This document shows, one piece after another, positions 1 through 64,000 of a stretch of DNA of 64,000 bases. Every line of letters starts with the position of its first letter. Within the stretch, counting starts at the first letter, position 1. The notes beneath the pieces were generated by a model. That model ran no database searches, was not told the DNA's origin, and was given only the letters and a program-made list of their open reading frames with translations. The translations under genes were made by a program, and so were the position numbers. This DNA is from Salaquimonas pukyongi (GTDB lineage: Bacteria > Pseudomonadota > Alphaproteobacteria > Rhizobiales > Rhizobiaceae): contig NZ_CP019044.1 of NCBI RefSeq assembly GCF_001953055.1, forward strand, positions 1,488,001 to 1,552,000. Reading direction: 5' to 3'.

Positions 1-858
1 GTTATCGCCAATCAGGAAAACCAGGTTTATGAGCGCGTTGCCGGTGGCCAGGGCACGGAAAACAACACCCAGGAAGAACTGATCACCAGCCGTGAGCAGC
101 CGGTCGATGTGGCCGGAAAAACCGCAAGCAGGCTGTCACCGGATTCTGCCGGCGATGCTTCCCCGGCGCCGCTCGGCCTTCCGCCGAAAAAAGTGCGCAC
201 CCTTGTCGTAAAGCCGGACGGAACCATCGTTTCGAATGGCGAGCCGGCAACTGTAAACGCCACGGCTGGCAGCGCACCTTCCTCGCAAACTGCACAAACC
301 CTGGCTTTGGCACAGCCTGGCGCTGCACAAGAGGGTGCTGGATCGGGGGCGCAGGAAACGGCTGAGCCGGCTGTCATCGCACTTGATGGTGCACAATCGA
401 CAGGCGGATTTGCCATCCCCACACCAAGCCCGCTTCCCGCTCCTGTGCAGCAGGCTGCGGCACCCGCGCCAAAACCCGAGACACCCCAACCTGCAGCACA
501 AACCCCGCAGCCTGCAGCCCAGAGCGATTCACAGAGCGATCCTGGCGCGCCGACGCAGATCGCCTCTGCGCCGGCCAGCCCACAACCTGCTGCCGCCCGT
601 CCGGCGGTTACCAGCAGTGAATGGAAAATACAGGTTTCCTCACAGCGTTCGCGCCGTGCAGCAGAATCCTCCTTCGACAACATAAAGCGCCGCTTTTCCT
701 CCATTCTGGGTGACCGGACGGCAGCGATCGAGCGCGCGGACATCGAGGGCAAGGGGACCTTCTACAGGGTCAAAGTCCTGGCCAGTTCGCGCAAGGACGC
801 CACCGATATCTGCGGCAGGCTCAAATCGGCAGGCGGCAGCTGTTTCGTAACCCGCTGA
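1..858 (+). CDS. SPOR-domain protein, 5' end outside window
   Basis: The frame is open from base 1, so the start lies upstream; 285 residues are visible. The middle (about residues 95-205) is rich in Pro, Ala and Gln and looks like a flexible periplasmic linker. The last ~75 residues (WKIQVSSQRSRRAAESSF ... FYRVKVLASSRKDATDIC) match a SPOR domain, which binds denuded glycan strands at the septum. In Rhizobiales a long membrane-anchored SPOR protein commonly precedes nagZ and scpAB, which is the order seen here. The N-terminal membrane anchor cannot be checked. Confidence 0.85.
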   Translation, partial: VIANQENQVYERVAGGQGTENNTQEELITSREQPVDVAGKTASRLSPDSAGDASPAPLGLPPKKVRTLVVKPDGTIVSNGEPATVNATAGSAPSSQTAQTLALAQPGAAQEGAGSGAQETAEPAVIALDGAQSTGGFAIPTPSPLPAPVQQAAAPAPKPETPQPAAQTPQPAAQSDSQSDPGAPTQIASAPASPQPAAARPAVTSSEWKIQVSSQRSRRAAESSFDNIKRRFSSILGDRTAAIERADIEGKGTFYRVKVLASSRKDATDICGRLKSAGGSCFVTR

Positions 859-1000
859 CCCGGCAAGGTTTGACGCTTGTAGCTGCCTGATATCGGTTGC
901 CGCACGCTTTCGCCTTGTCATTTTGGCGGCGGGCTCCAATGCCATTGACCGGCATCAAAACCGCTTTTCTTTGCTCAAGACACGCTCTAAGTTCCCCGCG

Positions 1001-2017
1001 ATGGGAATCAAGGCATTCATTACCGGTGTAGCGGGAACATCGCTTAGTGACGAAGAGCGCAGCTTCATCGATCACGAGCATCCCTGGGGACTGATTCTGT
1101 TTGCGCGCAACATCGAGGAACCAAGGCAGGTCCACCGCCTTGTCGATGAATTCCGAGAAAGCGTCGGAAGGGGCAATGCGCCGGTACTGATCGATCAGGA
1201 GGGCGGCCGCGTTCAGCGCCTTTGCCCGCCTCATTGGGAAGCTTATGCGACGGCCCGGCAATTGGGGGATTTGTGGCGCCACGATCCAGCAGCCGGTGAG
1301 GAAGCAATTCGCCTGCATTCGCGCCTGATTGCATTCGATCTCCTCAATCTGGGTATCAATGTCGATTGCCTGCCGGTGCTCGATGTGCCGGTTGAGGGCA
1401 GCCATGACATCATCGGCGACCGGGCCTATTCCAGCAATCCGCAGGAAGTGGCGGCGATGGGCCGCATGGCTTGCGAGGGGCTGCTGGCAGGTGGCGTCTT
1501 GCCGGTGGTAAAGCACATTCCCGGCCATGGCCGCGCCAGCACTGACAGTCACCTGGAACTTCCGGAAGTCCATGCCGGTCATGACGCGCTTTCGGCCACT
1601 GACTTCGCACCGTTCAAGGCGCTGGCGGACATGCCGCTCGCCATGACCGCCCATGTGCGGTTTCATGCCCTCGACCGCGAACATCCGGCAACGGTGTCGC
1701 AAAGCATCATTACCGCCATTATCCGGGGCGAAATCGGGTTTGACGGCCTGCTGATGAGCGATGATCTTTCAATGCAGGCGCTGGAAGGCACACTGGCCGA
1801 TCGCACAGAAGCCAGCATTGGCGCGGGCTGCGACATGGTCCTGCATTGCAATGGCGACATGCGGGAAATGACGGAAGTCGCCTCGGTCTGCCCGGTGCTG
1901 GAGGGCAGGGCGCTTGAGCGGGCCGAAAATGCAGAGGCCCTGCTGGTTGAGTCCGGTGAAATTGATGTGGATGCCGCAAGGGCACGCTACCGCGACTTGT
2001 TGGAACCTGCCGTCTGA
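1001..2017 (+). CDS. nagZ: beta-N-acetylhexosaminidase (glycoside hydrolase family 3)
   Basis: 338 residues. NagZ removes GlcNAc from GlcNAc-anhydro-MurNAc peptides in cytoplasmic peptidoglycan recycling. Family 3 motifs are clear: the catalytic loop KHIPGHGRASTDSH, the substrate-binding region VLIDQEGGRVQRL, and the nucleophile Asp in LLMSDDLSMQA. The frame extends upstream to a TTG at 923, but homologues begin with a short MxxKAFITG-type N-terminus, so ATG 1001 is preferred. It sits between the SPOR protein and scpA, a usual rhizobial order; the gaps of 142 and 138 bp leave room for separate promoters. Confidence 0.93.
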   Translation: MGIKAFITGVAGTSLSDEERSFIDHEHPWGLILFARNIEEPRQVHRLVDEFRESVGRGNAPVLIDQEGGRVQRLCPPHWEAYATARQLGDLWRHDPAAGEEAIRLHSRLIAFDLLNLGINVDCLPVLDVPVEGSHDIIGDRAYSSNPQEVAAMGRMACEGLLAGGVLPVVKHIPGHGRASTDSHLELPEVHAGHDALSATDFAPFKALADMPLAMTAHVRFHALDREHPATVSQSIITAIIRGEIGFDGLLMSDDLSMQALEGTLADRTEASIGAGCDMVLHCNGDMREMTEVASVCPVLEGRALERAENAEALLVESGEIDVDAARARYRDLLEPAV

Positions 2018-2155
2018 TCGGCTAGGATCATGCGCTAACGGCTGTCAGTACAAAGACCTGGACAAATTGACAGCAAGACAGCGGCGTGACGCACAGTGGT
2101 ATGGCGCGCAAAACGCTGCAGGAAACAACGTACTATCCAGGGCAAGACGGGCATA

Positions 2156-2953
2156 ATGAGCGACAATCCATTCAATGAGCCGGATTTCTGGGCGAGGCGC
2201 GATGAGGACCGCGCTGTGTCCGACCCGCTTCTGGTGGTTGATGTGGACGGTTTTGAAGGCCCGCTCGACCTGCTGCTGGAGCTTGCCCGCCGCCAGAAAG
2301 TCGATCTTTCAAGGATATCGATCCTGGCCCTGGCCGAACAATATCTTGAATTCATCGCCGAGGTCAGAAAGCTGCGCATTGAACTGGCAGCGGACTATCT
2401 GGTGATGGCGGCATGGCTTGCCTATCTGAAATCGCGTCTGTTGCTTCCTGACCATGAGGATGACGAGGAAGGTCCTTCCGGTGAAGAACTTGCCGCCCAG
2501 CTTGCTTTCCGCCTGCAGCGCCTGGAAGCGATGCGCGAGGCCGCCTCCCGCCTGATCAATCGCAACCGGCTGGGGCGGGATTTTTTCCCCCGCGGCATGC
2601 CCGAGCCCATCGTCACCGAAAAGACCCAGCAATATGAGGCTTCGCTCTATGACCTGCTGACGGCCTATGCCGCCCAGCGCCAGCGCAACGCCATTTCGAC
2701 GGTGACGATTTCCCAGCGCCAGGTCTGGTCGCTCAGCGAGGCGCGTGAAATCCTCGAACGCATGATTGGCGGTCTGAAGGACTGGACGCCGCTCGACAGC
2801 TTTCTGCTTGATTACATTCCCGATCCGAAAATGCGGGCCAGCGTGCTTGCTTCCTCCTTTGCCGCCTCGCTGGAGATGGTCCGCGAGGGCAGGCTGGACG
2901 TGCGTCAGGAAGGGGCTTATGAGCCGATCTATCTGAAACAACAGGTCAACTGA
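2156..2953 (+). CDS. scpA: segregation and condensation protein A
   Basis: 265 residues. ScpA is the kleisin subunit that bridges SMC heads and, with ScpB, forms the bacterial condensin. The N-terminal signature is clear (VDGFEGPLDLLLELARRQKVD), followed by LAEQYLEFI and the LAYLKSRLLLP stretch; the C-terminal winged-helix part is LDYIPDPKMRASVLASSFAASLEM. ATG 2156 (MSDNPFNEPDFW) is preferred over the GTG at 2096, whose extra residues are not family-like. scpB follows after 10 bp, so the two are very probably co-transcribed. Confidence 0.93.
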   Translation: MSDNPFNEPDFWARRDEDRAVSDPLLVVDVDGFEGPLDLLLELARRQKVDLSRISILALAEQYLEFIAEVRKLRIELAADYLVMAAWLAYLKSRLLLPDHEDDEEGPSGEELAAQLAFRLQRLEAMREAASRLINRNRLGRDFFPRGMPEPIVTEKTQQYEASLYDLLTAYAAQRQRNAISTVTISQRQVWSLSEAREILERMIGGLKDWTPLDSFLLDYIPDPKMRASVLASSFAASLEMVREGRLDVRQEGAYEPIYLKQQVN

Positions 2954-2963
2954 GGACAAGGAA

Positions 2964-3722
2964 ATGGGCGAACGCGGCTCCGCTGCCGAAGAAGAACAGG
3001 AACAGGCAACCATCCTGCCCTTTGCCCCTCCGGGAAAGGTGGCCGGCGAGGCGATGGATGCTCGCGACCTGCGCGAGCAGCTTCGAATGATCGAGGCAAT
3101 TCTGTTTGCTTCCTCTGAACCGGTTTCTGAAAAGGCGCTGCGCGAACGCATGCCCGACGGCATCGATTTCGATGCCTTGATGGCTGAACTGCAGCAGGCC
3201 TATGCCGGGCGCGGTGTCAATGTGGTGCGCATCGGCGGTAACTGGGCTTTCAGGACGGCCGACGATCTGGGGTTTTTGCTGCAGAACGAAGCCGTTGAGA
3301 CGCGAAAGCTCAGCCGTGCGGCACTGGAAGTGCTGGCAACCGTCGCCTATCATCAGCCGGTTACCCGCGCCGAGGTGGAAGAGGTGCGTGGCGTTGCAAC
3401 GTCCAAGGGGACACTGGACGTATTGCTGGAAACCGGCTGGGTGAAGATGCGCGGACGGCGCAAGACGCCGGGCCGGCCGGTGACCTATGGCACCACCGAT
3501 GCATTTCTGGATCATTTCGGACTTGCCGAATTGCGTGATCTGCCGGGGCTGGATGAACTAAAGGGTGCCGGCCTTCTGCAGGGCAGGCTGCCGGCCAATT
3601 TTCAGATTCCCGTGCCGGATGGCGTTGACGACCTGGCCGAGGACGAAGACCCCTTTACGCCGGACGATCTGGAAGAGCTTGGCTTGCTGCCGCCCACGGG
3701 CGGTGATGAGGACGGGGAATAG
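2964..3722 (+). CDS. scpB: segregation and condensation protein B
   Basis: 252 residues. ScpB binds ScpA and regulates SMC loop-extrusion complexes. The tandem winged-helix core is recognisable from IEAILFASSEPVSEKALRE to the RGVATSKGTLDVLLETGWV and RRKTPGRPVTYGTT motifs. An acidic tail (EDEDPFTPDDLEELGLLPP) follows, as is common in alphaproteobacteria. A GGAAATG-type start lies directly downstream of scpA. In many Rhizobiales tatABC follows scpB; here a DUF192 gene does. Confidence 0.93.
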   Translation: MGERGSAAEEEQEQATILPFAPPGKVAGEAMDARDLREQLRMIEAILFASSEPVSEKALRERMPDGIDFDALMAELQQAYAGRGVNVVRIGGNWAFRTADDLGFLLQNEAVETRKLSRAALEVLATVAYHQPVTRAEVEEVRGVATSKGTLDVLLETGWVKMRGRRKTPGRPVTYGTTDAFLDHFGLAELRDLPGLDELKGAGLLQGRLPANFQIPVPDGVDDLAEDEDPFTPDDLEELGLLPPTGGDEDGE

Positions 3723-3733
3723 GCCACGCAAAG

Positions 3734-3751
3734 GCCGCATTTGCATGCGGC
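3734..3751 (+). terminator. hairpin after scpB (possible weak terminator)
   Basis: GCCGCAT - TTGC - ATGCGGC is a perfect 7-bp stem with a 4-base loop, 11 bp after the scpB stop. No good T-run follows, so it may be a weak terminator or an mRNA 3'-end stabiliser rather than a full Rho-independent terminator. Confidence 0.4.
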
Positions 3752-3790
3752 AAATACCCTTGACCGGTTTGTCCACGGGTAATCCCGCCG

Positions 3791-4300
3791 ATGCGAAATC
3801 TCGTTACAATTTTTTTCCTGAGCGTGGTTGCAGCAATGCTTCTCGTTGCCGGATCGCCCGCCGGCGCACAGCAGGAGGCAATCCCCGCCCCGCCGCCGTC
3901 CTCACTGGAGGTCGAAGGCCGTCAGGCTGAGGAAATCTGGATTGTCACAAAGTCGGGCCGGTTCCGCTTCACCGCCGAGATTGCCGATGATCCGCAGGAG
4001 CGCTCGCGCGGACTGATGTTTCGCAAATCCATGCCGCCCAAGCATGGCATGTTGTTCGACTTCGGAGAGGTGCGGCCGGTTCACATGTGGATGCGCAACA
4101 CGCCGCTCTCCCTCGACATGGTGTTTCTTGATGAAACCGGTACCGTTACAAGCATTGCCGAGCGCACCACGCCGTTTTCCGATGCAATCATCGATTCAGG
4201 CGGGCCGATTTCCCATGTTCTGGAACTCAATGCCGGAATTGTCCGCCTCATCGGCCTGCAGCCCGGCGACAGGGTGGAGCATGCTTCGTTCGAACAGTAG
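3791..4300 (+). CDS. DUF192 family secreted protein
   Basis: 169 residues with an N-terminal signal peptide (hydrophobic core LVTIFFLSVVAAMLLVAG, then SPAGAQQ). The mature part is a DUF192 domain: RFTAEIADDPQERSRGLMFR, MLFDFGEVRPVHMWMRNT and LSLDMVFLDETG are family hallmarks. Function is unknown; members are small periplasmic or extracellular beta-rich proteins. It ends only 2 bp from the convergent stop of the NDUFS4-like gene, so the two transcripts must overlap or share a terminator. Confidence 0.88.
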   Translation: MRNLVTIFFLSVVAAMLLVAGSPAGAQQEAIPAPPPSSLEVEGRQAEEIWIVTKSGRFRFTAEIADDPQERSRGLMFRKSMPPKHGMLFDFGEVRPVHMWMRNTPLSLDMVFLDETGTVTSIAERTTPFSDAIIDSGGPISHVLELNAGIVRLIGLQPGDRVEHASFEQ

Positions 4301-4302
4301 TT

Positions 4303-4614
4303 TTAGTGCGTCCAGGGTGTTTTGCGCGAATAGGCAAAATTGTCGGCATAGGACATGACCCTGCGGGCCTTGCGGGCAGGGGGGGCAGGTTCCACGCGAT
4401 AGTCGAGACCCTCGCGTTCGGCATAGGCCACCGCTTCTTCCTGACTGTCGAATTCCAGCCGGATCTGGGACTTCATGTCCGATGACGAAGTATAGCCCAT
4501 AAGCGGCTCGATGCGGCGTGCCGTCTCGCGCTCGAATTCAAGCACCCAGCTGCCGGTTTTCGCGCGGCCCGACTGCATGGCCGTTTTGGACGGACTGAAT
4601 ATTCTGGCAGTCAT
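4303..4614 (-). CDS. NADH-ubiquinone oxidoreductase NDUFS4-like (ETC complex I conserved region) protein
   Basis: 103 residues. It matches the ETC complex I subunit conserved region family (NDUFS4-type accessory subunit) found in alphaproteobacteria: TARIFSPSKTAMQSGRAKT, WVLEFERETAR, IEPLMGYTSSSDMKSQIRL and the C-terminal YADNFAYSRKTPWTH. In mitochondria NDUFS4 stabilises the N-module of complex I; bacterial members are accessory subunits. It is encoded away from any nuo operon here. tRNA-Pro lies just upstream on the same strand. Confidence 0.88.
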   Translation of the reverse strand: MTARIFSPSKTAMQSGRAKTGSWVLEFERETARRIEPLMGYTSSSDMKSQIRLEFDSQEEAVAYAEREGLDYRVEPAPPARKARRVMSYADNFAYSRKTPWTH

Positions 4615-4659
4615 CGCAGCTTCTCCCCGCAGGTTGGGCTCAATCCCGTGGTGGAAAAC

Positions 4660-4736
<77 letters not shown>

Positions 4737-4963
4737 AAGTTGTTTTCGCAGGGAATTGCGAAGGGTTCCTTAGCCGAAGCACCGGCCAACCGCAAGGGCG
4801 CAGATGCGGTTGCGCAGCGTGGGAATTGCAGAAATCTGAACACGCCCCCGGCAAGGCTTGCAAATCCCGCGCCGCCATGCGTCAACAGCGCCGTCGTCCG
4901 TGCATTCGCGGTGGAGAACTGCTTCCATTTGCGTGCCACACACACTAGATTTGCGGCGAATCC

Positions 4964-5040
4964 GGTCCCGTAGCTCAGCTGGATAGAGCATCCGCCTTCT
5001 AAGCGGACGGTCGCAGGTTCGAATCCTGCCGGGATCGCCA
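4964..5040 (+). tRNA. tRNA-Arg (anticodon UCU), attachment site of the integrated element
   Basis: 77 bases with encoded CCA. The acceptor stem pairs GGTCCCG with CGGGATC, the D arm is GCTC...GAGC, the anticodon arm is TCCGC-CTTCTAA-GCGGA (anticodon TCT), and the T arm is GCAGG-TTCGAAT-CCTGC. The last 15 bases (5026-5040) recur at 14011-14025, so this tRNA gene was the integration target. Insertion regenerated an intact tRNA 3' end. Confidence 0.98.
5026..5040 (+). repeat. attL core (tRNA-Arg 3' end)
   Basis: CTGCCGGGATCGCCA, the T-arm and acceptor 3' part of tRNA-Arg including CCA. It is identical to 14011-14025. The bases AAT also match three positions further upstream after one mismatch. 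It is the crossover region expected for a tRNA-targeting tyrosine integrase. Confidence 0.88.
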
Positions 5041-5062
5041 TCCTTTTTATAGGCTTCTGTTT

Positions 5063-6166
5063 TCATTTGCATTTTCCCGATTTTTTCCCAACCACCGCCT
5101 TAGGTTGGGAAACTTTCTGTTCTGTTTTTGTATCGGAAAGAAGATCGAATGCCTGGTCGGCGAGAAGCGCACTTTCAGCAGCGGCGGTGTATCTGGCGAC
5201 TTCTGAAAGGCTCGTGTGGCCGGTGACAGCCTTTATCTGATTAGCAGTGGCGCCGCTTTCCGCGAGCCTTTTTGCCATCCTCTTTCGAAGCCCATGTGCA
5301 CTACAATTCTTCAAACCTGCATTGTCACACGCTGCCCTGAAAAAATTTCCGAAGCCGGCCGCTGTGAACGGCATGCCACGGCTGGTCAGAAGGAAGGCCA
5401 GGTTGCGCTTAGGAACGGAGTTGATGGAAGCCCACAATTCAGGCGGAACGCGAATATCCACCGGCGCGCCTGTCTTGCTTTGGTTGAATTTTAGGCGTCC
5501 GTTCTCGACGTGCTGCCAGCCCATTTTCACAACGTCCGATCGCCGCTGGCCCGTGTATCGAAGAAGATCGAAGGCCAGCCTCTCGGCAGTTCCGATTGGA
5601 TGCGAAGCAGTAAACTGCTGAATGTCGGCTTCCGTCCAGGCCCGCCAGCCTGCGGATTTCTTGGAATAGCCCTTAATCCCGTGAGCAGGGTTTCTGCGGA
5701 TCATCCCGATCAGCACAGCGTGATCCAAAATCTGCCTTAGAATAGATAGCCAGCGATTTGCCGCGTGAGGCCGGTCAGCCATGCCATCGATCAGTTTTTG
5801 AACATGCCGTGGCTCTAGCAGTACGATTCTTTTGTCGCCATGCGCGGTTCGAATCTTCTCAATGATCGGGCGCTTGGCCCCTTTGCTGCTGTCGCGGATG
5901 TTTTGATAAGCAGCGGAAGAAAGGTAGGCGACGATCGCGGCGTTAAGTGTTCCTGATTTTGTCTTGCTGGCGCCAGGCTCGATCGCCGCAACTTCCAGAT
6001 CTCCCAATGCATCCTGATAAGCCTTGTTGAAATCGTCGGAGTATACTGGCCCTGGCAGGTATCGGGATTGCCAGACGCCGCCTATCTTGCGGCGGAAACG
6101 AAGGCGCTTCTTTCCATGCCGGTCTTTGGCCCAGGTTACATGTTTGGGGAGAGTGCGGCGCCTCAT
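5063..6166 (-). CDS. int: tyrosine site-specific recombinase (integrase)
   Basis: 367 residues. It catalyses integration and excision at the tRNA-Arg att site. The C-terminal catalytic domain has the full set: Arg208 in TGQRRSDV, Lys231 in SKTG, His291 and Arg294 in HGLRKR, His317 in TGHTS, and the Tyr326 nucleophile in ARYTAA. An N-terminal arm-binding region and a SAM-like core-binding region precede it. ATG 6166 is chosen because it overlaps the upstream gene stop as ATGA, giving translational coupling; a frame extension to 6190 would overlap further. The stop lies 23 bp from the tRNA, the usual prophage arrangement. Confidence 0.95.
   Translation of the reverse strand: MRRRTLPKHVTWAKDRHGKKRLRFRRKIGGVWQSRYLPGPVYSDDFNKAYQDALGDLEVAAIEPGASKTKSGTLNAAIVAYLSSAAYQNIRDSSKGAKRPIIEKIRTAHGDKRIVLLEPRHVQKLIDGMADRPHAANRWLSILRQILDHAVLIGMIRRNPAHGIKGYSKKSAGWRAWTEADIQQFTASHPIGTAERLAFDLLRYTGQRRSDVVKMGWQHVENGRLKFNQSKTGAPVDIRVPPELWASINSVPKRNLAFLLTSRGMPFTAAGFGNFFRAACDNAGLKNCSAHGLRKRMAKRLAESGATANQIKAVTGHTSLSEVARYTAAAESALLADQAFDLLSDTKTEQKVSQPKAVVGKKSGKCK
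5084..5112. repeat. GGTTGGGAAA inverted pair at the left end (candidate recombinase arm sites)
   Basis: TTTCCCAACC (5084-5093) and GGTTGGGAAA (5103-5112) form a perfect 10-bp inverted repeat with a 9-bp spacer, inside the last codons of int and about 45 bp from the att core. The same GGTTGGGAA word recurs twice near the right end (13914 and 13965). Position at both ends fits arm-type sites for Int or Xis; this is inference. Confidence 0.55.
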
Positions 6167-6366
6167 TCCGCCCCCAACTCTGCATCCCATTCATTTATTT
6201 CGCCATCCCTGACCTGTGCCAGGTTTCTGGCGGGGAGAGGGTCGCCGATAATGATCTGCGTGGTGCCGTCGGATGTGATCTGGATGCAGGATATCGGAAG
6301 CGATTGCGCTTTGGCAGCGCGAATACCTCTTTCCAAGTCTGCCTGTTTGTAGCTCACCTTCGACAT
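6163..6366 (-). CDS. small integrase-coupled protein of unknown function
   Basis: 67 residues (MSKVSYKQADLERGIRAAKA ... GDPLPARN). Its stop overlaps the int start as ATGA, so the two are translated together. Similar short proteins with a QADxxRxIKAAK-type helix commonly sit directly upstream of integrases in alphaproteobacterial prophages; no function is known to me. A directionality or regulatory role is possible but not shown. A strong 12-bp hairpin lies just upstream. Confidence 0.75.
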   Translation of the reverse strand: MSKVSYKQADLERGIRAAKAQSLPISCIQITSDGTTQIIIGDPLPARNLAQVRDGEINEWDAELGAE

Positions 6367-6384
6367 GATTCTTTCTTTTTAAAT

Positions 6385-6424
6385 CCCCCATCCGGTGCGA
6401 TCGCCAAATTCGACCGGATGGGGG
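6385..6424 (-). other. 12-bp perfect hairpin upstream of the int operon
   Basis: CCCCCATCCGGT (6385-6396) and ACCGGATGGGGG (6413-6424) form a perfect 12-bp stem with a 16-base loop. It lies between the capsid gene stop (6541) and the 67-aa gene start (6366). On the minus strand it is followed by an A-rich rather than U-rich tract, so it is not a classical terminator. It may shield the int operon from capsid read-through or be a protein operator. Confidence 0.6.
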
Positions 6425-6540
6425 GGTGATATGCATTGCACCATACATGAAGGTGGTGTTTCAATTCACCTATACGGGGCGGATGCAATGCTTGAGGGTC
6501 AATCACTTGCCCATCATCGGAGAACCCCGTACCTCGATAT

Positions 6541-8424
6541 TTACGCGTTTGGATCAATGCCGGCGTTGAAGTAAACCGCCCGCCAGTCCCCGACACCGCA
6601 ACCGAAGTCCAGGCAAGCGCGAAATTCGCGTCCCCGAACTCCCCAGCCGTCGCGGCTCTCGATCTGTGGCCCGTCATTGCCATCCAGGTAACCGTGAACG
6701 AACGCTGGCCTGGTTTCCGGATCAGCGAAGATCCACCAACCATAGCCTTCGTATCGGGTCTCGACCTCAACACGGAGCTTGCCGGAAAACGGGTTGACCT
6801 CCGATACTTGGGCTGCCGACAGCGATGCAATAAGTTGCTCAGCGGCAGTTTGCATCCTCGGCCCGGTTACGATTACGGCGGGAACCGTACCAGCGCGACC
6901 GGTGCCGTTGACGTTCTTAAGGAGCTGCATCGCCGTTCGAGCCTCCGAAAGGCTATCAACCGAAAGTGTTGCCGCCGTATCGGCTAGGTTCCCTCTGTCT
7001 GCATGGAATAGTGTTTTCCCATCGGTCAGTTTTTTGCCGTTGAAGGAATTTTGCGAAAGAAGTTCGAAGAACTCGTCGCCTTCCGTCGTGGCCGCAGATT
7101 CCGCGAACGATTGAATGAAGTCGCCGAAAGCGTCCAGATCATCGTTGATGATCGCCTTTCGGCTAAGGCCAAAAATCCTGGCATATTCGCTGAGTTGAAA
7201 CGCGTTGTCTTCGACCTCCATTGTGCCGCGCTTGATTTCACCGTCTTCCGCAACTTTCTCCAGGCGCGGCGCTTCCCCGCGCCGGATCATTTTTTGCGGT
7301 CGGAAGTCATTGGCGTTTCGCTGGCGGGAGAGCCGCTTCAACGGCGTCAGTTCAGCGCCGAAGCGCTCTAGCAGTGCGCGGCTACCCCCTTCCAGCAACA
7401 GCGATGGAAAATCCGACGTAGTGTGAAGGCCGCGCTCGGAGGAGCTCCAAAAACTATCGTCTAGCGCACGTTCGACCACATCACGATCCCGCATGTCCCG
7501 CGTGGATTGTCCGTTGAGTTCCAGCATGGTTCTAGCCAGTTCACCGGTAGACATTCCCGCCATCGGATTACCGGCGAGAGAACTTTGGGCTCCAAGACGG
7601 ACGGCGAAGGCATCAATAATTTGTGCTTCGATATCGTGGCTGCGATGCTGTGCTGGTGCTCCGGAACGGTTTGGTATCGTCTGGATTGCCGCCGCGTGAG
7701 CAGAAAGCAAATCGAAGAGCACAATGCGGGCTTGATCCTTATTCCGAACACTCGCGAATGCTTCATCCACTTGCCGTTCTGAAATTCCGGCATCGAGCGC
7801 ATGGTTACGGAAATAGGCTATCTCACTGCCGCCGCTGACGCCAATCGCCGCTGGGCTTGGCATTCCTGCCGGATTGGGATGTTCCTGGGAGCGAATTCTC
7901 GCATTGGGATCGGCGGGGACGGCAACCAAAGAAACCTCGAACGGTTGCCAGCGTGTAATTGTGACGTGCGTTATACCGTCCTTACCGGTAGTTTCTTCTT
8001 CATCGAGCCGAAACAAGCCGATTGAAACGCTCTTGATAACCCCTTCTTTCACCTTCTCAGCTGCAGACTGACCCTCGGCGCTGTTTGAAAACCGAAGTCT
8101 GGCGATCAGACCATCATCCTCAAACCAGACGTCCTCGACTGTTCCAATGATTGCTTTGATGCTCTCGCGTGACCGATGAGTATCAAGCAGAGGAGCCCCA
8201 ATGATGCGACTGAGGTCAACGCTTGCCTTGTCCATTGAAAGCGTCTCGGTCAAAGACGGGCCAAGCCGGACGGGTTTGCCGGTAGCAATCACCGCTTTGA
8301 CTGTGTTCGTGTCCTGGTTGAATGAAGATGGCGAAAGGTTCAACAAGCGCGTCGCCACCTGCCCATCAAGTGAGCGCGTCAGTATTGGGTGTGAGAGTTC
8401 ATTTTTGTGGGCTTGGATATTCAT
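6541..8424 (-). CDS. prohead protease / major capsid protein fusion
   Basis: 627 residues. Residues about 30-200 are an S78-type (HK97 family) prohead protease with His83 in LLDTHR, the EDDGL strand and Ser134 in SVSIGL. A linker (about 210-310) rich in Ala and Gln could act as a scaffold. Residues about 320-627 resemble the Mu-like/HK97-fold major head subunit (DDSFWSSSERGLHTTSDFP ... GKTLFHADRGNLADTA ... PAVIVTGPRMQTAAEQL). Such natural fusions are known in alphaproteobacterial prophages; the protease matures the capsid after assembly. AAGGA lies 8 bases before the ATG. No portal or terminase gene adjoins it. Confidence 0.9.
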   Translation of the reverse strand: MNIQAHKNELSHPILTRSLDGQVATRLLNLSPSSFNQDTNTVKAVIATGKPVRLGPSLTETLSMDKASVDLSRIIGAPLLDTHRSRESIKAIIGTVEDVWFEDDGLIARLRFSNSAEGQSAAEKVKEGVIKSVSIGLFRLDEEETTGKDGITHVTITRWQPFEVSLVAVPADPNARIRSQEHPNPAGMPSPAAIGVSGGSEIAYFRNHALDAGISERQVDEAFASVRNKDQARIVLFDLLSAHAAAIQTIPNRSGAPAQHRSHDIEAQIIDAFAVRLGAQSSLAGNPMAGMSTGELARTMLELNGQSTRDMRDRDVVERALDDSFWSSSERGLHTTSDFPSLLLEGGSRALLERFGAELTPLKRLSRQRNANDFRPQKMIRRGEAPRLEKVAEDGEIKRGTMEVEDNAFQLSEYARIFGLSRKAIINDDLDAFGDFIQSFAESAATTEGDEFFELLSQNSFNGKKLTDGKTLFHADRGNLADTAATLSVDSLSEARTAMQLLKNVNGTGRAGTVPAVIVTGPRMQTAAEQLIASLSAAQVSEVNPFSGKLRVEVETRYEGYGWWIFADPETRPAFVHGYLDGNDGPQIESRDGWGVRGREFRACLDFGCGVGDWRAVYFNAGIDPNA

Positions 8425-8478
8425 TTCAACAATCCTTGCGTTGCGCTGCCCTTTAGTGAGGGAGCGTTTTGGTGAACT

Positions 8479-9057
8479 TCATTTCTTTTCGTCAGTTACG
8501 TCACCACTTGCGTCTTCAGAATGAGACGTTTCATCGTGGAACTCATCCGATCCCAACTGGCTGCGAACAAGCGTAAAAACACGTGCAATAATGTTGGAGA
8601 TACTGATCTCAATTACCGCTTCGACCGGATAAGTCTTACCGGTTACATTGTCCAAAACAGGCAGCCAAAGACTTTCAAGGGTGGCGTGTTCTTCAGGTTT
8701 CACCACAGACTGCGCGAACCCATGACTATCGGTGTAAAAGACCACACGCCAGATTGCCGCCTCGCGATTTTCATCACGCCGGTTTCGAATTTCTTGGTCA
8801 ATGATATTTTGCCAATAATGGGATACACGAATTTCTTGAAACCACCATCCAAGATCGGCACCGTTTGTTAGGGTGTAAAGTCGGTATGCGAGCGCAGCCG
8901 AACACAATTCTTTCAAGGAATACTTTTTATGCCCCTTACCGAAACCATACCCATTGAGCACACCGCGGCTGCGCCACGCTCTTCCAGTATCCGTTCCCGC
9001 ACCAGCAGCGGCCAACATAAGTGCTCGCGTCGAAAAGATGTAAATTGACTTCGTCAT
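8479..9057 (-). CDS. MerR-like helix-turn-helix protein upstream of the capsid gene
   Basis: 192 residues. Near the N-terminus STRALMLAAAGAGTDTGRAW, then RSRGVL, GKGHKKYSLKELCSAALA resembles the helix-turn-helix plus wing of MerR-type DNA-binding domains. The C-terminal half is acidic, ends in a polar tail (SEDASGDVTDEKK) and is not recognised. ATG 9057 is preferred; the frame could extend to a GTG at 9087 but that lies in the operator palindrome. It shares an operon with the capsid gene (54-bp gap). Two GTGAC-N3-GTCAC palindromes just upstream suggest autoregulation. A small-terminase-like role cannot be excluded. Confidence 0.65.
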   Translation of the reverse strand: MTKSIYIFSTRALMLAAAGAGTDTGRAWRSRGVLNGYGFGKGHKKYSLKELCSAALAYRLYTLTNGADLGWWFQEIRVSHYWQNIIDQEIRNRRDENREAAIWRVVFYTDSHGFAQSVVKPEEHATLESLWLPVLDNVTGKTYPVEAVIEISISNIIARVFTLVRSQLGSDEFHDETSHSEDASGDVTDEKK

Positions 9058-9074
9058 TATCAATTTCCCAATTT

Positions 9075-9135
9075 GTGACGCTGTCACGATTACTACGTGA
9101 CTCTCATCATGTCAAGAAATACGTGACACCGTCAC
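9075..9135. promoter_or_regulatory. twin GTGAC-N3-GTCAC operators
   Basis: GTGAC-GCT-GTCAC (9075-9087) and GTGAC-ACC-GTCAC (9123-9135) are 5-bp inverted repeats with 3-bp spacers, both followed by GAT. Between them another TACGTGAC half site (9094-9101) and GTCA (9111-9114) occur. They sit 18 bp upstream of the MerR-like gene start and are the obvious candidate operator for it. Confidence 0.65.
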
Positions 9136-9202
9136 GATATTGTCTACCCCACACCCCTGCGCTTTGAAAACGAACGAAACACGGGCTGCGTCCCTTGCGG
9201 CT

Positions 9203-9460
9203 TCACTGAATGCCGGTGGTCGAGTGGCCATCGGAAACGCTGGCTGTCACTTGCCAAAAGGAAATCAGCACCTGGGCAGCTTCGGGCGGAATATCGAGTG
9301 CCTCAGCAATCTCTTCTGGACCCAGGGTGCCATCTTCTCCGCTTTGCAATCGGGCATAGAGCGTTTCAAACCGTTCATGGAATTCGGGAGAATTGATCGT
9401 GAAGTCGAAGGCATGCAGCCATTCGCGGATTTGGATGTTGGTTTCGAGCAATTTGTACAT
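9203..9460 (-). CDS. hypothetical protein
   Basis: 85 residues (MYKLLETNIQIREWLHAFDF ... EEIAEALDIPPEAAQVLISFW). Acidic and predicted helical; the EEIAEALDIPPEAA stretch looks like a helix-turn-helix or sigma-like recognition segment but no family is certain. AGGAA lies 7 bases upstream of the ATG, and this frame has balanced charge, whereas the overlapping 84-residue frame (9265-9519) does not look like a protein. The SD overlaps the stop of the excisionase-like gene, suggesting coupling. Confidence 0.65.
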   Translation of the reverse strand: MYKLLETNIQIREWLHAFDFTINSPEFHERFETLYARLQSGEDGTLGPEEIAEALDIPPEAAQVLISFWQVTASVSDGHSTTGIQ

Positions 9461-9472
9461 CTATGGTTCCTT

Positions 9473-9658
9473 TCATTGGCTTGATTTGGAAGTGCGATCC
9501 CAGGCCACGCGCCCGGCATGCTTGGCGATGGGCATCACTTTTTGCCGCGACATCTGATCGAATTTGGAAGGTGGCACGCCAATGCAGCAGGCTGACTCGC
9601 AGCGCGAAAGGCTGTGCATCGGGTAAAAAATTGAATCACGTTTGATCTGGCGTGCCAC
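9473..9658 (-). CDS. excisionase/AlpA-like small DNA-binding protein
   Basis: 61 residues. SRCESACCIGVPPSKFDQM then MPIAKHAGRVAWDR follows the pattern of short winged HTH proteins of the excisionase/AlpA type (SRREAAxYIGVSPxxFDxxV...MPKPxxIxGRVVWD). These act as recombination directionality factors beside tyrosine integrases. The GTG start at 9658 is chosen because CAGGAGG (9667-9673) lies 8 bases upstream; an ATG further up at 9703 has no SD. It ends shortly after the WDR motif, so it may be slightly truncated. Confidence 0.6.
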   Translation of the reverse strand: MARQIKRDSIFYPMHSLSRCESACCIGVPPSKFDQMSRQKVMPIAKHAGRVAWDRTSKSSQ

Positions 9659-9747
9659 CCTCGCATCCTCCTGAATGTTTCCAAACGATCCCGCAGAGAT
9701 CATCTAGCAACGCGGCCTGAGGTATCCGCGCGCAGTTCTGATGCTGC

Positions 9748-10209
9748 TTATTGATGGGCCTTGGTATTCAGGAGCGGCATCAGGGATCTGCAAATCTGTA
9801 GAGCCGCAGTCTCTTCATGCGTCCACTCGAACGCATCATCGTGATACGAAGGGGTCAAACGAATGACTTCAAGCTTGAGGAGAAGATCGGCAAAGTCGTA
9901 AACTTCGCAGCTGTACATGACCTCCTCGAGTCGACCATAGCGATCGAGGAGCGTCTCATATTCGCGTTCCGCCGCCAATCCTTTCGGTGAGGCCCCATCT
10001 TCGACGGTATCTTGTTTTGCGCGCGCTTCATCCAGTGCGGCAGATAACCTAAGGAAGCGGAGTGCAGCGCCCTCGAAAAGAGTCAGTCCGTTCGCTCTCT
10101 TGTCTTCCAACATATGCAGTATCTCGGAGGCACTGCGATTGGGACCTGCGGAAGAATTGATTGCTGCCATGATGTTTTCCTCGCATTCGACCAGTTTCAG
10201 GTTTTGCAT
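9748..10209 (-). CDS. hypothetical protein of the integrated element
   Basis: 153 residues (MQNLKLVECEENIMAAINSS ... RSLMPLLNTKAHQ), acidic, predicted mostly helical with possible coiled-coil (FLRLSAALDEARAKQDTVED). No family recognised. A good SD (AAGGAGC) lies 6 bases before the ATG. It is divergent from the XRE gene, with paired operators in the 73-bp gap, so it is probably the first gene of the leftward early transcript. Confidence 0.65.
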   Translation of the reverse strand: MQNLKLVECEENIMAAINSSAGPNRSASEILHMLEDKRANGLTLFEGAALRFLRLSAALDEARAKQDTVEDGASPKGLAAEREYETLLDRYGRLEEVMYSCEVYDFADLLLKLEVIRLTPSYHDDAFEWTHEETAALQICRSLMPLLNTKAHQ

Positions 10210-10233
10210 TTTCAGCTCCTTAAGTTAGAATTT

Positions 10234-10279
10234 ACACACTTGTGCACTTAATCAGATTTCCGAAAATACACAAGTGTGT
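10234..10279. promoter_or_regulatory. paired operators between divergent XRE and 153-aa genes
   Basis: ACACACTTGTGC (10234-10245) and ACACAAGTGTGT (10268-10279) are near-perfect reverse complements of each other, and each contains a CACA-NN-TGTG dyad. They lie symmetrically in the divergent promoter region, the right one abutting the XRE start codon. This is the layout of a phage repressor switch. Confidence 0.65.
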
Positions 10280-10282
10280 AAT

Positions 10283-10516
10283 ATGGCTAAACTAACACCA
10301 GAAGCGCTGAGAGCTGCCCGAGCACTCTTGAATTGGTCGATGCGTGACTTAGCTGCTGCAGCAGGATTGAGTTTTTCGACAATCGCAAAAATTGAAAGCG
10401 GGACGGTTCCTCGAGACGCTACAGCGTCGGCGATCGTTCAAGCATTGGCCCGCCACAACGTTGAAATCATCAACGGCGATGGAACTGGGGCTCGGCTGAG
10501 GTTTCAAAAAAGGTAG
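10283..10516 (+). CDS. XRE-family transcriptional regulator
   Basis: 77 residues, a single Cro/C1-type HTH: LTPEALRAARALLNWSMRDL, AAAAGLSFSTIAKIESG, then a C-terminal strand ARLRFQKR. No cleavage or oligomerisation domain is present. It is the only plus-strand gene of the element, divergent from the leftward genes, with two operators in between. ATG 10283 follows an operator directly with no SD, so the mRNA may be leaderless; a GTG at 10274 is an alternative. It probably represses its own and the leftward promoter. Confidence 0.85.
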   Translation: MAKLTPEALRAARALLNWSMRDLAAAAGLSFSTIAKIESGTVPRDATASAIVQALARHNVEIINGDGTGARLRFQKR

Positions 10517-10530
10517 TTTCGAGCGACGGT

Positions 10531-12348
10531 TCATTTTTTCTTGCCAGCATCCGGCATGGTGGTTCCCAGACTACGGGCGGTTGATGAACTGCCGGGGCCG
10601 GCAAATCCAAGCGACCGATTGAGCGCAGCGCGCCGCTTTTCCAAAGCCCGCATTTTTGCTTCAGCAGCACTCGTATCGGCATCGACTTTCACCACCACTG
10701 TTTTTTCCGCTCGCCTCGTGAAATCATCTACGGCGGCATCGGCAGCGCTGGTTTCTGCATCGACTTCGATTTGGATTGATTCATCGTCCAGGTCGATCGG
10801 TGCAAAATCGGTCGAGCGCCTCGCATGCTGCCTGGCATAGCGTCCAGACCCCGGTGAGGGCAGGGGGGTGGCGCTTCCCTCAGCCCTTGCCAAATCTCGC
10901 TGCGTCTGATGGCGCCGAAAATAGCGCTCGTTGGACTCGTAGTTGTCGATTACATCCTGCGGAGTTCTGGGGAGTGCCGCTTCACCGCTCTTGTTCTGTC
11001 CAGGGCGAATGGGGTTTCTACCCAGTAGCTCGTAAGCCTGCCTGTTTCGATCTCGCGCCAGCTTCGCGACTTCATCAGGCGCATATCCTCCAATTCGTGC
11101 CATGCGGTCTTTGTAAGCGTTGCTGTAAAGACCGCTTGCCAGTCGATCCCAACTTGATAGCCCCATTTCCTTATGAGCTTTTGCGATCGCGGAGTGATAG
11201 TCGATGCTTTCGTTTATGGCATCCACACCTCCGGTAATTGCCGGCGCGACGAATGCGCCGACATTGGAGGATAGCTGGCTGATCGAAGCCATCATCCTGT
11301 CCAATGCAGCCTGATTATCCTCCAGCACGGCTTTCACATTGGCATCGATCATACCCTTTGACTTCGAACGGATCGTATCGACACGTTTTTCGATTTCATC
11401 CATTTGCTGAAGAAGAACGCGGGCAAAGTTCCTAGAATCAACCTCGCCAAACAACTGGGATAGCTTGGTCGCATCATCACCGGTCGCACGCCTGATTAGC
11501 CGGTGCATGGTAAGCTCAATTCTCTCCCCTGCTTCTTGGGCTTTTGTAAGTTCCGTCTCCAGGTTTATTCCGAGTTTCGAAAACGATTTTTGCACAGCAG
11601 GCGAAGTGATCTTCTCCATGAAGTCTCGGAAGCCATTTGCGGCCTGCTGCGAACCGCCGGTGAAATCGCGCATGGTTTCCAATAGGGCAACTATGCGCTC
11701 GGTGCCTTCAAGCCCCTCAAAGCCCAAGTTCCCAGCTATGGGAGCTAGGCTGGGTAGATAAGTGGCCAAGTCTGACGCTTCGAATTTGCCGGCGGCGCCA
11801 CCTGCCGCAATGATGTCAAAAAACCTCTCTGCTTCACCACCCGCGATCCCCAGCGATTTCCTGGCTGCATCGAAAGTATTTGCGATTTGCTGGCCACTTG
11901 CTCCAATCGCCTGTTGCGACTTCGCTAAGGCATCCATCCGAGTACGGATTTCATCAAGTTCCATGCCGCTTTCGGCCATCGCATCTACTGTGCCGATCAC
12001 CTCTTCTTGCGACAAGCTCCAACGCCTAGCGACCTCAAAAATCTGATCACCCAGATCCCTCATTTGATCGCGATTAGCATCCAGCTTGTTGCCGATGCGG
12101 GTTAGGGTTCTCTCATCGCCGGAGAATTTCTTGTAGGCCGATACGCTGGCTACGGTCATGGCAGCCGTTGTCGCAACCGCTGCCCTGCCGAAAGCTACGA
12201 AGTTTCTGGCCGTGTCGCGCTGGGATTTGTTATAGGCTGCAGCCTGCCGATTGACGCTATCAAGATTCTTGCTGACCGATCGAAACGCCGCAGCGGTGTT
12301 GTCCTTCGCCGACAGCTTTAGCCGTGCCTCAATTTCTCGATTTGCCAT
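10531..12348 (-). CDS. phage tail tape-measure protein
   Basis: 605 residues. Tape-measure proteins span the tail tube, set its length and help DNA ejection. The family core is recognisable: KFSGDERTLTRIGNKL, ARRWSLSQEEVIGTVDAMAESG, AKSQQAIGASGQQIANTFDA, AAGGAAGKFEASDLATYLPSLA and a hydrophobic NVGAFVAPAITGGVDAI segment. It is short for a tape measure and ends in a repeated DAETSAADAAVDDFTRR / DADTSAAEAKMRALEKR module. AAAGG precedes the ATG. No other tail gene is nearby, which is odd. Confidence 0.88.
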   Translation of the reverse strand: MANREIEARLKLSAKDNTAAAFRSVSKNLDSVNRQAAAYNKSQRDTARNFVAFGRAAVATTAAMTVASVSAYKKFSGDERTLTRIGNKLDANRDQMRDLGDQIFEVARRWSLSQEEVIGTVDAMAESGMELDEIRTRMDALAKSQQAIGASGQQIANTFDAARKSLGIAGGEAERFFDIIAAGGAAGKFEASDLATYLPSLAPIAGNLGFEGLEGTERIVALLETMRDFTGGSQQAANGFRDFMEKITSPAVQKSFSKLGINLETELTKAQEAGERIELTMHRLIRRATGDDATKLSQLFGEVDSRNFARVLLQQMDEIEKRVDTIRSKSKGMIDANVKAVLEDNQAALDRMMASISQLSSNVGAFVAPAITGGVDAINESIDYHSAIAKAHKEMGLSSWDRLASGLYSNAYKDRMARIGGYAPDEVAKLARDRNRQAYELLGRNPIRPGQNKSGEAALPRTPQDVIDNYESNERYFRRHQTQRDLARAEGSATPLPSPGSGRYARQHARRSTDFAPIDLDDESIQIEVDAETSAADAAVDDFTRRAEKTVVVKVDADTSAAEAKMRALEKRRAALNRSLGFAGPGSSSTARSLGTTMPDAGKKK

Positions 12349-12677
12349 CTATCAAACCTTTCTCGTTGCTGATCTTCGGTTGATGTCAACCGGCTCTGTT
12401 TTTGGTCAACCTTGTCAACCCAGTTTCGGAACAGGATCACTAGCGATATTTCGGGGTCGTCCCGCCCCGTGTTTAGGGAGGGCCAGGAAGGACCCATTCA
12501 CCCGGCAATGTCTGCGGGGCAGGCCCCGGTAAACCTTCGATGTCTCGACCGGCTTGCATCGCCGAATGCTGGTGGATTGGCCTGCAACATCGCTTGTGTC
12601 AGGCCGATGTCCAACGATCATAGCTACCATCTCTATTTTCGGTTTATTGAAATCCAACTGCCTCAACCTAAAGACGA

Positions 12678-12982
12678 CCTTGCTTCCCTAAAACCACCTC
12701 TTGCTTCCCTAATCTTCATCCTTGCTTCCCCAGTTAAATTTTTTAAATCATTGTTTTTATTCGTTTTCGTTTTTTTTTGGGGAAGCAAGGGAAGCAAGGG
12801 AAGATAATCTGGGGGTAATGCATGCGCGAAGACGCCTTATTCACTCAAGCTGTTAGTTTTTCATACGTGTAACGCGTAATTTTGCTTCCCCTGCTTCCCC
12901 AGCGTCCAAACTTGTTGATTTACTTATCTTTTTCTTGGGGATGGAAAATTTTGCATTCGCCTCTTCCTTCCCTTGCTTCCCC
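12678..12982. repeat. iteron-like array around an AT-rich segment (possible replication origin)
   Basis: A word CCTTGCTTCCCC or close variants occurs at 12678, 12701, 12720 (forward), 12779 and 12789 (inverted), and 12882, 12892 and 12971 (forward). The copies at 12720-12731 and 12779-12790 are perfect 12-bp inverted repeats flanking a 47-bp segment with only 7 G/C bases. Iterons flanking an AT-rich stretch are typical of satellite and plasmid origins. The whole 747-bp gap between the tape-measure and BRO-N genes (12349-13095) holds no convincing gene. Confidence 0.55.
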
Positions 12983-13095
12983 AAAAGATGACCAAGAATG
13001 CCTATCCAATTGGACGTGCCAGTTTTGACTATCCATTCGAGTCCTAAGATTGGGGGAGAGGGGCTGCCAATTAGACGGGGAAAGGGGCTGGCTGT

Positions 13096-13806
13096 TCATT
13101 TCCGCACCCGCAAGCCACAATATTTAGTGGTGCCTGATTTGCGTACAACAACCTGCTCGGATTGGACAACATACTTTCCGAACGGGTTACGGCTTACAAT
13201 TGGCAGTTCATTTTGTTTCGCCCACCGCTGATAGACGGCGTAAAGGTCGCTCGCCCAGATATCGGCAGCGCTATCCGGCACAGTTCGCTCATTCAGGAAC
13301 TGGCAAATATTGCTAAAGTCAGTTCCGGTCCTTGTGCCTGCGTGCCCGGCCTTGGCAGCGGGTAGGCCGAGTGCTTTCCAGGTGTCCAATGCTGCGCGTC
13401 TGCCGCGCACTAATCGAGCCTCTCTGACAGCCGCAATCTTGTCGCGGAAACTCATTTCCTCGTTGGGTGCGCACTGGGCGTAGCCATCGGTCGAGCGGAG
13501 TGGCGCAATCACCTTGTCAAAAATAAATCGCTTGAAACGCTCTGCATCCGGCTGCCGGCAAGTGAAAATCAAACGGTACACACCCAATTCGCTGATCCCG
13601 ATCGATGTGCTTTCCGAAGGCCGGAATTGGCTTGTTGGAATGTTCTCTCGTCGTTCATCCAGGCTTAGCCGTTCCATCGCACGATCAACGTCACGAATGC
13701 CGAGGCACCGACAAACATCCTTGCCGACAAACCAGTATTCGTCACCGATTTGCGCTATGCGGAGCACGTCGCCGAGATAATCAAACGTCAGGATCACAGG
13801 TGTCAT
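13096..13806 (-). CDS. BRO-N domain antirepressor-like protein
   Basis: 236 residues. Residues 1-110 are a Bro-N domain (GDEYWFVGKDVCRCLGI, ISELGVYRLIFTCRQPDAE, FKRFIFDKVIAPLR), found in phage antirepressors. The C-terminal ~70 residues (CQFLNERTVPDSAADIWASD, LYAVYQRWAKQN, NPFGKYVV, KYCGLRVR) resemble the winged-helix at the C-terminus of phage/poxvirus D5-type primase-helicases. A good SD (AAAGGTGG) precedes the ATG. It lies beside the iteron-like array, so DNA binding there is an attractive guess only. Confidence 0.78.
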   Translation of the reverse strand: MTPVILTFDYLGDVLRIAQIGDEYWFVGKDVCRCLGIRDVDRAMERLSLDERRENIPTSQFRPSESTSIGISELGVYRLIFTCRQPDAERFKRFIFDKVIAPLRSTDGYAQCAPNEEMSFRDKIAAVREARLVRGRRAALDTWKALGLPAAKAGHAGTRTGTDFSNICQFLNERTVPDSAADIWASDLYAVYQRWAKQNELPIVSRNPFGKYVVQSEQVVVRKSGTTKYCGLRVRK

Positions 13807-13913
13807 TTGCCACCTTTAATCGAGGGATAGGAGTTCTCCCCGCACCCCCTAAGAGTTGAAGCGGACAAACAGGGCGGCGATGCCCTTTCCTCCCTGGAGG
13901 GACGCTGATTTTC

Positions 13914-13976
13914 GGTTGGGAAGCGGGAAAAATTCCGCAATGATTTCAGGGATAGGATATTCGCGGTTGGGAAACT
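13914..13976. repeat. GGTTGGGAA direct repeats at the right end (candidate arm sites)
   Basis: GGTTGGGAAG (13914-13923) and GGTTGGGAAACT (13965-13976) lie 35 and 88 bp inside the right att core. The second matches 5103-5114 at the left end over 12 bases. The stretch 13807-14010 otherwise holds no gene. Confidence 0.55.
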
Positions 13977-14010
13977 GCAAATATTTGATATGATGACAAA
14001 TCCCGCAATT

Positions 14011-14025
14011 CTGCCGGGATCGCCA
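14011..14025 (+). repeat. attR core
   Basis: CTGCCGGGATCGCCA, identical to the tRNA-Arg 3' end at 5026-5040. Base composition returns to the host average just after it. The flanking three bases differ, so the perfect core is 15 bp. Confidence 0.88.
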
Positions 14026-14086
14026 ATCAGCGTTTGAAAATCCGATATGGTTCAAAGCCGCCGCAAGAATGCGCGCCGGCTTCAAC

Positions 14087-14398
14087 CTAGGCCGTAAGGA
14101 ATTTGACCCCGACGCGGTCGTGTTTTTGCCAGACAACTTCACAGGGAACCGGCCGCTCGTTGTCGCCGGCTCCAATGATGTCGAATTGTTTTGGAAGCTG
14201 TGTCGGATACATCATGCGGAATTTGGCGCCACCCAGCGAGATGTTTTCCAGAATGGCGGTGTGCATTGGTTGCTGATCGATCTGTATCACGATTTCACGC
14301 GATACGCTCGTTCGAGAGCTGTTTCGGCGCTCTGCGAACGATTTCAGATATTCATCGACGCTAAGCCCCCGGCTTCTTGGAGTGGTCACTGGTGCCAT
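14087..14398 (-). CDS. PilZ-domain protein
   Basis: 103 residues. One PilZ domain with the c-di-GMP binding motifs RxxxR (RRNSSRTSVSR) and NxSxxGA (ENISLGGAKFRM), ending VGVKFLTA. It probably binds c-di-GMP as a single-domain adaptor. ATG 14398 is chosen; the frame runs to 14461 with hydrophobic residues that are not family-like. It is the first host gene right of the integrated element. Confidence 0.85.
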   Translation of the reverse strand: MAPVTTPRSRGLSVDEYLKSFAERRNSSRTSVSREIVIQIDQQPMHTAILENISLGGAKFRMMYPTQLPKQFDIIGAGDNERPVPCEVVWQKHDRVGVKFLTA

Positions 14399-14809
14399 TA
14401 TGTTTCGCCGCCCGGTTTTAGACAGGCAACAACCCCAGGCCAGAATTGCCAAAAAGGGCATCGGGCCGTTCCATGCCGGTCTGAAATCGCAAACATGCTA
14501 CAAAGAGCTGGCGGGGCGGTATCATGCCTCAGCCCATGGCCGCCGCCACCCGGACCTTAGCGCGCACCTGTTAAAGCCCGGTATTTTTACATGGTTAGCG
14601 GAGGCGTAACGGTTGTGCGGCTTTGGTGCAGCTTCGCGTTTGTTGCAATTAATTTTCAGCTTGCAGCAGATCCGGTCAACCCTCAGCGGCAAATGAGTCC
14701 GGGTTGCGAAAACATCTGTCTGTTTTCTGCTTTTTTGATGGTCAAACAGGGTGTCGTATCTTTTAGTGCGTCCGGTACCCAGGGCGCGGGAGAATAGGGC
14801 GCTTGCATC
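14399..14809. other. gene-poor stretch upstream of the methyltransferase gene
   Basis: 411 bp with no convincing gene on either strand; it should contain the promoters of the minus-strand PilZ gene and of the plus-strand methyltransferase gene. I see no clear hairpin or repeat. Confidence 0.5.
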
Positions 14810-16438
14810 ATGACGGACGATAACCCAGCCGACACCGCCGCCAAAAAAGCCGGCGCCCCCACATTACGCACCGAAAAGCGGTTAAGGGCAGTAGGGCGCC
14901 GCGGTGGCGGGCGCGCCGGCAATACCCGGGGCAAGGGCGCCATCATCGATCAAATTCCCTGGAGCGTGCCGGTCAATCTCGACAAGCCGGTCGAGCCCCT
15001 GCCTCCCGAAGGCATCGAGGCAATTCACAACAATGCCATGCGCATTCTGGAGGAAGTCGGCATCGAGTTCCTCAACCCGGAGGCGGTCGGGATCTTCCGC
15101 AAGGAAGGCTGCACCATCGAGAATGAGAGCACCACGGGCGCCGTTGTGAAGATGGACCGTGCCTGGGTGATGGAAAAAATCGCCCTTGCGCCCTCAAGTT
15201 TCACCCTTACGCCGCGCAATCGCGACCGGCAGATTACCATCGGCGGCAACCATATCCTGTTCGGCAATGTATCTTCGGCGCCCAACTGCCACGATCTTGA
15301 CCGGGGCAGGCGCACGGGGGATCGGGAAGCCTACCGAGATTTCATCAAGCTGACCCAGTATTTCAACTGCATTCACTTTGCCGGCGGTTATCCGGTGGAG
15401 CCGATGGACATCCACCCGTCGGTGCGCCACTTCGACTGCCTGTACGACAAGCTGACGCTTACCGACAAGGTCGTTCATGCCTATTCCCTGGGCAGTGAGC
15501 GGGTCGAGGACGTCATGGAGATGGTGCGCATTGCAGGCGGGATGACCCATGAAGAATTCGCCGCCACGCCCTGCATGTACACCAACATCAACTCCACCTC
15601 GCCGCTAAAGCACGACTGGCCGATGATTGACGGGCTTCTGCGTCTGTCCCGCAAGGGCCAGGCGACCGTGGTAACGCCCTTTACGCTTGCCGGCGCCATG
15701 TCGCCGATCACGCTGGCAGGAACCGTTTCCAGCTCAATTGCCGAAGCGCTGTGCGCCATCGCGCTGATCCAGACGGTCAATCCCGGCTGTCCCTGCGGGT
15801 TCGGAACCTTTTCCTCGAATGTCGACATGAAGACCGGCGCACCGGCCTTCGGGACGCCGGACTACATGCGCACGACACAGATGACCGGCCAGATGGCGCG
15901 CTATTACGGATTGCCGCTTCGTTCCTCCAACACCTGTGTGTCGAATGCGCCGGACAATCAGGCAACCTGGGAAAGCTCCCACTCGCTGTTTGCCGCCATC
16001 ACCTCCGGCTCCAACATGGTCTATCACGCAGCCGGCTGGCTCGAAGGCGGTCTTTGTGCTGGCTATGAAAAGTTCGTCATGGACTGCGAGCAATTGCAGC
16101 AGATCATCACCTATGTTTCCAAACCCGCTAAATGGGACGAGGGCGAACTGGCGTTCGACGCGATCAGTGAAGTCGGCCATGGCGGCCATTTCTTCGGCAT
16201 CCAGCATACCCAGGACCGCTACGAGAAGGCCTTTTACAGCCCGTTTCTTTCCGATTGGTCGAACTTCGAGAACTGGCGTGACCGCGGCAGCGTGGAAACG
16301 GTCAAACGCGCCAACATCCTGTGGAAGAAAATTCTGGAGGAATTCGAGGCACCGCCGATGGACGAGGCGATCCGCGAGGAACTTTCCGAGTTTGTCGAGC
16401 GCCGCAAGCGCGAGGGCGGCGCACCGACCGATTTTTAA
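14810..16438 (+). CDS. trimethylamine methyltransferase (MttB) family protein, non-pyrrolysine
   Basis: 542 residues. It belongs to the MttB superfamily of corrinoid-dependent methyltransferases acting on methylated amines or betaines. Family motifs include AMRILEEVGIEFLNPEA, TPLTLAG-like TPFTLAGAMSPITLAG, SNAPDNQATWESSHSL and AISEVGHGGHFFG. No in-frame TAG is needed, so it lacks the pyrrolysine of true MttB and resembles glycine-betaine methyltransferase-type members common in rhizobia. The N-terminal ~40 residues are basic and Gly-rich. No corrinoid protein gene adjoins, so the partner and substrate are unknown. Confidence 0.88.
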   Translation: MTDDNPADTAAKKAGAPTLRTEKRLRAVGRRGGGRAGNTRGKGAIIDQIPWSVPVNLDKPVEPLPPEGIEAIHNNAMRILEEVGIEFLNPEAVGIFRKEGCTIENESTTGAVVKMDRAWVMEKIALAPSSFTLTPRNRDRQITIGGNHILFGNVSSAPNCHDLDRGRRTGDREAYRDFIKLTQYFNCIHFAGGYPVEPMDIHPSVRHFDCLYDKLTLTDKVVHAYSLGSERVEDVMEMVRIAGGMTHEEFAATPCMYTNINSTSPLKHDWPMIDGLLRLSRKGQATVVTPFTLAGAMSPITLAGTVSSSIAEALCAIALIQTVNPGCPCGFGTFSSNVDMKTGAPAFGTPDYMRTTQMTGQMARYYGLPLRSSNTCVSNAPDNQATWESSHSLFAAITSGSNMVYHAAGWLEGGLCAGYEKFVMDCEQLQQIITYVSKPAKWDEGELAFDAISEVGHGGHFFGIQHTQDRYEKAFYSPFLSDWSNFENWRDRGSVETVKRANILWKKILEEFEAPPMDEAIREELSEFVERRKREGGAPTDF

Positions 16439-16600
16439 TAGGTATTGCTGACACTGCCCAAAATTGACACAGGCTCGGTGACATTGCATTAACCCTTCCT
16501 CAAGCTGCGCTGGTCATAGTAATGGCGTTTGCGGTTGGCCGTATTGCCGTCGCAATGCATGAGTAGGCGCGTAGCATTGTTTTTCGCTGATCTGAACGGC

Positions 16601-17839
16601 ATGGCAAATCGAACCCGGCACAATTTTCTTCGCATGTCGGCGGCTGGAGATATCCTCTTCACCGCCCGTCATTGTTTTGCCGGTGTGGTTCTGTTCGCCG
16701 GGGCCGGTCTTGTATTGTCGGCCTGTACGGGATCGGGCGTGCTGGATTCCAAGTCTGACAAACCGCTGCGCTCCGAACACATCAACAATGAAAGCAAGTT
16801 TTCCGTTGCCGAGTACCAGGTAGCGGCCAGCCCGCGGGTTACCGCGGTAAAGCGGCCACGAAAGGGGGGCGGGCGCTATCAGGTCGGCAAGCCCTACAAG
16901 ATACGCGGCAAGTGGTATCATCCCAAGGAAGACACCAGTCTGAGGCAGACCGGGCTGGCCTCATGGTATGGTCCGAATTTTCATGGCCGCCTGACCGCCA
17001 ATGGAGAAATCTACGACCAGTATTCGCTGTCTGCCGCCCATCCCACCATGCCGCTGCCCAGCTATGCCAAGGTCACCAATCTGGCCAATGGCCGCGAAGT
17101 GATGGTGCGCGTCAACGACCGCGGACCCTATGCCCATGGCCGCGTTATCGACTTGTCGGCAAAGGCTGCCGAACTGCTCGATTTCAAGACCAGGGGCGTG
17201 ACCAAGGTGAAGGTCGAATATGCCGGGCGCGCCCGCATGGACGGACTGGATGAATCCATGTTGCTGGCCACCTACCGGGGGCCAAAACAGCCGGGCAATG
17301 ACGTTCTTCCCGGTCTTGGCGGAACTTCCTCCGGCACCATGATTGCCATGGCCGATCCGGTAAAACCCGTCTCAAGCCTCGGCGGCTCGCCGGCGCGGGC
17401 AATTGACCAGGGCTTCGGGCAGGGCGGTTTGTCGCTTGACGGCGCCTTGCCGGTGCCAGCTCAGCGGCCGGCCCTGTTTGAGGGGATTCCCCTTGCAGAC
17501 GGAAATACCGCTTACCGTGGCACGATCAAGGCCATTGAAACGGTCGTCAGCGGACCGGCTCCAAGGCCGCTGGCATTTGCTTCCGCAGGCATGGCGCATG
17601 CGGAAGGGTCTTTCATCCACTACATGGGCGAGGCTCCCGAAAATCCGGTGACACTGGTGCTCGGACTGCCCGCCGACGCGCGCAGCGCCGCCCTGATGAA
17701 ACAGCTGCTGGGTGATCTTGGCACCGTGGGCAAGAACCCTGATACGGGCGAAATGGAACTTGGTGTCGTTGAACAATCGGCCAACGCCGCCTTGGCCTTT
17801 GTCAGGCAGTTGGGCCTTAACAACGCCCGTTTTCGATAG
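16601..17839 (+). CDS. rlpA: septal ring lytic transglycosylase RlpA family lipoprotein
   Basis: 412 residues. A lipoprotein signal with lipobox LSAC precedes a double-psi beta-barrel: GLASWYGPNFHGRLTANGE, LPSYAKVTNLANGREVMVRV, NDRGPYAHGRVIDLSAKAAE. RlpA cleaves denuded glycan strands at division sites in some bacteria. The C-terminal ~200 residues are low-complexity and end in a domain only loosely like SPOR. The start is uncertain: ATG 16601 or ATG 16634 both give a signal peptide; the TTG at 16529 looks too far upstream. Confidence 0.88.
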   Translation: MANRTRHNFLRMSAAGDILFTARHCFAGVVLFAGAGLVLSACTGSGVLDSKSDKPLRSEHINNESKFSVAEYQVAASPRVTAVKRPRKGGGRYQVGKPYKIRGKWYHPKEDTSLRQTGLASWYGPNFHGRLTANGEIYDQYSLSAAHPTMPLPSYAKVTNLANGREVMVRVNDRGPYAHGRVIDLSAKAAELLDFKTRGVTKVKVEYAGRARMDGLDESMLLATYRGPKQPGNDVLPGLGGTSSGTMIAMADPVKPVSSLGGSPARAIDQGFGQGGLSLDGALPVPAQRPALFEGIPLADGNTAYRGTIKAIETVVSGPAPRPLAFASAGMAHAEGSFIHYMGEAPENPVTLVLGLPADARSAALMKQLLGDLGTVGKNPDTGEMELGVVEQSANAALAFVRQLGLNNARFR

Positions 17840-18038
17840 CTGTCTTGCCGGGCGGCATTTTCCAAGCATATCCCGAAATAGCGGCCTGCCTCATCACCGC
17901 GCTTCGCCTCAAAGACGGGGCCAAGCGGAAATCCTGTTCGCATTTCCGTGAAAATTCTCCTGATTCAATGGCTTGAACCACCCGGACTCTATGCCTATGG
18001 TGGGGTGGGGCATGTGGGATATTTGACAGGTAATCTCC

Positions 18039-19226
18039 GTGAACCCGGTGCCTCTATACCGTTCGTTTCGTATTTCGCTGATCTGCCTGCTGGCGGTAGC
18101 CGCCCTGGCAGCAGCTGGCTGGACCCAAACCTTCGCCCAGCGCTTTGATACCTCCGCACCCCAGGCAATGCTGATGGATGCCGATACCGGCACGATCCTG
18201 CTGGCGAAGGAGATTGACGCGAAAATTCCGCCTGCTTCCCTTGCCAAACTGATGACCATGGAAGTCGTGTTCAACCGACTCAAGGAGGGCAGTTTGACGC
18301 TGACGGACAAGTTTTTCGTCAGTGAGAACGCCTGGCGCAAGGGCGGCGCCAATTCCGGCGGCTCGACCATGTTCGCCAAGTTGAACTCGGAAATCGAGCT
18401 GGAAAACCTGATCAAGGGCGTGATCGTTCAGTCGGCTAACGATGGCTGTATCGTCATTGCTGAAGGCCTTGCCGGCACGGAGGAGACGTTTGCCGACCTT
18501 ATGAACGAGCGCGCCCGCCGCATCGGGCTCAAAAACTCTCACTTTACCAATTCAACGGGCCTTCCCGACGAAAACCAGTATGTCAGCATTGGCGATCTGG
18601 CCAGGCTGGCGCAGCACATCATCCGCGAATATCCCGAATACTACCGCTATTATTCGCTGCCGGAATTCGAGTGGAACGGGATCAATCAGCGAAACCGCAA
18701 TCCCTTGCTCGGCATGAGCATCAACGCAGACGGCATGAAAACCGGATACACCGAAGCGTCCGGCTATGCCATTGTCGGCTCTGCAGTGCGCGAGGGGCAG
18801 CGTTTGATCACGGTATTGAGCGGGATGACCTCCGCCAAGGAACGCGCCGAGGAGGCCAGAAAGATTCTCGACTGGGGCTTCAGGGCATTTGAGCGCCTGA
18901 ACCTGTTTGATGCCGAGGCGAAGGTTGGCGAGATACCCATTTATGGCGGCAAGCCCGGATCGGTTGAGGTGACGGGCGGCGATTCCATCGAAATTTACCT
19001 TCCGGTCGGTAATCGGGACCGGCTGCGGGCGCGCATTGCCTATGATTATCCGGTTATGCCGCCGGTCAAGAAGGGCGATCGCGTGGCAACCCTGAAAGTG
19101 TGGATCGGCGATGACCTCAGTCAGGAAACGCCGCTTTATGCCATGCAGGATTCTGCCCAGGGCGGAATCATGCAACAGGCCACAGATGCCTTGACCGAAC
19201 TGCTCACATCCTGGATACCAAGATAA
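18039..19226 (+). CDS. dacA: D-alanyl-D-alanine carboxypeptidase (peptidase S11)
   Basis: 395 residues, GTG start. It trims the terminal D-Ala from peptidoglycan stem peptides in the periplasm. An N-terminal signal peptide is followed by the PBP motifs SxxK (PASLAKLMT), SxN (QSANDG) and KTG (MKTGYTEASGY). The C-terminal beta domain follows (GGKPGSVEVTGGDSIEIYLP), and the end (TDALTELLTSW) is a possible amphipathic anchor, as in PBP5/6. tmk follows after 30 bp on the same strand. Confidence 0.93.
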   Translation: MNPVPLYRSFRISLICLLAVAALAAAGWTQTFAQRFDTSAPQAMLMDADTGTILLAKEIDAKIPPASLAKLMTMEVVFNRLKEGSLTLTDKFFVSENAWRKGGANSGGSTMFAKLNSEIELENLIKGVIVQSANDGCIVIAEGLAGTEETFADLMNERARRIGLKNSHFTNSTGLPDENQYVSIGDLARLAQHIIREYPEYYRYYSLPEFEWNGINQRNRNPLLGMSINADGMKTGYTEASGYAIVGSAVREGQRLITVLSGMTSAKERAEEARKILDWGFRAFERLNLFDAEAKVGEIPIYGGKPGSVEVTGGDSIEIYLPVGNRDRLRARIAYDYPVMPPVKKGDRVATLKVWIGDDLSQETPLYAMQDSAQGGIMQQATDALTELLTSWIPR

Positions 19227-19256
19227 CCCACGGCTTTGGGGCAACAGGGGTTTGGG

Positions 19257-20120
19257 ATGGCCGTAAAGACTGCCGGCAAGAAACAGGTCCGGTCGACCGC
19301 TTCGGCGCGTGTGGCACGCAAGAGGGGCGCTGCTGTGCGCACCAAAGGCTCCACTGGCCAGGGAAGGGGCGTTTTCATCACCCTTGAGGGCGGAGAGGGC
19401 AGCGGCAAGAGCACCCAGATGCGATTGCTTGCAGAAAAGCTGCAATCCCTCGGACATCAGGTCATCACCACGCGTGAGCCCGGCGGCTCGCCCGGCGCGG
19501 AAGCCGTGCGCCATGTATTGCTGTCGGGAGCAGCCGAACCGTTTGGCGGCGAACTGGAGGCGATGCTTTTTGCCGCTTCGCGTGCCGATCATGTCGACCA
19601 GGTCATTCGTCCCGCGCTGGAAGCGGGAAAAATTGTCATCTCGGACCGGTTTATTGATTCGACACGGGTCTATCAGGGCACGGCGGGAGAGGTGGACACC
19701 CAAATGCTGCGGCGCCTCGAGCATATTGCCTGTGGCGATACCTGGCCGGATCTGACGATCATACTGGACATCGACCCGCGTGAGGGCATGAAACGCGCTG
19801 CGGCCCGGCGCCAGGAGAGCGAGGTGCCGGACCGGTTTGAGAAGGAATCAATCCGCCTTCAGGCCAAGCGCCGCAAAGCCTATCTTGACATCGCCCGGCA
19901 GGAGCCGGAACGCTGCGTGGTGGTAGACGCAGCCGGCAGGCCGCAGACGGTTTTCAAGCGAATTTGGCAAGCCGCCGAAAAACACCTTGCAGGCCGGGTG
20001 GGCAAAGCCGGCGATGTGAAACAGGCCAAGGGCCGTAAAGCCGCTTCTGCGAAACGAACAGCGGCAAAGAAACCGGCAAGAAAACCTGCCGGCCGGATGG
20101 GCAATAAGCCGCCAGCGTAA
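19257..20120 (+). CDS. tmk: thymidylate kinase with basic N- and C-terminal extensions
   Basis: 287 residues; the family is usually 205-215. It phosphorylates dTMP to dTDP. P-loop [14 protein letters not shown] motif [14 protein letters not shown] and the lid region [15 protein letters not shown] are intact. About 35 Lys/Arg/Ala-rich residues precede the core and about 45 follow it, the tail resembling histone-H1-like repeats ([19 protein letters not shown]). ATG 19257 is supported by AGGGG 7 bases upstream. holB follows after 12 bp, a common tmk-holB operon. Confidence 0.93.
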
Positions 20121-20132
20121 CCCGGCAACAGG

Positions 20133-21185
20133 ATGCAGCACGCAATGGAAAATGAAACACCCGGCAGCTGGGACGCCATGGAGGGCGTGTTGCAGCCCTT
20201 TGAAAGCCCGGATGTCATGGGCCATGACGAAGCCTGTTTCCTGCTGGCCCGCGCCCATGCTGCCGGCCGGTTGCACCACGCCTGGCTTTTGTCGGGGCCA
20301 CGCGGCATCGGCAAGGCAACGCTGGCTTATCAGTTCGCCGCTCATCTTCAGCGTTATCCCGATGGCAGCAATGCGCCGCAGCGCCTTGAGCCTGAAGATG
20401 ACAACACCGCCGCGATGATGCGCCGTGGCGCTCATCCCAATCTTTTGACGGCGTCACGGCCGTGGAATGCCAGGGACAAGAAGTTCATGACGCGGCTCAC
20501 CGTTGACGAGGTACGCCACGTCAACGCGTTTCTGCGTTCGACGACCGCCATGGGCGGCTGGCGGGCGGTGATTGTCGACTCGGCAGACGACATGAATACG
20601 AGTGCGGCCAATGCATTGCTGAAAATACTCGAGGAACCGCCGCCGCAAACGGTGTTTTTCATTCTTGCCCACTCACCGCGCGGCCTGTTGGCGACCTTGC
20701 GGTCACGCTGCCAGACCTTGAGCCTGAAGCCGCTGGAGGATCACATACTGCGTCAGGTCATCGCCCGCCAGCCGGTAATGGAGGATGTTGCCGAAGACCG
20801 GATGGATGGGTGGATTGCCCTGGCCGGCGGCTCTGCGCGCAGGGCGCTTGAACTGGCACAGGGCGATGTTGCGGCGATGGTGGGCGAGTTTTTCGATCTG
20901 GTAACGGACAAAAAGCCAGACTGGTCGAAAATTCACCGTATCGGTTCGGCACTCGCACCGGCTGCCAGGGCGCAGGATTATCACCTCTTCATTGACCTGG
21001 TATTCGAGCGGCTGGCCGCCCTGACGCGGGAAAAGGCACTGAACGACCAGGTGCCGATGGATAAGCTCGCCGGGTATTGCGATATTTGGGACAAGGTGCG
21101 CGCCGACCACGAAAAAGCGGTCTATTGGAATTTGGACCGCAAACAGGTGGTCCTCGGGCTCTACGCTGATCTGAGGCGAGTATAG
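20133..21185 (+). CDS. holB: DNA polymerase III subunit delta'
   Basis: 350 residues. Delta' is part of the clamp loader. Recognisable parts are the AAA+ start HHAWLLSGPRGIGKATLAYQ, the RLTVDEVRHVNAFLRSTTAMGG region, ANALLKILEEPPPQTVFFIL and the SRC motif in LATLRSRCQTLSLKPL. The nucleotide-binding loop is GPRGIGKAT, fairly well conserved. The start could be ATG 20133 or ATG 20145. It sits in a tmk-holB-metG order typical of alphaproteobacteria. Confidence 0.93.
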   Translation: MQHAMENETPGSWDAMEGVLQPFESPDVMGHDEACFLLARAHAAGRLHHAWLLSGPRGIGKATLAYQFAAHLQRYPDGSNAPQRLEPEDDNTAAMMRRGAHPNLLTASRPWNARDKKFMTRLTVDEVRHVNAFLRSTTAMGGWRAVIVDSADDMNTSAANALLKILEEPPPQTVFFILAHSPRGLLATLRSRCQTLSLKPLEDHILRQVIARQPVMEDVAEDRMDGWIALAGGSARRALELAQGDVAAMVGEFFDLVTDKKPDWSKIHRIGSALAPAARAQDYHLFIDLVFERLAALTREKALNDQVPMDKLAGYCDIWDKVRADHEKAVYWNLDRKQVVLGLYADLRRV

Positions 21186-21332
21186 CAAAAGCCTGCCCCG
21201 GCGAACACAAACCATTCCAACGCGGCCGTTTCCACGGTAAACCGGTCGACAAACCGCCATTGCCACACTATGTGCTTGGGCCGAAAAGCGCTTGCATGAA
21301 ATGCCCCGCGCACCGTTCGGAACAAAAGTGCC

Positions 21333-22883
21333 ATGACAGACAGATATTACATCACCACGCCGATCTTCTATCCCAACGGCATTCCCCATATCGGACACGC
21401 CTATACGGCGATTGCCACCGATGTTCTTGCCAGATTCAACCGTCTCGACGGCAAGCAGGTGATGTTTCTGACCGGCACGGACGAACACGGCCAGAAAATG
21501 CAGCGCACGGCCGAAAAGGAAGGCATTGCGCCCATCGAACTCGCCGACCGCAACTCAGACGCGTTTCGCAAGATGGTGGCAGCGCTCAATTGTTCGAATG
21601 ATGATTTCATTCGCACCACCGAGGAACGCCACAAGAAAGCCTGTCAGGAAATCTGGCGCCGCATGGATGCCAATGGCGACATTTACCTCGACACTTATGG
21701 CGGCTGGTATTCGGTGCGCCAGGAAGCCTATTTCGACGAAAGCGAAACGCAGGTCGGCGAGGATGGCGTGCGCCGCGAGCCGCTCGGTTCGCCCGTCGAA
21801 TGGGTCGAGGAGGAAAGCTATTTTTTCCGGCTTTCAGCCTATGGCGACCGGCTGCTGAAGCATTATGAGGACAATCCCGATTTTATCGGCCCTGCTGAAC
21901 GCCGCAACGAGGTAGTCAGCTTCGTGAAAGGCGGTCTGCGCGATCTTTCCGTCTCGCGCACCACCTTCGACTGGGGTGTGCCGGTGCCCGGCAATGACAA
22001 GCACGTCATGTATGTGTGGGTAGATGCGCTGACCAACTATGTTACCGCCACAGGCTGGCCGGACAATGAGGAGAACAGCGCGCAAAAGGCCGGATTCTGG
22101 CCGGCCGATGCCCACATCATCGGCAAGGACATTCTGCGCTTTCACGCCGTTTACTGGCCGGCCTTTCTCATGAGCGCCGGTCTTGCCCTGCCCAAGCAGG
22201 TTTATGCCCATGGCTTCCTGTTCAACAAGGGTGAGAAAATGTCGAAATCGGTCGGCAATGTCGTCGATCCCTTTGCCATGGCCGAGGCCTATGGCGTTGA
22301 CCAGATGCGCTATTTTTTCCTGCGCGAGGTTCCGTTCGGCAATGACGGCTCTTACAGCCATGAGGCGATCGTTGCCCGCATCAATGCCGATCTCGCCAAC
22401 GATCTGGGCAATCTCGCCCAGCGTTCGCTGTCAATGATTGCCAAGAATTGTCAGGGCAGGGTGCCTGAGGCCGGTGAATTCAGCGACGAGGACAAGGCAT
22501 TGCTGGAGGCAGCCTATGGGCTCGGCGGCAAGACCCGCGAGGAAATGAAGGCGTTCCGCATCCACAAGGCGCTTGAGGCGATCTGGCAGGTGGTGGGCGA
22601 TGCCAACCGCTATTTTGCCTCCCAGGAGCCCTGGGCGCTGAAGAAGACCGATCCTGAGCGCATGGCAACCGTGCTTTATGTGACGGCGGAAGTAATCCGC
22701 GTGGTCGCCGTAATGGTGCAGGCGGTCATGCCTGAAAGTGCTGGCAGACTGCTGGATCTTCTTGCCGTGCCGCAGGATGCACGCCGGTTCGCCGATACAA
22801 AAACGCCGCTTGCTGGCGGAACCGAACTGCCCAAGCCGCAGGGTATTTTCCCCCGCTACGTGGAAACGGAAGAGCCGGCATGA
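21333..22883 (+). CDS. metG: methionine--tRNA ligase
   Basis: 516 residues. Class I synthetase with the HIGH motif in [13 protein letters not shown] and KMSKS in [12 protein letters not shown]. The catalytic core lacks a four-Cys zinc knuckle and there is no C-terminal tRNA-binding EMAP domain, matching the compact alphaproteobacterial type. The 147-bp gap after holB may hold a promoter. Its stop overlaps the next start as ATGA. Confidence 0.95.
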
Positions 22884-23365
22884 GCGAAGCGGAAGCGAAA
22901 ACATCCAGTATCGAGCGGGTAAGGGCAGCGCTTGCTGCTTCCGGTCTGGCGTTGGAGGTGGTTGAACTGGAAGCCAGCACCCGCACGGCGCAGGAGGCAG
23001 CAGATTCCATCGGCTGCACGGTTGCCCAGATCGTCAAGTCGCTGGTATTTCGCGGCAAGACCAGCGGAAAGGCACTGCTGGTACTGGCCAGCGGCGCCAA
23101 TCGTGTCGACGAAACCCGTATGGCGCAGACGGCCGGTGAACCGCTTGGCCGCGCCGATGCCGGTTTTGTGCGGGCTGAAACCGGGTTTGCCATAGGCGGT
23201 GTCGCACCGGTTGGCCACATCAAGGCGCTGAAGACCTTCATCGATCGCGATCTTCGCCAATATGAGGAGATCTGGGCGGCTGCCGGCAAGCCCAATGCGG
23301 TCTTCCGCCTGACACCTGCCGACCTGGTGGCACTGACCCGGGGCAGCGTTGTCCAGGTTTGTTAA
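22880..23365 (+). CDS. YbaK/EbsC-family aminoacyl-tRNA deacylase
   Basis: 161 residues. YbaK domain proteins hydrolyse mischarged aminoacyl-tRNA (for example Cys- or Ala-tRNA-Pro) in trans. Conserved segments: [10 protein letters not shown]-type [34 protein letters not shown], and [11 protein letters not shown]. The start overlaps the metG stop by 4 bases (ATGA), so translation is coupled to a synthetase gene, consistent with a quality-control role. Confidence 0.88.
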
Positions 23366-23386
23366 ATCCGATACAGGGCTGCTTTC

Positions 23387-24187
23387 ATGCTTGTCGATTC
23401 CCACTGCCATCTCGATTTCCCCGATTTTGAGGAGGAATTGCCCGATGTTGTGGCCCGTGCCAGCGCTGCCGGCATCGCCCGCCTGGTGACCATCTGCACC
23501 TGGGTGAGCAAGTTTCCCCAGGTTCTGGCGGTGGCTGAAAAATTCGACCCGGTTTATTGTTCGGTCGGCACCCACCCCCACAACGCCCATGAGGAACTGG
23601 ACGTCAAGGCGGATAAGCTGCTGGAACTTTCCAGCCACCCCAAGGTGGTGGCAATCGGCGAAGCCGGTCTCGATTATTTTTACCGGCAGGACCATGCGAA
23701 AGAACAGGCGCAGGGCCTGCGCACCCATATCGCCGCGGCGCGCGAAAGTGGCCTGCCGCTGGTAATTCACTCCCGTGATGCGGACGATGACATGGCCGCA
23801 ATCCTGCGCGAAGAAACAGGGAAGGGTGCTTTTCCCTTCGTGCTGCACTGTTTTTCCTCTGGAAGGAAACTGGCCGAAACCGGGGTGGAACTGGGCGGCT
23901 ATGTTTCCTTTTCCGGTATTTTGACCTTCAAGCGGTCCGAGGAATTGCGCCAGATCGCAGCGACCCTGCCGGCCAATCGCCTGCTGGTGGAAACCGATGC
24001 TCCCTATCTGGCGCCACAGCTCTGGCGGGGAAAACGCAACGAACCGTCCTACGTTACCCACACCGCCAAGGTGCTGGGAGAATGCCAGGGCGTTGACGAA
24101 GAGCGCATCGGATCGATCACCACCGAGAACTTTTTCCGGCTGTTCTCCAAAGTTCCGCCGCCGGCCGGTACGCAGATGAGCGCTTGA
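23387..24187 (+). CDS. TatD family metal-dependent DNase
   Basis: 266 residues. The metal-binding motifs are DSHCHLDF, GEAGLDYFYR, VIHSRDADDDM, VLHCFSSG and LLVETDAPYLAP. TatD proteins are TIM-barrel hydrolases with 3'-5' DNase activity implicated in DNA repair; alphaproteobacteria usually have this gene between metG and an MBL hydrolase, as here. 21 bp separate it from the ybaK-like gene. Confidence 0.92.
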   Translation: MLVDSHCHLDFPDFEEELPDVVARASAAGIARLVTICTWVSKFPQVLAVAEKFDPVYCSVGTHPHNAHEELDVKADKLLELSSHPKVVAIGEAGLDYFYRQDHAKEQAQGLRTHIAAARESGLPLVIHSRDADDDMAAILREETGKGAFPFVLHCFSSGRKLAETGVELGGYVSFSGILTFKRSEELRQIAATLPANRLLVETDAPYLAPQLWRGKRNEPSYVTHTAKVLGECQGVDEERIGSITTENFFRLFSKVPPPAGTQMSA

Positions 24188-24192
24188 ACGGC

Positions 24193-25050
24193 ATGACGGA
24201 CACCCTTCGCTTTACCGTTTTGGGCTGCGCATCCTCTCCCGGCGTTCCGCGCATTACGGGGGAGTGGGGGGCATGCGACCCGAAAAACCCGAAAAACCGC
24301 CGCACGCGCTGTTCGCTGCTGGTCGAGCGCTTCCGAAAGGGCGGCGGCAAGGAAGAGGTTACCCGTATCGTGGTCGATACGAGCCCGGATTTCCGCCAGC
24401 AGATGATCGATGCTGGAGCCCAAAGCCTTGACGCGGCGATCTTCACCCATGCCCATGCCGACCATATCCACGGCATAGACGACCTGCGCCAGTATGCCAT
24501 CGCGCAGCACCAGCGCATTCCCGTCTATGCCGATACCGCAACCTTCGGCGAGTTGGCGGAAAAGTTCGGCTATATATTCAACTCCGCCGAAGGTTCGATC
24601 TATCCCCCGATCTGCGACTGGCACGAGCTGAAACCGGGAAAAACCACGGTGATTGAAGGCAGGGGCGGCCCGGTCGCCCTTCTGCCAGTGCACCAGATTC
24701 ACGGCCCCATCCATTCGCTCGGTTTTCGCTTCGGGCCGGTTGATCCTGAAACCGGCGAGCTTGTGCTGTCCGGCGGGCTTGCCTATTCACCCGATGTCAG
24801 CGATTTGCCGCCGCAAAGTGCCGGCCAGCTTGAAAAGCTTGATGTGTGGATCGTCGACGCCCTGCAATATCGGGAGCACATCAGCCATTTTTCCCTTGCC
24901 GAGGCGCTCGACTGGATCGCACGCCTTTCGCCGGCCCGCGCATTGCTGACCCACATGCATATTCCGCTGGACTATGCCACCGTGAAGAATGAAACCCCCG
25001 ATCACGTCGAGCCGGCCTATGACGGGTTGGTAGTGGAATTGAAAATTTAA
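24193..25050 (+). CDS. MBL-fold metal hydrolase (PhnP-like)
   Basis: 285 residues. The metallo-beta-lactamase zinc motif HxHxDH is present in FTHAHADHIHGIDDLRQY, with a later His in LPVHQIHGPIHSLGFRFG and the end LLTHMHIPLDY. This subgroup, downstream of metG-tatD, resembles PhnP phosphodiesterases; the substrate is unknown. ATG 24193 starts 5 bp after the tatD stop; a TTG at 24184 would overlap it. The stop lies 8 bp before interspersed repeat copy A. Confidence 0.88.
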   Translation: MTDTLRFTVLGCASSPGVPRITGEWGACDPKNPKNRRTRCSLLVERFRKGGGKEEVTRIVVDTSPDFRQQMIDAGAQSLDAAIFTHAHADHIHGIDDLRQYAIAQHQRIPVYADTATFGELAEKFGYIFNSAEGSIYPPICDWHELKPGKTTVIEGRGGPVALLPVHQIHGPIHSLGFRFGPVDPETGELVLSGGLAYSPDVSDLPPQSAGQLEKLDVWIVDALQYREHISHFSLAEALDWIARLSPARALLTHMHIPLDYATVKNETPDHVEPAYDGLVVELKI

Positions 25051-25058
25051 CACGCTTT

Positions 25059-25367
25059 AGAGCGTGTCCGGCTTAAATGGAATCGTTTGAGCGCCGGGAG
25101 TTTGGTCTTCGGCAAGGAGGAAAATGCGACGCAGTGCAGGCACTGTCAGTATTTTCCGACGCTGCCCGAAGGGCAAGGAACCAAGTTCAAACGATTGCAG
25201 AAAACCCGATACATTGATGATGTTAAGTGCCCGGCTGTGGTGTCTTTTGCGTTCTGGCTTCGTCGAAATCCTCGCGAGGTGGCAAGGCACCGCGCTGCGG
25301 TGTTCTCCTTGCCAGAAACGAAAAATCCATCCATGCAAACTGCTTCCATTTAAACCGGACACGCTCT
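25059..25367 (-). repeat. interspersed ~310-bp repeat, copy A
   Basis: Ends form terminal inverted repeats beginning AGAGCGTGTCCGG and continuing about 30 bases (TTTAAATGGAA, then GTTTG). Inside are further palindromes, e.g. GGCAAGG...CACCGC-AGC-GCGGTG-CCTTGCC and TGCCCTTCGGGCA. It is about 95% identical by eye to copy B in the opposite orientation. It fills the gap between two convergent genes and its end provides the TAG stop of the L,D-transpeptidase gene. Reading frames inside it are likely by-products of the DNA repeat. Confidence 0.9.
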
Positions 25368-26724
25368 AGCGAAGCTGAACGATAAAATCGGTGCCCCAGC
25401 CGGTTTCCGTTCCCAAACCGTTGTCGGAAACTGAAAAGGAGGCTCCGTGGCCGATCATCAGGGCGATGCGCTCGCGGGTCTTTGCATCAATGATCAGGCG
25501 GTCGAGGGCAGTGCGGGGATTGGAACGAACCAGCTGGCCCGAACCTTCAACCTCAAGCTTGTGATCGCGAACCACTGAAGGCGGAATCCGGCCTGCCATG
25601 GATACCGAGAGCCAGTTCAGCTGCTCCTTGTCGCCGGAAGCCAGAAAGAAATGGGTGCCGAGCGGTTCTTTCGGGTTGCGCAGGCCGATCGGTGCCGAAA
25701 ACACCGGCAGATGGCCACGCCGCACGTAAATCATGCCGGGCAGGGGGCGTTCTTCACCTGCCGTGCTGTAGACCGTGTCGACCAGTTCCTCGCTCAGCAT
25801 CCCGGTGGGAGCAAGGCCCTGCGCCTTCTGGAACCGGATCACCGCCTCGGCAGTACCTTTGCCGTAAAGACCGTCTACTTCGCCGGCTTCATGGCCCAGC
25901 CTGTTCAGCAGACGCTGCAATTCGCGGGTGATTTCACGGCGTGTGATCCGCGTTGCGTAGATCCGCAGCGGTTTGGGGATTTCTGCCGTCTGTTCCGGTT
26001 TTTCCACCGGCAGGCCCTCAAGCAGCCCGCCATTGGCAATGCCGTCAATGGTATCGCGCAGCGAAGCCATTTTTGCTTCTGCCGCTCCCGGCTGAAACAA
26101 CGCCTTGTGTCGGATCGGTGCGGGCTGGAGCATTTCACGGGCAATCAGCACATGAGCGCCGCGCTCGGTCAGGTTGAACAACTGTTTGGCGAACTTGCCG
26201 GGCAGCCGCACACAGCCATGGGAAGCGGGCCAGGAAGGAACGGAATTTGACTGGTGCAGGGCAATTCCCGACCAGGTCAACCGCTGCATATAGGGCATCG
26301 GCGCCCCCGAATAGATATTGGAGCGATGGCGCCGCTTCTTCTCCAGGATGGAAAACACGCCCATTGGCGTATCGTATCCGGGTTTGCCGCTTGAAACCCT
26401 CGATGCCGCCAGTTTGTCCGTTCCCCGGTAGACGCGCAATTGCTGGTTATCGATGGAGACCGTCACCAGCACCGGGGCGTTTGCCTGGCTTTCATCTTCG
26501 CCGGAGCGGACGGTAAGTTCCTTCAGGCCCGATTTGCCCGCGGCCTGTTTGGCGGCCAGTGCAGAGGTGGCGAGTGCAGCGGTAACCAGCGCCGAGGACA
26601 ACAACAGTGCTGCTGCCGGCAATGCCTTGTTCCCATTCCATCGCAGAGTGCTGCTCAGAACGCGGAAACCGCCGCGCTTGCCCGAGTTCAGAAAACCTGT
26701 TCGGAAAATTGCCGTTGAAACCAC
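25366..26724 (-). CDS. L,D-transpeptidase with peptidoglycan-binding domain
   Basis: 452 residues from the GTG at 26724. A signal peptide (ALPAAALLLSSALVTAALA) is followed by a YkuD catalytic domain with VSIDNQQLRVYRG, DTPMGVFSILEKKRR and the active-site HQSNSVPSWPASHGCVRLP (catalytic Cys). A peptidoglycan-binding module (LQRLLNRLGHEAGEVDGLYG) and a second domain follow. It makes 3-3 crosslinks or attaches proteins to peptidoglycan. GTG 26724 is chosen because GGGGGA lies 8 bases upstream; the frame continues to a TTG at 26898 through a 15-bp tandem repeat. The stop codon is inside repeat copy A. Confidence 0.88.
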   Translation of the reverse strand: MVSTAIFRTGFLNSGKRGGFRVLSSTLRWNGNKALPAAALLLSSALVTAALATSALAAKQAAGKSGLKELTVRSGEDESQANAPVLVTVSIDNQQLRVYRGTDKLAASRVSSGKPGYDTPMGVFSILEKKRRHRSNIYSGAPMPYMQRLTWSGIALHQSNSVPSWPASHGCVRLPGKFAKQLFNLTERGAHVLIAREMLQPAPIRHKALFQPGAAEAKMASLRDTIDGIANGGLLEGLPVEKPEQTAEIPKPLRIYATRITRREITRELQRLLNRLGHEAGEVDGLYGKGTAEAVIRFQKAQGLAPTGMLSEELVDTVYSTAGEERPLPGMIYVRRGHLPVFSAPIGLRNPKEPLGTHFFLASGDKEQLNWLSVSMAGRIPPSVVRDHKLEVEGSGQLVRSNPRTALDRLIIDAKTRERIALMIGHGASFSVSDNGLGTETGWGTDFIVQLR

Positions 26725-26780
26725 GTTTATCGATCCCCCAAGATCACCATAGTCATCCGTGCCCCAATGCCTTGCGCGCC

Positions 26781-26825
26781 TGTTTTGCGCCCTTTTGTTT
26801 TGCGCCGTTTTGTTTTGCGCCCTTG
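26781..26825. repeat. 15-bp tandem repeat (three units)
   Basis: TGTTTTGCGCC(C/G)TTT is repeated three times in tandem (26781, 26796, 26811). It lies upstream of the preferred start of the L,D-transpeptidase gene and is a multiple of 3, so the frame stays open through it (AQNKT/AQNKR/AQNRR on the minus strand). Confidence 0.85.
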
Positions 26826-27638
26826 TTTCGCGCATCCGCCAGCTATTTGCCGGTTTTTGTCCTCGCCAATTTCTCCACGACGCTGCGCCTGTCCGCAATC
26901 TTCAATCAATCCTGCCAATGGGGTCAACGTTAGCACAGGTCAGCTCAAAACCGTTGCTGTGGTTTCCTTGTACCAGGGGTTCCCCTTTGCAGGAGGGCTT
27001 TTTGCCGGACAGAAACATTGCCGGCCGCGTGACCCGCATCCTGGGCGATAATCATGTGCACAATGTTAACCGGTTCGTTGTTTGATTTCCTGTAATGACG
27101 GTCTGAATTCGGTAAAGTAACTGACAGTTTGCCCATCTTTCGCCCGCGTGTGGCAGCCAGGCCGCAACCCATGGGGCGACGTTGTCACACGGAAGGGCAA
27201 TCGAAGTTGCGGCCCGGGTGCGCTGCTTTGTTACCGCACAGGCGTTACAGGCGTTTTTTGAAGCCCGCAAAGCGGCGCGGTGGGGATCGGTCCAAGCCAG
27301 GCCGGGAGCAGTAGGGCGATGCACAAAGAGATACAAAGAGATGAGAAAATAAATTAGAAAAGAACTGCAAACCATTGAAATAAAGCAAGATCATACTCAA
27401 CAGCCATATTAATATGGTTCCATAATATATCTTATGCGACTGGCGGATGCATGGTTTCGGGCAGCCGGCATGGGGTGTCTGGCGTTTCGTTTTTCCGGTC
27501 ACGCTTGGAGCCTTGCCCCCTCAATCATCATCGTGGGGAACCTCCGCGCTACCCGGCAAGAACCACTTGCCGCTCCTTGCCGCCAATCTTCTCAGCAGAC
27601 GAATCGCCGGCTCTGTTGAACTGGCCGTCAGCCCCTGG
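26826..27638. other. long intergenic stretch with an AT-rich segment and a 14-bp palindrome
   Basis: About 800 bp with no gene I can support. Between 27320 and 27440 the sequence becomes strikingly A+T rich, with a short direct repeat of ATACAAAGAG. It contains a perfect 14-bp palindrome, CCATATTAATATGG, at 27404-27417, which could be an operator. Short frames here lack SD sites and family resemblance. Confidence 0.5.
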
Positions 27639-27945
27639 AGCGTGTCCGGTTTAAATTAAAGCAGTTTGCATGGATGGATTTTTCGCCTCCGGCAAGGAGA
27701 ACACCGCAGCGCGGTGCCTTGCCACCTCGCGAGGATTTCGACGAAGCCAGAACGCAAAAGACACCACAGCCGGGCACTTAACATCATCAATGTATCGGGT
27801 TTTCTGCAATCGTTTGAACCTGGTTCCCTGCCCTACGGGCAGCGCCGGAAAATACTAACAGTGCCTGCACTGCGCCGCATTTTCCTCCTTGCCGAAGACC
27901 AAACGCCCGACGCTCAAACGATTCCATTTAAGCCGGACACGCGCT
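27639..27945 (+). repeat. interspersed ~310-bp repeat, copy B
   Basis: Starts AGCGTGTCCGGTTTAAAT and ends CCGGACACGC. It is nearly identical to copy A in inverted orientation, with the same internal hairpins (CTGCCC-TAC-GGGCAG and CACCGC-AGC-GCGGTG). It lies 166 bp upstream of mazG. Copies A and B bracket the L,D-transpeptidase gene. Confidence 0.9.
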
Positions 27946-28111
27946 AGCCGAATGCCTGGCTTTGCCGATATCATCTTGCATGAATGACAAGCCGTTCTTG
28001 ACACCAAAGGCTGCAGGATTGAGGGAATGGACCGGCAAACCGCCTCAAACCGGCACGGCTGCCAATCTTGCAAGAACCGTCCATCCATCCACAAATCCGG
28101 ATTTTCAGTTG

Positions 28112-28957
28112 ATGACCCCTTCCCGCGACATTTCCCGGCTTATCGAGATCATGGCGGCACTCAGAACGCCGCAAACCGGCTGCCCCTGGGACCTGGAACA
28201 GGATTTCCGTTCCATCGCCCCCTATACCATTGAGGAAGCCTATGAGGTGGCCGATGCGATCGAGCGCGGCGACATGGATGATTTGCGTCTGGAACTGGGC
28301 GATCTATTGCTGCAATCGGTCTATCACGCCCGCATGGCCCAGGAGGAAGGCCATTTCGACTTTGGCGATGTGGTCGAGGGCATTACCGCAAAGATGATTC
28401 GCCGCCATCCCCATGTCTTTGGAGATAAGCGCGGCGAAGAATACTCCGCCTCCGGCATGGCCAGCGGCACCTGGGAACGCATCAAGGCCGAGGAGAAGGC
28501 CGAGACGGCGGCCCGCAGGGATGAAATGGGCTTGCCGCCGAAAAGGAAAGGCGAAAGCCTGCTCGATGAGGTGCCTGCCGCCCTTCCCGGCCTCACCCTG
28601 GCCGTCAAGCTGCAGCAGAAGGCCGCAAAGGTAGGGTTCGACTGGAACGATCCCGGCGCTGTGCTGGCCAAGCTGCGCGAGGAAACCGAAGAGCTCGAGG
28701 CCGAACTTTCAGCCGAAAGCCCGGACGTTTCAGCCCTCAAGGACGAGTTGGGCGATGTCTTGTTTGTGCTGGCAAACCTTGCGCGCCATCTCGACATCGA
28801 TCCCGAATCGGCCCTGCGGCGCACCAATCGGAAATTCCGCAAGCGCTTTGCCTATATTGAAAACAACATCGAACAGCGCACCGGCAAGCCCTTGTCCTCG
28901 GCCTCGCTTGAGGAAATGGAGGCGCTTTGGCAGGAAGCAAAAACAGCCGGAAGATAG
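28112..28957 (+). CDS. mazG: nucleoside triphosphate pyrophosphohydrolase MazG
   Basis: 281 residues. MazG hydrolyses NTPs to NMP and PPi, cleaning nucleotide pools and modulating stress signalling. Two tandem all-alpha domains are visible, each with an EExxE-type metal site: PYTIEEAYEVADAIERGD...LELGDLLLQ and REETEELEAEL...LKDELGDVLFVLAN. ATG 28112 (MTPSRDISRLIEIM) is preferred over 27962, whose extra residues are not family-like. Its stop is close to the convergent hflX stop. Confidence 0.92.
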   Translation: MTPSRDISRLIEIMAALRTPQTGCPWDLEQDFRSIAPYTIEEAYEVADAIERGDMDDLRLELGDLLLQSVYHARMAQEEGHFDFGDVVEGITAKMIRRHPHVFGDKRGEEYSASGMASGTWERIKAEEKAETAARRDEMGLPPKRKGESLLDEVPAALPGLTLAVKLQQKAAKVGFDWNDPGAVLAKLREETEELEAELSAESPDVSALKDELGDVLFVLANLARHLDIDPESALRRTNRKFRKRFAYIENNIEQRTGKPLSSASLEEMEALWQEAKTAGR

Positions 28958-28976
28958 GTCCAAACCCTGGCTTTTT

Positions 28977-30326
28977 TCACGAAGCCTGCGCCAGGAAGGC
29001 ACGATAGCGCCCTTCCCTCACATTGGCATTCAGGCGCACGGTCAGGTCGATGCTGCCGTCCTCGTTGTCGCGGCGCGTCACAATGCTCCCGTCGCGGTAG
29101 ATTTGGGGAAGCGTCGACAACTCGTCCGGTTCCAGATGCAACGTTACCAGACGGGCATCGCTGCCGATGGCCGCTTCAATACGCTCAAGCAGTGCCTCAA
29201 TGCCCTCACCGGTCACTGCAGAGACCGCAATCGTGGCCTGTTCCTGCATGGTGTCGCGAATGCCGGCGAGCGCCTCTGCCGGCAGAAGATCGATCTTGTT
29301 GAGAACCTCGACAACCCCTTGTCTGCCTTCTTCGCCGATGCCGAGATCGGAGAGAATAGCATAGACGTCTTCTGCCTGGGCCGCATTTTCCGGATCGGCA
29401 ATATCGCGCACGTGAAGGATCACGTCGGCTTCCACAACCTCTTCAAGCGTTGCCCTGAAGGCGGCGATCAGATGGGTCGGCAGGTCGGAAATGAAACCGA
29501 CCGTATCCGACACGATAACCTCCGTGCCGCCGGGCAGGGTCAATTGGCGCAGGGTCGGATCGAGCGTGGCGAACAGCATGTCCTTGGCCAGTACTTTCGA
29601 CCCGGTCAGGCGGTTGAACAGGGTTGATTTGCCGGCATTGGTATAGCCGACGAGGGCAACCACCGGATGGGGCCTGCGCTTGCGGCCCGCACGATGCAGT
29701 TCACGCGTGCGGCGCACCTTTTCAAGCTCGTTTTCAAGCTTGATGATCTTCGCCTGAATTTCCCGGCGGTCGGCCTCGATCTGGGTTTCACCGGGTCCCC
29801 CCATGAAACCGGCACCGCCGCGCTGGCGCTCAAGGTGTGTCCATTGGCGCACCAGCCGGCCCTTCTGGTAGTTCAGATGGGCAAGATCGACCTGCAGGCG
29901 CCCTTCCCTGGTTCGCGCCCGGTCTCCGAAGATTTCCAGAATAAGTCCGGTGCGGTCGAGCACCTTGCAGTTCCAGGCCTTTTCCAGATTGCGCTGCTGG
30001 ATGGGCGAAAGCGCATGATCGACGATTGCCAGGCCAATTTCGCCTGCCTTGATGATGCCGGCGATTTCCTCAACCTTGCCGGTTCCCATCAGGGTCGCCG
30101 GCTTGATGGTTTTCAGGGCAATGACCCCGGCCTCGGCGACCACAAGGCGAATGGCCTCGGCAAGCCCCCTTGCCTCCTCAAGCCGTGAGGCTGCGGAGCG
30201 GCTGGGCGCTGCATGATTGGGGCCGGCGCGCAGATCGGGCACCAGCACGATGGCGCGTTCGGGTTTCTGCGCTTCGTCCTGTGACCACTGAAAGCGGGCA
30301 CGCCCACCTTCGGTGGGTTCACTCAA
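28977..30326 (-). CDS. hflX: GTPase HflX
   Basis: 449 residues. HflX is a ribosome-splitting GTPase active in heat stress. The N-terminal domain contains the glycine-rich [19 protein letters not shown] linker; the G domain has G1 [11 protein letters not shown]3 [11 protein letters not shown] and G4 NKID. The C-terminal domain is short. Its start overlaps the hfq stop by 4 bases (ATGA), the classical hfq-hflX operon. Confidence 0.95.
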
Positions 30327-30571
30327 CGATCATCCCCGCTGTCGCTGTCCGGCCCCAGATTGACCGGAGTGGCCGGCATGATGGTGGAGATGGCATGCTT
30401 GTAGACAAGTTGTGCAATGCCGTCGCGTTTCAGCAATACGCAGAAATTGTCAAACCAGCTTACCACACCGTTCAGCTTCACGCCGTTGACCAGAAAGATG
30501 GTCAGCGGAATCTTCTGCTTGCGTACCTGGTTGAGAAAGGCATCTTGTAGGTTTTGTTGTTTGTCCGCCAT
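30323..30571 (-). CDS. hfq: RNA chaperone Hfq
   Basis: 82 residues. The Sm1 and Sm2 motifs are intact: [42 protein letters not shown] and [10 protein letters not shown]. It forms a hexamer that pairs small RNAs with mRNAs. ATG 30571 gives the family N-terminus [10 protein letters not shown]; the frame extends to 30691 but those residues are not Hfq-like. The upstream region (to 30769) should hold its promoter, with repeat copy C beyond. Confidence 0.96.
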
Positions 30572-30769
30572 GGGTCCTGCATTGGTTGCAACGAACGCCG
30601 CCCCCATGTCGACCTTGCGGTGTTCGTTCTTGTTATCGGCGGCACGAGCCGTGCCGCCGTTTGCAGGCCGATGAGCGCATATAAATTGCATGAAGGAAGG
30701 TATTCAAGCGAAACTTGTCACCAATCCTCAACCTTGATGTCACAGGGCAGGCGATGAACTGCTGCCGCC

Positions 30770-31076
30770 AGAGCGTGTCCTGGTTAGCTGGAAGCAGTTT
30801 GAATGGATGGATTTTTCGCCTCTGGCAAGGAGAATACCACAGCAGGATGTTTATCCATCCTGCGAGGATTTCGACGAAGCCAGCGCGCAAAGACACCACA
30901 GGTGATGCAATACCATGTTGAATAGCTTCTGTTTTCTGCAATCGCCTGAACCTGGTTCCCGGGTCTTTGGGCTGCGTTGCAAAACGCTGAGAGTACCTGC
31001 ACTGCTGCGCTTTTTGCGCCTTGCCGAAGACCCGGTAACCGGCGTTCAAACGATTCCATCCAACCAGGACACGCTC
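30770..31076 (+). repeat. interspersed ~310-bp repeat, copy C (diverged)
   Basis: Starts AGAGCGTGTCCTGGTTAGC and ends ACCAGGACACGCTC. It is clearly related to copies A and B along its length (GAGGATTTCGACGAAGCCAG, TTTTCTGCAATCG, CTTGCCGAAGACC) but more diverged, and the frames open in A and B are interrupted. Both ends carry the same CCGG to CCTGG-type change, so the terminal repeats still pair. It lies between hfq and trkH, 22 bp from the trkH stop. Confidence 0.85.
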
Positions 31077-31098
31077 AGCTGCTGTTTGGGCTCAATAT

Positions 31099-32565
31099 CT
31101 AGCGCCCCAGCCAGCGGAAAGGATTGATCACGACCAGGAAAACGACCACTTCCAGATGACCGATCAGCATGATGGCAGCCAGCGCCGCTTTCATGCCGAT
31201 ACCCATTTCATGATAGGCAAGCCAGCCTTCTGCGCCGCGTGCCGCCCAGTCCGGAGAGTAGGCCGGGCCCGCATTGGTGAACGCTGCCACGCTTGCCGTG
31301 ATGCTCGCCTGAAAATCCAGCCCCAGGACTGCAAGCAGCCCGGCGCCGGCGGCAATCGTCACGATACTGGAGATGCACATCACCCAGATCGCCTTCATGA
31401 TCTGCAGGTTGTAGGTTTCGGTGCCGAAACGCCGTGGCGACACGGCATGGGGATAGACCAGCTTGGCCAGATCCTGCCTGGCGTGAAACAGCATGGCGCC
31501 GACACGGTAGAATTTGAGACCGCCGGCTGCAGAATAGGTGCCGCCGCCGATCAGCAGAATGGCAAAGACGAAGGCCGGTGACAGCAGGGTGAAGATGCCG
31601 GCATTGCTTTGCAGGCCGGAGGTCGCAACCAGCGAGGCGGCATTGAAGATGGCTTCGCTGATCAGGGAAAACGTGCCCGCCGCCTGGCGCATGCCCGGCG
31701 TGGTCAGAAAAATCATCATCAAGAATATGCTGATCGCCAGCATGATGGCGATCAGATAGTAGGATTCGCGGTGGCGGCGCAGATTGTCCACCTGCCAGCG
31801 GCCCACCATGCGGTGCCAATAGACACTGGTGGAGGCAAGCATGAAGAAGACGGCGATAACCAGCAGGGTTGCCGGTGTGCCCAGTTCGAAGAGCTGGCCG
31901 CCGGGCGGAAGATAGCCGCCGGAACTGATGGCTGTCGCCGACAGGATCAGGCTGTCAAACGGGGAAACGCCCGTCATCAACAGCAGGGCGAAACAGGCCA
32001 GCGTCGCACTGACATAATAGCGCGTCAGGCTGTTCGTCATCCGGCTTATGCCGCTGGATGCCCTGCCCGGCCCCTCGCCGATACTGCGCCGCGTTTTCGG
32101 CAGGCCGCCAACGCCGGTGGGCCCCAGCAGCACGAGGAAGGTCAGGATCGTCAGCAGGCCGCCGGTCCATTGCAGGCTGGCGCGAAGAACGATGGCGGAG
32201 GCAGGGCGCGTTTCCAGGCTTCCAAGCCCGTCTGCCGCCGTGGTCGTCAGCGCCGAAACGGCCTCGAACAGGGCATGGGAATAGGGAATGCCGAACGTCC
32301 CGGCGATCGGAAAGGCAATGGCTGCGGGAAACAGCACCCAGCCGAAAACCGCCAGCATGAGCGCGGTACTGCGCTTGAGCACGGTTCCCCTGTCCTGGGT
32401 GGCGACCAGCAGATTGACCGATAAAAACCCGCCCAGCGCCGCATAGATCAGCAGCGAGAACCCGTTTTCCGTCTCGTTGAAGCCGAACGCCGTCAGCGCC
32501 GGAACCAGCAAGACAGCGCTGATGAACGTGCCAACCAGGCCAATATAGTTGAACAGCGCAAACAC
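31099..32565 (-). CDS. trkH: Trk system potassium uptake protein TrkH
   Basis: 488 residues, a membrane protein with about 10-12 hydrophobic segments. It is the K+-translocating subunit; P-loop/filter-like segments include SALTTTAADGLGSLETRP, SSGGYLPPGG, LVATSGLQSN and FTNAGPAYSPDW. It lies 8 bp downstream of trkA on the same strand, so TrkA (its regulatory RCK subunit) and TrkH form an operon. In many rhizobia trkA is followed directly by hfq. Confidence 0.9.
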   Translation of the reverse strand: MFALFNYIGLVGTFISAVLLVPALTAFGFNETENGFSLLIYAALGGFLSVNLLVATQDRGTVLKRSTALMLAVFGWVLFPAAIAFPIAGTFGIPYSHALFEAVSALTTTAADGLGSLETRPASAIVLRASLQWTGGLLTILTFLVLLGPTGVGGLPKTRRSIGEGPGRASSGISRMTNSLTRYYVSATLACFALLLMTGVSPFDSLILSATAISSGGYLPPGGQLFELGTPATLLVIAVFFMLASTSVYWHRMVGRWQVDNLRRHRESYYLIAIMLAISIFLMMIFLTTPGMRQAAGTFSLISEAIFNAASLVATSGLQSNAGIFTLLSPAFVFAILLIGGGTYSAAGGLKFYRVGAMLFHARQDLAKLVYPHAVSPRRFGTETYNLQIMKAIWVMCISSIVTIAAGAGLLAVLGLDFQASITASVAAFTNAGPAYSPDWAARGAEGWLAYHEMGIGMKAALAAIMLIGHLEVVVFLVVINPFRWLGR

Positions 32566-32573
32566 GCAGTGCC

Positions 32574-33950
32574 CTAGAAGTATTCGAGGCTGACACGGAA
32601 CATCTGTTCCACCTGTCTAACGCGCTCGGCAAGTGCCAGAATGATGATTGAATCGCGTGGCCGTATCACGGTGTTGCCACCAGGCTGCACGAATTCGCCT
32701 TCATGCAGGATGGCGCCGATGCGGATGCCGTCCGGCAGATCGAGTTCGGCCAGCGGTTTGCCCACCAGCGGCGAAGTATCAAGCGCCTGTGCCTCGACAA
32801 CTTCCGCCAGGCCGTTCTGGATCGAATACACGCCCTTGATGCGGCCGCGCCGCACATGTTGCAGTACCCGTGAAATGGTCACCGACCGGGGATTGATATA
32901 ATCATCGATGCCCAGTGATTTGGTAAAGCCGTGATAGCCGGCATTGTTGAGCAGGGCGAGGTTGGAACCGCATCCAAGTTTCTTCGCCAGCACACTGGCC
33001 AGAATGTTGACCTGATCGTCATTGGTGATCGAAACCATCAGATCGGTCTGGTTGATGCCCGCTTCCATCAGCAGGGACTCGTCCAGGGCACTGCCATGCA
33101 GGATTACCGTCCGGTCGAGCCCTTCTGCCATGCGCACTGCGGTTTCCCGAGAACGCTCGATCACCCGCACCCTTGCAGACGGCATCATTTCCTCGATCTT
33201 GCGGCACAGATAAAGGCCGATATTGCCGCCGCCGGCGATCACGATGCGGCTGGCCTCTCCCCGCTCCTTGCCGAAGATCGACAGGGTCCGCCGTGCCTGG
33301 CTGCGGTCTGTGACCACATAGGCCAGGTCGCCGAACAGGATCTGGTCGCCCGATCTTGGAGCGATCATCTTGCCGTTGCGCGAAATGCCGACAACGGTCG
33401 CGTTGAGGTCTGGAAACAATTCGCTCAACTGGGAAAGCGGCGTGTCGATGACCGGGCATTCCTCATCGCAGTCAATGGCCAGCATCGCCACCTTTTCATC
33501 GGCAAAGGGAACGATGTCGCGTGCGCCGGGAAGGGCGATGCGCCGCAAAATGACTTCCCCCACCTCGATTTCCGGCGAGATGATCACATCGATCGGCATG
33601 TGCTGGCGGGCGAACAGGTTCTGCCAATGGGGCTGGCGATAGCTCTGGGCACGAATCCGGGCCAGTTTGGTGGGAACGTTGAACAGCGAATGGGCAACCT
33701 GGCAGGCTACCATGTTCACTTCGTCATACAGCGTGACGGCGATGATCATGTCCGCCTGCTCGGCCCCTGCCCTGGCCAGCACGTCAGGATGCGAGCCATG
33801 GCCGTAATAGCCGCGCACATCCAGCTTGTCCTGAATGTTCTGCACAAGCTCGGCGGAGTTATCGATCACCGAAACATCGTTGCCTTCCTTGGCAAGCCGC
33901 TCGGCAATGCCGTACCCCACCTGGCCGGCTCCGCATATGATGATCTTCAT
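32574..33950 (-). CDS. trkA: Trk system potassium transporter regulatory protein TrkA
   Basis: 458 residues. Two tandem RCK_N/RCK_C units bind NAD(H): the first begins MKIIICGAGQVGYGIAERLA, the second RIVIAGGGNIGLYLCRKIEE. It gates the TrkH channel. ATG 33950 is chosen since homologues begin MKxIICGAGQVG; the frame extends through a 12-bp tandem repeat to 34016. It is the usual gene after ntrX in Rhizobiales. Confidence 0.93.
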   Translation of the reverse strand: MKIIICGAGQVGYGIAERLAKEGNDVSVIDNSAELVQNIQDKLDVRGYYGHGSHPDVLARAGAEQADMIIAVTLYDEVNMVACQVAHSLFNVPTKLARIRAQSYRQPHWQNLFARQHMPIDVIISPEIEVGEVILRRIALPGARDIVPFADEKVAMLAIDCDEECPVIDTPLSQLSELFPDLNATVVGISRNGKMIAPRSGDQILFGDLAYVVTDRSQARRTLSIFGKERGEASRIVIAGGGNIGLYLCRKIEEMMPSARVRVIERSRETAVRMAEGLDRTVILHGSALDESLLMEAGINQTDLMVSITNDDQVNILASVLAKKLGCGSNLALLNNAGYHGFTKSLGIDDYINPRSVTISRVLQHVRRGRIKGVYSIQNGLAEVVEAQALDTSPLVGKPLAELDLPDGIRIGAILHEGEFVQPGGNTVIRPRDSIIILALAERVRQVEQMFRVSLEYF

Positions 33951-33962
33951 GACGCCCCCGGA

Positions 33963-33998
33963 GCGAAGTTCATAGCGGAGTTCATTGCGGAGTTCATT
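33963..33998. repeat. 12-bp tandem repeat (three units) in the trkA leader
   Basis: GCGAAGTTCATA, GCGGAGTTCATT, GCGGAGTTCATT at 33963, 33975 and 33987, between the ntrX stop and the trkA start. Unit length is a multiple of 3, and the trkA frame is open through it (NELR/NELR/YELR). Confidence 0.85.
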
Positions 33999-34055
33999 TC
34001 CAGTCTGGCTCCCCATATCCGCTGCTGTGAGTACACTGGACCAGGAGTGGAACGT

Positions 34056-35513
34056 TCAACTGGCTGCGGCTGACGGGCTTTTTGCCTCATCCGTTCCATC
34101 GTCCACTGCCCCCTCGTCGTCGTTTTGGGAATCGCTCCCGCGCTTTTTGTCGAACAGCCCCAGCATCTTCAGTTTGCGGTGCAATGCGGAGCGTTCCATA
34201 CCAACGAATGCGGCTGTGCGCGAGATGTTTCCGCCAAAACGTGCTACCTGGGCGGCAAGATAATCGCGCTCGAAGCACTCCCTGGCCTCTTTCAGCGGAA
34301 GCGAAAGCAGGTGTTCGCTTTCGCCGCTGTCGACCGAGGGCAGCATTTCGCCGATTTCGCTCGGCAGCATGTCAGCGCTGATAACCTCCCCCTCGCCTAC
34401 CCGCGAAAGGATCATCAACCGCTCCACATTGTTGCGCAGCTGGCGCACATTGCCTGGCCAGTTGTGTGCCTGCAGCACGGCAAGCGCGTCCTCGCCCATG
34501 GTGCATTTGCGTATCCCCGACTGGCGGGAAATCTGCCCCATGAAGGCTTCGATCAGTTCGGGAATGTCCTCGCGGCGGTCGCTGAGCGGGGGGACGGCCA
34601 GCGGCACCACCGCCAGACGGTGGAACAGATCCTCGCGAAACGCGCCCTCCGCCATCAGTTTTTCCAGATCGCGGGCGGTCGAGGAAAGCACCCGCACATC
34701 CACCTTGACGCGGTTCGAACCGCCAATGCGCTCAAACTGCTGCTCTACCAGAACCCGCAATATCTTGTTCTGGGTGTCGCGCGGCATGTCGGCCACTTCA
34801 TCGATATACAGCGTTCCGCCATGGGCCTCTTCCAGCGCGCCAACCTTTCGTGGTGTGCCGTCGCTCCCCTCGCTGCCGAAAAGCTCGTATTCCATCCGGT
34901 CCGGCGTGATCTGGGCCGCATTAAGCACGGTGAACGGGCCCTTTGAACGGGCCGACAGGCGGTGAATGGTGCGCGCCACCAGTTCCTTGCCAACCCCCGA
35001 CCCGCCGATGATCATCACCCGGCTGTTTGCCGGCGCAATCTTCTCGATCGTCTGGCGAAGCGCCGCCATGGCCGGTGAAGAACCGATCAGTTCCGGCATG
35101 TCGGTGCTTTTTTCCTGAAGTTCGCGAATCTGTTTCTTCAGGCTTGAGGTTTCCAGGGCCCGGTCGGCAACCTGCAGCAGCCGGTCGACCTTGAAAGGCT
35201 TTTCGATGAAGTCGTAGGCACCATTCTTGATGGCCGAAACGGCGGTCTCGATATTGCCGTGGCCGGAAATCATTACCACCGGCAGGTCGGGGTGGTCTTT
35301 CTTTACCATTTCCAGCAGTTCCAGCCCGTCCAGCTTCGACCCCTGCAGCCAGATATCCAAAAACACCATGCTCGGCCGCCGTTCGGCAATGGCAGCCAGT
35401 GCCGAATCGCTGTCGCCGGCGGTGCGGGTTCCGTGTCCCTCATCTTCCAGAATACCCGCGACCAGTTCCCGGATATCCTGTTCATCGTCGATTACCAGAA
35501 TGTCGGTAGCCAT
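34056..35513 (-). CDS. ntrX: nitrogen-regulation response regulator NtrX
   Basis: 485 residues. Receiver domain at the N-terminus (LVIDDEQDIREL, phospho-Asp in VFLDIWLQG), AAA+ domain (Walker A GGSGVGKELVA, Walker B LYIDEVADMP) and Fis-type HTH at the C-terminus (NISRTAAFVGMERSALHRKL). The GAFTGA sigma-54 contact loop is absent (FGSEGSDGTPRKVGALE), as known for alphaproteobacterial NtrX, so it may not activate sigma-54 in the classical way. Its start overlaps the ntrY stop by one base. Confidence 0.93.
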   Translation of the reverse strand: MATDILVIDDEQDIRELVAGILEDEGHGTRTAGDSDSALAAIAERRPSMVFLDIWLQGSKLDGLELLEMVKKDHPDLPVVMISGHGNIETAVSAIKNGAYDFIEKPFKVDRLLQVADRALETSSLKKQIRELQEKSTDMPELIGSSPAMAALRQTIEKIAPANSRVMIIGGSGVGKELVARTIHRLSARSKGPFTVLNAAQITPDRMEYELFGSEGSDGTPRKVGALEEAHGGTLYIDEVADMPRDTQNKILRVLVEQQFERIGGSNRVKVDVRVLSSTARDLEKLMAEGAFREDLFHRLAVVPLAVPPLSDRREDIPELIEAFMGQISRQSGIRKCTMGEDALAVLQAHNWPGNVRQLRNNVERLMILSRVGEGEVISADMLPSEIGEMLPSVDSGESEHLLSLPLKEARECFERDYLAAQVARFGGNISRTAAFVGMERSALHRKLKMLGLFDKKRGSDSQNDDEGAVDDGTDEAKSPSAAAS

Positions 35514-37875
35514 CAGGACGCCTTCTTCCTTTCTTTCGATTGTCCGCTTGCCGGTTTCGTTTTGGAGCCTTTTGCAGCCGTGTCGTCAGCCTGCTCCTCC
35601 TCGCCGGTTGCAGCCATCTGCCCCTCTCCGGACAAAGGTATGCGCAGCCGGGTTCTCGTGCCGCGGCCGCCTTCCGCAGCCTGCGGCGCATCCATCAATT
35701 CGATGCCGCCGCCATGGTCTTCCATGATCTTTCGCACGATGGCGAGGCCAAGCCCGGTCCCCTTCTGACGGGTGGTCATATAGGGTTCCAGCAGCTTCTC
35801 GCGATTTTCCTCCGGCAATCCCTTGCCGTTGTCGGTCACGTCGATGACGATCATGTCCCGGTCATGCCAGGTCTTCACCTGGATGCGGCCCGGATTGGCC
35901 TCATCCGGGGCGGAGATGCCCCCTCAATGGCTTCCACCGCGTTCTTGATCACATTGATCAGCGCCTGGGAAAGCAGCCGTTCATCAAACAGGGCAGGATT
36001 GGCAGCCTCGGCAAGATCAAGCTCGAACTGGATGGAGGGATTTGCAACCTTCTGGCTGAACAGCGCTTCCTGTACGGTCGAGGACAGATCCCCCTCACGC
36101 ATTTCCGGCTTCGGCATACGGGCGAAGGAAGAGAACTCGTCGACCATTCTGCCGATATCGCCGACATGGCGGATAATCGTATCGGTGCATTGGTCGAAGA
36201 CTTCGCGGTCTTCGGTAATGTATTTGCTGTAGCGCTTCTTGATGCGTTCGGTGGAAAGCTGGATGGGGGTCAGCGGATTCTTGATCTCGTGTGCGATGCG
36301 GCGTGCAACATCCGACCAGGCGGTGCTGCGCTGGGCGGCCACAAGCTCGGTAATATCGTCGATGGTGATGACAAAGGAATGCTGTTTCGTTTCCTCCCTT
36401 TCCTGGGTCACCTGTACGTTCAGCGTCTTGCTCTGCCCGCCGATCAGCAAGGTCAATTGTTCACGGTGTTCGCTGCGGCCGCCCTTGCGCGCTCTTTCCA
36501 GTACCTCGCCCAGTTCGGGAAAGGCCTTGCCGATCGGCGTGCCCGGCGCAAGCGGCTGCCCGAGGATTGAGGCTGTCGCCGAATTGGCAATGCCCACCTT
36601 CCCCTCGTTGTCAACGCCGATCACCGATGCGGTAACGCCGGAAAGCACGGCTTCGGTAAAGCGTGCCCGGCGGTCGATGTCCTTGTTGGCCTGCAGCAAC
36701 TGGCCACGCTGCTGTTTGAGCTGCGTGGTCATGATGTTGAAGGTGTCGCCAAGGTTTTTGAAGTCGCCCTCATTGTGCTTGGTATCGACGCGAACATCGA
36801 GATTGCCATGTGAAATCTCGTCTGCCGCGCCGATAAGCCGCCGGATCGGCCGCACGAAGCGGTCGGCAACGGAAATGCCCATCCAGATCGCCGCCAGCAG
36901 GATCATCAGCGCCATGGCAAGGTACAGCACGGCAAAGGTGAGTTGGACGGGAAGCCGGCTCAGCTCCAGCTCGTTATATTCATTGGTGTTGGCTTCCATT
37001 TGCCGCACGGCTGACAGCACGTCTTCGCGCAAGGGTCTTACCGTGTACAAAAAGGCGTCGGGAATGACCCGCATCTTCAACACACACCCCACCAGGTTTG
37101 AATTGCCATGGGGGATGAAGATCACGTCTCCGCTTTCCGCCGCCTCAAATGATTCGGGCGGAACTTCGGGTACCTTGATGTCCGGATTGACATTGGTGGT
37201 GATGATCGGCTCGCCGTCGGCGCGGACCAGTTGCGCCTGGATCATGCCCCTGCCCCGCGTCTGCAGCCTCATCAACTCGGTAAAGCCCGTCCGGTCCAGG
37301 CTGTAGAGCCGCCGCGCCCGGTCAAGCTCACTGGCCATGGAAACCGTCGCGTTGATGTGAACCTGCGTGCTTTCGTCGAGATAGGCATTGGCAACCGACA
37401 TCGACCCCTCGACGATTGCCTTGGTGCGCAGTTCGAACCAGCGGTCGAGGCCGAGATCGAGGGTGATGGAGGCGACGATCGCAACCATGATCGCCGGGAG
37501 CGCGGCCACCAGGGCAAACAGGCCGACAATGCGTATGTGCAGTCTTGCCGCCGCCCGTCCCTTTTGGCGGGAGCGCAGCAGCCGTGCGACTTCCATGCCG
37601 ATCAGCGAGGCCAGCACGAGCGCGAGCAGCGTATTGGCGGCAAGGGCAATCGTTACAACGGTCCGGTTTGGCTCCAGAGGCGTCAGACCGAAAAGGATAA
37701 GAAAGCTGAAAACACCGGTGATCAGCAGCGAAACCACGGTCACGGTGCCGAGCTTGCGCGTTATGGAGCGGTATTCAGACGGATTGACGGCGGCGGAAGC
37801 CGGCGCTTCGCGCGTTTTCTCCCCGCCTGCCATCCGGGCGTTCTCCATGGCCGGTGAAACCGTAGTGTTGCTCAC
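35513..37875 (-). pseudogene. ntrY: sensor kinase NtrY, interrupted by a single-base frameshift
   Basis: A 666-residue frame (GTG 37875) has transmembrane segments, a HAMP domain, a PAS region and the H-box [17 protein letters not shown] up to the N-box NVIKNAVEAIEG, then runs off to a TGA at 35875. The ATPase remainder (DNGKGLP, GTGLGLAIV) continues in the -1 frame to 35513. Adding one G to a 5-G run (plus-strand C run 35919-35923) restores a continuous, family-like protein. It is either a real mutation, a sequencing homopolymer error, or slippage (GAG GGG GC). NtrY senses envelope or redox/nitrogen state and partners NtrX. Confidence 0.85.
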
Positions 37876-38047
37876 GCTGCCCTATTCCAGTGGTTAAACG
37901 AAATGCGCCGGGGGTCACGCCGCCCCCATGGATGACCTGTTGCATCTCTGCAACGCGAATGTGGCAAAAAGGAAACACAAAATCAAACGAATTGCGTGAA
38001 GCCATCGCTAAGCGTTCCGGCGCATTGCATCCCTGCCGGCCTGTTAT

Positions 38048-39484
38048 TCAGCGGCGCGGATCGATATCCAGCTCGCGAATCTTCTTGCGCAGCGTGTTGC
38101 GGTTGAGACCAAGGACCTCCGCGGCCCGTATCTGGTTGCCGCGGGTATAGGAAAGCGTGCCGAGAATGAGCGGCTTTTCAAGGCGCTTCAGCACGTCCCG
38201 GTAAAGGCCGCCCGGTGCGTTGCCCGCTTCATAGGCCTGGAAGTGGTTTGCCACCCAGTTTTCGGTGGCCAGTGAAATGTCGGCAAAATCGCCGGCGCTG
38301 GAAACCGCCGGCGGCGCTGCTTCCGACGTGGACAATTCACGGCGGACAATCTCGCCACCGATGGTATCCTGTGAATAAAGGGCGGAGAGTCTCAAAATGA
38401 GGTTTTCCAGTTCGCGCACATTGCCCGGCCAGTCATAGCGCCGCATGGCTTCAATCCCGCCCGCATCGACCACCTTTCTGTCGAGGCCGTTGCGTTCGTT
38501 GAGCGCCAGAAAGTGCTCCACCAGATCGGGGATGTCCTCACGCCGCTCGCGCAGGGCCGGAAGGCGAAGCGGCACCACATTGAGCCGGAAAAACAGGTCT
38601 TCCCTGAATTCACCGTTCTTGATGGCCGACCGAAGATCCTTGTTGGTAGCCGCAACGATGCGCACATCGCTTTTGATCGGCGTGCGCCCGCCAACCGTGG
38701 TGTATTCTCCTTGCTGAAGGACGCGAAGCAGCCGGGTTTGCGCCTCCATCGGCATGTCGCCGATCTCATCGAGAAACAGCGTGCCCCCTTCGGCCTGCTC
38801 GAACCGCCCGCTCGAACGGGTCAGTGCGCCGGTAAAGGCGCCTTTCTCATGACCGAACAATTCGCTTTCTATCAGGTCTCTCGGGATTGCCGCCATGTTG
38901 ATGGCAACAAACGGGCCGTTTTTGCGCTTGCCGTATTCATGCAGGGCGCGGGCGACCAGTTCCTTGCCGGTTCCAGATTCGCCGCTGATCAGCAGGGTAA
39001 GGTCGGTCTGCATGAGCCGCGCCAGCACGCGGTAGACGTCCTGCATGGCGCCAGAGCGCCCCACCAGCGGCATGTCGGGCGGTGCAGCCGCGCTGTCGGC
39101 TTCCCCCTTGCTGCCATGGGTCTCGCTTGCCGCGCGCTCTGCAATGGCAATCAATTGCTGCAGGTCAAAAGGCTTCGGCAGATATTCATAGGCGCCAAAT
39201 TCCGATGCCCTTATGGCCGTCATGAACGTGTTCTGGGCGCTCATGACGATGACCGGAAGTTCGGGGCGGCTGCGCCGGAACTTGGGAAGATATTCGAAGG
39301 CATCCCCATCGGGCATCATGACGTCGGTAACAACGAGGTCGCCCTCACCGGCAGAAATCCAGCGCCAAAGCGTGGCCAGGTTCGAGGTGATCCTTACTTC
39401 AAACCCTGCCCGGCTGAGCGCCTGGCTTACCACGGTCCGGATTGCCGCATCGTCATCGGCGATGAATGCCAGCCCCTTGCTCAT
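38048..39484 (-). CDS. ntrC: nitrogen regulation protein NR(I), NtrC
   Basis: 478 residues. Receiver ([12 protein letters not shown], phospho-Asp in [10 protein letters not shown]), sigma-54 AAA+ domain with Walker [12 protein letters not shown], intact GAFTGA ([11 protein letters not shown]) and Walker [11 protein letters not shown], and a Fis HTH ([20 protein letters not shown]). It activates nitrogen-starvation genes. Its ATG overlaps the ntrB stop by 4 bases. It lies 173 bp upstream of ntrY. Confidence 0.95.
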
Positions 39485-40677
39485 GCGATATCTCCGCTTT
39501 TTGCCGGTCCAGGGGCAGCATCGTGCCCGGCTTGTTGCAACGCCCCGGCCCCCGCTTTCACCCTATCGCCAGCCGTGCGGTCATGATCGGTACGGTGCAC
39601 CGGCAGCAGGATGCGAAAGCAGGCGCCCTCGCCTTCACTGTCGCATTCCACGACACCGCCATGATTGCCGATGATCTTGGCAACCAGTGCCAGGCCAAGG
39701 CCGGTTCCGTTGGTCTTGGTCGTGATAAAGGGATCGAAAATCTGTCCCCCGCGCAGGTCTTCGGGAATGCCGGGGCCGTTGTCCCGCACGCAGATTTCAA
39801 TCGGCAGCCCCACGCGCTCCCCTGCGCCGGGGATCGACAGGTGAATGCCCGGCCGGTAGCCGGTGGTCAGCGTGATTTCCGGCGCATCGGCCGCTTCAAC
39901 CGATTCTGCGGCGTTCTTCACCAGGTTCAAAAACACCTGGATCAGTTGATCGCGGTTTCCCGTTACCAGCGGCAGGGAGGGATCATACAGTTCGCGAAAC
40001 GATACGCCCGCACCAAACCCCGACTGGGCCGACAGGCGCACCTGTTCCAGCACCGAATGGATGTTGACCGGATCCTTTTCCAGCGGCCGTTCGTCGGAAA
40101 ACACCTCCATGCGGTCGACCAGGTGGACGATGCGGTCGGTTTCTTCCTTGATCAGATATGTGAGAGCCCGGTCATCGGTGCCCGCCGACATTTCCAGAAG
40201 CTGGGCTGCACCGCGAATGCCCGATAGCGGGTTCTTGATTTCGTGCGCCAGCATGGCGGCAAGCCCGGTCACCGAGCGGGCGGCATTGCGGTGGGTCAGC
40301 TGGCGGTCGAGCTTTTCTGCTGCCGTTTTGGGAAGAAACTGCAACACCACCCATCCCGCCTCTTCTCCATGAGGGGCGGCAAAGACGTCGACCACCTTCT
40401 CCTTGCCGAGGCGGGGCGAGGAAACATCGATACGGTATTCGCTGATGCCGGACTGTTCCACCCGCACCTGTTCGATCAGGGAAAGGACCGGACTGCCGAA
40501 CGGCAGAAAATAGGAAATCTCCTGGCGGCAGATGAACGGCACCGAAGAGCGCAGAAATTCTTCCGACGCAAGATTGGCATGGCGCAGCCGGTTGTCAGCA
40601 TCGACCAGCAATACCGGATGCGGCAGCGAGTCGAGGATCGCCGTGCCGTTTGCCCGCTCGGTCTGCCGTGCCCCCAT
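39481..40677 (-). CDS. ntrB: two-component sensor NtrB
   Basis: 398 residues, cytoplasmic. PAS-like sensor ([20 protein letters not shown]), H-box [21 protein letters not shown]-box [12 protein letters not shown] boxes DNGPGIP and GTGLGLALV. It phosphorylates NtrC under low nitrogen, under PII control. The start shares one base with the dusB stop (TGATG), and the stop overlaps ntrC, giving a dusB-ntrB-ntrC operon. Confidence 0.94.
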
Positions 40678-41813
40678 CAGGCAACCCGCTTCCCGGTGCC
40701 GGGCAGAACACCGCTGTACAGTTCTCGTTCAAGGGCCGCCAGCCTGTCCTCGACCAGGGCGGCGCTGCGGCTGGTCATGATCTCCCGCTTCACCCCCCCC
40801 GCTACAGCAAACGGCAGCCGTTCCATCCACCAGCCGGCATGTTTGCGCGCGCACCGCAACCCCAGGGGTTCGCCGTAAAAGGCGATCATGTCGCGGTAGT
40901 GCTCGACGATGGAATAGCAATGTTCGCTGCTGAGCACCTCGCCTGAAAGCTCGCGGGAAAGGTCTCCCGGCAGGTTGGGTTGCCCGTAACAGGCACGGCC
41001 CAGCATGACACCGTCAGCGCCTGACGCAGCCATTGCGGCGTGAGCCGTTTGCGCGCACCCGATGTCGCCATTGACGATAAGGGGAACCCTGACCGCATCG
41101 CACACCGCCCGAACGGCATGCCAGTCCGCCCTGCCCTTGTAGAATTGGCAGCGCGTGCGGCCATGCACCGTGATCATCTTAACGCCGGCGTCAACGGCGC
41201 GGCGCGCCAGTTCCGGCGCATTGATGGAAGTGTGATCCCAGCCCAGCCGCATTTTCAGCGTGACAGGCAGTTTTACGGCCCCGGTCACCGCTTCGACCAG
41301 CGTCATGGCATGGTCCAGATCGCGCATCAGCGCCGACCCTGAAAGCCCGTTGGTCACCTTGCGTGCGGGACACCCCATGTTGATGTCGATCATGTCGGCA
41401 CCATTGGCTTCGGCGAGCCTGGCGGCATGATCCATCCATTTGGCCTGGCGCCCGGCCAGTTGCACCACATGAAAGGGCAATCCGGCGCTTTCCGCCTTCA
41501 TCCGCATTTCCATGTGGCCGGTAACCAGCGCTTCGCTTGCCACCATCTCCGAAAACACCATGCCGGCACCACAGCGCCAGGCAGCCCGGCGGAACGGCAC
41601 ATCGCTTACCCCAGACATTGGCGCCAGCAGGACATTGTTGCGCCATTGAACGCCGCCAATGGTCAGCGGACGAACGATGCCAGTGCCAGTGTCAGGGTCA
41701 GGGTTAGCATCGGTGCCGGCGCCTGCCACGGAACGATCCAGCGGGATTGCTCCTGCCTCAGCCGGTATTTTACGCCCGTTTTGGGCCGTCCTGCTTGCCG
41801 GGGAATTGCCCAT
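40677..41813 (-). CDS. dusB: tRNA-dihydrouridine synthase DusB
   Basis: 378 residues. It reduces uridine to dihydrouridine in tRNA D-loops using FMN. TIM-barrel motifs: LLAPMSGVSDVPFRR, IDINMGCPARKVTNG (catalytic Cys), TVHGRTRCQFYKG, NGDIG and GVMLGRACYG. The first ~50 residues are low complexity with a DPDPDTGTG run and the start is not well fixed. First gene of the ntrBC operon, as in most proteobacteria; divergent from ispDF across 145 bp. Confidence 0.92.
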   Translation of the reverse strand: MGNSPASRTAQNGRKIPAEAGAIPLDRSVAGAGTDANPDPDTGTGIVRPLTIGGVQWRNNVLLAPMSGVSDVPFRRAAWRCGAGMVFSEMVASEALVTGHMEMRMKAESAGLPFHVVQLAGRQAKWMDHAARLAEANGADMIDINMGCPARKVTNGLSGSALMRDLDHAMTLVEAVTGAVKLPVTLKMRLGWDHTSINAPELARRAVDAGVKMITVHGRTRCQFYKGRADWHAVRAVCDAVRVPLIVNGDIGCAQTAHAAMAASGADGVMLGRACYGQPNLPGDLSRELSGEVLSSEHCYSIVEHYRDMIAFYGEPLGLRCARKHAGWWMERLPFAVAGGVKREIMTSRSAALVEDRLAALERELYSGVLPGTGKRVA

Positions 41814-41958
41814 AAATTAATCCGAGTTCCAGATTGCCGCTTTTCTAGACATTTGAACCTGGATGCACAATGGTTGAAATGCCGCAGGGCACCGCGTAGG
41901 TCATGGGGCGCCGCAGCAAGGCAAGGTTTGTTTATTACCTGGTAGCAAAGGAATTCGC

Positions 41959-43221
41959 GTGTCAGGCAGCTCTCAGTCCCCGGCCGGCTTCACCGCCGCC
42001 ATCATTGTTGCAGCCGGACGCGGCAGCCGAATGGGCGATGCAGGTTCTGCGCCCAAGCAATATGCCCGGCTCGGCGGACAATCGCTGCTGGCCCATAGCT
42101 GCAAGGCGTTCCTCGATCATGGCGATGTGGCTGTGGTATTGCCGGTCATCCACCCCGGCGATGTTTCCTTGTTCAACGAAGCCGTGTCGCCCCATCCCGA
42201 TCTGCTCGCGCCGGTCTTTGGCGGCGCAACGCGCCAGCAAAGTGTCCATGCCGGACTCAAGGCACTGGCTGAACGTGAGACAAAACCGGACACGGTTCTG
42301 GTTCACGATGCGGCCCGCCCGTTCATCAGCGCATCGACGATCACCGCAGTTTTGCAGGGCATTGAAGAAAGCACCGGCGCCCTGCCGGGGCTTGCCGTGC
42401 CGGACACCGTCAAACGGGCCAGGAGCGATGGCCTCATCGAGGAGACCCTTTCCCGGGACGGGCTTTATCTGGCGCAAACCCCGCAGGGTTTTTTGTTCGG
42501 CGATTTGCTGGCAGCCCATGATAACGCGGCAGCCGAAGGGCATTCAGGTTTCACCGATGATGCCGCCGTCGCCGAATGGGCCGGGCTCAGCACCGTCATC
42601 GTGCCTGGAAATGCTGAGAACTTCAAAATTACAACCAAACGGGATTTGAATAAAGCTTTTGATATCATGCAAGTAAACAAAAAACTTGATGTAAAGCATC
42701 CGCATGTTGGTCACGGGTATGACGTGCACCGCCTGGTTCAGGGCGGACCGATCGTGGTGTGCGGCATCGAGATTGCCTCGAAGTTGCGGGCCGATGGCCA
42801 TTCCGATGCCGATGTGGGGCTGCACGCATTGACGGATGCACTCCTGGGAGCGATCTGCGATGGCGATATCGGCAGCCATTTCCCGCCTTCCGATCCCCGG
42901 TGGAAAGGTGCTTCATCCGACCGTTTCCTTGCCCATGCCTGCCGGCTGGCGCGGGAAAAAGACGGTGACATTGTCCATCTCGATGTTACGCTGATCTGCG
43001 AGGCGCCGAAAATCGGTCCTCATCGCGATGCCATGCGCAGCCGTATTGCCGGGATCTGCGGCCTTTCCGCCAGCCATGTATCGGTAAAGGCCACGACCCA
43101 TGAGCGCATCGGCACAATTGGCAGGGGCGAAGGCATTGCTGCCATGGCAACAGCGACGGTGATGATGCCGGCCATGTCTGCCGGTCTGGTGGCCGGCGAA
43201 GAGGAAACCGCACAAGGATAA
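41959..43221 (+). CDS. ispDF: bifunctional MEP cytidylyltransferase / MECDP synthase
   Basis: 420 residues, GTG start with AAGGA 7 bases upstream. The IspD half (residues about 10-240) has IIVAAGRGSRMG and LVHDAARPF; the IspF half (about 255-410) has VGHGYDVHRL, DGHSDADVGLHALTDAL and IGSHFPPSD. It carries out steps three and five of the non-mevalonate isoprenoid pathway. The IspD-IspF fusion is characteristic of alpha- and epsilonproteobacteria. cinA follows after 4 bp. Confidence 0.95.
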   Translation: MSGSSQSPAGFTAAIIVAAGRGSRMGDAGSAPKQYARLGGQSLLAHSCKAFLDHGDVAVVLPVIHPGDVSLFNEAVSPHPDLLAPVFGGATRQQSVHAGLKALAERETKPDTVLVHDAARPFISASTITAVLQGIEESTGALPGLAVPDTVKRARSDGLIEETLSRDGLYLAQTPQGFLFGDLLAAHDNAAAEGHSGFTDDAAVAEWAGLSTVIVPGNAENFKITTKRDLNKAFDIMQVNKKLDVKHPHVGHGYDVHRLVQGGPIVVCGIEIASKLRADGHSDADVGLHALTDALLGAICDGDIGSHFPPSDPRWKGASSDRFLAHACRLAREKDGDIVHLDVTLICEAPKIGPHRDAMRSRIAGICGLSASHVSVKATTHERIGTIGRGEGIAAMATATVMMPAMSAGLVAGEEETAQG

Positions 43222-43225
43222 AGCG

Positions 43226-43930
43226 ATGATCGTGACTTCGGAACTGGGGGAGACCGCACGGTATGTCCTTTCCGCTTTCCGCGAAGCAGGCCAGACCATT
43301 GTTTCTGCCGAATCGTGTACGGGCGGGCTGATTGCAGCCCTGCTGACCGACAGTGCCGGTGCTTCCGATGTATTCGAGCGGGGCTTCGTCACCTATTCCA
43401 ACGAAGCGAAAATCGATTGCCTTGGTGTGCACGCTGAAACGCTGGCAGAACACGGCGCTGTATCGGCCGAGACCGCCATGGCAATGGCCGAGGGCGCGCT
43501 TGCCCGCTCAAAGGCCACGGTGGCGGTTTCCGTTACCGGCATTGCCGGGCCCGGCGGCGGCAGCGCCGAAAAGCCGGTGGGGCTGGTTTTTGTCGGCATA
43601 GCCGGCCCCATGGGCCTGTTTGTGGAGGAATTGCAGCTCGGCGCGGTGGGACGGGAACAGATTCGCGCCCAAACCGCCCAGGCAGCCCTGGAAATGCTCG
43701 TTGCCTTTGGCCTTGATGAGGAAGAGGGAGAATCCCCCAAGAGCCGGAATTCAATTGAGGCGGAAGCAGAACATTTCTGGATGGTTCCGTCTGCCCCGTC
43801 TATAGCTCTGTTTTTACTGGAAAAACCTTGTTCATCGTCATGGGCGGCTTCTGTACACGCAGCTGTGATCAAATTTCCGGTTTACGGCGAAGAAAAAGCG
43901 CGTATGATGAAAAAAAGTGCTGGAGTGTGA
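43226..43930 (+). CDS. CinA/PncC-family nicotinamide-nucleotide amidohydrolase, likely frameshifted near the end
   Basis: As read, 234 residues; the family is about 160-175. The catalytic core is intact: AESCTGGLIAALLTDSAGASDVF, GFVTYSNEAK, VSVTGIAGPGGGSAEKPVGL. It deamidates NMN. After residue ~170 the tail (SIEAEAEHFWMVPSAP ...) is not family-like and looks like read-through. Adding one C to the 5-C run at 43734-43738 would stop translation at 43758, giving 177 residues. So the last ~57 residues may be spurious. Confidence 0.85.
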   Translation: MIVTSELGETARYVLSAFREAGQTIVSAESCTGGLIAALLTDSAGASDVFERGFVTYSNEAKIDCLGVHAETLAEHGAVSAETAMAMAEGALARSKATVAVSVTGIAGPGGGSAEKPVGLVFVGIAGPMGLFVEELQLGAVGREQIRAQTAQAALEMLVAFGLDEEEGESPKSRNSIEAEAEHFWMVPSAPSIALFLLEKPCSSSWAASVHAAVIKFPVYGEEKARMMKKSAGV

Positions 43931-43974
43931 CGAAATACACACACTTGCCATAATTGACACCCTATATTGGGTTC

Positions 43975-44100
43975 ATCGGTAACGAACCAATACCGGTGAA
44001 AAAGAAACAAAACTCATTGGCCTGACCTCCAGTCCCCCCATCCCCGCATCAGGCCAAAAGTGCCCCGGAGTGCTCCCCACACTCCGGGGTCTTTTCTTTT
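43975..44100 (+). ncRNA. candidate small RNA with a C-rich hairpin loop
   Basis: Two consecutive hairpins with no reading frame. The first pairs GGCCTGA (44019-44025) with TCAGGCC (44049-44055) around a 23-base loop of C-rich sequence that begins CCTCC, an anti-Shine-Dalgarno word. The second is a strong Rho-independent terminator. Alphaproteobacterial sRNAs often expose CCUCC in such loops. Upstream, TTGACA (43954) and TATATT (43963) are present but not at ideal spacing, so the 5' end given is a guess. Confidence 0.5.
44063..44100 (+). terminator. Rho-independent terminator
   Basis: CCCCGGAGTG (44063-44072) and CACTCCGGGG (44080-44089) form a perfect 10-bp stem with a 7-base loop, followed by TCTTTTCTTTT. 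It ends the plus-strand transcript (candidate sRNA and possibly cinA) 8 bp before the convergent ratA-like stop. Confidence 0.9.
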
Positions 44101-44108
44101 CAGCGCCC

Positions 44109-44579
44109 CTATGCGGAGGAAGATTTGCCCGGCCTGCCATAAATGGCATCGGCGCGCTCCTCGAAGGCACGGGTAAACCTGGCAAACGCCCTTTCGAACA
44201 TGCTTCCCATCAAAACCGCCAGTACCCGGCTCTTGAACTCATAATCGATGCTGAAATGGACGTTGCAGCTTTGCGGGCCGGTGTTTGAAAAGGACCAGTG
44301 GTTATCGAGATAGCGGAACGGCCCGTCGAGATATTTGGCATGAATTTCCAGCGCTGCCGGGTTGAGCAGCACCTGGCTGGTGAAGGTTTCGCGGATGGCC
44401 TTATAGCCCACCGACATGTCGGCGATCAGGATGATGCGGCCGCCCTTTTCGCGCCGCGAGCGCACGTCCAGCGCTTCGCAAAGCGGCACGAACTCGGGAT
44501 ACTGCTCGATGTCTGCAACCAGATCGAACATGTCCTGTGCCGTATGGCGTACCGGATGAACTTTGGCAAAGGCTGGCAA
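44109..44579 (-). CDS. RatA/COQ10-like SRPBCC protein
   Basis: 156 residues. A START/polyketide-cyclase-like domain of the COQ10/RatA type: VRHTAQDMFDLVADIEQYPEFVPLCEAL near the N-terminus and FKSRVLAVLMGSMFERAFARFTRAFEERA at the end. Eukaryotic and alphaproteobacterial relatives bind ubiquinone; E. coli RatA binds the ribosome. Position right after lipA (6-bp gap) is conserved in alphaproteobacteria, pointing to respiration rather than toxin function. Confidence 0.88.
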   Translation of the reverse strand: MPAFAKVHPVRHTAQDMFDLVADIEQYPEFVPLCEALDVRSRREKGGRIILIADMSVGYKAIRETFTSQVLLNPAALEIHAKYLDGPFRYLDNHWSFSNTGPQSCNVHFSIDYEFKSRVLAVLMGSMFERAFARFTRAFEERADAIYGRPGKSSSA

Positions 44580-44585
44580 GGTGGT

Positions 44586-45584
44586 TCAGGCGGTTTTTTG
44601 AAGCTGCCGTTCGCGCGCTTTGCGCAGTCTGGCGAAATCCTCGCCGGCATGGTGGGAGGAACGGGTGAGCGGTGAGGATGAAACCATCAGGAAGCCCTTG
44701 GTATAGGCAATCGTCTCGTAGGACTTGAACTCCTGCGGTGTAACGAAGCGCTTTACCGGATGGTGCTTGCGCGATGGTGCCAGATATTGCCCGATGGTGA
44801 TGAAGTCCACCTGCGCGGTGCGCAAGTCGTCCATCAACTGCAACACTTCGTTGCGCTCCTCGCCAAGCCCCACCATGATGCCTGATTTGGTAAAGATTGC
44901 GGGATCGATTTCCTTGACCCGCTCCAGCAGCCGGATCGAGTGAAAATAGCGCCCGCCGGGACGAACGGTCAGATAGTTCGACGGCACGGTTTCCAGATTG
45001 TGGTTGAAGACGTCGGGTTTGGCTGCAACGACGGTTTCCAGCGCGCCTTCCTTGCGCAGAAAATCGGGCGTCAATATCTCGATCGTCGTAGCCGGTGAAG
45101 CGGCCCGGATTGCCCCGATCGTTTCGACAAAATGCTGTGCACCCCCGTCGTCAAGATCGTCCCGGTCGACGCTGGTGATCACCACATGATTAAGGCCGAG
45201 CTTGAGCACCGCCTCGGCGACATTTCGCGGTTCGTCGGGATCAAGCGGGCCGGGCAGTCCCGTGCGCACATTGCAGAAGGCACAGGCCCTGGTGCAGATC
45301 TCGCCCATGATCATCATCGTGGCGTGCTTTTTTGACCAGCACTCGCCAATGTTCGGGCACCCGGCTTCCTCGCAAACGGTCACGAGGTTGTTTTCCTTCA
45401 CGATTTTCCGCGTTTCCTCATAGACCGGCGTGCCGCCGGCCTTGACGCGTATCCAGTCCGGCTTGCGCAGCACGTCATTGTCGGGCCGCTTCGCCTTTTC
45501 TGGGTGGCGCGGCCTGTTTTCGCTGCTCTTGTTCTCACCGGAACCGGGTTCGGTGCGCGGTGCCGTGTCGATCAGGGTTACCAT
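44586..45584 (-). CDS. lipA: lipoyl synthase
   Basis: 332 residues. A radical-SAM enzyme with two Fe-S clusters: the auxiliary cluster Cys motif [12 protein letters not shown] and the SAM motif CTRACAFC, plus the C-terminal RSSHHA serine ligand region ([12 protein letters not shown]). It inserts sulfur into octanoyl groups on PDH and related complexes, which fits its place next to lpdA and pdhABC. Confidence 0.96.
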
Positions 45585-45587
45585 GGC

Positions 45588-46022
45588 TTATTTCTCGCCG
45601 TCCTTCGTATGATAGATGGGGGTATCGCCGCCCTTGCCCGCCTCGTTCTTTCGGGCATCGCTCCTGCCCGGATCATTTGCGGGGATGTTCGTGGTGCCGG
45701 TCGGCCAGTCTCCCGGCTGCGGTTCGCGCATGCGAGGCGCCTTGCCGCTGCGCCCGAACAGCCAAAGGATTGCGATGGCGCCCAGGGTTGCCACCACCAG
45801 ATTGCCGAAAAACCCGTACCATTGAAATCCGGCAAAACCGGCCGCCGTACCACCCACAAACGAACCGGCAATGCCGACCAGGATATTGGTCAGCAGACCG
45901 TGATCGCGGTTCATGACCCGTTCTGCGATCCATCCGGCAAGAAACCCGATCAGCAGCATGCCGAAAAAGCCAACCCCGGCCATGCCCATGATCCCGAATT
46001 CCGGTCCGTATGCATGCATCAT
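45588..46022 (-). CDS. GlsB/YeaQ/YmgE-type membrane protein with hydrophilic tail
   Basis: 144 residues. About three hydrophobic segments with the family-like LIGFLAGWIAERVM, TNILVGIAGSFVGGTAAG and FGNLVVATLGAIAILWLFG, then a ~50-residue polar tail ending TKDGEK. Members of this stress-associated family are small membrane proteins of unknown role; a Pfam name of transglycosylase-associated is misleading. Its stop is 3 bp from the lipA start. Confidence 0.8.
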   Translation of the reverse strand: MMHAYGPEFGIMGMAGVGFFGMLLIGFLAGWIAERVMNRDHGLLTNILVGIAGSFVGGTAAGFAGFQWYGFFGNLVVATLGAIAILWLFGRSGKAPRMREPQPGDWPTGTTNIPANDPGRSDARKNEAGKGGDTPIYHTKDGEK

Positions 46023-46025
46023 GAC

Positions 46026-46355
46026 TTAGTGCGCCTTCTTTTTCTGTCCACTGGCAGTTTCATCCGCCGCCATCGCCTTGTTCTGGTTGGGAGGTTTTCC
46101 GCCGGCCACCAGCTTGAATATCAGTGCCGCCGGCAATCCCAGCACAAGCCCCAGAACCGCGCTCGATGCGACCGAGGCCAGAACCCCGTCCAGCCCCTCG
46201 GCGCTTTCACCATTCGGCCCGAAGGGAATGTGAACGGCCTGCGGGTTGAGCAGGTTCAGCGTTCCCACCAAAAGCCCCAGCAGCGTTATCACCAGAAAAA
46301 TCCAGCCGCCGACCAGCAGCGGCAAGGGCCATCGTGGTTTTTGGGCGGCTGTCAC
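46026..46355 (-). CDS. small membrane protein, unknown family
   Basis: 109 residues with two hydrophobic segments (LPLLVGGWIFLVITLLGLLV and VLASVASSAVLGLVLGLPAAL) joined by a loop, and a lysine-rich C-terminus (ASGQKKKAH). No family recognised. It lies 3 bp from the next gene, in a run of four small membrane-protein genes between lpdA and lipA. Confidence 0.7.
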   Translation of the reverse strand: MTAAQKPRWPLPLLVGGWIFLVITLLGLLVGTLNLLNPQAVHIPFGPNGESAEGLDGVLASVASSAVLGLVLGLPAALIFKLVAGGKPPNQNKAMAADETASGQKKKAH

Positions 46356-46378
46356 GGTTTCAAACCTTCATTGAGCCT

Positions 46379-46627
46379 TCAGGCAATGACCCTGGCAAGG
46401 ATCACCACGATGATGGCGCCGATCGTCGATGTGATGATCTGGTTGGCGATCACGCTGCCGGTCGCAATATTGATGTTCAGGGCATTGAACAAAAAGCCGC
46501 CAACAAACGAGCCGATCACGCCGATGATGACGTAGTAGAACAGCCCGCCGCCGCCTACCACTATGCTTGCCAGCAGGCCGGCGATCGCACCCACTGCCAG
46601 AAAGATCAAAATTGCCTTTGCGTCCAT
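46379..46627 (-). CDS. GlsB/YeaQ/YmgE family membrane protein
   Basis: 82 residues, three hydrophobic segments (AILIFLAVGAIAGLLASIVV, YYVIIGVIGSFVGGFLF, ITSTIGAIIVVILARVIA). It matches the small stress-induced YeaQ/YmgE group. ATG 46627 is supported by AAAGGAGC 6 bases upstream; the frame extends further to 46717 but without support. Confidence 0.85.
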   Translation of the reverse strand: MDAKAILIFLAVGAIAGLLASIVVGGGGLFYYVIIGVIGSFVGGFLFNALNINIATGSVIANQIITSTIGAIIVVILARVIA

Positions 46628-46661
46628 TTGCTTGCTCCTTTGCCGGTTCCGGTGTTTGGGC

Positions 46662-46826
46662 TCAAGACCGCCTGCGCTTTGCCGCATAGCTGCCGCCGAC
46701 AATCCCGCCGGCAACACCGATCATCATGTGAATATAGGGATTACCGCCCAGAACGAAATACATGGCACCGCCGATCAGCAATCCAAGAACCGCCCATACA
46801 ACCACCAGCGCCGGATTATTCGCCAT
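46662..46826 (-). CDS. very small membrane protein (54 aa)
   Basis: Found by reading the minus strand: ATG 46826, TGA at 46662-46664. It begins MANNPALVVVWAVLGLLIGG and continues AMYFVLGGNPYIHMM, IGVAGGIVGGSYAAKRRRS, giving two hydrophobic glycine-rich segments and a basic end. A GGAGAG SD lies 6-8 bases upstream. Function unknown; probably part of the same run of small membrane-protein genes. Confidence 0.7.
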   Translation of the reverse strand: MANNPALVVVWAVLGLLIGGAMYFVLGGNPYIHMMIGVAGGIVGGSYAAKRRRS

Positions 46827-46873
46827 GTTTTCTCTCCACGCATATGTGACTTAAGACCGCCGGACCGGCTGTT

Positions 46874-48319
46874 TTAAGCATTCAGCACCCGGCCATAGGC
46901 ATCCAGTACGCTTTCCTTCATCATTTCAGAAAGCGTTGGATGTGGGAAGATGGTGTGCATCAGTTCTTCTTCGGTGGTCTCAAGCCCCATGGCAACGACA
47001 AACCCCTGGATCAGTTCGGTGACTTCCGCACCGACCATGTGCGCGCCGATAAGTTCGCCGGTCTTCTTGTCGAAGATCGTCTTGATCATGCCCTGATCCT
47101 CGCCAAGCGCAATCGCCTTGCCATTGGCGCCGAATGAAAACCGCCCGACGCGAATGTCCCTGCCCGCTTCCTTGGCCCTTGCTTCCGTCAATCCGACCGA
47201 GGCAACCTGGGGATGGCAGTAGGTGCAGCCGGGAATCTTGTTTTTGTCCATGGCATGAACGCCCGGAACCCCGGCAATCTTCTCAACGCAGACAACGCCT
47301 TCATGCTCGGCCTTGTGTGCCAGCATGGGCGGGCCGGCCACATCGCCGATGGCATAGATGCCGTCCACATTGGTGCGGCAGTAATCGTCGATCACCACAC
47401 AGCCCCGGTCGGTCTTGATGCCAAGGTCTTCAAGACCGAGGTTTTCGATGTTGCCCTGAACGCCGACGGCCGAGATCAGCCGGTCGGCTTCCATTATCTC
47501 GGTTTTTCCGCCCTTCACTTCCACCGTAGCCTTGACGGAGTTGGACCCTTTTTCGACCTTGCTGACCTTGGCGTCGGTATGGATTTTCAAGCCGGCCTTC
47601 TCCAGCTGCTTGCGGGCAAGGGTGGAGATTTCGGCATCTTCAACCGGCATGATGGTGGGCATCAGCTCGATCACCGTCACATCGCAGCCCATGGCATTGT
47701 AGAAAGAGGCAAATTCGATGCCGATGGCGCCCGACCCCATCACCAGCAGCTTCTTCGGCAGTTCCGGCGGCACCATGGCTTCAAAATAGGTCCAGATCAG
47801 CTTGCCGTCCGGTTCGATACCCGGCAGGGCCCGCGGCCTTGCGCCGGTGGCCAGGATGATGTGCTTGGCCGAATACTCTCCCTCCCCCAGCGTCCCCTTG
47901 GGCGCGGGATGCTGCGGTTCCATCGGCTTCTTCGAGGATTTGGAGACCTTGATCTTGCCTTTGCCGGCGAGTTTCGCTTCGCCCCAGATGACGTCGATCT
48001 TGTTCTTTTTCATCAAAAACCCGACACCGCCGTTAAGCCGTGCCGAAACCCCGCGCGAACGCTCCACCACTGCCTTGACATCAGCGGTAACGGTGCCTTC
48101 CAGCTTCAGCCCGTAATTCTTGATATGGTCGGCATAGTGCTTGATTTCCGCCGAGCGCAGCAGGGCCTTTGTCGGGATGCAGCCCCAGTTGAGGCAGATG
48201 CCGCCCAGATGCTCACGCTCGACAATCGCGGTCTTGAACCCCAGTTGTGCCGAGCGGATCGCGGTAACGTATCCGCCCGGTCCCGAACCGATGATGATAA
48301 CGTCGTAACTGTCTGCCAC
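46874..48319 (-). CDS. lpdA: dihydrolipoyl dehydrogenase (E3)
   Basis: 481 residues. FAD-binding YDVIIIGSGPGGYVTAIR, redox-active disulfide GGICLNWGCIPTKALL, NAD domain VMGSGAIGIEFASFYNAMG and the C-terminal His-Glu HPHPTLSEMM. It reoxidises dihydrolipoamide for PDH. GTG 48319 is preferred to ATG 48325: the AAGGAG lies 7 bases before the GTG but only one base before the ATG, and the resulting (M)ADSYDVIIIG N-terminus is family-like. Confidence 0.95.
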   Translation of the reverse strand: MADSYDVIIIGSGPGGYVTAIRSAQLGFKTAIVEREHLGGICLNWGCIPTKALLRSAEIKHYADHIKNYGLKLEGTVTADVKAVVERSRGVSARLNGGVGFLMKKNKIDVIWGEAKLAGKGKIKVSKSSKKPMEPQHPAPKGTLGEGEYSAKHIILATGARPRALPGIEPDGKLIWTYFEAMVPPELPKKLLVMGSGAIGIEFASFYNAMGCDVTVIELMPTIMPVEDAEISTLARKQLEKAGLKIHTDAKVSKVEKGSNSVKATVEVKGGKTEIMEADRLISAVGVQGNIENLGLEDLGIKTDRGCVVIDDYCRTNVDGIYAIGDVAGPPMLAHKAEHEGVVCVEKIAGVPGVHAMDKNKIPGCTYCHPQVASVGLTEARAKEAGRDIRVGRFSFGANGKAIALGEDQGMIKTIFDKKTGELIGAHMVGAEVTELIQGFVVAMGLETTEEELMHTIFPHPTLSEMMKESVLDAYGRVLNA

Positions 48320-48384
48320 TTGCATGCTCCTTTGCTGGGCCGGCTTGCTGCGTCCGGCCAGGTCCGGGATGCAAATGGCCGTGA

Positions 48385-48621
48385 TCAGCCTGCCAGCATC
48401 CCGTACAGTTCATCCTTGAGCCGCATGCGCTGTTTTCGCATTTCTTCCATGTGGAAGTCGTCGGTCGGCTCGATATCGGTTTCGGCCCGGTGGATTGCCC
48501 GGTTTACCTCATGGTATTCGTCGAAAAGCTTCGCGAAATGGGCATTGCCCGTTTTCATTTCGTGAATCTTGCCGGCCTGTTCGGGAAATTCCTCGGCCAG
48601 TTCATGCGGCACGTTTGACAT
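48385..48621 (-). CDS. YdcH/DUF465 family protein
   Basis: 78 residues. DUF465 signature: EEFPEQAGKIHEMKTGNAHF, LFDEYHEVNRAIHRAE, EEMRKQRMRLKDELYGML. Small helical cytoplasmic protein of unknown function, common in proteobacteria. It lies on the same strand upstream of lpdA. Confidence 0.88.
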   Translation of the reverse strand: MSNVPHELAEEFPEQAGKIHEMKTGNAHFAKLFDEYHEVNRAIHRAETDIEPTDDFHMEEMRKQRMRLKDELYGMLAG

Positions 48622-48702
48622 GCAATGTCTCCTTCCAGTGTTGGATAAGACCAGCCTAGTTGCGCCGACTTGTTCCTCCTTGATTCATGTCAATCATATC
48701 AG

Positions 48703-49311
48703 TCACTTCGCTGCCAAATCAGCGGACATTAAAAGCCAGTTCCGGTCACCGTCATTCGTTTTTCCGGCAAATGGCAGGCTGCCGCGTATTGCAAAGCCAC
48801 GGCTCCTGTAAAGCCGCACGGCCGGCGCATTGTCGCTTTCGACCACCAGCGAAGCCTGGCGGTATTTGCCGCCTTTCCCGCGGGCAAGACACGCATCGAG
48901 CAACATGCCCGCAATGCCCCTGCCGCGCGCTGCCGGATAAACGCCCAAGGCGTCGACGAACCAGTCGCCAACGGCCCGGGCGAACAGTTCAAAAACCGGA
49001 ACAAAGGCCGGAAAGGTACTCTTGAAGTCGTCAACAGCATCCTCGCCTTTTTCCGCTTCATAGCCCGTGCAGCCACCGATGATCCTGCCGTCCTCTTCTG
49101 CCACCAGCGCATTCGGCCATCCGAACACGGCATGGTCATCGGCAAAACGCTCCCGGGCAAAGCTCAGGGGATCTTCCGCTTCGCCCCGGCCAACAGCCTG
49201 CTGCCAAAAGGCCAGCGACAACCCGTGGCTTGCCATGTTGTCAATGATGGCAAGATCGGCCGCATCGCGCCGCACTGCCGGGCGGATGGTGATTGCGTCT
49301 GCCGCCATCAT
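48703..49311 (-). CDS. GNAT family N-acetyltransferase
   Basis: 202 residues. GNAT fold with DALGVYPAARGRGIAGMLLDACL (acetyl-CoA loop R/Q-x-x-G-x-G/A) and SLVVESDNAPAVRLYRSRGF, ending in ADLAAK. Substrate unknown. Sits between pdhC and lpdA, where Rhizobiales often carry unrelated small genes. Confidence 0.88.
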   Translation of the reverse strand: MMAADAITIRPAVRRDAADLAIIDNMASHGLSLAFWQQAVGRGEAEDPLSFARERFADDHAVFGWPNALVAEEDGRIIGGCTGYEAEKGEDAVDDFKSTFPAFVPVFELFARAVGDWFVDALGVYPAARGRGIAGMLLDACLARGKGGKYRQASLVVESDNAPAVRLYRSRGFAIRGSLPFAGKTNDGDRNWLLMSADLAAK

Positions 49312-49359
49312 CGCCTATCAACATATTGTGACGTTGGGTAATCAAAGCGAAAAACCGGT

Positions 49360-49650
49360 ATGGAAGCGTTGCTGTCTCTCATATCCTTCTCCAACATCCT
49401 GGAACTGCCCCTTCTGGTCATGGTTCCAGGATTGCTGCTCATCCTTCTGTTCCTTGCACGCGGTGTAAGGGCGTTTTTGACCCTCAGGATCATCCGCGCC
49501 TTCACCAGTCTTGTCCTGGCCTTCGTCGTGACCGTCATCCTTTCGCAGGCAGGCGATGCCATCGTGCAACTGCTGGGGCTGGAAAACGAGCCCGGCCAGC
49601 AGTCGTCCATCACACCAGCATTCCCATCGGATTTTCGATATAGGACTTGA
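49360..49650 (+). CDS. possible small membrane protein overlapping pdhC
   Basis: 96 residues with two strong hydrophobic segments ([20 protein letters not shown] and [22 protein letters not shown]). It overlaps the convergent pdhC stop by 41 bp. The composition and membrane pattern look real, but there is no clear SD and no recognised family, so it stays uncertain. Confidence 0.5.
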
Positions 49651-50968
49651 AGGCGGCCAATAGTTGCGCCCCCAGTGCACCATCAACGCAGCGATGGTCG
49701 GTCGACAGCGTTGCCGTCATCATGGTGGCAACCTGAACGCTGCCATCCCTGACGACCGGGCGCTGTTCGCCCGCACCCACCGCCAGAATGGTGGCATGGG
49801 GCGGATTGACCACCGCCGAGAAGTCCTTGACCCCCATCATCCCCATGTTGGAGACGGCCGTCGTGCCGCCCTGATATTCTTCCGGCTTCAGCTTTCTTTC
49901 CCTGGCTCTTGCGCCCATGTCCTTCATCTCGTTGGAAATTGCCGAAAGCGTCTTCAGTTCCGCCTTGCGCACAATCGGCGTGATCAGCCCGCCGGGAATG
50001 GAGACCGCAACGCCCACATCGGCATGCTTGTGCAGCACCATGTTTTCGTCGGTCCAGGAAACATTGGCCTCCGGCACGTCGCGCAGCGCCAATGCCAGCG
50101 CCTTGATGATCATGTCGTTGACCGACAGCTTGTAAGCCGGCTTTTCGTTCACCACCGGCGCTGCCTTGTTCAACTCGCCGCGCAGTTTCAGCAGCCCGTC
50201 CAGTTCGCAGTCCACCGAAACGTAAAAATGCGGGATGGTCTGCTTGGCTTCGGTCAGACGTTTGGCGATGGTCTTGCGCATGTTGTCGTGCTTGACCAGT
50301 TCATACGAACCTTCTTCGAAGAGCTGCAGTACCTGATCGCTGGACATGACAGGCGCCGCCGCTGCCCTGGGTGCGTCACCTGCTGCACCGGCGCTGCTTG
50401 CTGCTGCCTTGCCGGTTCCGTCCGCTATGGCAGCTTCCACATCGCGCTTGACCACCCTTCCATGGGGCCCGGAGCCGGATATCGCTGCAATGTCGAGGCC
50501 AGCTTCCCCGGCAATGCGCCTTGCCAGGGGAGAGGAAAACACCCTGTTCCCGTCCTGCCTGGCAGGTGCGCCAGCAGGCGCGGGGCTGGAGGGTGCCGGC
50601 GCAGGTGACGCAGCTTCAGCCTGCGCAGGAGCCGGCTTTTCCTCAGCCGGTTTTTCTTCCTTCTTGTCTGCAGATGGCGCAGGAGCAGTTTCGCCAGCCC
50701 CCTTGGCGGCCTCCGCCACATCCTCGCCTTCCTCGGCAAGAACGGCGATCACGGCATTGACCTTGACGTTCTCGGTGCCCGCATCGACCAGGATTTTGGC
50801 GACCGTTCCCTCATCGACCGCCTCGACCTCCATCGTTGCCTTGTCGGTTTCAATCTCGGCGATCACGTCGCCGGCGGAAACGCTGTCGCCCTCCTTGACC
50901 AGCCACTTGGCAAGATTGCCTTCCTCCATCGTTGGCGAAAGCGCAGGCATGGTGATGTTGATCGGCAT
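49610..50968 (-). CDS. pdhC: dihydrolipoamide acetyltransferase, E2 of pyruvate dehydrogenase
   Basis: 452 residues. An N-terminal lipoyl domain (lipoyl Lys in [13 protein letters not shown]), Ala/Pro linker, E3-binding domain ([20 protein letters not shown]), linker, and catalytic domain with the HxxxDG motif [13 protein letters not shown] 50968 starts [17 protein letters not shown] with GGGAGA upstream. The lipoyl domain is almost identical to that of pdhB, including synonymous positions. Confidence 0.95.
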
Positions 50969-50981
50969 CGTATGGTCTCCC

Positions 50982-51281
50982 TCACACGGGTAGTGTGTCG
51001 TCGTCGATTGGCGCATCGTCGAGATAGCGCCCATCGGACATGATGTGTTTTCTGGTGATCAGCACCCGTCCGTCATCGGCAGGCACAATCTCGGCAAGGC
51101 GTGTCAGGCGGCGGGTTTCCTCAATGGCCTTGATGACGGCCTCATCGGGTTCAAGCGCAACGTCATACAGCGCTTCCAGCCCGTCCTTCGTCACGGCGAC
51201 CGTCAGGTTGCGGCCGTCCATCAGGACACATTCCGAAAGCCGGTCATACCGCGCGGACTTGATGTTGAGGCGCTGCACCAT
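50982..51281 (-). CDS. DUF5076 domain-containing protein
   Basis: 99 residues ([22 protein letters not shown] ... [20 protein letters not shown]). It matches the DUF5076 family that sits between pdhB and pdhC in Rhizobiales; its role is unknown. It starts directly at the pdhB stop (TAGATG) and ends 13 bp before pdhC, so it is co-translated within the PDH operon. Confidence 0.88.
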
Positions 51282-52721
51282 CTATCGATAGCTCACCGCC
51301 TTGACCGCCGCGACCACCTCGTCGACATTCGGCAGCGCCAGTTTTTCAAGATTGGCTGCATAGGGCATCGGAACATCCTTGCCGCAGATCGTCGTCACCG
51401 GCGCATCGAGATAGTCGAAGGCACGCTGCATCACCTGCGAGGCGATGTGATCGCCGACCGAAGATTGCGGGAAGCCTTCTTCCACCGTGACCAGCCTTCC
51501 GGTCTTCTGCACCGAGGCAAGAACGGTATCAAGGTCCATCGGGCGGATGGTCCGCAGATCGATCACCTCGCAATCAACGCCTTCTTCGGCAAGTTTTTCC
51601 GCCGCCTGCACCGCATAGGTCATGCCGATGCCGAAGGAGACGATGGTTGCGTCCTTGCCTTCGCGGTGAATGCGGGCCCTGCCGATGGGCAGCACGAAAT
51701 CATCCAGCTTCGGCACTTCGAAGGATTGCCCGTAGAGGATTTCGTTTTCCAGGAAAATGACCGGGTTCGGATCGCGGATTGCAGCTTTCAGCAGGCCCTT
51801 TGCATCGGCTGCGGTGTAGGGCTGGATAACCTTCAGCCCCGGCACATTGCTGTACCACGCCGCATAATCGTGCGAGTGCTGGGCTCCGACACGGGCAGCC
51901 GCCCCGTTGGGGCCGCGGAACACCATGGGCGCACCCATTTGGCCGCCGGACATGTAAAGCGTCTTGGCGGCCGAGTTGATGATCTGGTCGATCGCCTGCA
52001 TGGCGAAGTTGAAGGTCATGAATTCAACGATCGGCTTCAGCCCGGCCATTGCAGCGCCAACGCCGATACCGGCAAAGCCGTGCTCGGTGATCGGGGTGTC
52101 GATGACGCGTCTGGCGCCGAATTCGTCAAGCAGCCCCTGGGTGATCTTGTAGGCGCCCTGATACTCGGCGACTTCCTCACCCATGATGAAGACATCCTCA
52201 TCGCGGCGCATTTCCTCTGCCATGGCCGTATTGAGCGCTTCGCGCACGGTCATGGAGACCATTTCGGTGCCCTCGGGAATGTCGGGATCGGCAGGAACGG
52301 GCCGGATCGCCGCAGCCGGTACACCGCTATCTGTCGAGGCAGCCGTGGCTGGAGACTCTGCAGGCTTTTCGGCGGGCTTTTCCTCCACTGCGGCTGCGGG
52401 CGCCGCGCTACCTCCGCCAGCACCATTGCCATCAGCCCCGCCACCATCAGCCCCCTTGGCCGCCTGTTCCACATCCTCGCCTTCCTCGGCCAGGATTGCG
52501 ATCAACTCGTTGACCTTGACGTTTTCGGTGCCGGCTTCCACCAGGATTTTGGCGACCGTTCCCTCATCGACCGCCTCAACCTCCATGGTTGCCTTGTCGG
52601 TCTCGATCTCTGCAATCACGTCTCCGGCGGAAACGCTGTCGCCCTCCTTGACCAGCCATTTGGCAAGATTGCCCTCCTCCATCGTCGGGGAAAGCGCGGG
52701 CATGAGAATTTCTATCGGCAT
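51282..52721 (-). CDS. pdhB: pyruvate dehydrogenase E1 beta with N-terminal lipoyl domain
   Basis: 479 residues. Residues 1-80 form a lipoyl domain ([13 protein letters not shown]), followed by an Ala/Glu linker and the transketolase-like core ([55 protein letters not shown]). An E1-beta lipoyl domain is known in alphaproteobacteria, where it adds a second carrier. It starts 12 bp after pdhA. Confidence 0.95.
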
Positions 52722-52733
52722 TGCGCGTCTCCC

Positions 52734-53792
52734 TTACAAAGTGATGCCGGTATAGAGCTCGGACTCGTCCGGCTGCGGATCGTTCTGGGCAAATTCAGCT
52801 GCCTTGGCGACGATTTCCCGGATTTCCTTGTCGACGGCCTTCAGATCGTCCTCCGTGGCCTGCTTTGCCTCGATCAGCCGCATCTTGACCTGTTCGATCG
52901 GGTCATGTTCGGCGCGCATTTTCTGGACCTCGTCCTTGGTGCGGTATTTTGCCGGGTCCGACATGGAATGGCCGCGATAACGATAGGTCTGCATGTCCAG
53001 AATGATCGGCCCCTCGCCCGCCCGGCACCATGCCGCCGCGATGTCGGCTGCCGCCTTTACCGCGCGCACATCCATGCCGTCCACCTGCATGCCGGGAATG
53101 TTGAAAGACGCCCCGCGCTGGGAAAAATCCGTCTGGGCAGACGCCCGGCTGACCGAGGTGCCCATGGCATAGCGGTTGTTTTCGATGACGTAGATGACCG
53201 GCAAATCCCACAGTTCGGCCATGTTGAAGCTTTCATAGACCTGGCCCTGATTGGCCGCCCCGTCGCCGAAATAGGTGACGGAAACATTGCCGTTTTCGCG
53301 GTACTTGTTGGCGAAGGCCAGGCCCGTGCCGAGGGGAACCTGCGCCCCGACGATCCCGTGCCCGCCATAAAAGTTCTTCTCCTTGGAGAACATGTGCATC
53401 GAGCCGCCCTTGCCCTTGGAATAGCCGCCCTGGCGCCCGGTCAACTCGGCCATGACACCAGCCGGATCCATGCCGCAGGCCAGCATGTGACCATGGTCGC
53501 GGTAGCTGGTGATGACCTGATCGCCGTCCGTGAGCGCCATCTGCACGCCGGTCACAACAGCTTCCTGGCCGATATAAAGATGGCAGAAGCCACCGATATG
53601 GCCCATGCCGTACAACTGCCCCGCCTTTTCTTCAAAGCGCCGGATAAGCAGCATTTCGCGGTAAGCGGCCAGGTCCTGATCCTTGGAGAATTTCTCCGGT
53701 TTCGGCGCAACCATCTTGGTCGGCGAATCCTTGGTGGTGGGGGTCTGCTTGAGTTTCGGCGCTTTTGTCGCCCGTGCCGGTCTGGCAGCCAT
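52734..53792 (-). CDS. pdhA: pyruvate dehydrogenase E1 alpha
   Basis: 352 residues. TPP motif GDGAANQGQVYESFNMAELW ... IENN, phosphorylation-loop-like YRYRGHSMSDPAKYRT, and the N-terminal YREMLLIRRFEEKAGQLYGMG. ATG 53792 has GGGAGA 6 bases upstream; the frame extension to 54026 is not family-like. It heads the pdhA-pdhB-DUF5076-pdhC operon. Confidence 0.95.
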   Translation of the reverse strand: MAARPARATKAPKLKQTPTTKDSPTKMVAPKPEKFSKDQDLAAYREMLLIRRFEEKAGQLYGMGHIGGFCHLYIGQEAVVTGVQMALTDGDQVITSYRDHGHMLACGMDPAGVMAELTGRQGGYSKGKGGSMHMFSKEKNFYGGHGIVGAQVPLGTGLAFANKYRENGNVSVTYFGDGAANQGQVYESFNMAELWDLPVIYVIENNRYAMGTSVSRASAQTDFSQRGASFNIPGMQVDGMDVRAVKAAADIAAAWCRAGEGPIILDMQTYRYRGHSMSDPAKYRTKDEVQKMRAEHDPIEQVKMRLIEAKQATEDDLKAVDKEIREIVAKAAEFAQNDPQPDESELYTGITL

Positions 53793-54273
53793 CTTGTTCT
53801 CCCGATCCGAACCAGCAGACCGGGCAGCAAACTGCCGCGTTGGCGGCAAGAAGCTGTCCGTAGCCTGATGGCCAAACGCACAATGTTCAGGAAGGCCCGC
53901 CGGCTTGCCAATGCCTGGCGCCGGGCACCTCCCCGTCTCACGCTTCCCGTCCTGATAGCCCCGGCCGGAAAACCGTTGCCGATCAATGTTGATCGGCCAG
54001 GCCATGGCCCAGGGCCGCAACCCCAAACATATTCAATCAACTTGCACCAACAATCAACCACCGTTTTTGCCGGTTGGAAATTATACTAACTGACTATTTT
54101 TGTTGATTATTTTAGTTATTAACTGAAAACAGGTTAATTATGGAATGGGTTGAGTATTGCGGATTTCATGCCCCGGTCACGGAGTGCCCGGAAAGCCTGC
54201 CGGAGCACGCCAAACGAGATAGAATGACACACGGCCCGTGAAGAGAATGCAGCGGAACGGAAAGGTATGGAAA
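53793..54273. other. pdhA upstream region with an AT-rich stretch
   Basis: About 480 bp between ftsB and pdhA without a supportable gene. The part from about 54080 to 54145 is strongly A+T rich (for example TTGATTATTTTAGTTATTAA) in an otherwise G+C-rich region. It probably contains the pdhA operon promoter; no clear operator was identified. Confidence 0.5.
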
Positions 54274-54582
54274 TCAGTAAAAGATGATGAGTTCGTCGTC
54301 GCCGACATAGCCAAGTTGACTGCGGGCGACCTCATCAAGGGCATCGCGTTCAAGCGTGCCGACTGTCAGCTGAGTGACACGGTTGCGCAGCCGGCTGCGT
54401 TCATCGCGCAACTCCTCCAACTGGCGTTCGAGCCGCTTCGCCTCCTGACGCATTTCTTCCTTGGTGTAGATGGAATAGCGCCCGGTCTGGGCATGGTAGG
54501 CAAAGTAAAAAAGCAGGGAGAGGCAAAGGCCCGGAACAATCAGGCCATTTATCCGGCTTTTGCGCTTCTGACGCGTCGACAT
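54274..54582 (-). CDS. ftsB: septum formation initiator family protein (FtsB/DivIC)
   Basis: 102 residues. Basic N-terminus, one transmembrane segment (GLIVPGLCLSLLFYFAYHA), then a coiled coil (KEEMRQEAKRLERQLEELRD) and the conserved end LDEVARSQLGYVGDDELIIFY. FtsB links FtsL/FtsQ in the divisome. ATG 54582 follows GGGAAA. Its position upstream of pdhA is typical of Rhizobiales, but the usual eno neighbour is absent. Confidence 0.9.
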   Translation of the reverse strand: MSTRQKRKSRINGLIVPGLCLSLLFYFAYHAQTGRYSIYTKEEMRQEAKRLERQLEELRDERSRLRNRVTQLTVGTLERDALDEVARSQLGYVGDDELIIFY

Positions 54583-54762
54583 GAACTGATTTCCCGAATA
54601 CGCTGGGAGTAATGAAACCGCAGACAGCCTATGCAAGCAGGCTTAAGGAAGGGTTTATTGTCGCAGCGGCGTCCAATTGGCGCGCGTGCCATCAGATTGG
54701 CGGAATGTCGGATTTGGATCAAAATTACCTAAATCGTTACCTTTTGGGCGCAGAGTAAGTTT

Positions 54763-55968
54763 ATGGCGTGGTATTCGTATCTGAGACGTGGCGAGAATGG
54801 CGCTTCGGCGCTGCGGGGCGGTGATGCACCGCTTTCCCTGTCACAGGATGATTTGCAGCATGCCGCAGAACCGGCCCTTTCTGCATCGCCGGACAGCCAG
54901 CCTGATCCAAAGCAAGCAATGGAAAGCATGCCGGCCAATGACGAGCCCGCAGCAGAGATCGGCGAAACACCACCGATTGACACCCCTTCCCTTTCCGGCC
55001 TTGTGCTGGAGCCGGGCGCCCGGGGCCCCAAACATACCGGCCATAATCGCGTCGGCGGCGTTGCGCTGGCCCTTGGTGGCGGCGTTGCCAAGGGCTGGGC
55101 CCATATCGGCGTTCTCAAGGCGGTGGAAGAATACGGCCTGCCGGTCAAGATGATTGCCGGGACTTCGATCGGCGCCCTGGTTGGCGGTGCCTATCTGTCG
55201 GGCGTGATGGACGAACTGGAAGCCTTTGCCCGCTCACTGACCAAATCCAATGTGGTGCGCTATCTCGACTTTACCCTGCGTGGCAGTGGTCTGATTTCAG
55301 GCGCACGCCTCGCCGCCCGCATGGAAGAGCACATGTCGGACGTCTCCATCGAAAAACTGGACCGGCCTTTCGTTGCTGTCGCAACCGACATACGGAGCGG
55401 TCATGAAGTATGGTTGTCGGACGGGCCGATTGTTCCGGCCATCCGCGCTTCCTACGCCCTGCCCGGCGTCTTTACCCCGGTGCTGCACGGCGGCCGCCAA
55501 TTGGTCGACGGCGCCCTGGTCAACCCTGTTCCGGTTTCCGTTTGCCGGGCCTATGAGCCGGATCTTGTCATCGCAGTCAATCTTGCCGGCACCGCCTTCG
55601 GCAAGGGGACGGTCATCCGCCAGTCCCACTATCAGCACCTGGAAGATGCATTTGCCGATGATGCCATTTCACAGGCCGCGCCCTGGTTTTCCTTCATGCA
55701 TGCGAAAGGAAAAGCCAGCCAGCGGGAGAACCGCATTGGCGTTACCTCGGTGATGGTGGAAGCATTCAACATCATTCAGGACCGCATCGCCCGCGCACGG
55801 CTTGCCGGCGATCCTCCGGACTTCACAATCCGCCCCAAACTGAATGAAATCGGCCTGATCGATTTTCACAAGGCCGACGATGCCATCCGCCTCGGCTATG
55901 ATGAGATGATGATGCGTCTGCGCGAACTGGAAGATCAGGGCGTGCTGGACCAGATCGTCAGCCTGTAG
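54763..55968 (+). CDS. patatin-like phospholipase family protein
   Basis: 401 residues. Oxyanion-hole GGGVAKGWAHIGVLKA, nucleophile GxSxG in MIAGTSIGALVGGAY and the catalytic Asp in LVDGALVNPVPV. Patatin-type lipases (RssA/YchK group) cleave acyl chains. The first ~90 residues are a polar, Pro/Asp-rich extension. The start is divergent from ftsB. Confidence 0.9.
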   Translation: MAWYSYLRRGENGASALRGGDAPLSLSQDDLQHAAEPALSASPDSQPDPKQAMESMPANDEPAAEIGETPPIDTPSLSGLVLEPGARGPKHTGHNRVGGVALALGGGVAKGWAHIGVLKAVEEYGLPVKMIAGTSIGALVGGAYLSGVMDELEAFARSLTKSNVVRYLDFTLRGSGLISGARLAARMEEHMSDVSIEKLDRPFVAVATDIRSGHEVWLSDGPIVPAIRASYALPGVFTPVLHGGRQLVDGALVNPVPVSVCRAYEPDLVIAVNLAGTAFGKGTVIRQSHYQHLEDAFADDAISQAAPWFSFMHAKGKASQRENRIGVTSVMVEAFNIIQDRIARARLAGDPPDFTIRPKLNEIGLIDFHKADDAIRLGYDEMMMRLRELEDQGVLDQIVSL

Positions 55969-55991
55969 GCTGCATCAGCATACACACGATA

Positions 55992-56420
55992 CTATCCCGC
56001 GATATACTGTTTGAGTTCCTCGGCCTCACGCTCTGCCTGCTCGATCTTGTGCTTGACCACGTCGCCGATCGAAATGATGCCGGCAAGCTTTCCGCCCTCG
56101 ATGACGGGTATGTGGCGGAACTTGTTGCGGGTCATGATGCCCATCACTTCATCAATCGTGCTTTGCCGGTCGCAGGAAACGACCTTCTTCGTCATGCAGA
56201 CGGATATCGGCTGATCGAGTGCATCCGCGCCCCTGGCTGCCACCTGACGAACGATATCGCGTTCTGAAACGATACCGCAGACTTTTTCATTGCCGTCGAG
56301 GATGACGATGGCACCAATCCGGTTTTCTGCCAGCGTCCTGGAAACGCTGCCGAGCGAAGCTTCCGGTTCGGCGGTGATGACGTTGTTGCCCTTGCCGGCA
56401 AGGATGGACGAAATGTTCAT
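55992..56420 (-). CDS. CBS-domain protein
   Basis: 142 residues, two CBS domains: TAEPEASLGSVSRTLAENRI...GIVSERDIVRQ and DRQSTIDEVMGIMTRNKFRHIPVIEGGKLAGIISIGDVV. Adenosyl-nucleotide-binding stand-alone CBS proteins are common in alphaproteobacteria. ATG 56420 is fixed by GGAGGT 6 bases upstream; a longer frame to 56612 lacks support. Confidence 0.92.
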   Translation of the reverse strand: MNISSILAGKGNNVITAEPEASLGSVSRTLAENRIGAIVILDGNEKVCGIVSERDIVRQVAARGADALDQPISVCMTKKVVSCDRQSTIDEVMGIMTRNKFRHIPVIEGGKLAGIISIGDVVKHKIEQAEREAEELKQYIAG

Positions 56421-56493
56421 GGCGCGACCTCCATTTCCTGCATCCGCACGCAGCAAATGCTCTGCCCTATTGCAACGCCGAATCGGCAACAAA

Positions 56494-57240
56494 TCAAGCA
56501 GATAACGTGCTGTTTTTGCGTTCAAACAGCGAAAAGCCGAATATTCCGGCGGCAAAACCGCCAATATGGGCATGCCAGGCGATGGCATTTTCAGAGCCCG
56601 GCACACCGACAATGCCGCTTCCGAACGCCAGATTCATTACCATCCAGACAATAAAGAAGACGACGAATTGCCGGTTGGTGAAGCTTTCGGCCAGCGACAA
56701 TGCCGGAATATCATGGCGAAACCCTCGCCCTGCCCTGCCCGCAAGCGGATTGAAAATAAACCGCATGGCAGCCCCCATGTGACCCGACACGGCAGCCGAT
56801 GCCCCGATCATCGGCACGAGCGCATCAGGATCAGCCAGATATTGAGCAAGCGCGCCACAGGCAGTGGCGAATACGGAAAGTGCCAGGAAACGAAAAGCCC
56901 CGAAACGCCGCGCCACCGGCGTGCCGAATGCAAACATCCACACAATGTTGACACCAAGATGCAGCCAGCCCCCATGGAGCAGACCGTATGTGACCGGGGT
57001 CCAGTATATCGCCTCGGGATAGGGGACCAGCGCGCCTGCCTGCCCGAACATGGCCGGAATGAATGCAAACAGCAGGATGATTTCGATGTTCTGTTCAGGT
57101 GACAGGAGCAGCACCCGCACGCAATGGATGGCAACCAGGACAACGGCCAGGGCTGTAACGGCACGCGGCAGGTTGAACACCGGTTCTGCTGCAGGTTCTG
57201 CCACAGGTTCTTGATGATCATTGTTCTGAAAGTCGGACAA
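56494..57240 (-). CDS. rhomboid family intramembrane serine protease
   Basis: 248 residues. Six or more hydrophobic segments; serine region MIGASAAVSGHMGAAMRF, the HGGWLHLGVNIVWMFAFG loop and the catalytic His in IAWHAHIGGFAAGIFGF. The usual GxSG reads GASA, a variant seen in alphaproteobacterial rhomboids. TTG 57240 is chosen because GGAG lies 6 bases upstream and a minus-strand terminator (57329-57356) sits between it and the longer-frame starts. Confidence 0.85.
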   Translation of the reverse strand: MSDFQNNDHQEPVAEPAAEPVFNLPRAVTALAVVLVAIHCVRVLLLSPEQNIEIILLFAFIPAMFGQAGALVPYPEAIYWTPVTYGLLHGGWLHLGVNIVWMFAFGTPVARRFGAFRFLALSVFATACGALAQYLADPDALVPMIGASAAVSGHMGAAMRFIFNPLAGRAGRGFRHDIPALSLAESFTNRQFVVFFIVWMVMNLAFGSGIVGVPGSENAIAWHAHIGGFAAGIFGFSLFERKNSTLSA

Positions 57241-57328
57241 GAAGCGCTCCGCATCGAAATGGATCGTGCAGACACTGCCTGCGGGGCAAACCCTAGTCAA
57301 TCGCTGCAAACGCACCATCACAGCACAT

Positions 57329-57356
57329 AAAAAACCGCCCGGACAATGCCGGGCGG
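57329..57356 (-). terminator. minus-strand Rho-independent terminator with no assigned gene
   Basis: On the minus strand CCGCCCGG-CATTGT-CCGGGCGG is a perfect 8-bp stem followed by TTTTTT (57329-57334). No plus- or minus-strand coding gene ends nearby, so it may end an unrecognised short transcript. Confidence 0.75.
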
Positions 57357-57724
57357 TGGTCATGTCCCCCATGATACCCGTCCCACAACGAGTTCGAGGA
57401 ATACCGAAGTTGTTACGTACGGAGCAAAAAATTCCGTCACGTGGATCGCAGTTGTGATCTCACATCCAGCGCGCCGGCGCAATCGAAACCATTTGTTAAC
57501 CTTAATGTCAGGGCCGGGCGTTTGGACCGCCCTGTCCACAAGTCATTCGGCCCGGCCTGTCGCCTGACCGCTGCCCGGTCTGGCATGATCCCTGCTCCCT
57601 GGTGTGCGGGCCTCCCGGCTTTTTCGCCGGATGTCCGGCAATGGCACAACGCAACAGGCAGTAAAGCCTCCCCTGCGCGATGCCGTGTCACAACGAAAAC
57701 ACTGGGACGGGAAAGTGTATTGAT

Positions 57725-58396
57725 ATGAGACATGCCGCTACAAGGGAACTCTTCGGCTACTGGAACCGGCTGCGCGGGCACCGCAATGCGCCAAGGCGCG
57801 ATGAGGTTGAACCAAGCGATATTCGCCTGCTTTTGTCTGATACCTTTATTCTGGAGGTCTCCGGCGCGCTCAAGACGATCAGCTATCGCCTGGCCGGCAC
57901 CAGAATTTGTGCGATTTTCGGCCGCGAGTTGAAGGGATATGGCTACCTTGGTCACTGGAGCGAGCGTGACAGTTTTGACATTGCCCGTGTCCTGGCGAGG
58001 GTTTATCGCGACTTTGAGCCCGTGCTGGTCGTCATGCGCGGTACGACTGACAGCGGAAAACAGGCTGATTTCGAGGTGTTGTTGTTGCCTTTGGAGCCGA
58101 TGCCCGATGGCAGCGCCCGCATCATCGGCATGGCAGTTAGCGAAAAGGACCAGTTCTGGCTGGGAACCGAGCCGATCACCGAATGCACGATTCGCTCCGC
58201 CCGCAGCATCGATCCCGCCGATGGACAGGAATCACCCGGTGAAAACTGGAAGGCCAATGAAGCGCCGCCCCTTTCGCCCCAGCTGACGCCGCCTGACGGT
58301 GTTTTCAACTATATCGAAGCGGTGTCGGAAACCGTCATCGCGCCCCATGCCAAAAAAGTCCGCCACCTCACGGTACATGAAGGCGGCAAAGAGTGA
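57725..58396 (+). CDS. PAS_5-type PAS domain protein
   Basis: 223 residues. The PAS_5 family pattern is visible: ATRELFGYWNRLRGHRNAPR, IRLLLSDTFILEV, YRLAGTRICAIFGRELKGY and the later LLLPLEPMPDGSARIIGMA. Function unknown; these proteins are widespread in Rhizobiales and often sit next to PilZ genes, as here. ATG 57725 is preferred over upstream extension. Confidence 0.85.
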   Translation: MRHAATRELFGYWNRLRGHRNAPRRDEVEPSDIRLLLSDTFILEVSGALKTISYRLAGTRICAIFGRELKGYGYLGHWSERDSFDIARVLARVYRDFEPVLVVMRGTTDSGKQADFEVLLLPLEPMPDGSARIIGMAVSEKDQFWLGTEPITECTIRSARSIDPADGQESPGENWKANEAPPLSPQLTPPDGVFNYIEAVSETVIAPHAKKVRHLTVHEGGKE

Positions 58397-58543
58397 TCGT
58401 CCAAATCCGTACATATCGTTGCGGGAAGTTTACCCAAACGGCCTGAAACGGCTGAAAAATTACCATTCATTAACCAGGTTGCTGCACAGTTCAGCGAAAC
58501 GGTTCCGGCCGATTCCTGTTTTGCCTGTAACATCAGCCTGGTC

Positions 58544-59158
58544 ATGACTGCGTTTGCAAAAAAAGAGATAGAATCCCTTCTAAGCGACACCGAGCGGGAG
58601 TTCTCGCGCGTCGACCTAACCTTGTTCGGCCGGTTCATGCTTGAAAACCGGCAGGAATATCCCTGTCAGGTTCTCAATATGTCACCTGGCAGTGCTGCGC
58701 TGATTGCACCGGTTTCGGGCAGTGTGGGCGAGCGTGTCATCGCCTATGTGGATCACGTTGGACGCCTGGAGGGCAAGATACTGCGCCTGCTCGAAGGCGG
58801 CTTTGCCATGAGCGTCAACGCAACCGAGCGCAAGCGCGACAAGCTGGCGGCAAAACTGACATGGCTCGCCAACCGCCACGAACTCAACCTGCCAGAAGAT
58901 CGCCGCCACGAGCGCATCAGCCCGCGCAATGCTGCCGGCATCATCAAGCTTGAAGATGGCCGGGTCTATCAGGCACGCATCATCGACCTTTCGCTTTCCG
59001 GCGCCGCGCTGGAGCTCAATGTGAAGCCTGCCATCGGCACGGTGCTGTGGCTGGGCAGAATGCGTGGACGGGTCGTCCGTCATTTCGACGAGGGCGTGGC
59101 GATCGAGTTCGCCATTGTGCAGACGCGCGATTCCCTGGAAGAGTATCTCGGCCGCTGA
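58544..59158 (+). CDS. tandem PilZ-domain protein
   Basis: 204 residues with two PilZ-like units. The second has RRHER (RxxxR) and DLSLSGAALEL (DxSxxG); the first has REFSR and NMSPGSAALIA. Both retain c-di-GMP-binding motifs. It lies after a PAS protein and before a BTLCP protease, suggesting a c-di-GMP-controlled surface function. Confidence 0.88.
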   Translation: MTAFAKKEIESLLSDTEREFSRVDLTLFGRFMLENRQEYPCQVLNMSPGSAALIAPVSGSVGERVIAYVDHVGRLEGKILRLLEGGFAMSVNATERKRDKLAAKLTWLANRHELNLPEDRRHERISPRNAAGIIKLEDGRVYQARIIDLSLSGAALELNVKPAIGTVLWLGRMRGRVVRHFDEGVAIEFAIVQTRDSLEEYLGR

Positions 59159-59234
59159 GCGCAGCATCGGCGATATAAAGCCGTTACCAACTCCTTAGAA
59201 TTTTAATCAAATCCATCTCAAACTTGCCGAAAAC

Positions 59235-59254
59235 TTGCCTCTGATTTGAGGCAA
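59235..59254 (+). other. short hairpin upstream of the BTLCP gene
   Basis: TTGCCTC-TGATTT-GAGGCAA is a perfect 7-bp stem with a 6-base loop, between the tandem PilZ gene and the BTLCP gene, without a T-run. Confidence 0.4.
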
Positions 59255-59341
59255 ACACGGTTCAAATGCACCCGCCGAAATTGGCTGGCGTGAAAGTTGT
59301 TTGTGTCAACCTGCCCTCGTTAACTGGGAAGGTGACACAAA

Positions 59342-59974
59342 ATGACAAACATCAAAAAAGCCAAAAAATGGCTCCTTGCTGCAAGCATCGCTGCAGCAGT
59401 TTCCTCCGCCAGCTCTGCCGGTGCCGGCCAACAGGCCATCATGGAAACGACGGGCCTCACATCGCAACCCATCGGACATTACGAGTACTGCCAGGCAAAC
59501 CGTTCAGATTGCCGCATCAAGGCGCGCAGCATGAAGCCGGAGCACTTAACGCGCGAGCGTTGGAGTGAGATGGTGGAAATCAACGCCTATGCCAACGCCA
59601 CGGTAACACCGGTTACCGATATGGACTATTTCGGCGTGCCGGAAATCTGGAGCATGCCGGAAGCCTATGGCGACTGCGAGGATTATGCATTGCTGAAGCG
59701 CCGCATGCTGATGCAGAAGGGTTGGCCCGCATCGGTTCTGCTGGTCACCGTGGTGCGCCAGCCCAATGGCGACGGTCATGCGGTTCTTACCGTACGTACA
59801 GACCGGGGCGATTTCATTCTCGACAATCTGAATGAACGCATCCTGCCCTGGAACGAGACCGAATACCGCTATCTGAAACGTCAGGCGGCTGCCCATTCAG
59901 GCAAATGGGAAGGCATCGCAGACCGCCGCAACGCAAAGGCGCTCGTGTCCTCGGTTGGCTCCGTCAACCAGTAG
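59342..59974 (+). CDS. bacterial transglutaminase-like cysteine peptidase (BTLCP)
   Basis: 210 residues with a signal peptide (LLAASIAAAVSSASSAGA). The Cys-His-Asp triad is in GDCEDYALLKRRM, DGHAVLTVRTDRG and FILDN. BTLCP proteins are periplasmic proteases related to LapG, which releases adhesins under c-di-GMP control; no lapD or adhesin gene is visible here. Confidence 0.9.
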   Translation: MTNIKKAKKWLLAASIAAAVSSASSAGAGQQAIMETTGLTSQPIGHYEYCQANRSDCRIKARSMKPEHLTRERWSEMVEINAYANATVTPVTDMDYFGVPEIWSMPEAYGDCEDYALLKRRMLMQKGWPASVLLVTVVRQPNGDGHAVLTVRTDRGDFILDNLNERILPWNETEYRYLKRQAAAHSGKWEGIADRRNAKALVSSVGSVNQ

Positions 59975-60108
59975 CGCAAACCCTTCGAAGGTTGAGACAG
60001 ATCCGGTCGTGTCCCCACCTTCCCCGTCCCAACGACCGGATCATGGGAGCCGTCAGCTGCATCACAATAGCAGCGGCGGCTCTCGCTTTTCTTGCCACGG
60101 ATTCTCGT

Positions 60109-60633
60109 TCAACATTCACTGAGGCCGGCCGAAAACCGCTTTGCATTGGCGGCATAGTGTTCGGCGGATTGCCGCAGGCCCTCAATGGCAGCTTCATCCA
60201 GCTGGCGCACCACCTTGCCCGGCATGCCGACGACCAGGGAATTATCGGGAATTGTCTTGCCTTCGGGAACCAGCGCCCCTGCGCCGATCAGGCAGTTGCG
60301 GCCGATCTTCGCCCCGTTGAGAACGGTTGCCCCCATGCCGATCAGTGAGTTTTCGCCGATTGTGCAGCCGTGGATGACCGCGTTGTGGCCGATGGTGCAG
60401 CCCTCGCCGATATCGACGGGAAACCCCGGATCGGTATGCAATACGCAATTGTCCTGAATGTTGGTGCGGTTGCCGATGGTGATGGGTTCATTGTCGCCGC
60501 GGATAACGGCGCCAAACCAGATCCCCACCTCTGCGCCGACAATGACATTTCCAATCACCGCAGCGCTCGGTGCAACCCAGCTAAAGCCCGCCGTCCGGTC
60601 CGGTTCCACCCCGTCAAGCATGTATAGCGTCAT
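60109..60633 (-). CDS. gamma-class carbonic anhydrase family protein
   Basis: 174 residues. Left-handed beta-helix hexapeptides (FGAVIRGDNEPITIGNRT, NIQDNCVLHTDPG, VDIGEGCTIGHNAVIHGCTI) with the zinc-ligand His residues of the gamma-CA fold. ATG 60633 has GGGGAAG upstream; the long frame to 60963 is not family-like. Often annotated as a transferase. Confidence 0.9.
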   Translation of the reverse strand: MTLYMLDGVEPDRTAGFSWVAPSAAVIGNVIVGAEVGIWFGAVIRGDNEPITIGNRTNIQDNCVLHTDPGFPVDIGEGCTIGHNAVIHGCTIGENSLIGMGATVLNGAKIGRNCLIGAGALVPEGKTIPDNSLVVGMPGKVVRQLDEAAIEGLRQSAEHYAANAKRFSAGLSEC

Positions 60634-60773
60634 GTTACTTCCCCGCCGGCCAGATGCCGTATGAAGCCAGGCAAATTCCGGATTTGCCGCGATCGCAAGG
60701 CCCGAACGCGCAAAAACCGAAGAGCACGTTCCTCTAACCGGGCCTCGGCGCAGCTCTTTATTGGAAACCACAC

Positions 60774-61109
60774 CTAGCGCACAAGAAGGGAAACAAAAAG
60801 GGCGGTTTCCACCAAAACCACGCCGGAAAAGAAACTCCACACCGTTCCCAGCACGAGGGTCATGAAAAAGGCCGGGCTTGGCAGAAGGTTTTGCAACCAG
60901 AACCGAAGCCCGTAATGAACGAGAAAAAACGGCCCGGCAAAGGTACACAGAACCAGCGACCACATCTTGTCGAGCGGTGTTTCAAAGCTCAACACAACGG
61001 CTTGCGTTTCCTCACCGCCGTTCTGTGGCGATTGAATGGCCTGATGCAGTGCATTGAGCAGCCCGGCTGCAACGAAACCGGTGGCAATAACATAGACAAT
61101 TGCGAGCAT
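60774..61109 (-). CDS. small membrane protein conserved in Rhizobiales
   Basis: 111 residues with three hydrophobic segments (VYVIATGFVAAGLLNAL, WSLVLCTFAGPFFLVHYGL, FFMTLVLGTVWSFFSGVVLV). No functional family recognised. The upstream 166 bp separate it from the divergent 272-aa gene. Confidence 0.75.
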   Translation of the reverse strand: MLAIVYVIATGFVAAGLLNALHQAIQSPQNGGEETQAVVLSFETPLDKMWSLVLCTFAGPFFLVHYGLRFWLQNLLPSPAFFMTLVLGTVWSFFSGVVLVETALFVSLLVR

Positions 61110-61275
61110 GGCGACCCCCTACTTTAACCATGTGTTTACCATCCTCCCAGCACTGTGCGGGCGGTGCAAGCACTACGCGCTGCTGATTCGGGAAAACTGA
61201 AAACATGGTTACGGCGCGCAGGCCCGCAGTGTGCCGCGTCACGAACCTGAATGCCTATACAGCCCAAGGGGAAAA

Positions 61276-62094
61276 ATGATGGTCAGCACCGTGGAAGATG
61301 CCGCCAGGCTGTTGGGCAGAACGCACGAGCAGCGCTTCGACCGCCTGGTGCCCAGCTACCACCACAAACGCCATCAGGCCGCTGCGCCGGCAGCACAAGC
61401 CGATGCCAAAGCGTTGTCGCAGTCTTTCATGGTGTTGCTGGCCAAACTCGCAGCAGCCATGACGGCAGCAGCCGTAATCATTTTCGCCATGGCGTCCTAT
61501 TACGGTGCCCTGGTCGCAAAAGGAGGGCATGAAACCGATACAACGCCGCGCCAGATCACAATCGCCAACGAAGTGCTCAATGTTCCGGCCAACATGATAC
61601 GCTTCCGCAGCCAGCGCAATTCAAGCATGATGGAAAGGCTTGATCTTTATCTCCACTGGCCCACTATGGCGGGATATTCTGCCGGCAAGGCAGCAATATT
61701 CGACGATCTGAAGGCCGGTGCCCCGCTGCTGTTCATCTCCATCGAGCCGCGGGACATGACGACCGACATGTCGGGCCGTGTTTCCACCATTTACGAGAAA
61801 TTCTTTGCCGGCCCGCCCATCGATGCCGGCCACGGACTGGTTCGGCGGGCGTTTTCTTCCGACAGCGCCTATTTCATGGAAGATCTGTATTACGAGATGG
61901 ACAGCCCCTATCCGTTCGCTGCCCGCTGCATCCGCGAAAGCGACCGCATCGCCGCCCCCTACTGCATTCGCGACATTCACATCGGCAAGGATTTGATGGT
62001 CGGCTACCGCTTTCACGCCAATCTGATCGGCGATTGGATGGCACTGGACCGGGCCGTGCGCAAGACGGTTACAGGTTTTCTCGCCAGGGGGTGA
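61276..62094 (+). CDS. hypothetical membrane-anchored protein
   Basis: 272 residues. One transmembrane segment near residue 60 (AAAMTAAAVIIFAMASYYGAL) then a likely periplasmic domain (NMIRFRSQRNSSMMERLDLY, FISIEPRDMTTDMSG, PFAARCIRESDRIAAPYCIR). Not recognised, though similar sequences occur in Rhizobiales. ATG 61276 is supported by AAGGGG 4-5 bases upstream. Confidence 0.75.
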   Translation: MMVSTVEDAARLLGRTHEQRFDRLVPSYHHKRHQAAAPAAQADAKALSQSFMVLLAKLAAAMTAAAVIIFAMASYYGALVAKGGHETDTTPRQITIANEVLNVPANMIRFRSQRNSSMMERLDLYLHWPTMAGYSAGKAAIFDDLKAGAPLLFISIEPRDMTTDMSGRVSTIYEKFFAGPPIDAGHGLVRRAFSSDSAYFMEDLYYEMDSPYPFAARCIRESDRIAAPYCIRDIHIGKDLMVGYRFHANLIGDWMALDRAVRKTVTGFLARG

Positions 62095-62124
62095 AGGAAA
62101 CCGGATAAACAGTCCGAGAAAAAA

Positions 62125-62325
62125 TCAGTCGAGATCGACGTCGAGGATTGCCATGGAGAAGTTGTAGTCCTCGTCTTCGTCCTTGTAGATGACACCGAGA
62201 AACTCGTCTTCCTTGTACAGCTCGCAGGAATCGTCCTTTTTCGGCCGCGCGCGAACCTGCAGCAGGTCATTGCCGAACAACCGGCGGAAATAGGCTTGTA
62301 GCTTTCCGATTTCTTCAGAAGTCAC
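62125..62325 (-). CDS. DUF3126 family protein
   Basis: 66 residues, DUF3126 pattern: TSEEIGKLQAYFRRLFGNDL, LQVRARPKKDDSCELY and NFSMAILDVDLD. Small rhizobial protein of unknown function. GTG 62325 has GGGGAGA 6 bases upstream; the frame extends to 62523 without family support. Confidence 0.9.
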   Translation of the reverse strand: MTSEEIGKLQAYFRRLFGNDLLQVRARPKKDDSCELYKEDEFLGVIYKDEDEDYNFSMAILDVDLD

Positions 62326-62420
62326 CGCATTCTCCCCTTTTTTCGCTTCGCTGGAGCGTTGCCGGGTTCTGGCACAGAGCGCATTGACATGCAATCGCTT
62401 TGCGGCGGCAAGAGGCCTGC

Positions 62421-62732
62421 CTAAAAGGCCGGCATGTCGCCGGTCACGCCATCCGCATCCACTTCCGGCAATGGCGCACAAATGGGGTTCTGGTGGCTGT
62501 TCTGATCCATGCTGGAGGCGCATTCGGCCGAAAGGCGCGAAAGCTGAATGTTCGTTCTCAGGGGCAGAACGTAGCGGGCATCCTGGTTGGCGGAGGTTTC
62601 CAGATCCTGCAAGGCGATCCTGAGTTCAGCCAGTTCCCGCGCAACCATCAGATCTGCCTCATCGCCGTGGGCAGAAGAGCCAGCCAGCAGCACAAAGGCA
62701 GCAGCAACAGCAGTCTTGTAAAGGGTTTTCAT
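62421..62732 (-). CDS. hypothetical secreted protein
   Basis: 103 residues with a signal peptide (MKTLYKTAVAAAFVLLAGSS then AHGDE). The mature part has two Cys (SAECASSMDQ and NPICAPL) and is otherwise polar. No family recognised. ATG 62732 is chosen for the signal peptide. Confidence 0.7.
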   Translation of the reverse strand: MKTLYKTAVAAAFVLLAGSSAHGDEADLMVARELAELRIALQDLETSANQDARYVLPLRTNIQLSRLSAECASSMDQNSHQNPICAPLPEVDADGVTGDMPAF

Positions 62733-62918
62733 GACGGGTCGTCTTTCCGCGTTCGCATCGGGGTAATGGGCGCAACCATAACCGATTGGCCGCTCACGCG
62801 GTCGCACATTCCCTCAACAATCCCGTGATGGGCCGTATCGAAAACGTGAAAACGGGAGTAAGGGCTGCCAATCCTGGCGGCAATCAGGGTTGCAATGCGG
62901 CAAGATTGCCGGGCGCAA

Positions 62919-63761
62919 TCAGCCGGCTTCGGACTGCTCTGCCAGGATCTGGTCCATGCTGCGGGAAGGTTCTGCACAACCGGCCACGCCCACCACACGG
63001 CCCGGCACGCCGGCAACCGTAACGTTGCTTTCGACTTCCTTGATGACCATGGAGCCGGCAGCAATACGGCTGCACTTGCCGATGCGGATATTGCCGAGAA
63101 CCGTCGCCCCTGCCCCGATCAGAACACCGTCATCGATCTTGGGATGGCGGTCGCCGGTTTCCTTTCCGGTTCCGCCCAGCGTGACGCCCTGAAGGATCGA
63201 GACATCGTTGCCGATGACGCAAGTCGCCCCGATTACCAGGCCGGTTGCGTGGTCAAGGAAGAAACCCCGGCCGATTTTCGCCTGCGGATTGATGTCGGTC
63301 TGGAAAACCTGCGAAGAGCGGCTCTGCAGATAAAGGGCAAAATCCTTGCGCCCATTGTACCAGGCCCAATTGGCCAGCCGGTGGGTTTGAATGGCATGGA
63401 ACCCCTTGAAGTACAAAATGGGCTCAATCAGCCGGTCGCAGGCCGGATCGCGGTCGTAAACGGCCGCAATATCGCTGCGCAGAATGTCGCCCCAGTCAGG
63501 ATCGGAGCGGTGCATGTCCTCAAACGACCGGTGAATGATATCGCCGGAAACCTCGCGATTGTGCAACCGCTCCGCGATACGGTGCGCCACGGCAGCCTCA
63601 AGCCCCGGCTGGTTCAAAATGGTCGAATAGATAAACGTACCCAGCATGGGTTCGCTTTCAACGATGGCCTTTGCTTCCCGGCAAACAGCTTGCCAAACCG
63701 GGTCCATGGAATGGATTTCGGCATTTGCCGGATTGGTTTGTGCGCCTTGTTTACCGCTCAT
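62919..63761 (-). CDS. cysE: serine O-acetyltransferase
   Basis: 280 residues. N-terminal helical domain (VWQAVCREAKAIVESEPMLG, LRSDIAAVYDRDPAC) and left-handed beta-helix (FFLDHATGLVIGATCVIGND, GAGATVLGNIRIG). It acetylates serine for cysteine synthesis. ATG 63761 has AAGGAAAGG 8 bases upstream; a GTG at 63788 is less supported. Confidence 0.93.
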   Translation of the reverse strand: MSGKQGAQTNPANAEIHSMDPVWQAVCREAKAIVESEPMLGTFIYSTILNQPGLEAAVAHRIAERLHNREVSGDIIHRSFEDMHRSDPDWGDILRSDIAAVYDRDPACDRLIEPILYFKGFHAIQTHRLANWAWYNGRKDFALYLQSRSSQVFQTDINPQAKIGRGFFLDHATGLVIGATCVIGNDVSILQGVTLGGTGKETGDRHPKIDDGVLIGAGATVLGNIRIGKCSRIAAGSMVIKEVESNVTVAGVPGRVVGVAGCAEPSRSMDQILAEQSEAG

Positions 63762-63915
63762 CGGTTCGGCCTTTCCTTGTAGTTTCACAGGGGCCTGCCC
63801 TGTTTATCGACGGGTTGTTACAAAAGATGGTAGCACAGCTTTTTCAGATCAAGGATCAAATTTCCTTCATGCTGCAACGTGTACGGTTGAATGGAAGGTT
63901 CAACTGCACCTGCAA

Positions 63916-64000
63916 CTATCGGCTGAGAAAGTCTCTGACGCCCTCTTTGTAGACAGGATCGCCGACCGCCCGCATGTGGTCGCGGCCCGGTATTTCCAGC
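63916..64000 (-). CDS. alpha/beta hydrolase, C-terminal end only
   Basis: The window end shows the last 27 residues (LEIPGRDHMRAVGDPVYKEG, then VRDFLSR). The DH in GRDHMRAVGD matches the catalytic His region of alpha/beta hydrolases that commonly precede cysE in Rhizobiales. The start is outside the window. Confidence 0.65.
   Translation of the reverse strand, partial: LEIPGRDHMRAVGDPVYKEGVRDFLSR

What the first reader, a model, noticed from the sequence alone, without database searches (positions are those of the whole stretch)
5026..14025. Compact ~9-kb tRNA-Arg element with own capsid but no packaging genes: satellite or relic
Seen: a perfect 15-bp att repeat, integrase, excisionase-like gene, two regulators, a capsid-protease fusion, a tape-measure gene and a BRO-N gene, but no portal, terminase, baseplate or lysis gene. 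Known: capsid-forming phage-inducible islands encode head proteins and borrow other parts from a helper. Inference: this may be a capsid-encoding satellite of a new type in Rhizobiales; a decayed prophage is the alternative.
Basis: partly seen in the sequence, partly recalled or inferred. Interest (0 to 1): 0.82.

Follow-up and report, generated by a model that had tools for sequence, protein, structure and literature searches.

The report
Capsid-and-tape-measure phage satellite in Rhizobiales
This 9-kb piece of DNA sits in a tRNA gene and looks like an intact parasite of bacterial viruses that carries its own shell protein and its own tail-length protein but none of the DNA-packaging genes; at least eleven related elements share that gene set, so it is a recurring kind of element and not the remains of a dead virus.

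Summary
Confirmed: a 9,004-bp element between tRNA-Arg(TCT) and a 15-bp exact repeat (19 nt, 18/19), carrying integrase, a protease-major-capsid fusion (CAP), a tape-measure protein (TMP), XRE and MerR-type regulators, and a BRO-N protein with a primase-like C-terminus next to eight iterons. There is no terminase, portal, other tail or lysis gene. Two congeners have the empty site. The relic explanation is disfavoured. CAP belongs to a family of 9-13-kb tRNA-integrated elements in Alphaproteobacteria: many carry TerS-TerL-portal-CAP-int; others lack TerL and portal and carry CAP plus TMP. The window's CAP falls in a supported 12-member clade with no TerL/portal carrier (9 with TMP, one with tail-fibre-like genes in that slot). 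In two close relatives, CAP and TMP are under purifying selection. TMPs come from different lineages, and between two sister elements the TMP cassette is swapped for tail-fibre-like genes. Best reading: a satellite that builds its own head shell, puts its own tape measure into a helper's tail (as shown for Vibrio PLEs) and borrows portal, terminase and the rest of the tail. No resident helper was found (only a GTA). It is not a cfPICI by definition (portal and terminase tested, absent). No experiment exists; packaging is the main gap.

The parts
4964..5040 (+). tRNA-Arg(TCT), integration target; its 3' end 5022-5040 is attL
   Evidence: ARAGORN; repeat D13
14007..14025 (+). attR copy of the tRNA 3' end (18/19; 15 nt exact)
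   Evidence: uninterrupted site in congeners L167 and L168
5063..6190 (-). tyrosine integrase, 375 aa
   Evidence: Pfam PF00589 4.7e-19; best relatives are the integrases of L141 and L251
6163..6366 (-). 67-aa protein overlapping the start of int, possible excisionase
   Evidence: phmmer matches at the same place in L060, L033, L053 (E 1e-3 to 1e-4) and L140, L257; no curated family
6541..8424 (-). CAP: prohead protease-major capsid protein fusion, 627 aa, with the near-invariant protease residues H83 and S134
   Evidence: PF25209 2.2e-41 and PF04586 2.1e-10; NF045541 4e-156; alignment A2; trees
8479..9087 (-). p202: MerR-type DNA-binding protein, member of a family found just upstream of portal or CAP in most of these elements
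   Evidence: iterative HMM, blind and jackknife tests E 6e-4 and 6e-8; AlphaFold model matches MerR-type CvkR, E 1.5e-4
9203..9460 (-). p85, unknown; weak tail-assembly-chaperone match
   Evidence: PF23812 E 0.016, below cut-off; similar ORF upstream of CAP in L258, E 9.5e-4
9473..9703 (-). 76-aa protein related to small proteins lying between CAP and int in relatives; possible excisionase or regulator
   Evidence: phmmer L085 3.6e-6, L256 4.8e-6; no family hit
9748..10209 (-). p153, unknown; first gene of the leftward CAP-int gene string, divergent from XRE
   Evidence: no family
10232..10281 (.). palindromic ACACAAGTGTGT-type operator between XRE and p153 (inferred)
   Evidence: inverted repeat I10, 18 nt, 89%
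10274..10516 (+). XRE/Cro-type repressor, antisense, in the same relative place as in relatives
   Evidence: PF01381 9.7e-12; homologues in many elements
10531..12348 (-). TMP: tail tape-measure protein, 605 aa
   Evidence: PF10145 1e-23, phrog_34270 3.9e-64; TIGR01760 1e-24; phages PPF1 and RR1-A 31%
12678..12984 (.). iteron cluster (8 GGGAAGCA), probable replication origin
   Evidence: GGGAAGCAAGG with up to one mismatch: 7 of the window's 10 sites lie here; 1.9 expected in the whole 64 kb; other elements have iterons just after the replication gene
13096..13806 (-). BRO-N protein with a primase-type (Pox_D5) C-terminal domain; probable iteron-binding replication protein
   Evidence: PF02498 1.9e-16, PF03288 0.0037; TIGR01613 C-terminus 3e-4; relative L257:3515-4063 directly followed by iterons

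Best explanation
It is an intact integrated phage satellite of a recurrent class that encodes only two kinds of virion part: its own head shell (protease-MCP fusion) and a tail tape measure. Shown from sequence: clean insertion in tRNA-Arg(TCT), open genes, the conserved design, absence of terminase and portal, and relatives with the same gene set. Inferred: when a helper phage grows in the cell, the XRE repressor is relieved, Int excises the element, the BRO-N/primase-C protein starts replication at the GGGAAGCAAGG iterons, and CAP assembles shells around the helper's portal. The helper's terminase then fills them. The helper's tail tube, sheath and baseplate are built around the satellite's TMP, so that head and tail length become satellite-set, giving chimeric particles as shown for PLEs. 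How the helper terminase is redirected is unknown for this copy: some relatives carry a TerS, this one has none recognisable. CAP-plus-TMP satellite as the correct reading: about 0.72. That this particular copy is still mobile: about 0.6.
For: Clean insertion and empty sites in congeners. Same-order relatives with integrase at or near a tRNA and no TerL/portal at E<0.1: L141 (rep-TerS-TMP-XRE-p202-CAP-int), Agrobacterium cavarae L321, Hyphomicrobiales MAG L258, Pseudolabrys L256, L257, L268. CAP tree: a 12-row clade (95), none with TerL/portal, 9 with TMP. Family-wide, repeat-bounded elements: TerL+ 26, of which 1 has TMP; TerL- 14, of which 9 have TMP (Fisher 6e-5). Purifying selection between close relatives L142 and L143: CAP dN/dS 0.13, TMP 0.08. 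TMPs of one CAP clade come from different lineages, and TMP is swapped for tail-fibre-like genes between sisters L321 and L251 while the rep and CAP blocks stay 73-78% alike. TAC-like or tail-protein genes lie directly upstream of TMP in L141, L321 and L268. TerS in L141, L150, L156. Mechanistic precedent: PLE TMPs enter the virion and are needed for transduction (PMC12987554).
Against: No experiment on any member. No TerS in this copy, so packaging is unexplained. No resident helper: only an RcGTA-type terminase, no GpA terminase, no sheath, no second TMP in the genome. On the CAP tree TerL changes only about four times, so the TMP/TerL association is not made of independent cases. A full replicative helicase-primase is missing.
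Confidence: 0.72

Rival explanations
1. Deletion relic of a temperate phage: a prophage lost terminase, portal, tail and lysis genes and only CAP, TMP and int remain by chance.
For: Some phages carry both homologues, e.g. Microcystis phage yong2 (CAP 28.7%, TMP 30.6%). No TerS and no full primase in this copy.
Against: Gene order is reversed relative to phages (TMP before CAP; compare). The same gene set recurs at different tRNAs in several other bacterial lineages. CAP clusters with other terminase-less elements and not with phages. TMP relatives PPF1/RR1-A have separate protease and capsid genes of another kind. Genes are open; close relatives show purifying selection.
Confidence: 0.12
2. 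A terminase-carrying satellite of the cfPICI-like type (TerS-TerL-portal-CAP-int) that recently lost packaging genes and is now dead or needs another satellite.
For: Same skeleton as the TerL-type elements: rep, iterons, antisense XRE, p202-type protein, CAP, int.
Confidence: 0.1
3. An anti-phage island: CAP and TMP are expressed to poison head and tail assembly of invading phages, with little or no transfer.
For: Interference with tail assembly is a known satellite and defence strategy (PMC11364771; PMC12987554); swaps of TMP lineages would fit an arms race.
Against: An intact protease site, an integrase and a probable replication origin are retained; TerS in several relatives points to packaging.
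Confidence: 0.06

Closest known systems
Capsid-forming PICIs (cfPICI; Alqurainy 2023 as described in PMC10690885 and PMC11389934)
   Same: tRNA-integrated, integrase at one end, own major capsid protein and prohead protease, dependent on a helper for tails; the TerL-type relatives in this family resemble cfPICIs
   Different: No portal, connector, TerS or TerL here; has a tape measure. PMC12987554 (Extended Data Fig. 10) reports putative tmp genes in a sampling of cfPICIs
PLE of Vibrio cholerae (PMC12987554)
   Same: Satellite-encoded TMP (with TAC), built into chimeric tails in PLEs; inferred here
   Different: PLEs use the helper's capsid protein; this element encodes its own protease-MCP fusion; sequence relation to PLE proteins was not tested
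Putative E. coli satellites with MCP, decoration protein, TMP and baseplate component but no terminase (PMC10448857)
   Same: Capsid plus TMP, no terminase, tRNA integration
   Different: They lack a prohead serine protease and use RepA_N; here the protease is fused to the capsid protein and replication genes differ; found in Alphaproteobacteria
Rhizobium phages vB_RleM_PPF1 and RR1-A
   Same: Best phage matches of the window's TMP (31%), length 606 aa in PPF1 against 605 aa
   Different: Full contractile-tailed phages with separate protease and capsid genes; a possible kind of helper, not relatives of the element

Membership tests
cfPICI | own major capsid protein and prohead protease | tested here: met
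   fusion CAP
cfPICI | own portal protein | tested here: not met
   no hit at E<0.1 with a family-trained profile
cfPICI | own large and small terminase subunits | tested here: not met
   TerL profile none at E<0.1; TerS profile none in window proteins
cfPICI | head-tail connectors and HNH endonuclease | tested here: not met
   no Pfam, PHROGs or NCBIfam hit; small divergent connectors could be missed
cfPICI | AlpA-like regulator and Pri-Rep replication gene | tested here: inconclusive
   76-aa protein without family hit; BRO-N protein carries only a primase-type C-terminus
PLE-type tail-chimera satellite | satellite-encoded tape measure | tested here: met
PLE-type tail-chimera satellite | tail assembly chaperone next to TMP | tested here: inconclusive
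   window p85 weak (E 0.016); tail-protein/chaperone matches upstream of TMP only in relatives L141, L321, L268
PLE-type tail-chimera satellite | use of the helper's capsid protein | tested here: not met
   own CAP
PLE-type tail-chimera satellite | TMP incorporated into satellite virions | not testable with these tools
   needs virion proteomics
Phage satellite (general) | integrated element with att sites lacking genes for autonomous virions | tested here: met
Phage satellite (general) | helper-dependent mobilisation | not testable with these tools
   no transfer data; no resident helper found
Decayed prophage | residual genes in phage order, broken genes, relatives in full prophages | tested here: not met
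   reverse order, open genes, relatives are compact elements

The most novel reading that the evidence does not exclude
A distinct and widespread class of alphaproteobacterial satellites supplies only the head shell and an exchangeable tail cassette (TMP, with or without a chaperone, or tail-fibre-like genes) and takes portal, terminase and the rest from helpers, so that the satellite sets head size, tail length and possibly host entry of a chimeric particle.
Probability: 0.5. Interest if true: 0.82.

Novelty: new variant of a known kind. Interest (0 to 1): 0.72.

Why it matters
Satellites were thought to take whole tails from helpers until PLEs were shown in 2026 to insert their own tape measure. 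Here that appears, with an own capsid and without packaging genes, as the standing design of a clade found in several genera of Rhizobiales, beside terminase-bearing sister elements. The cassette swap between L321 and L251 gives a direct way to ask what a satellite gains from its own tape measure or fibre (tail length, host entry, escape from interference). The two designs side by side allow a test of which head genes a satellite can leave to its helper.

Tried and rejected
Close relatives of CAP by single-protein scans of genome contigs and viral contigs: nothing; alignment queries worked. Homologues in the genus: none. A second copy in the genome: none. TerS in the window by profile: none. 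IMG/VR contigs as evidence of packaged circles: no terminal repeats found, and most contigs are TerL-portal type. p202 as small terminase: rejected, since TerL-type elements carry both a TerS and the p202-type protein, and the model matches a MerR regulator. Defence cargo in the window: none beyond the generic HTH. Independent-pairs test of TMP against TerL on the tree: too few pairs to decide.
Full report
OBSERVATION. The element runs from the 3' end of tRNA-Arg(TCT) (4964-5040) to a second copy of that end at 14007-14025 (18/19; 15 nt exact). G+C is 50-57% inside and about 60% outside. In congeners G005 and G004 the tRNA is followed directly by the right flank (L168, L167), so this is a clean insertion. 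All named genes are open and identified by curated models: integrase, protease-capsid fusion, XRE, tape measure, BRO-N. No terminase, portal, baseplate, sheath, tube or lysis gene was found in the element.

ANATOMY. Read from the right end leftwards: BRO-N protein with a primase-type C-terminal domain; an iteron cluster (8 GGGAAGCA within about 300 bp); TMP; XRE on the other strand with a palindrome at its divergent promoter; p153; a 76-aa protein; p85; p202; CAP; a 67-aa protein; int; tRNA.

THE FAMILY. CAP homologues (up to about 46% identity) were found in 80 of 397 sampled genomes of the order and 72 of 395 of the family (both counts include the window's own genome), but in none of six congeners. 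Taking 20-kb surroundings showed that most of the nearest ones lie in 9-13-kb elements bounded by exact copies of a tRNA 3' end. The commonest design is primase - iterons - TerS - TerL - antisense XRE - p202-type protein - portal - CAP - small genes - int, without tail genes among those searched for, which resembles cfPICIs. A second design lacks TerL and portal and has CAP plus TMP. The window, L141, L142/L143, L321, L256, L258 and L268 have TMP in this design by profile or Pfam, and L257 by PHROGs. A further group has TMP antisense next to CAP (L145, L146, L150-L152, L156, L157). Five TerL-bearing loci also carry a TMP (L044, L054, L060, L061/L093, L155). L081 has portal-CAP-TMP-int. Microvirga L291 has CAP plus TMP with a capsid nearer to phages.

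CLOSEST RELATIVES. L141: replication initiator - TerS - tail-protein/TAC-like gene - TMP - antisense XRE - 235 aa - p202-like - CAP - small protein - int, the order of the window. L257 (Pseudolabrys MAG) is also in tRNA-Arg(TCT) and has a protein with the same primase C-terminus (phmmer to the window's BRO-N protein 2.3e-9; Pox_D5 1.5e-6) directly followed by iterons, then a TMP of a different family, CAP and int. On the CAP tree these and others form a 12-row clade (SH-aLRT 95) in which no row has TerL or portal; 9 have TMP, L251 has tail-fibre-like genes in that place, L047 neither, and L140 is cut by its contig end. An earlier tree without the named genomes gave a compatible result. Trees used the quick method, so fine branching is uncertain.

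NOT A RELIC. (a) The same reduced set recurs at different tRNAs in Agrobacterium, Pseudolabrys, other Hyphomicrobiales and further genera. (b) TMP precedes CAP, the reverse of phage order. (c) Between L142 and L143 dN/dS is 0.13 for CAP and 0.08 for the part of TMP held. (d) Protease residues H83 and S134 are kept. (e) Within one CAP clade the TMPs come from different lineages (L141's groups with Rhizobium phages PPF1/RR1-A at 100; L142/L143's lies elsewhere; L257's matches other PHROGs). (f) Sister elements L321 and L251 share the rep block (78%) and the p202-CAP block (73%), but have TMP in one and tail-fibre-like genes in the other. That is a cassette swap, which decay does not produce.

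TMP AND TERMINASE. Among repeat-bounded elements, 1 of 26 with TerL and 9 of 14 without TerL carry TMP (Fisher p 6e-5). These are not independent: the tree needs about four changes of TerL, and the independent-pairs test had too few pairs. I treat the association as suggestive.

HELPER. The genome is one contig of 3.36 Mb, scored 100% complete. Its only Terminase_6N hit is an RcGTA-type cluster; GpA terminase, sheath and a second TMP are absent. Other terminase families were not searched. A helper would have to come from outside, as is known for a cfPICI (PMC11389934).

MECHANISM. Nothing beyond sequence is shown. Precedent: PLE TMPs replace the helper's in PLE virions, shorten the tail as predicted from their length, and are needed for efficient transduction (PMC12987554). 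I infer the same here, with the difference that the shell is also the satellite's. MCP and TMP are the two size-setting proteins of a tailed particle, which may be why they go together. How helper terminase is aimed at this DNA is open; L141, L150, L156 and others have a TerS, the window has none.

PLACE AMONG KNOWN THINGS. Not a cfPICI by its own definition (portal, TerS and TerL tested and absent), not a PLE (own capsid). It works like a mixture of both and is closest in content to the putative E. coli satellites of PMC10448857, which lack the protease and use other replication genes. PMC12987554 already shows putative tmp genes in some cfPICIs. I found no paper on such elements in Rhizobiales in the library searched, which holds open-licence papers only. 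Hence a new variant of a known kind.

LIMITS. Gene calls in relatives are by a simple codon score; loci of metagenome origin may be misassembled; the p202 assignment is moderate (blind E 6e-4); the excisionase and TAC labels in the window are tentative.

Noticed in passing
G000:C1 around 824868 (L105:12668-19744): RcGTA-type gene transfer agent cluster (terminase, portal, protease, capsid, head-tail genes) in the host genome.
   Followed up: partly
L251:4315-6163: Rhizobiales bacterium AFS092471: tail-fibre-like gene plus a 179-aa phage protein in the place where the sister element in Agrobacterium cavarae (L321) has TMP.
   Followed up: partly
L047:8369-10516: Element whose capsid groups with the window clade but carries a ClpP-type instead of an S78-type protease: protease domain swap in the fusion.
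   Followed up: no
L055:12487-15826: CAP-only 9.9-kb element in tRNA-Gly carrying a subtilase and an AAA ATPase gene side by side, possibly a defence cargo; L066 (related capsid) carries a DUF3644 gene instead.
   Followed up: no
L085:9692-13013: Element at tRNA-Met with TMP and integrase but no capsid hit: possible tail-only satellite.
   Followed up: no
L142 and L143: Two related capsid elements (CAP 87% aa identical) on different contigs of one genome (G426), near tRNA-Ser and tRNA-Lys.
   Followed up: partly
L256:4414-4623: A gpW-like head-tail adaptor (phrog_2545, 2.6e-15) encoded just upstream of TMP in a terminase-less element.
   Followed up: no
window 14810-16438: ORF of 542 aa just right of the element that looks like a trimethylamine methyltransferase (MttB) family protein; from reading alone.
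   Followed up: no
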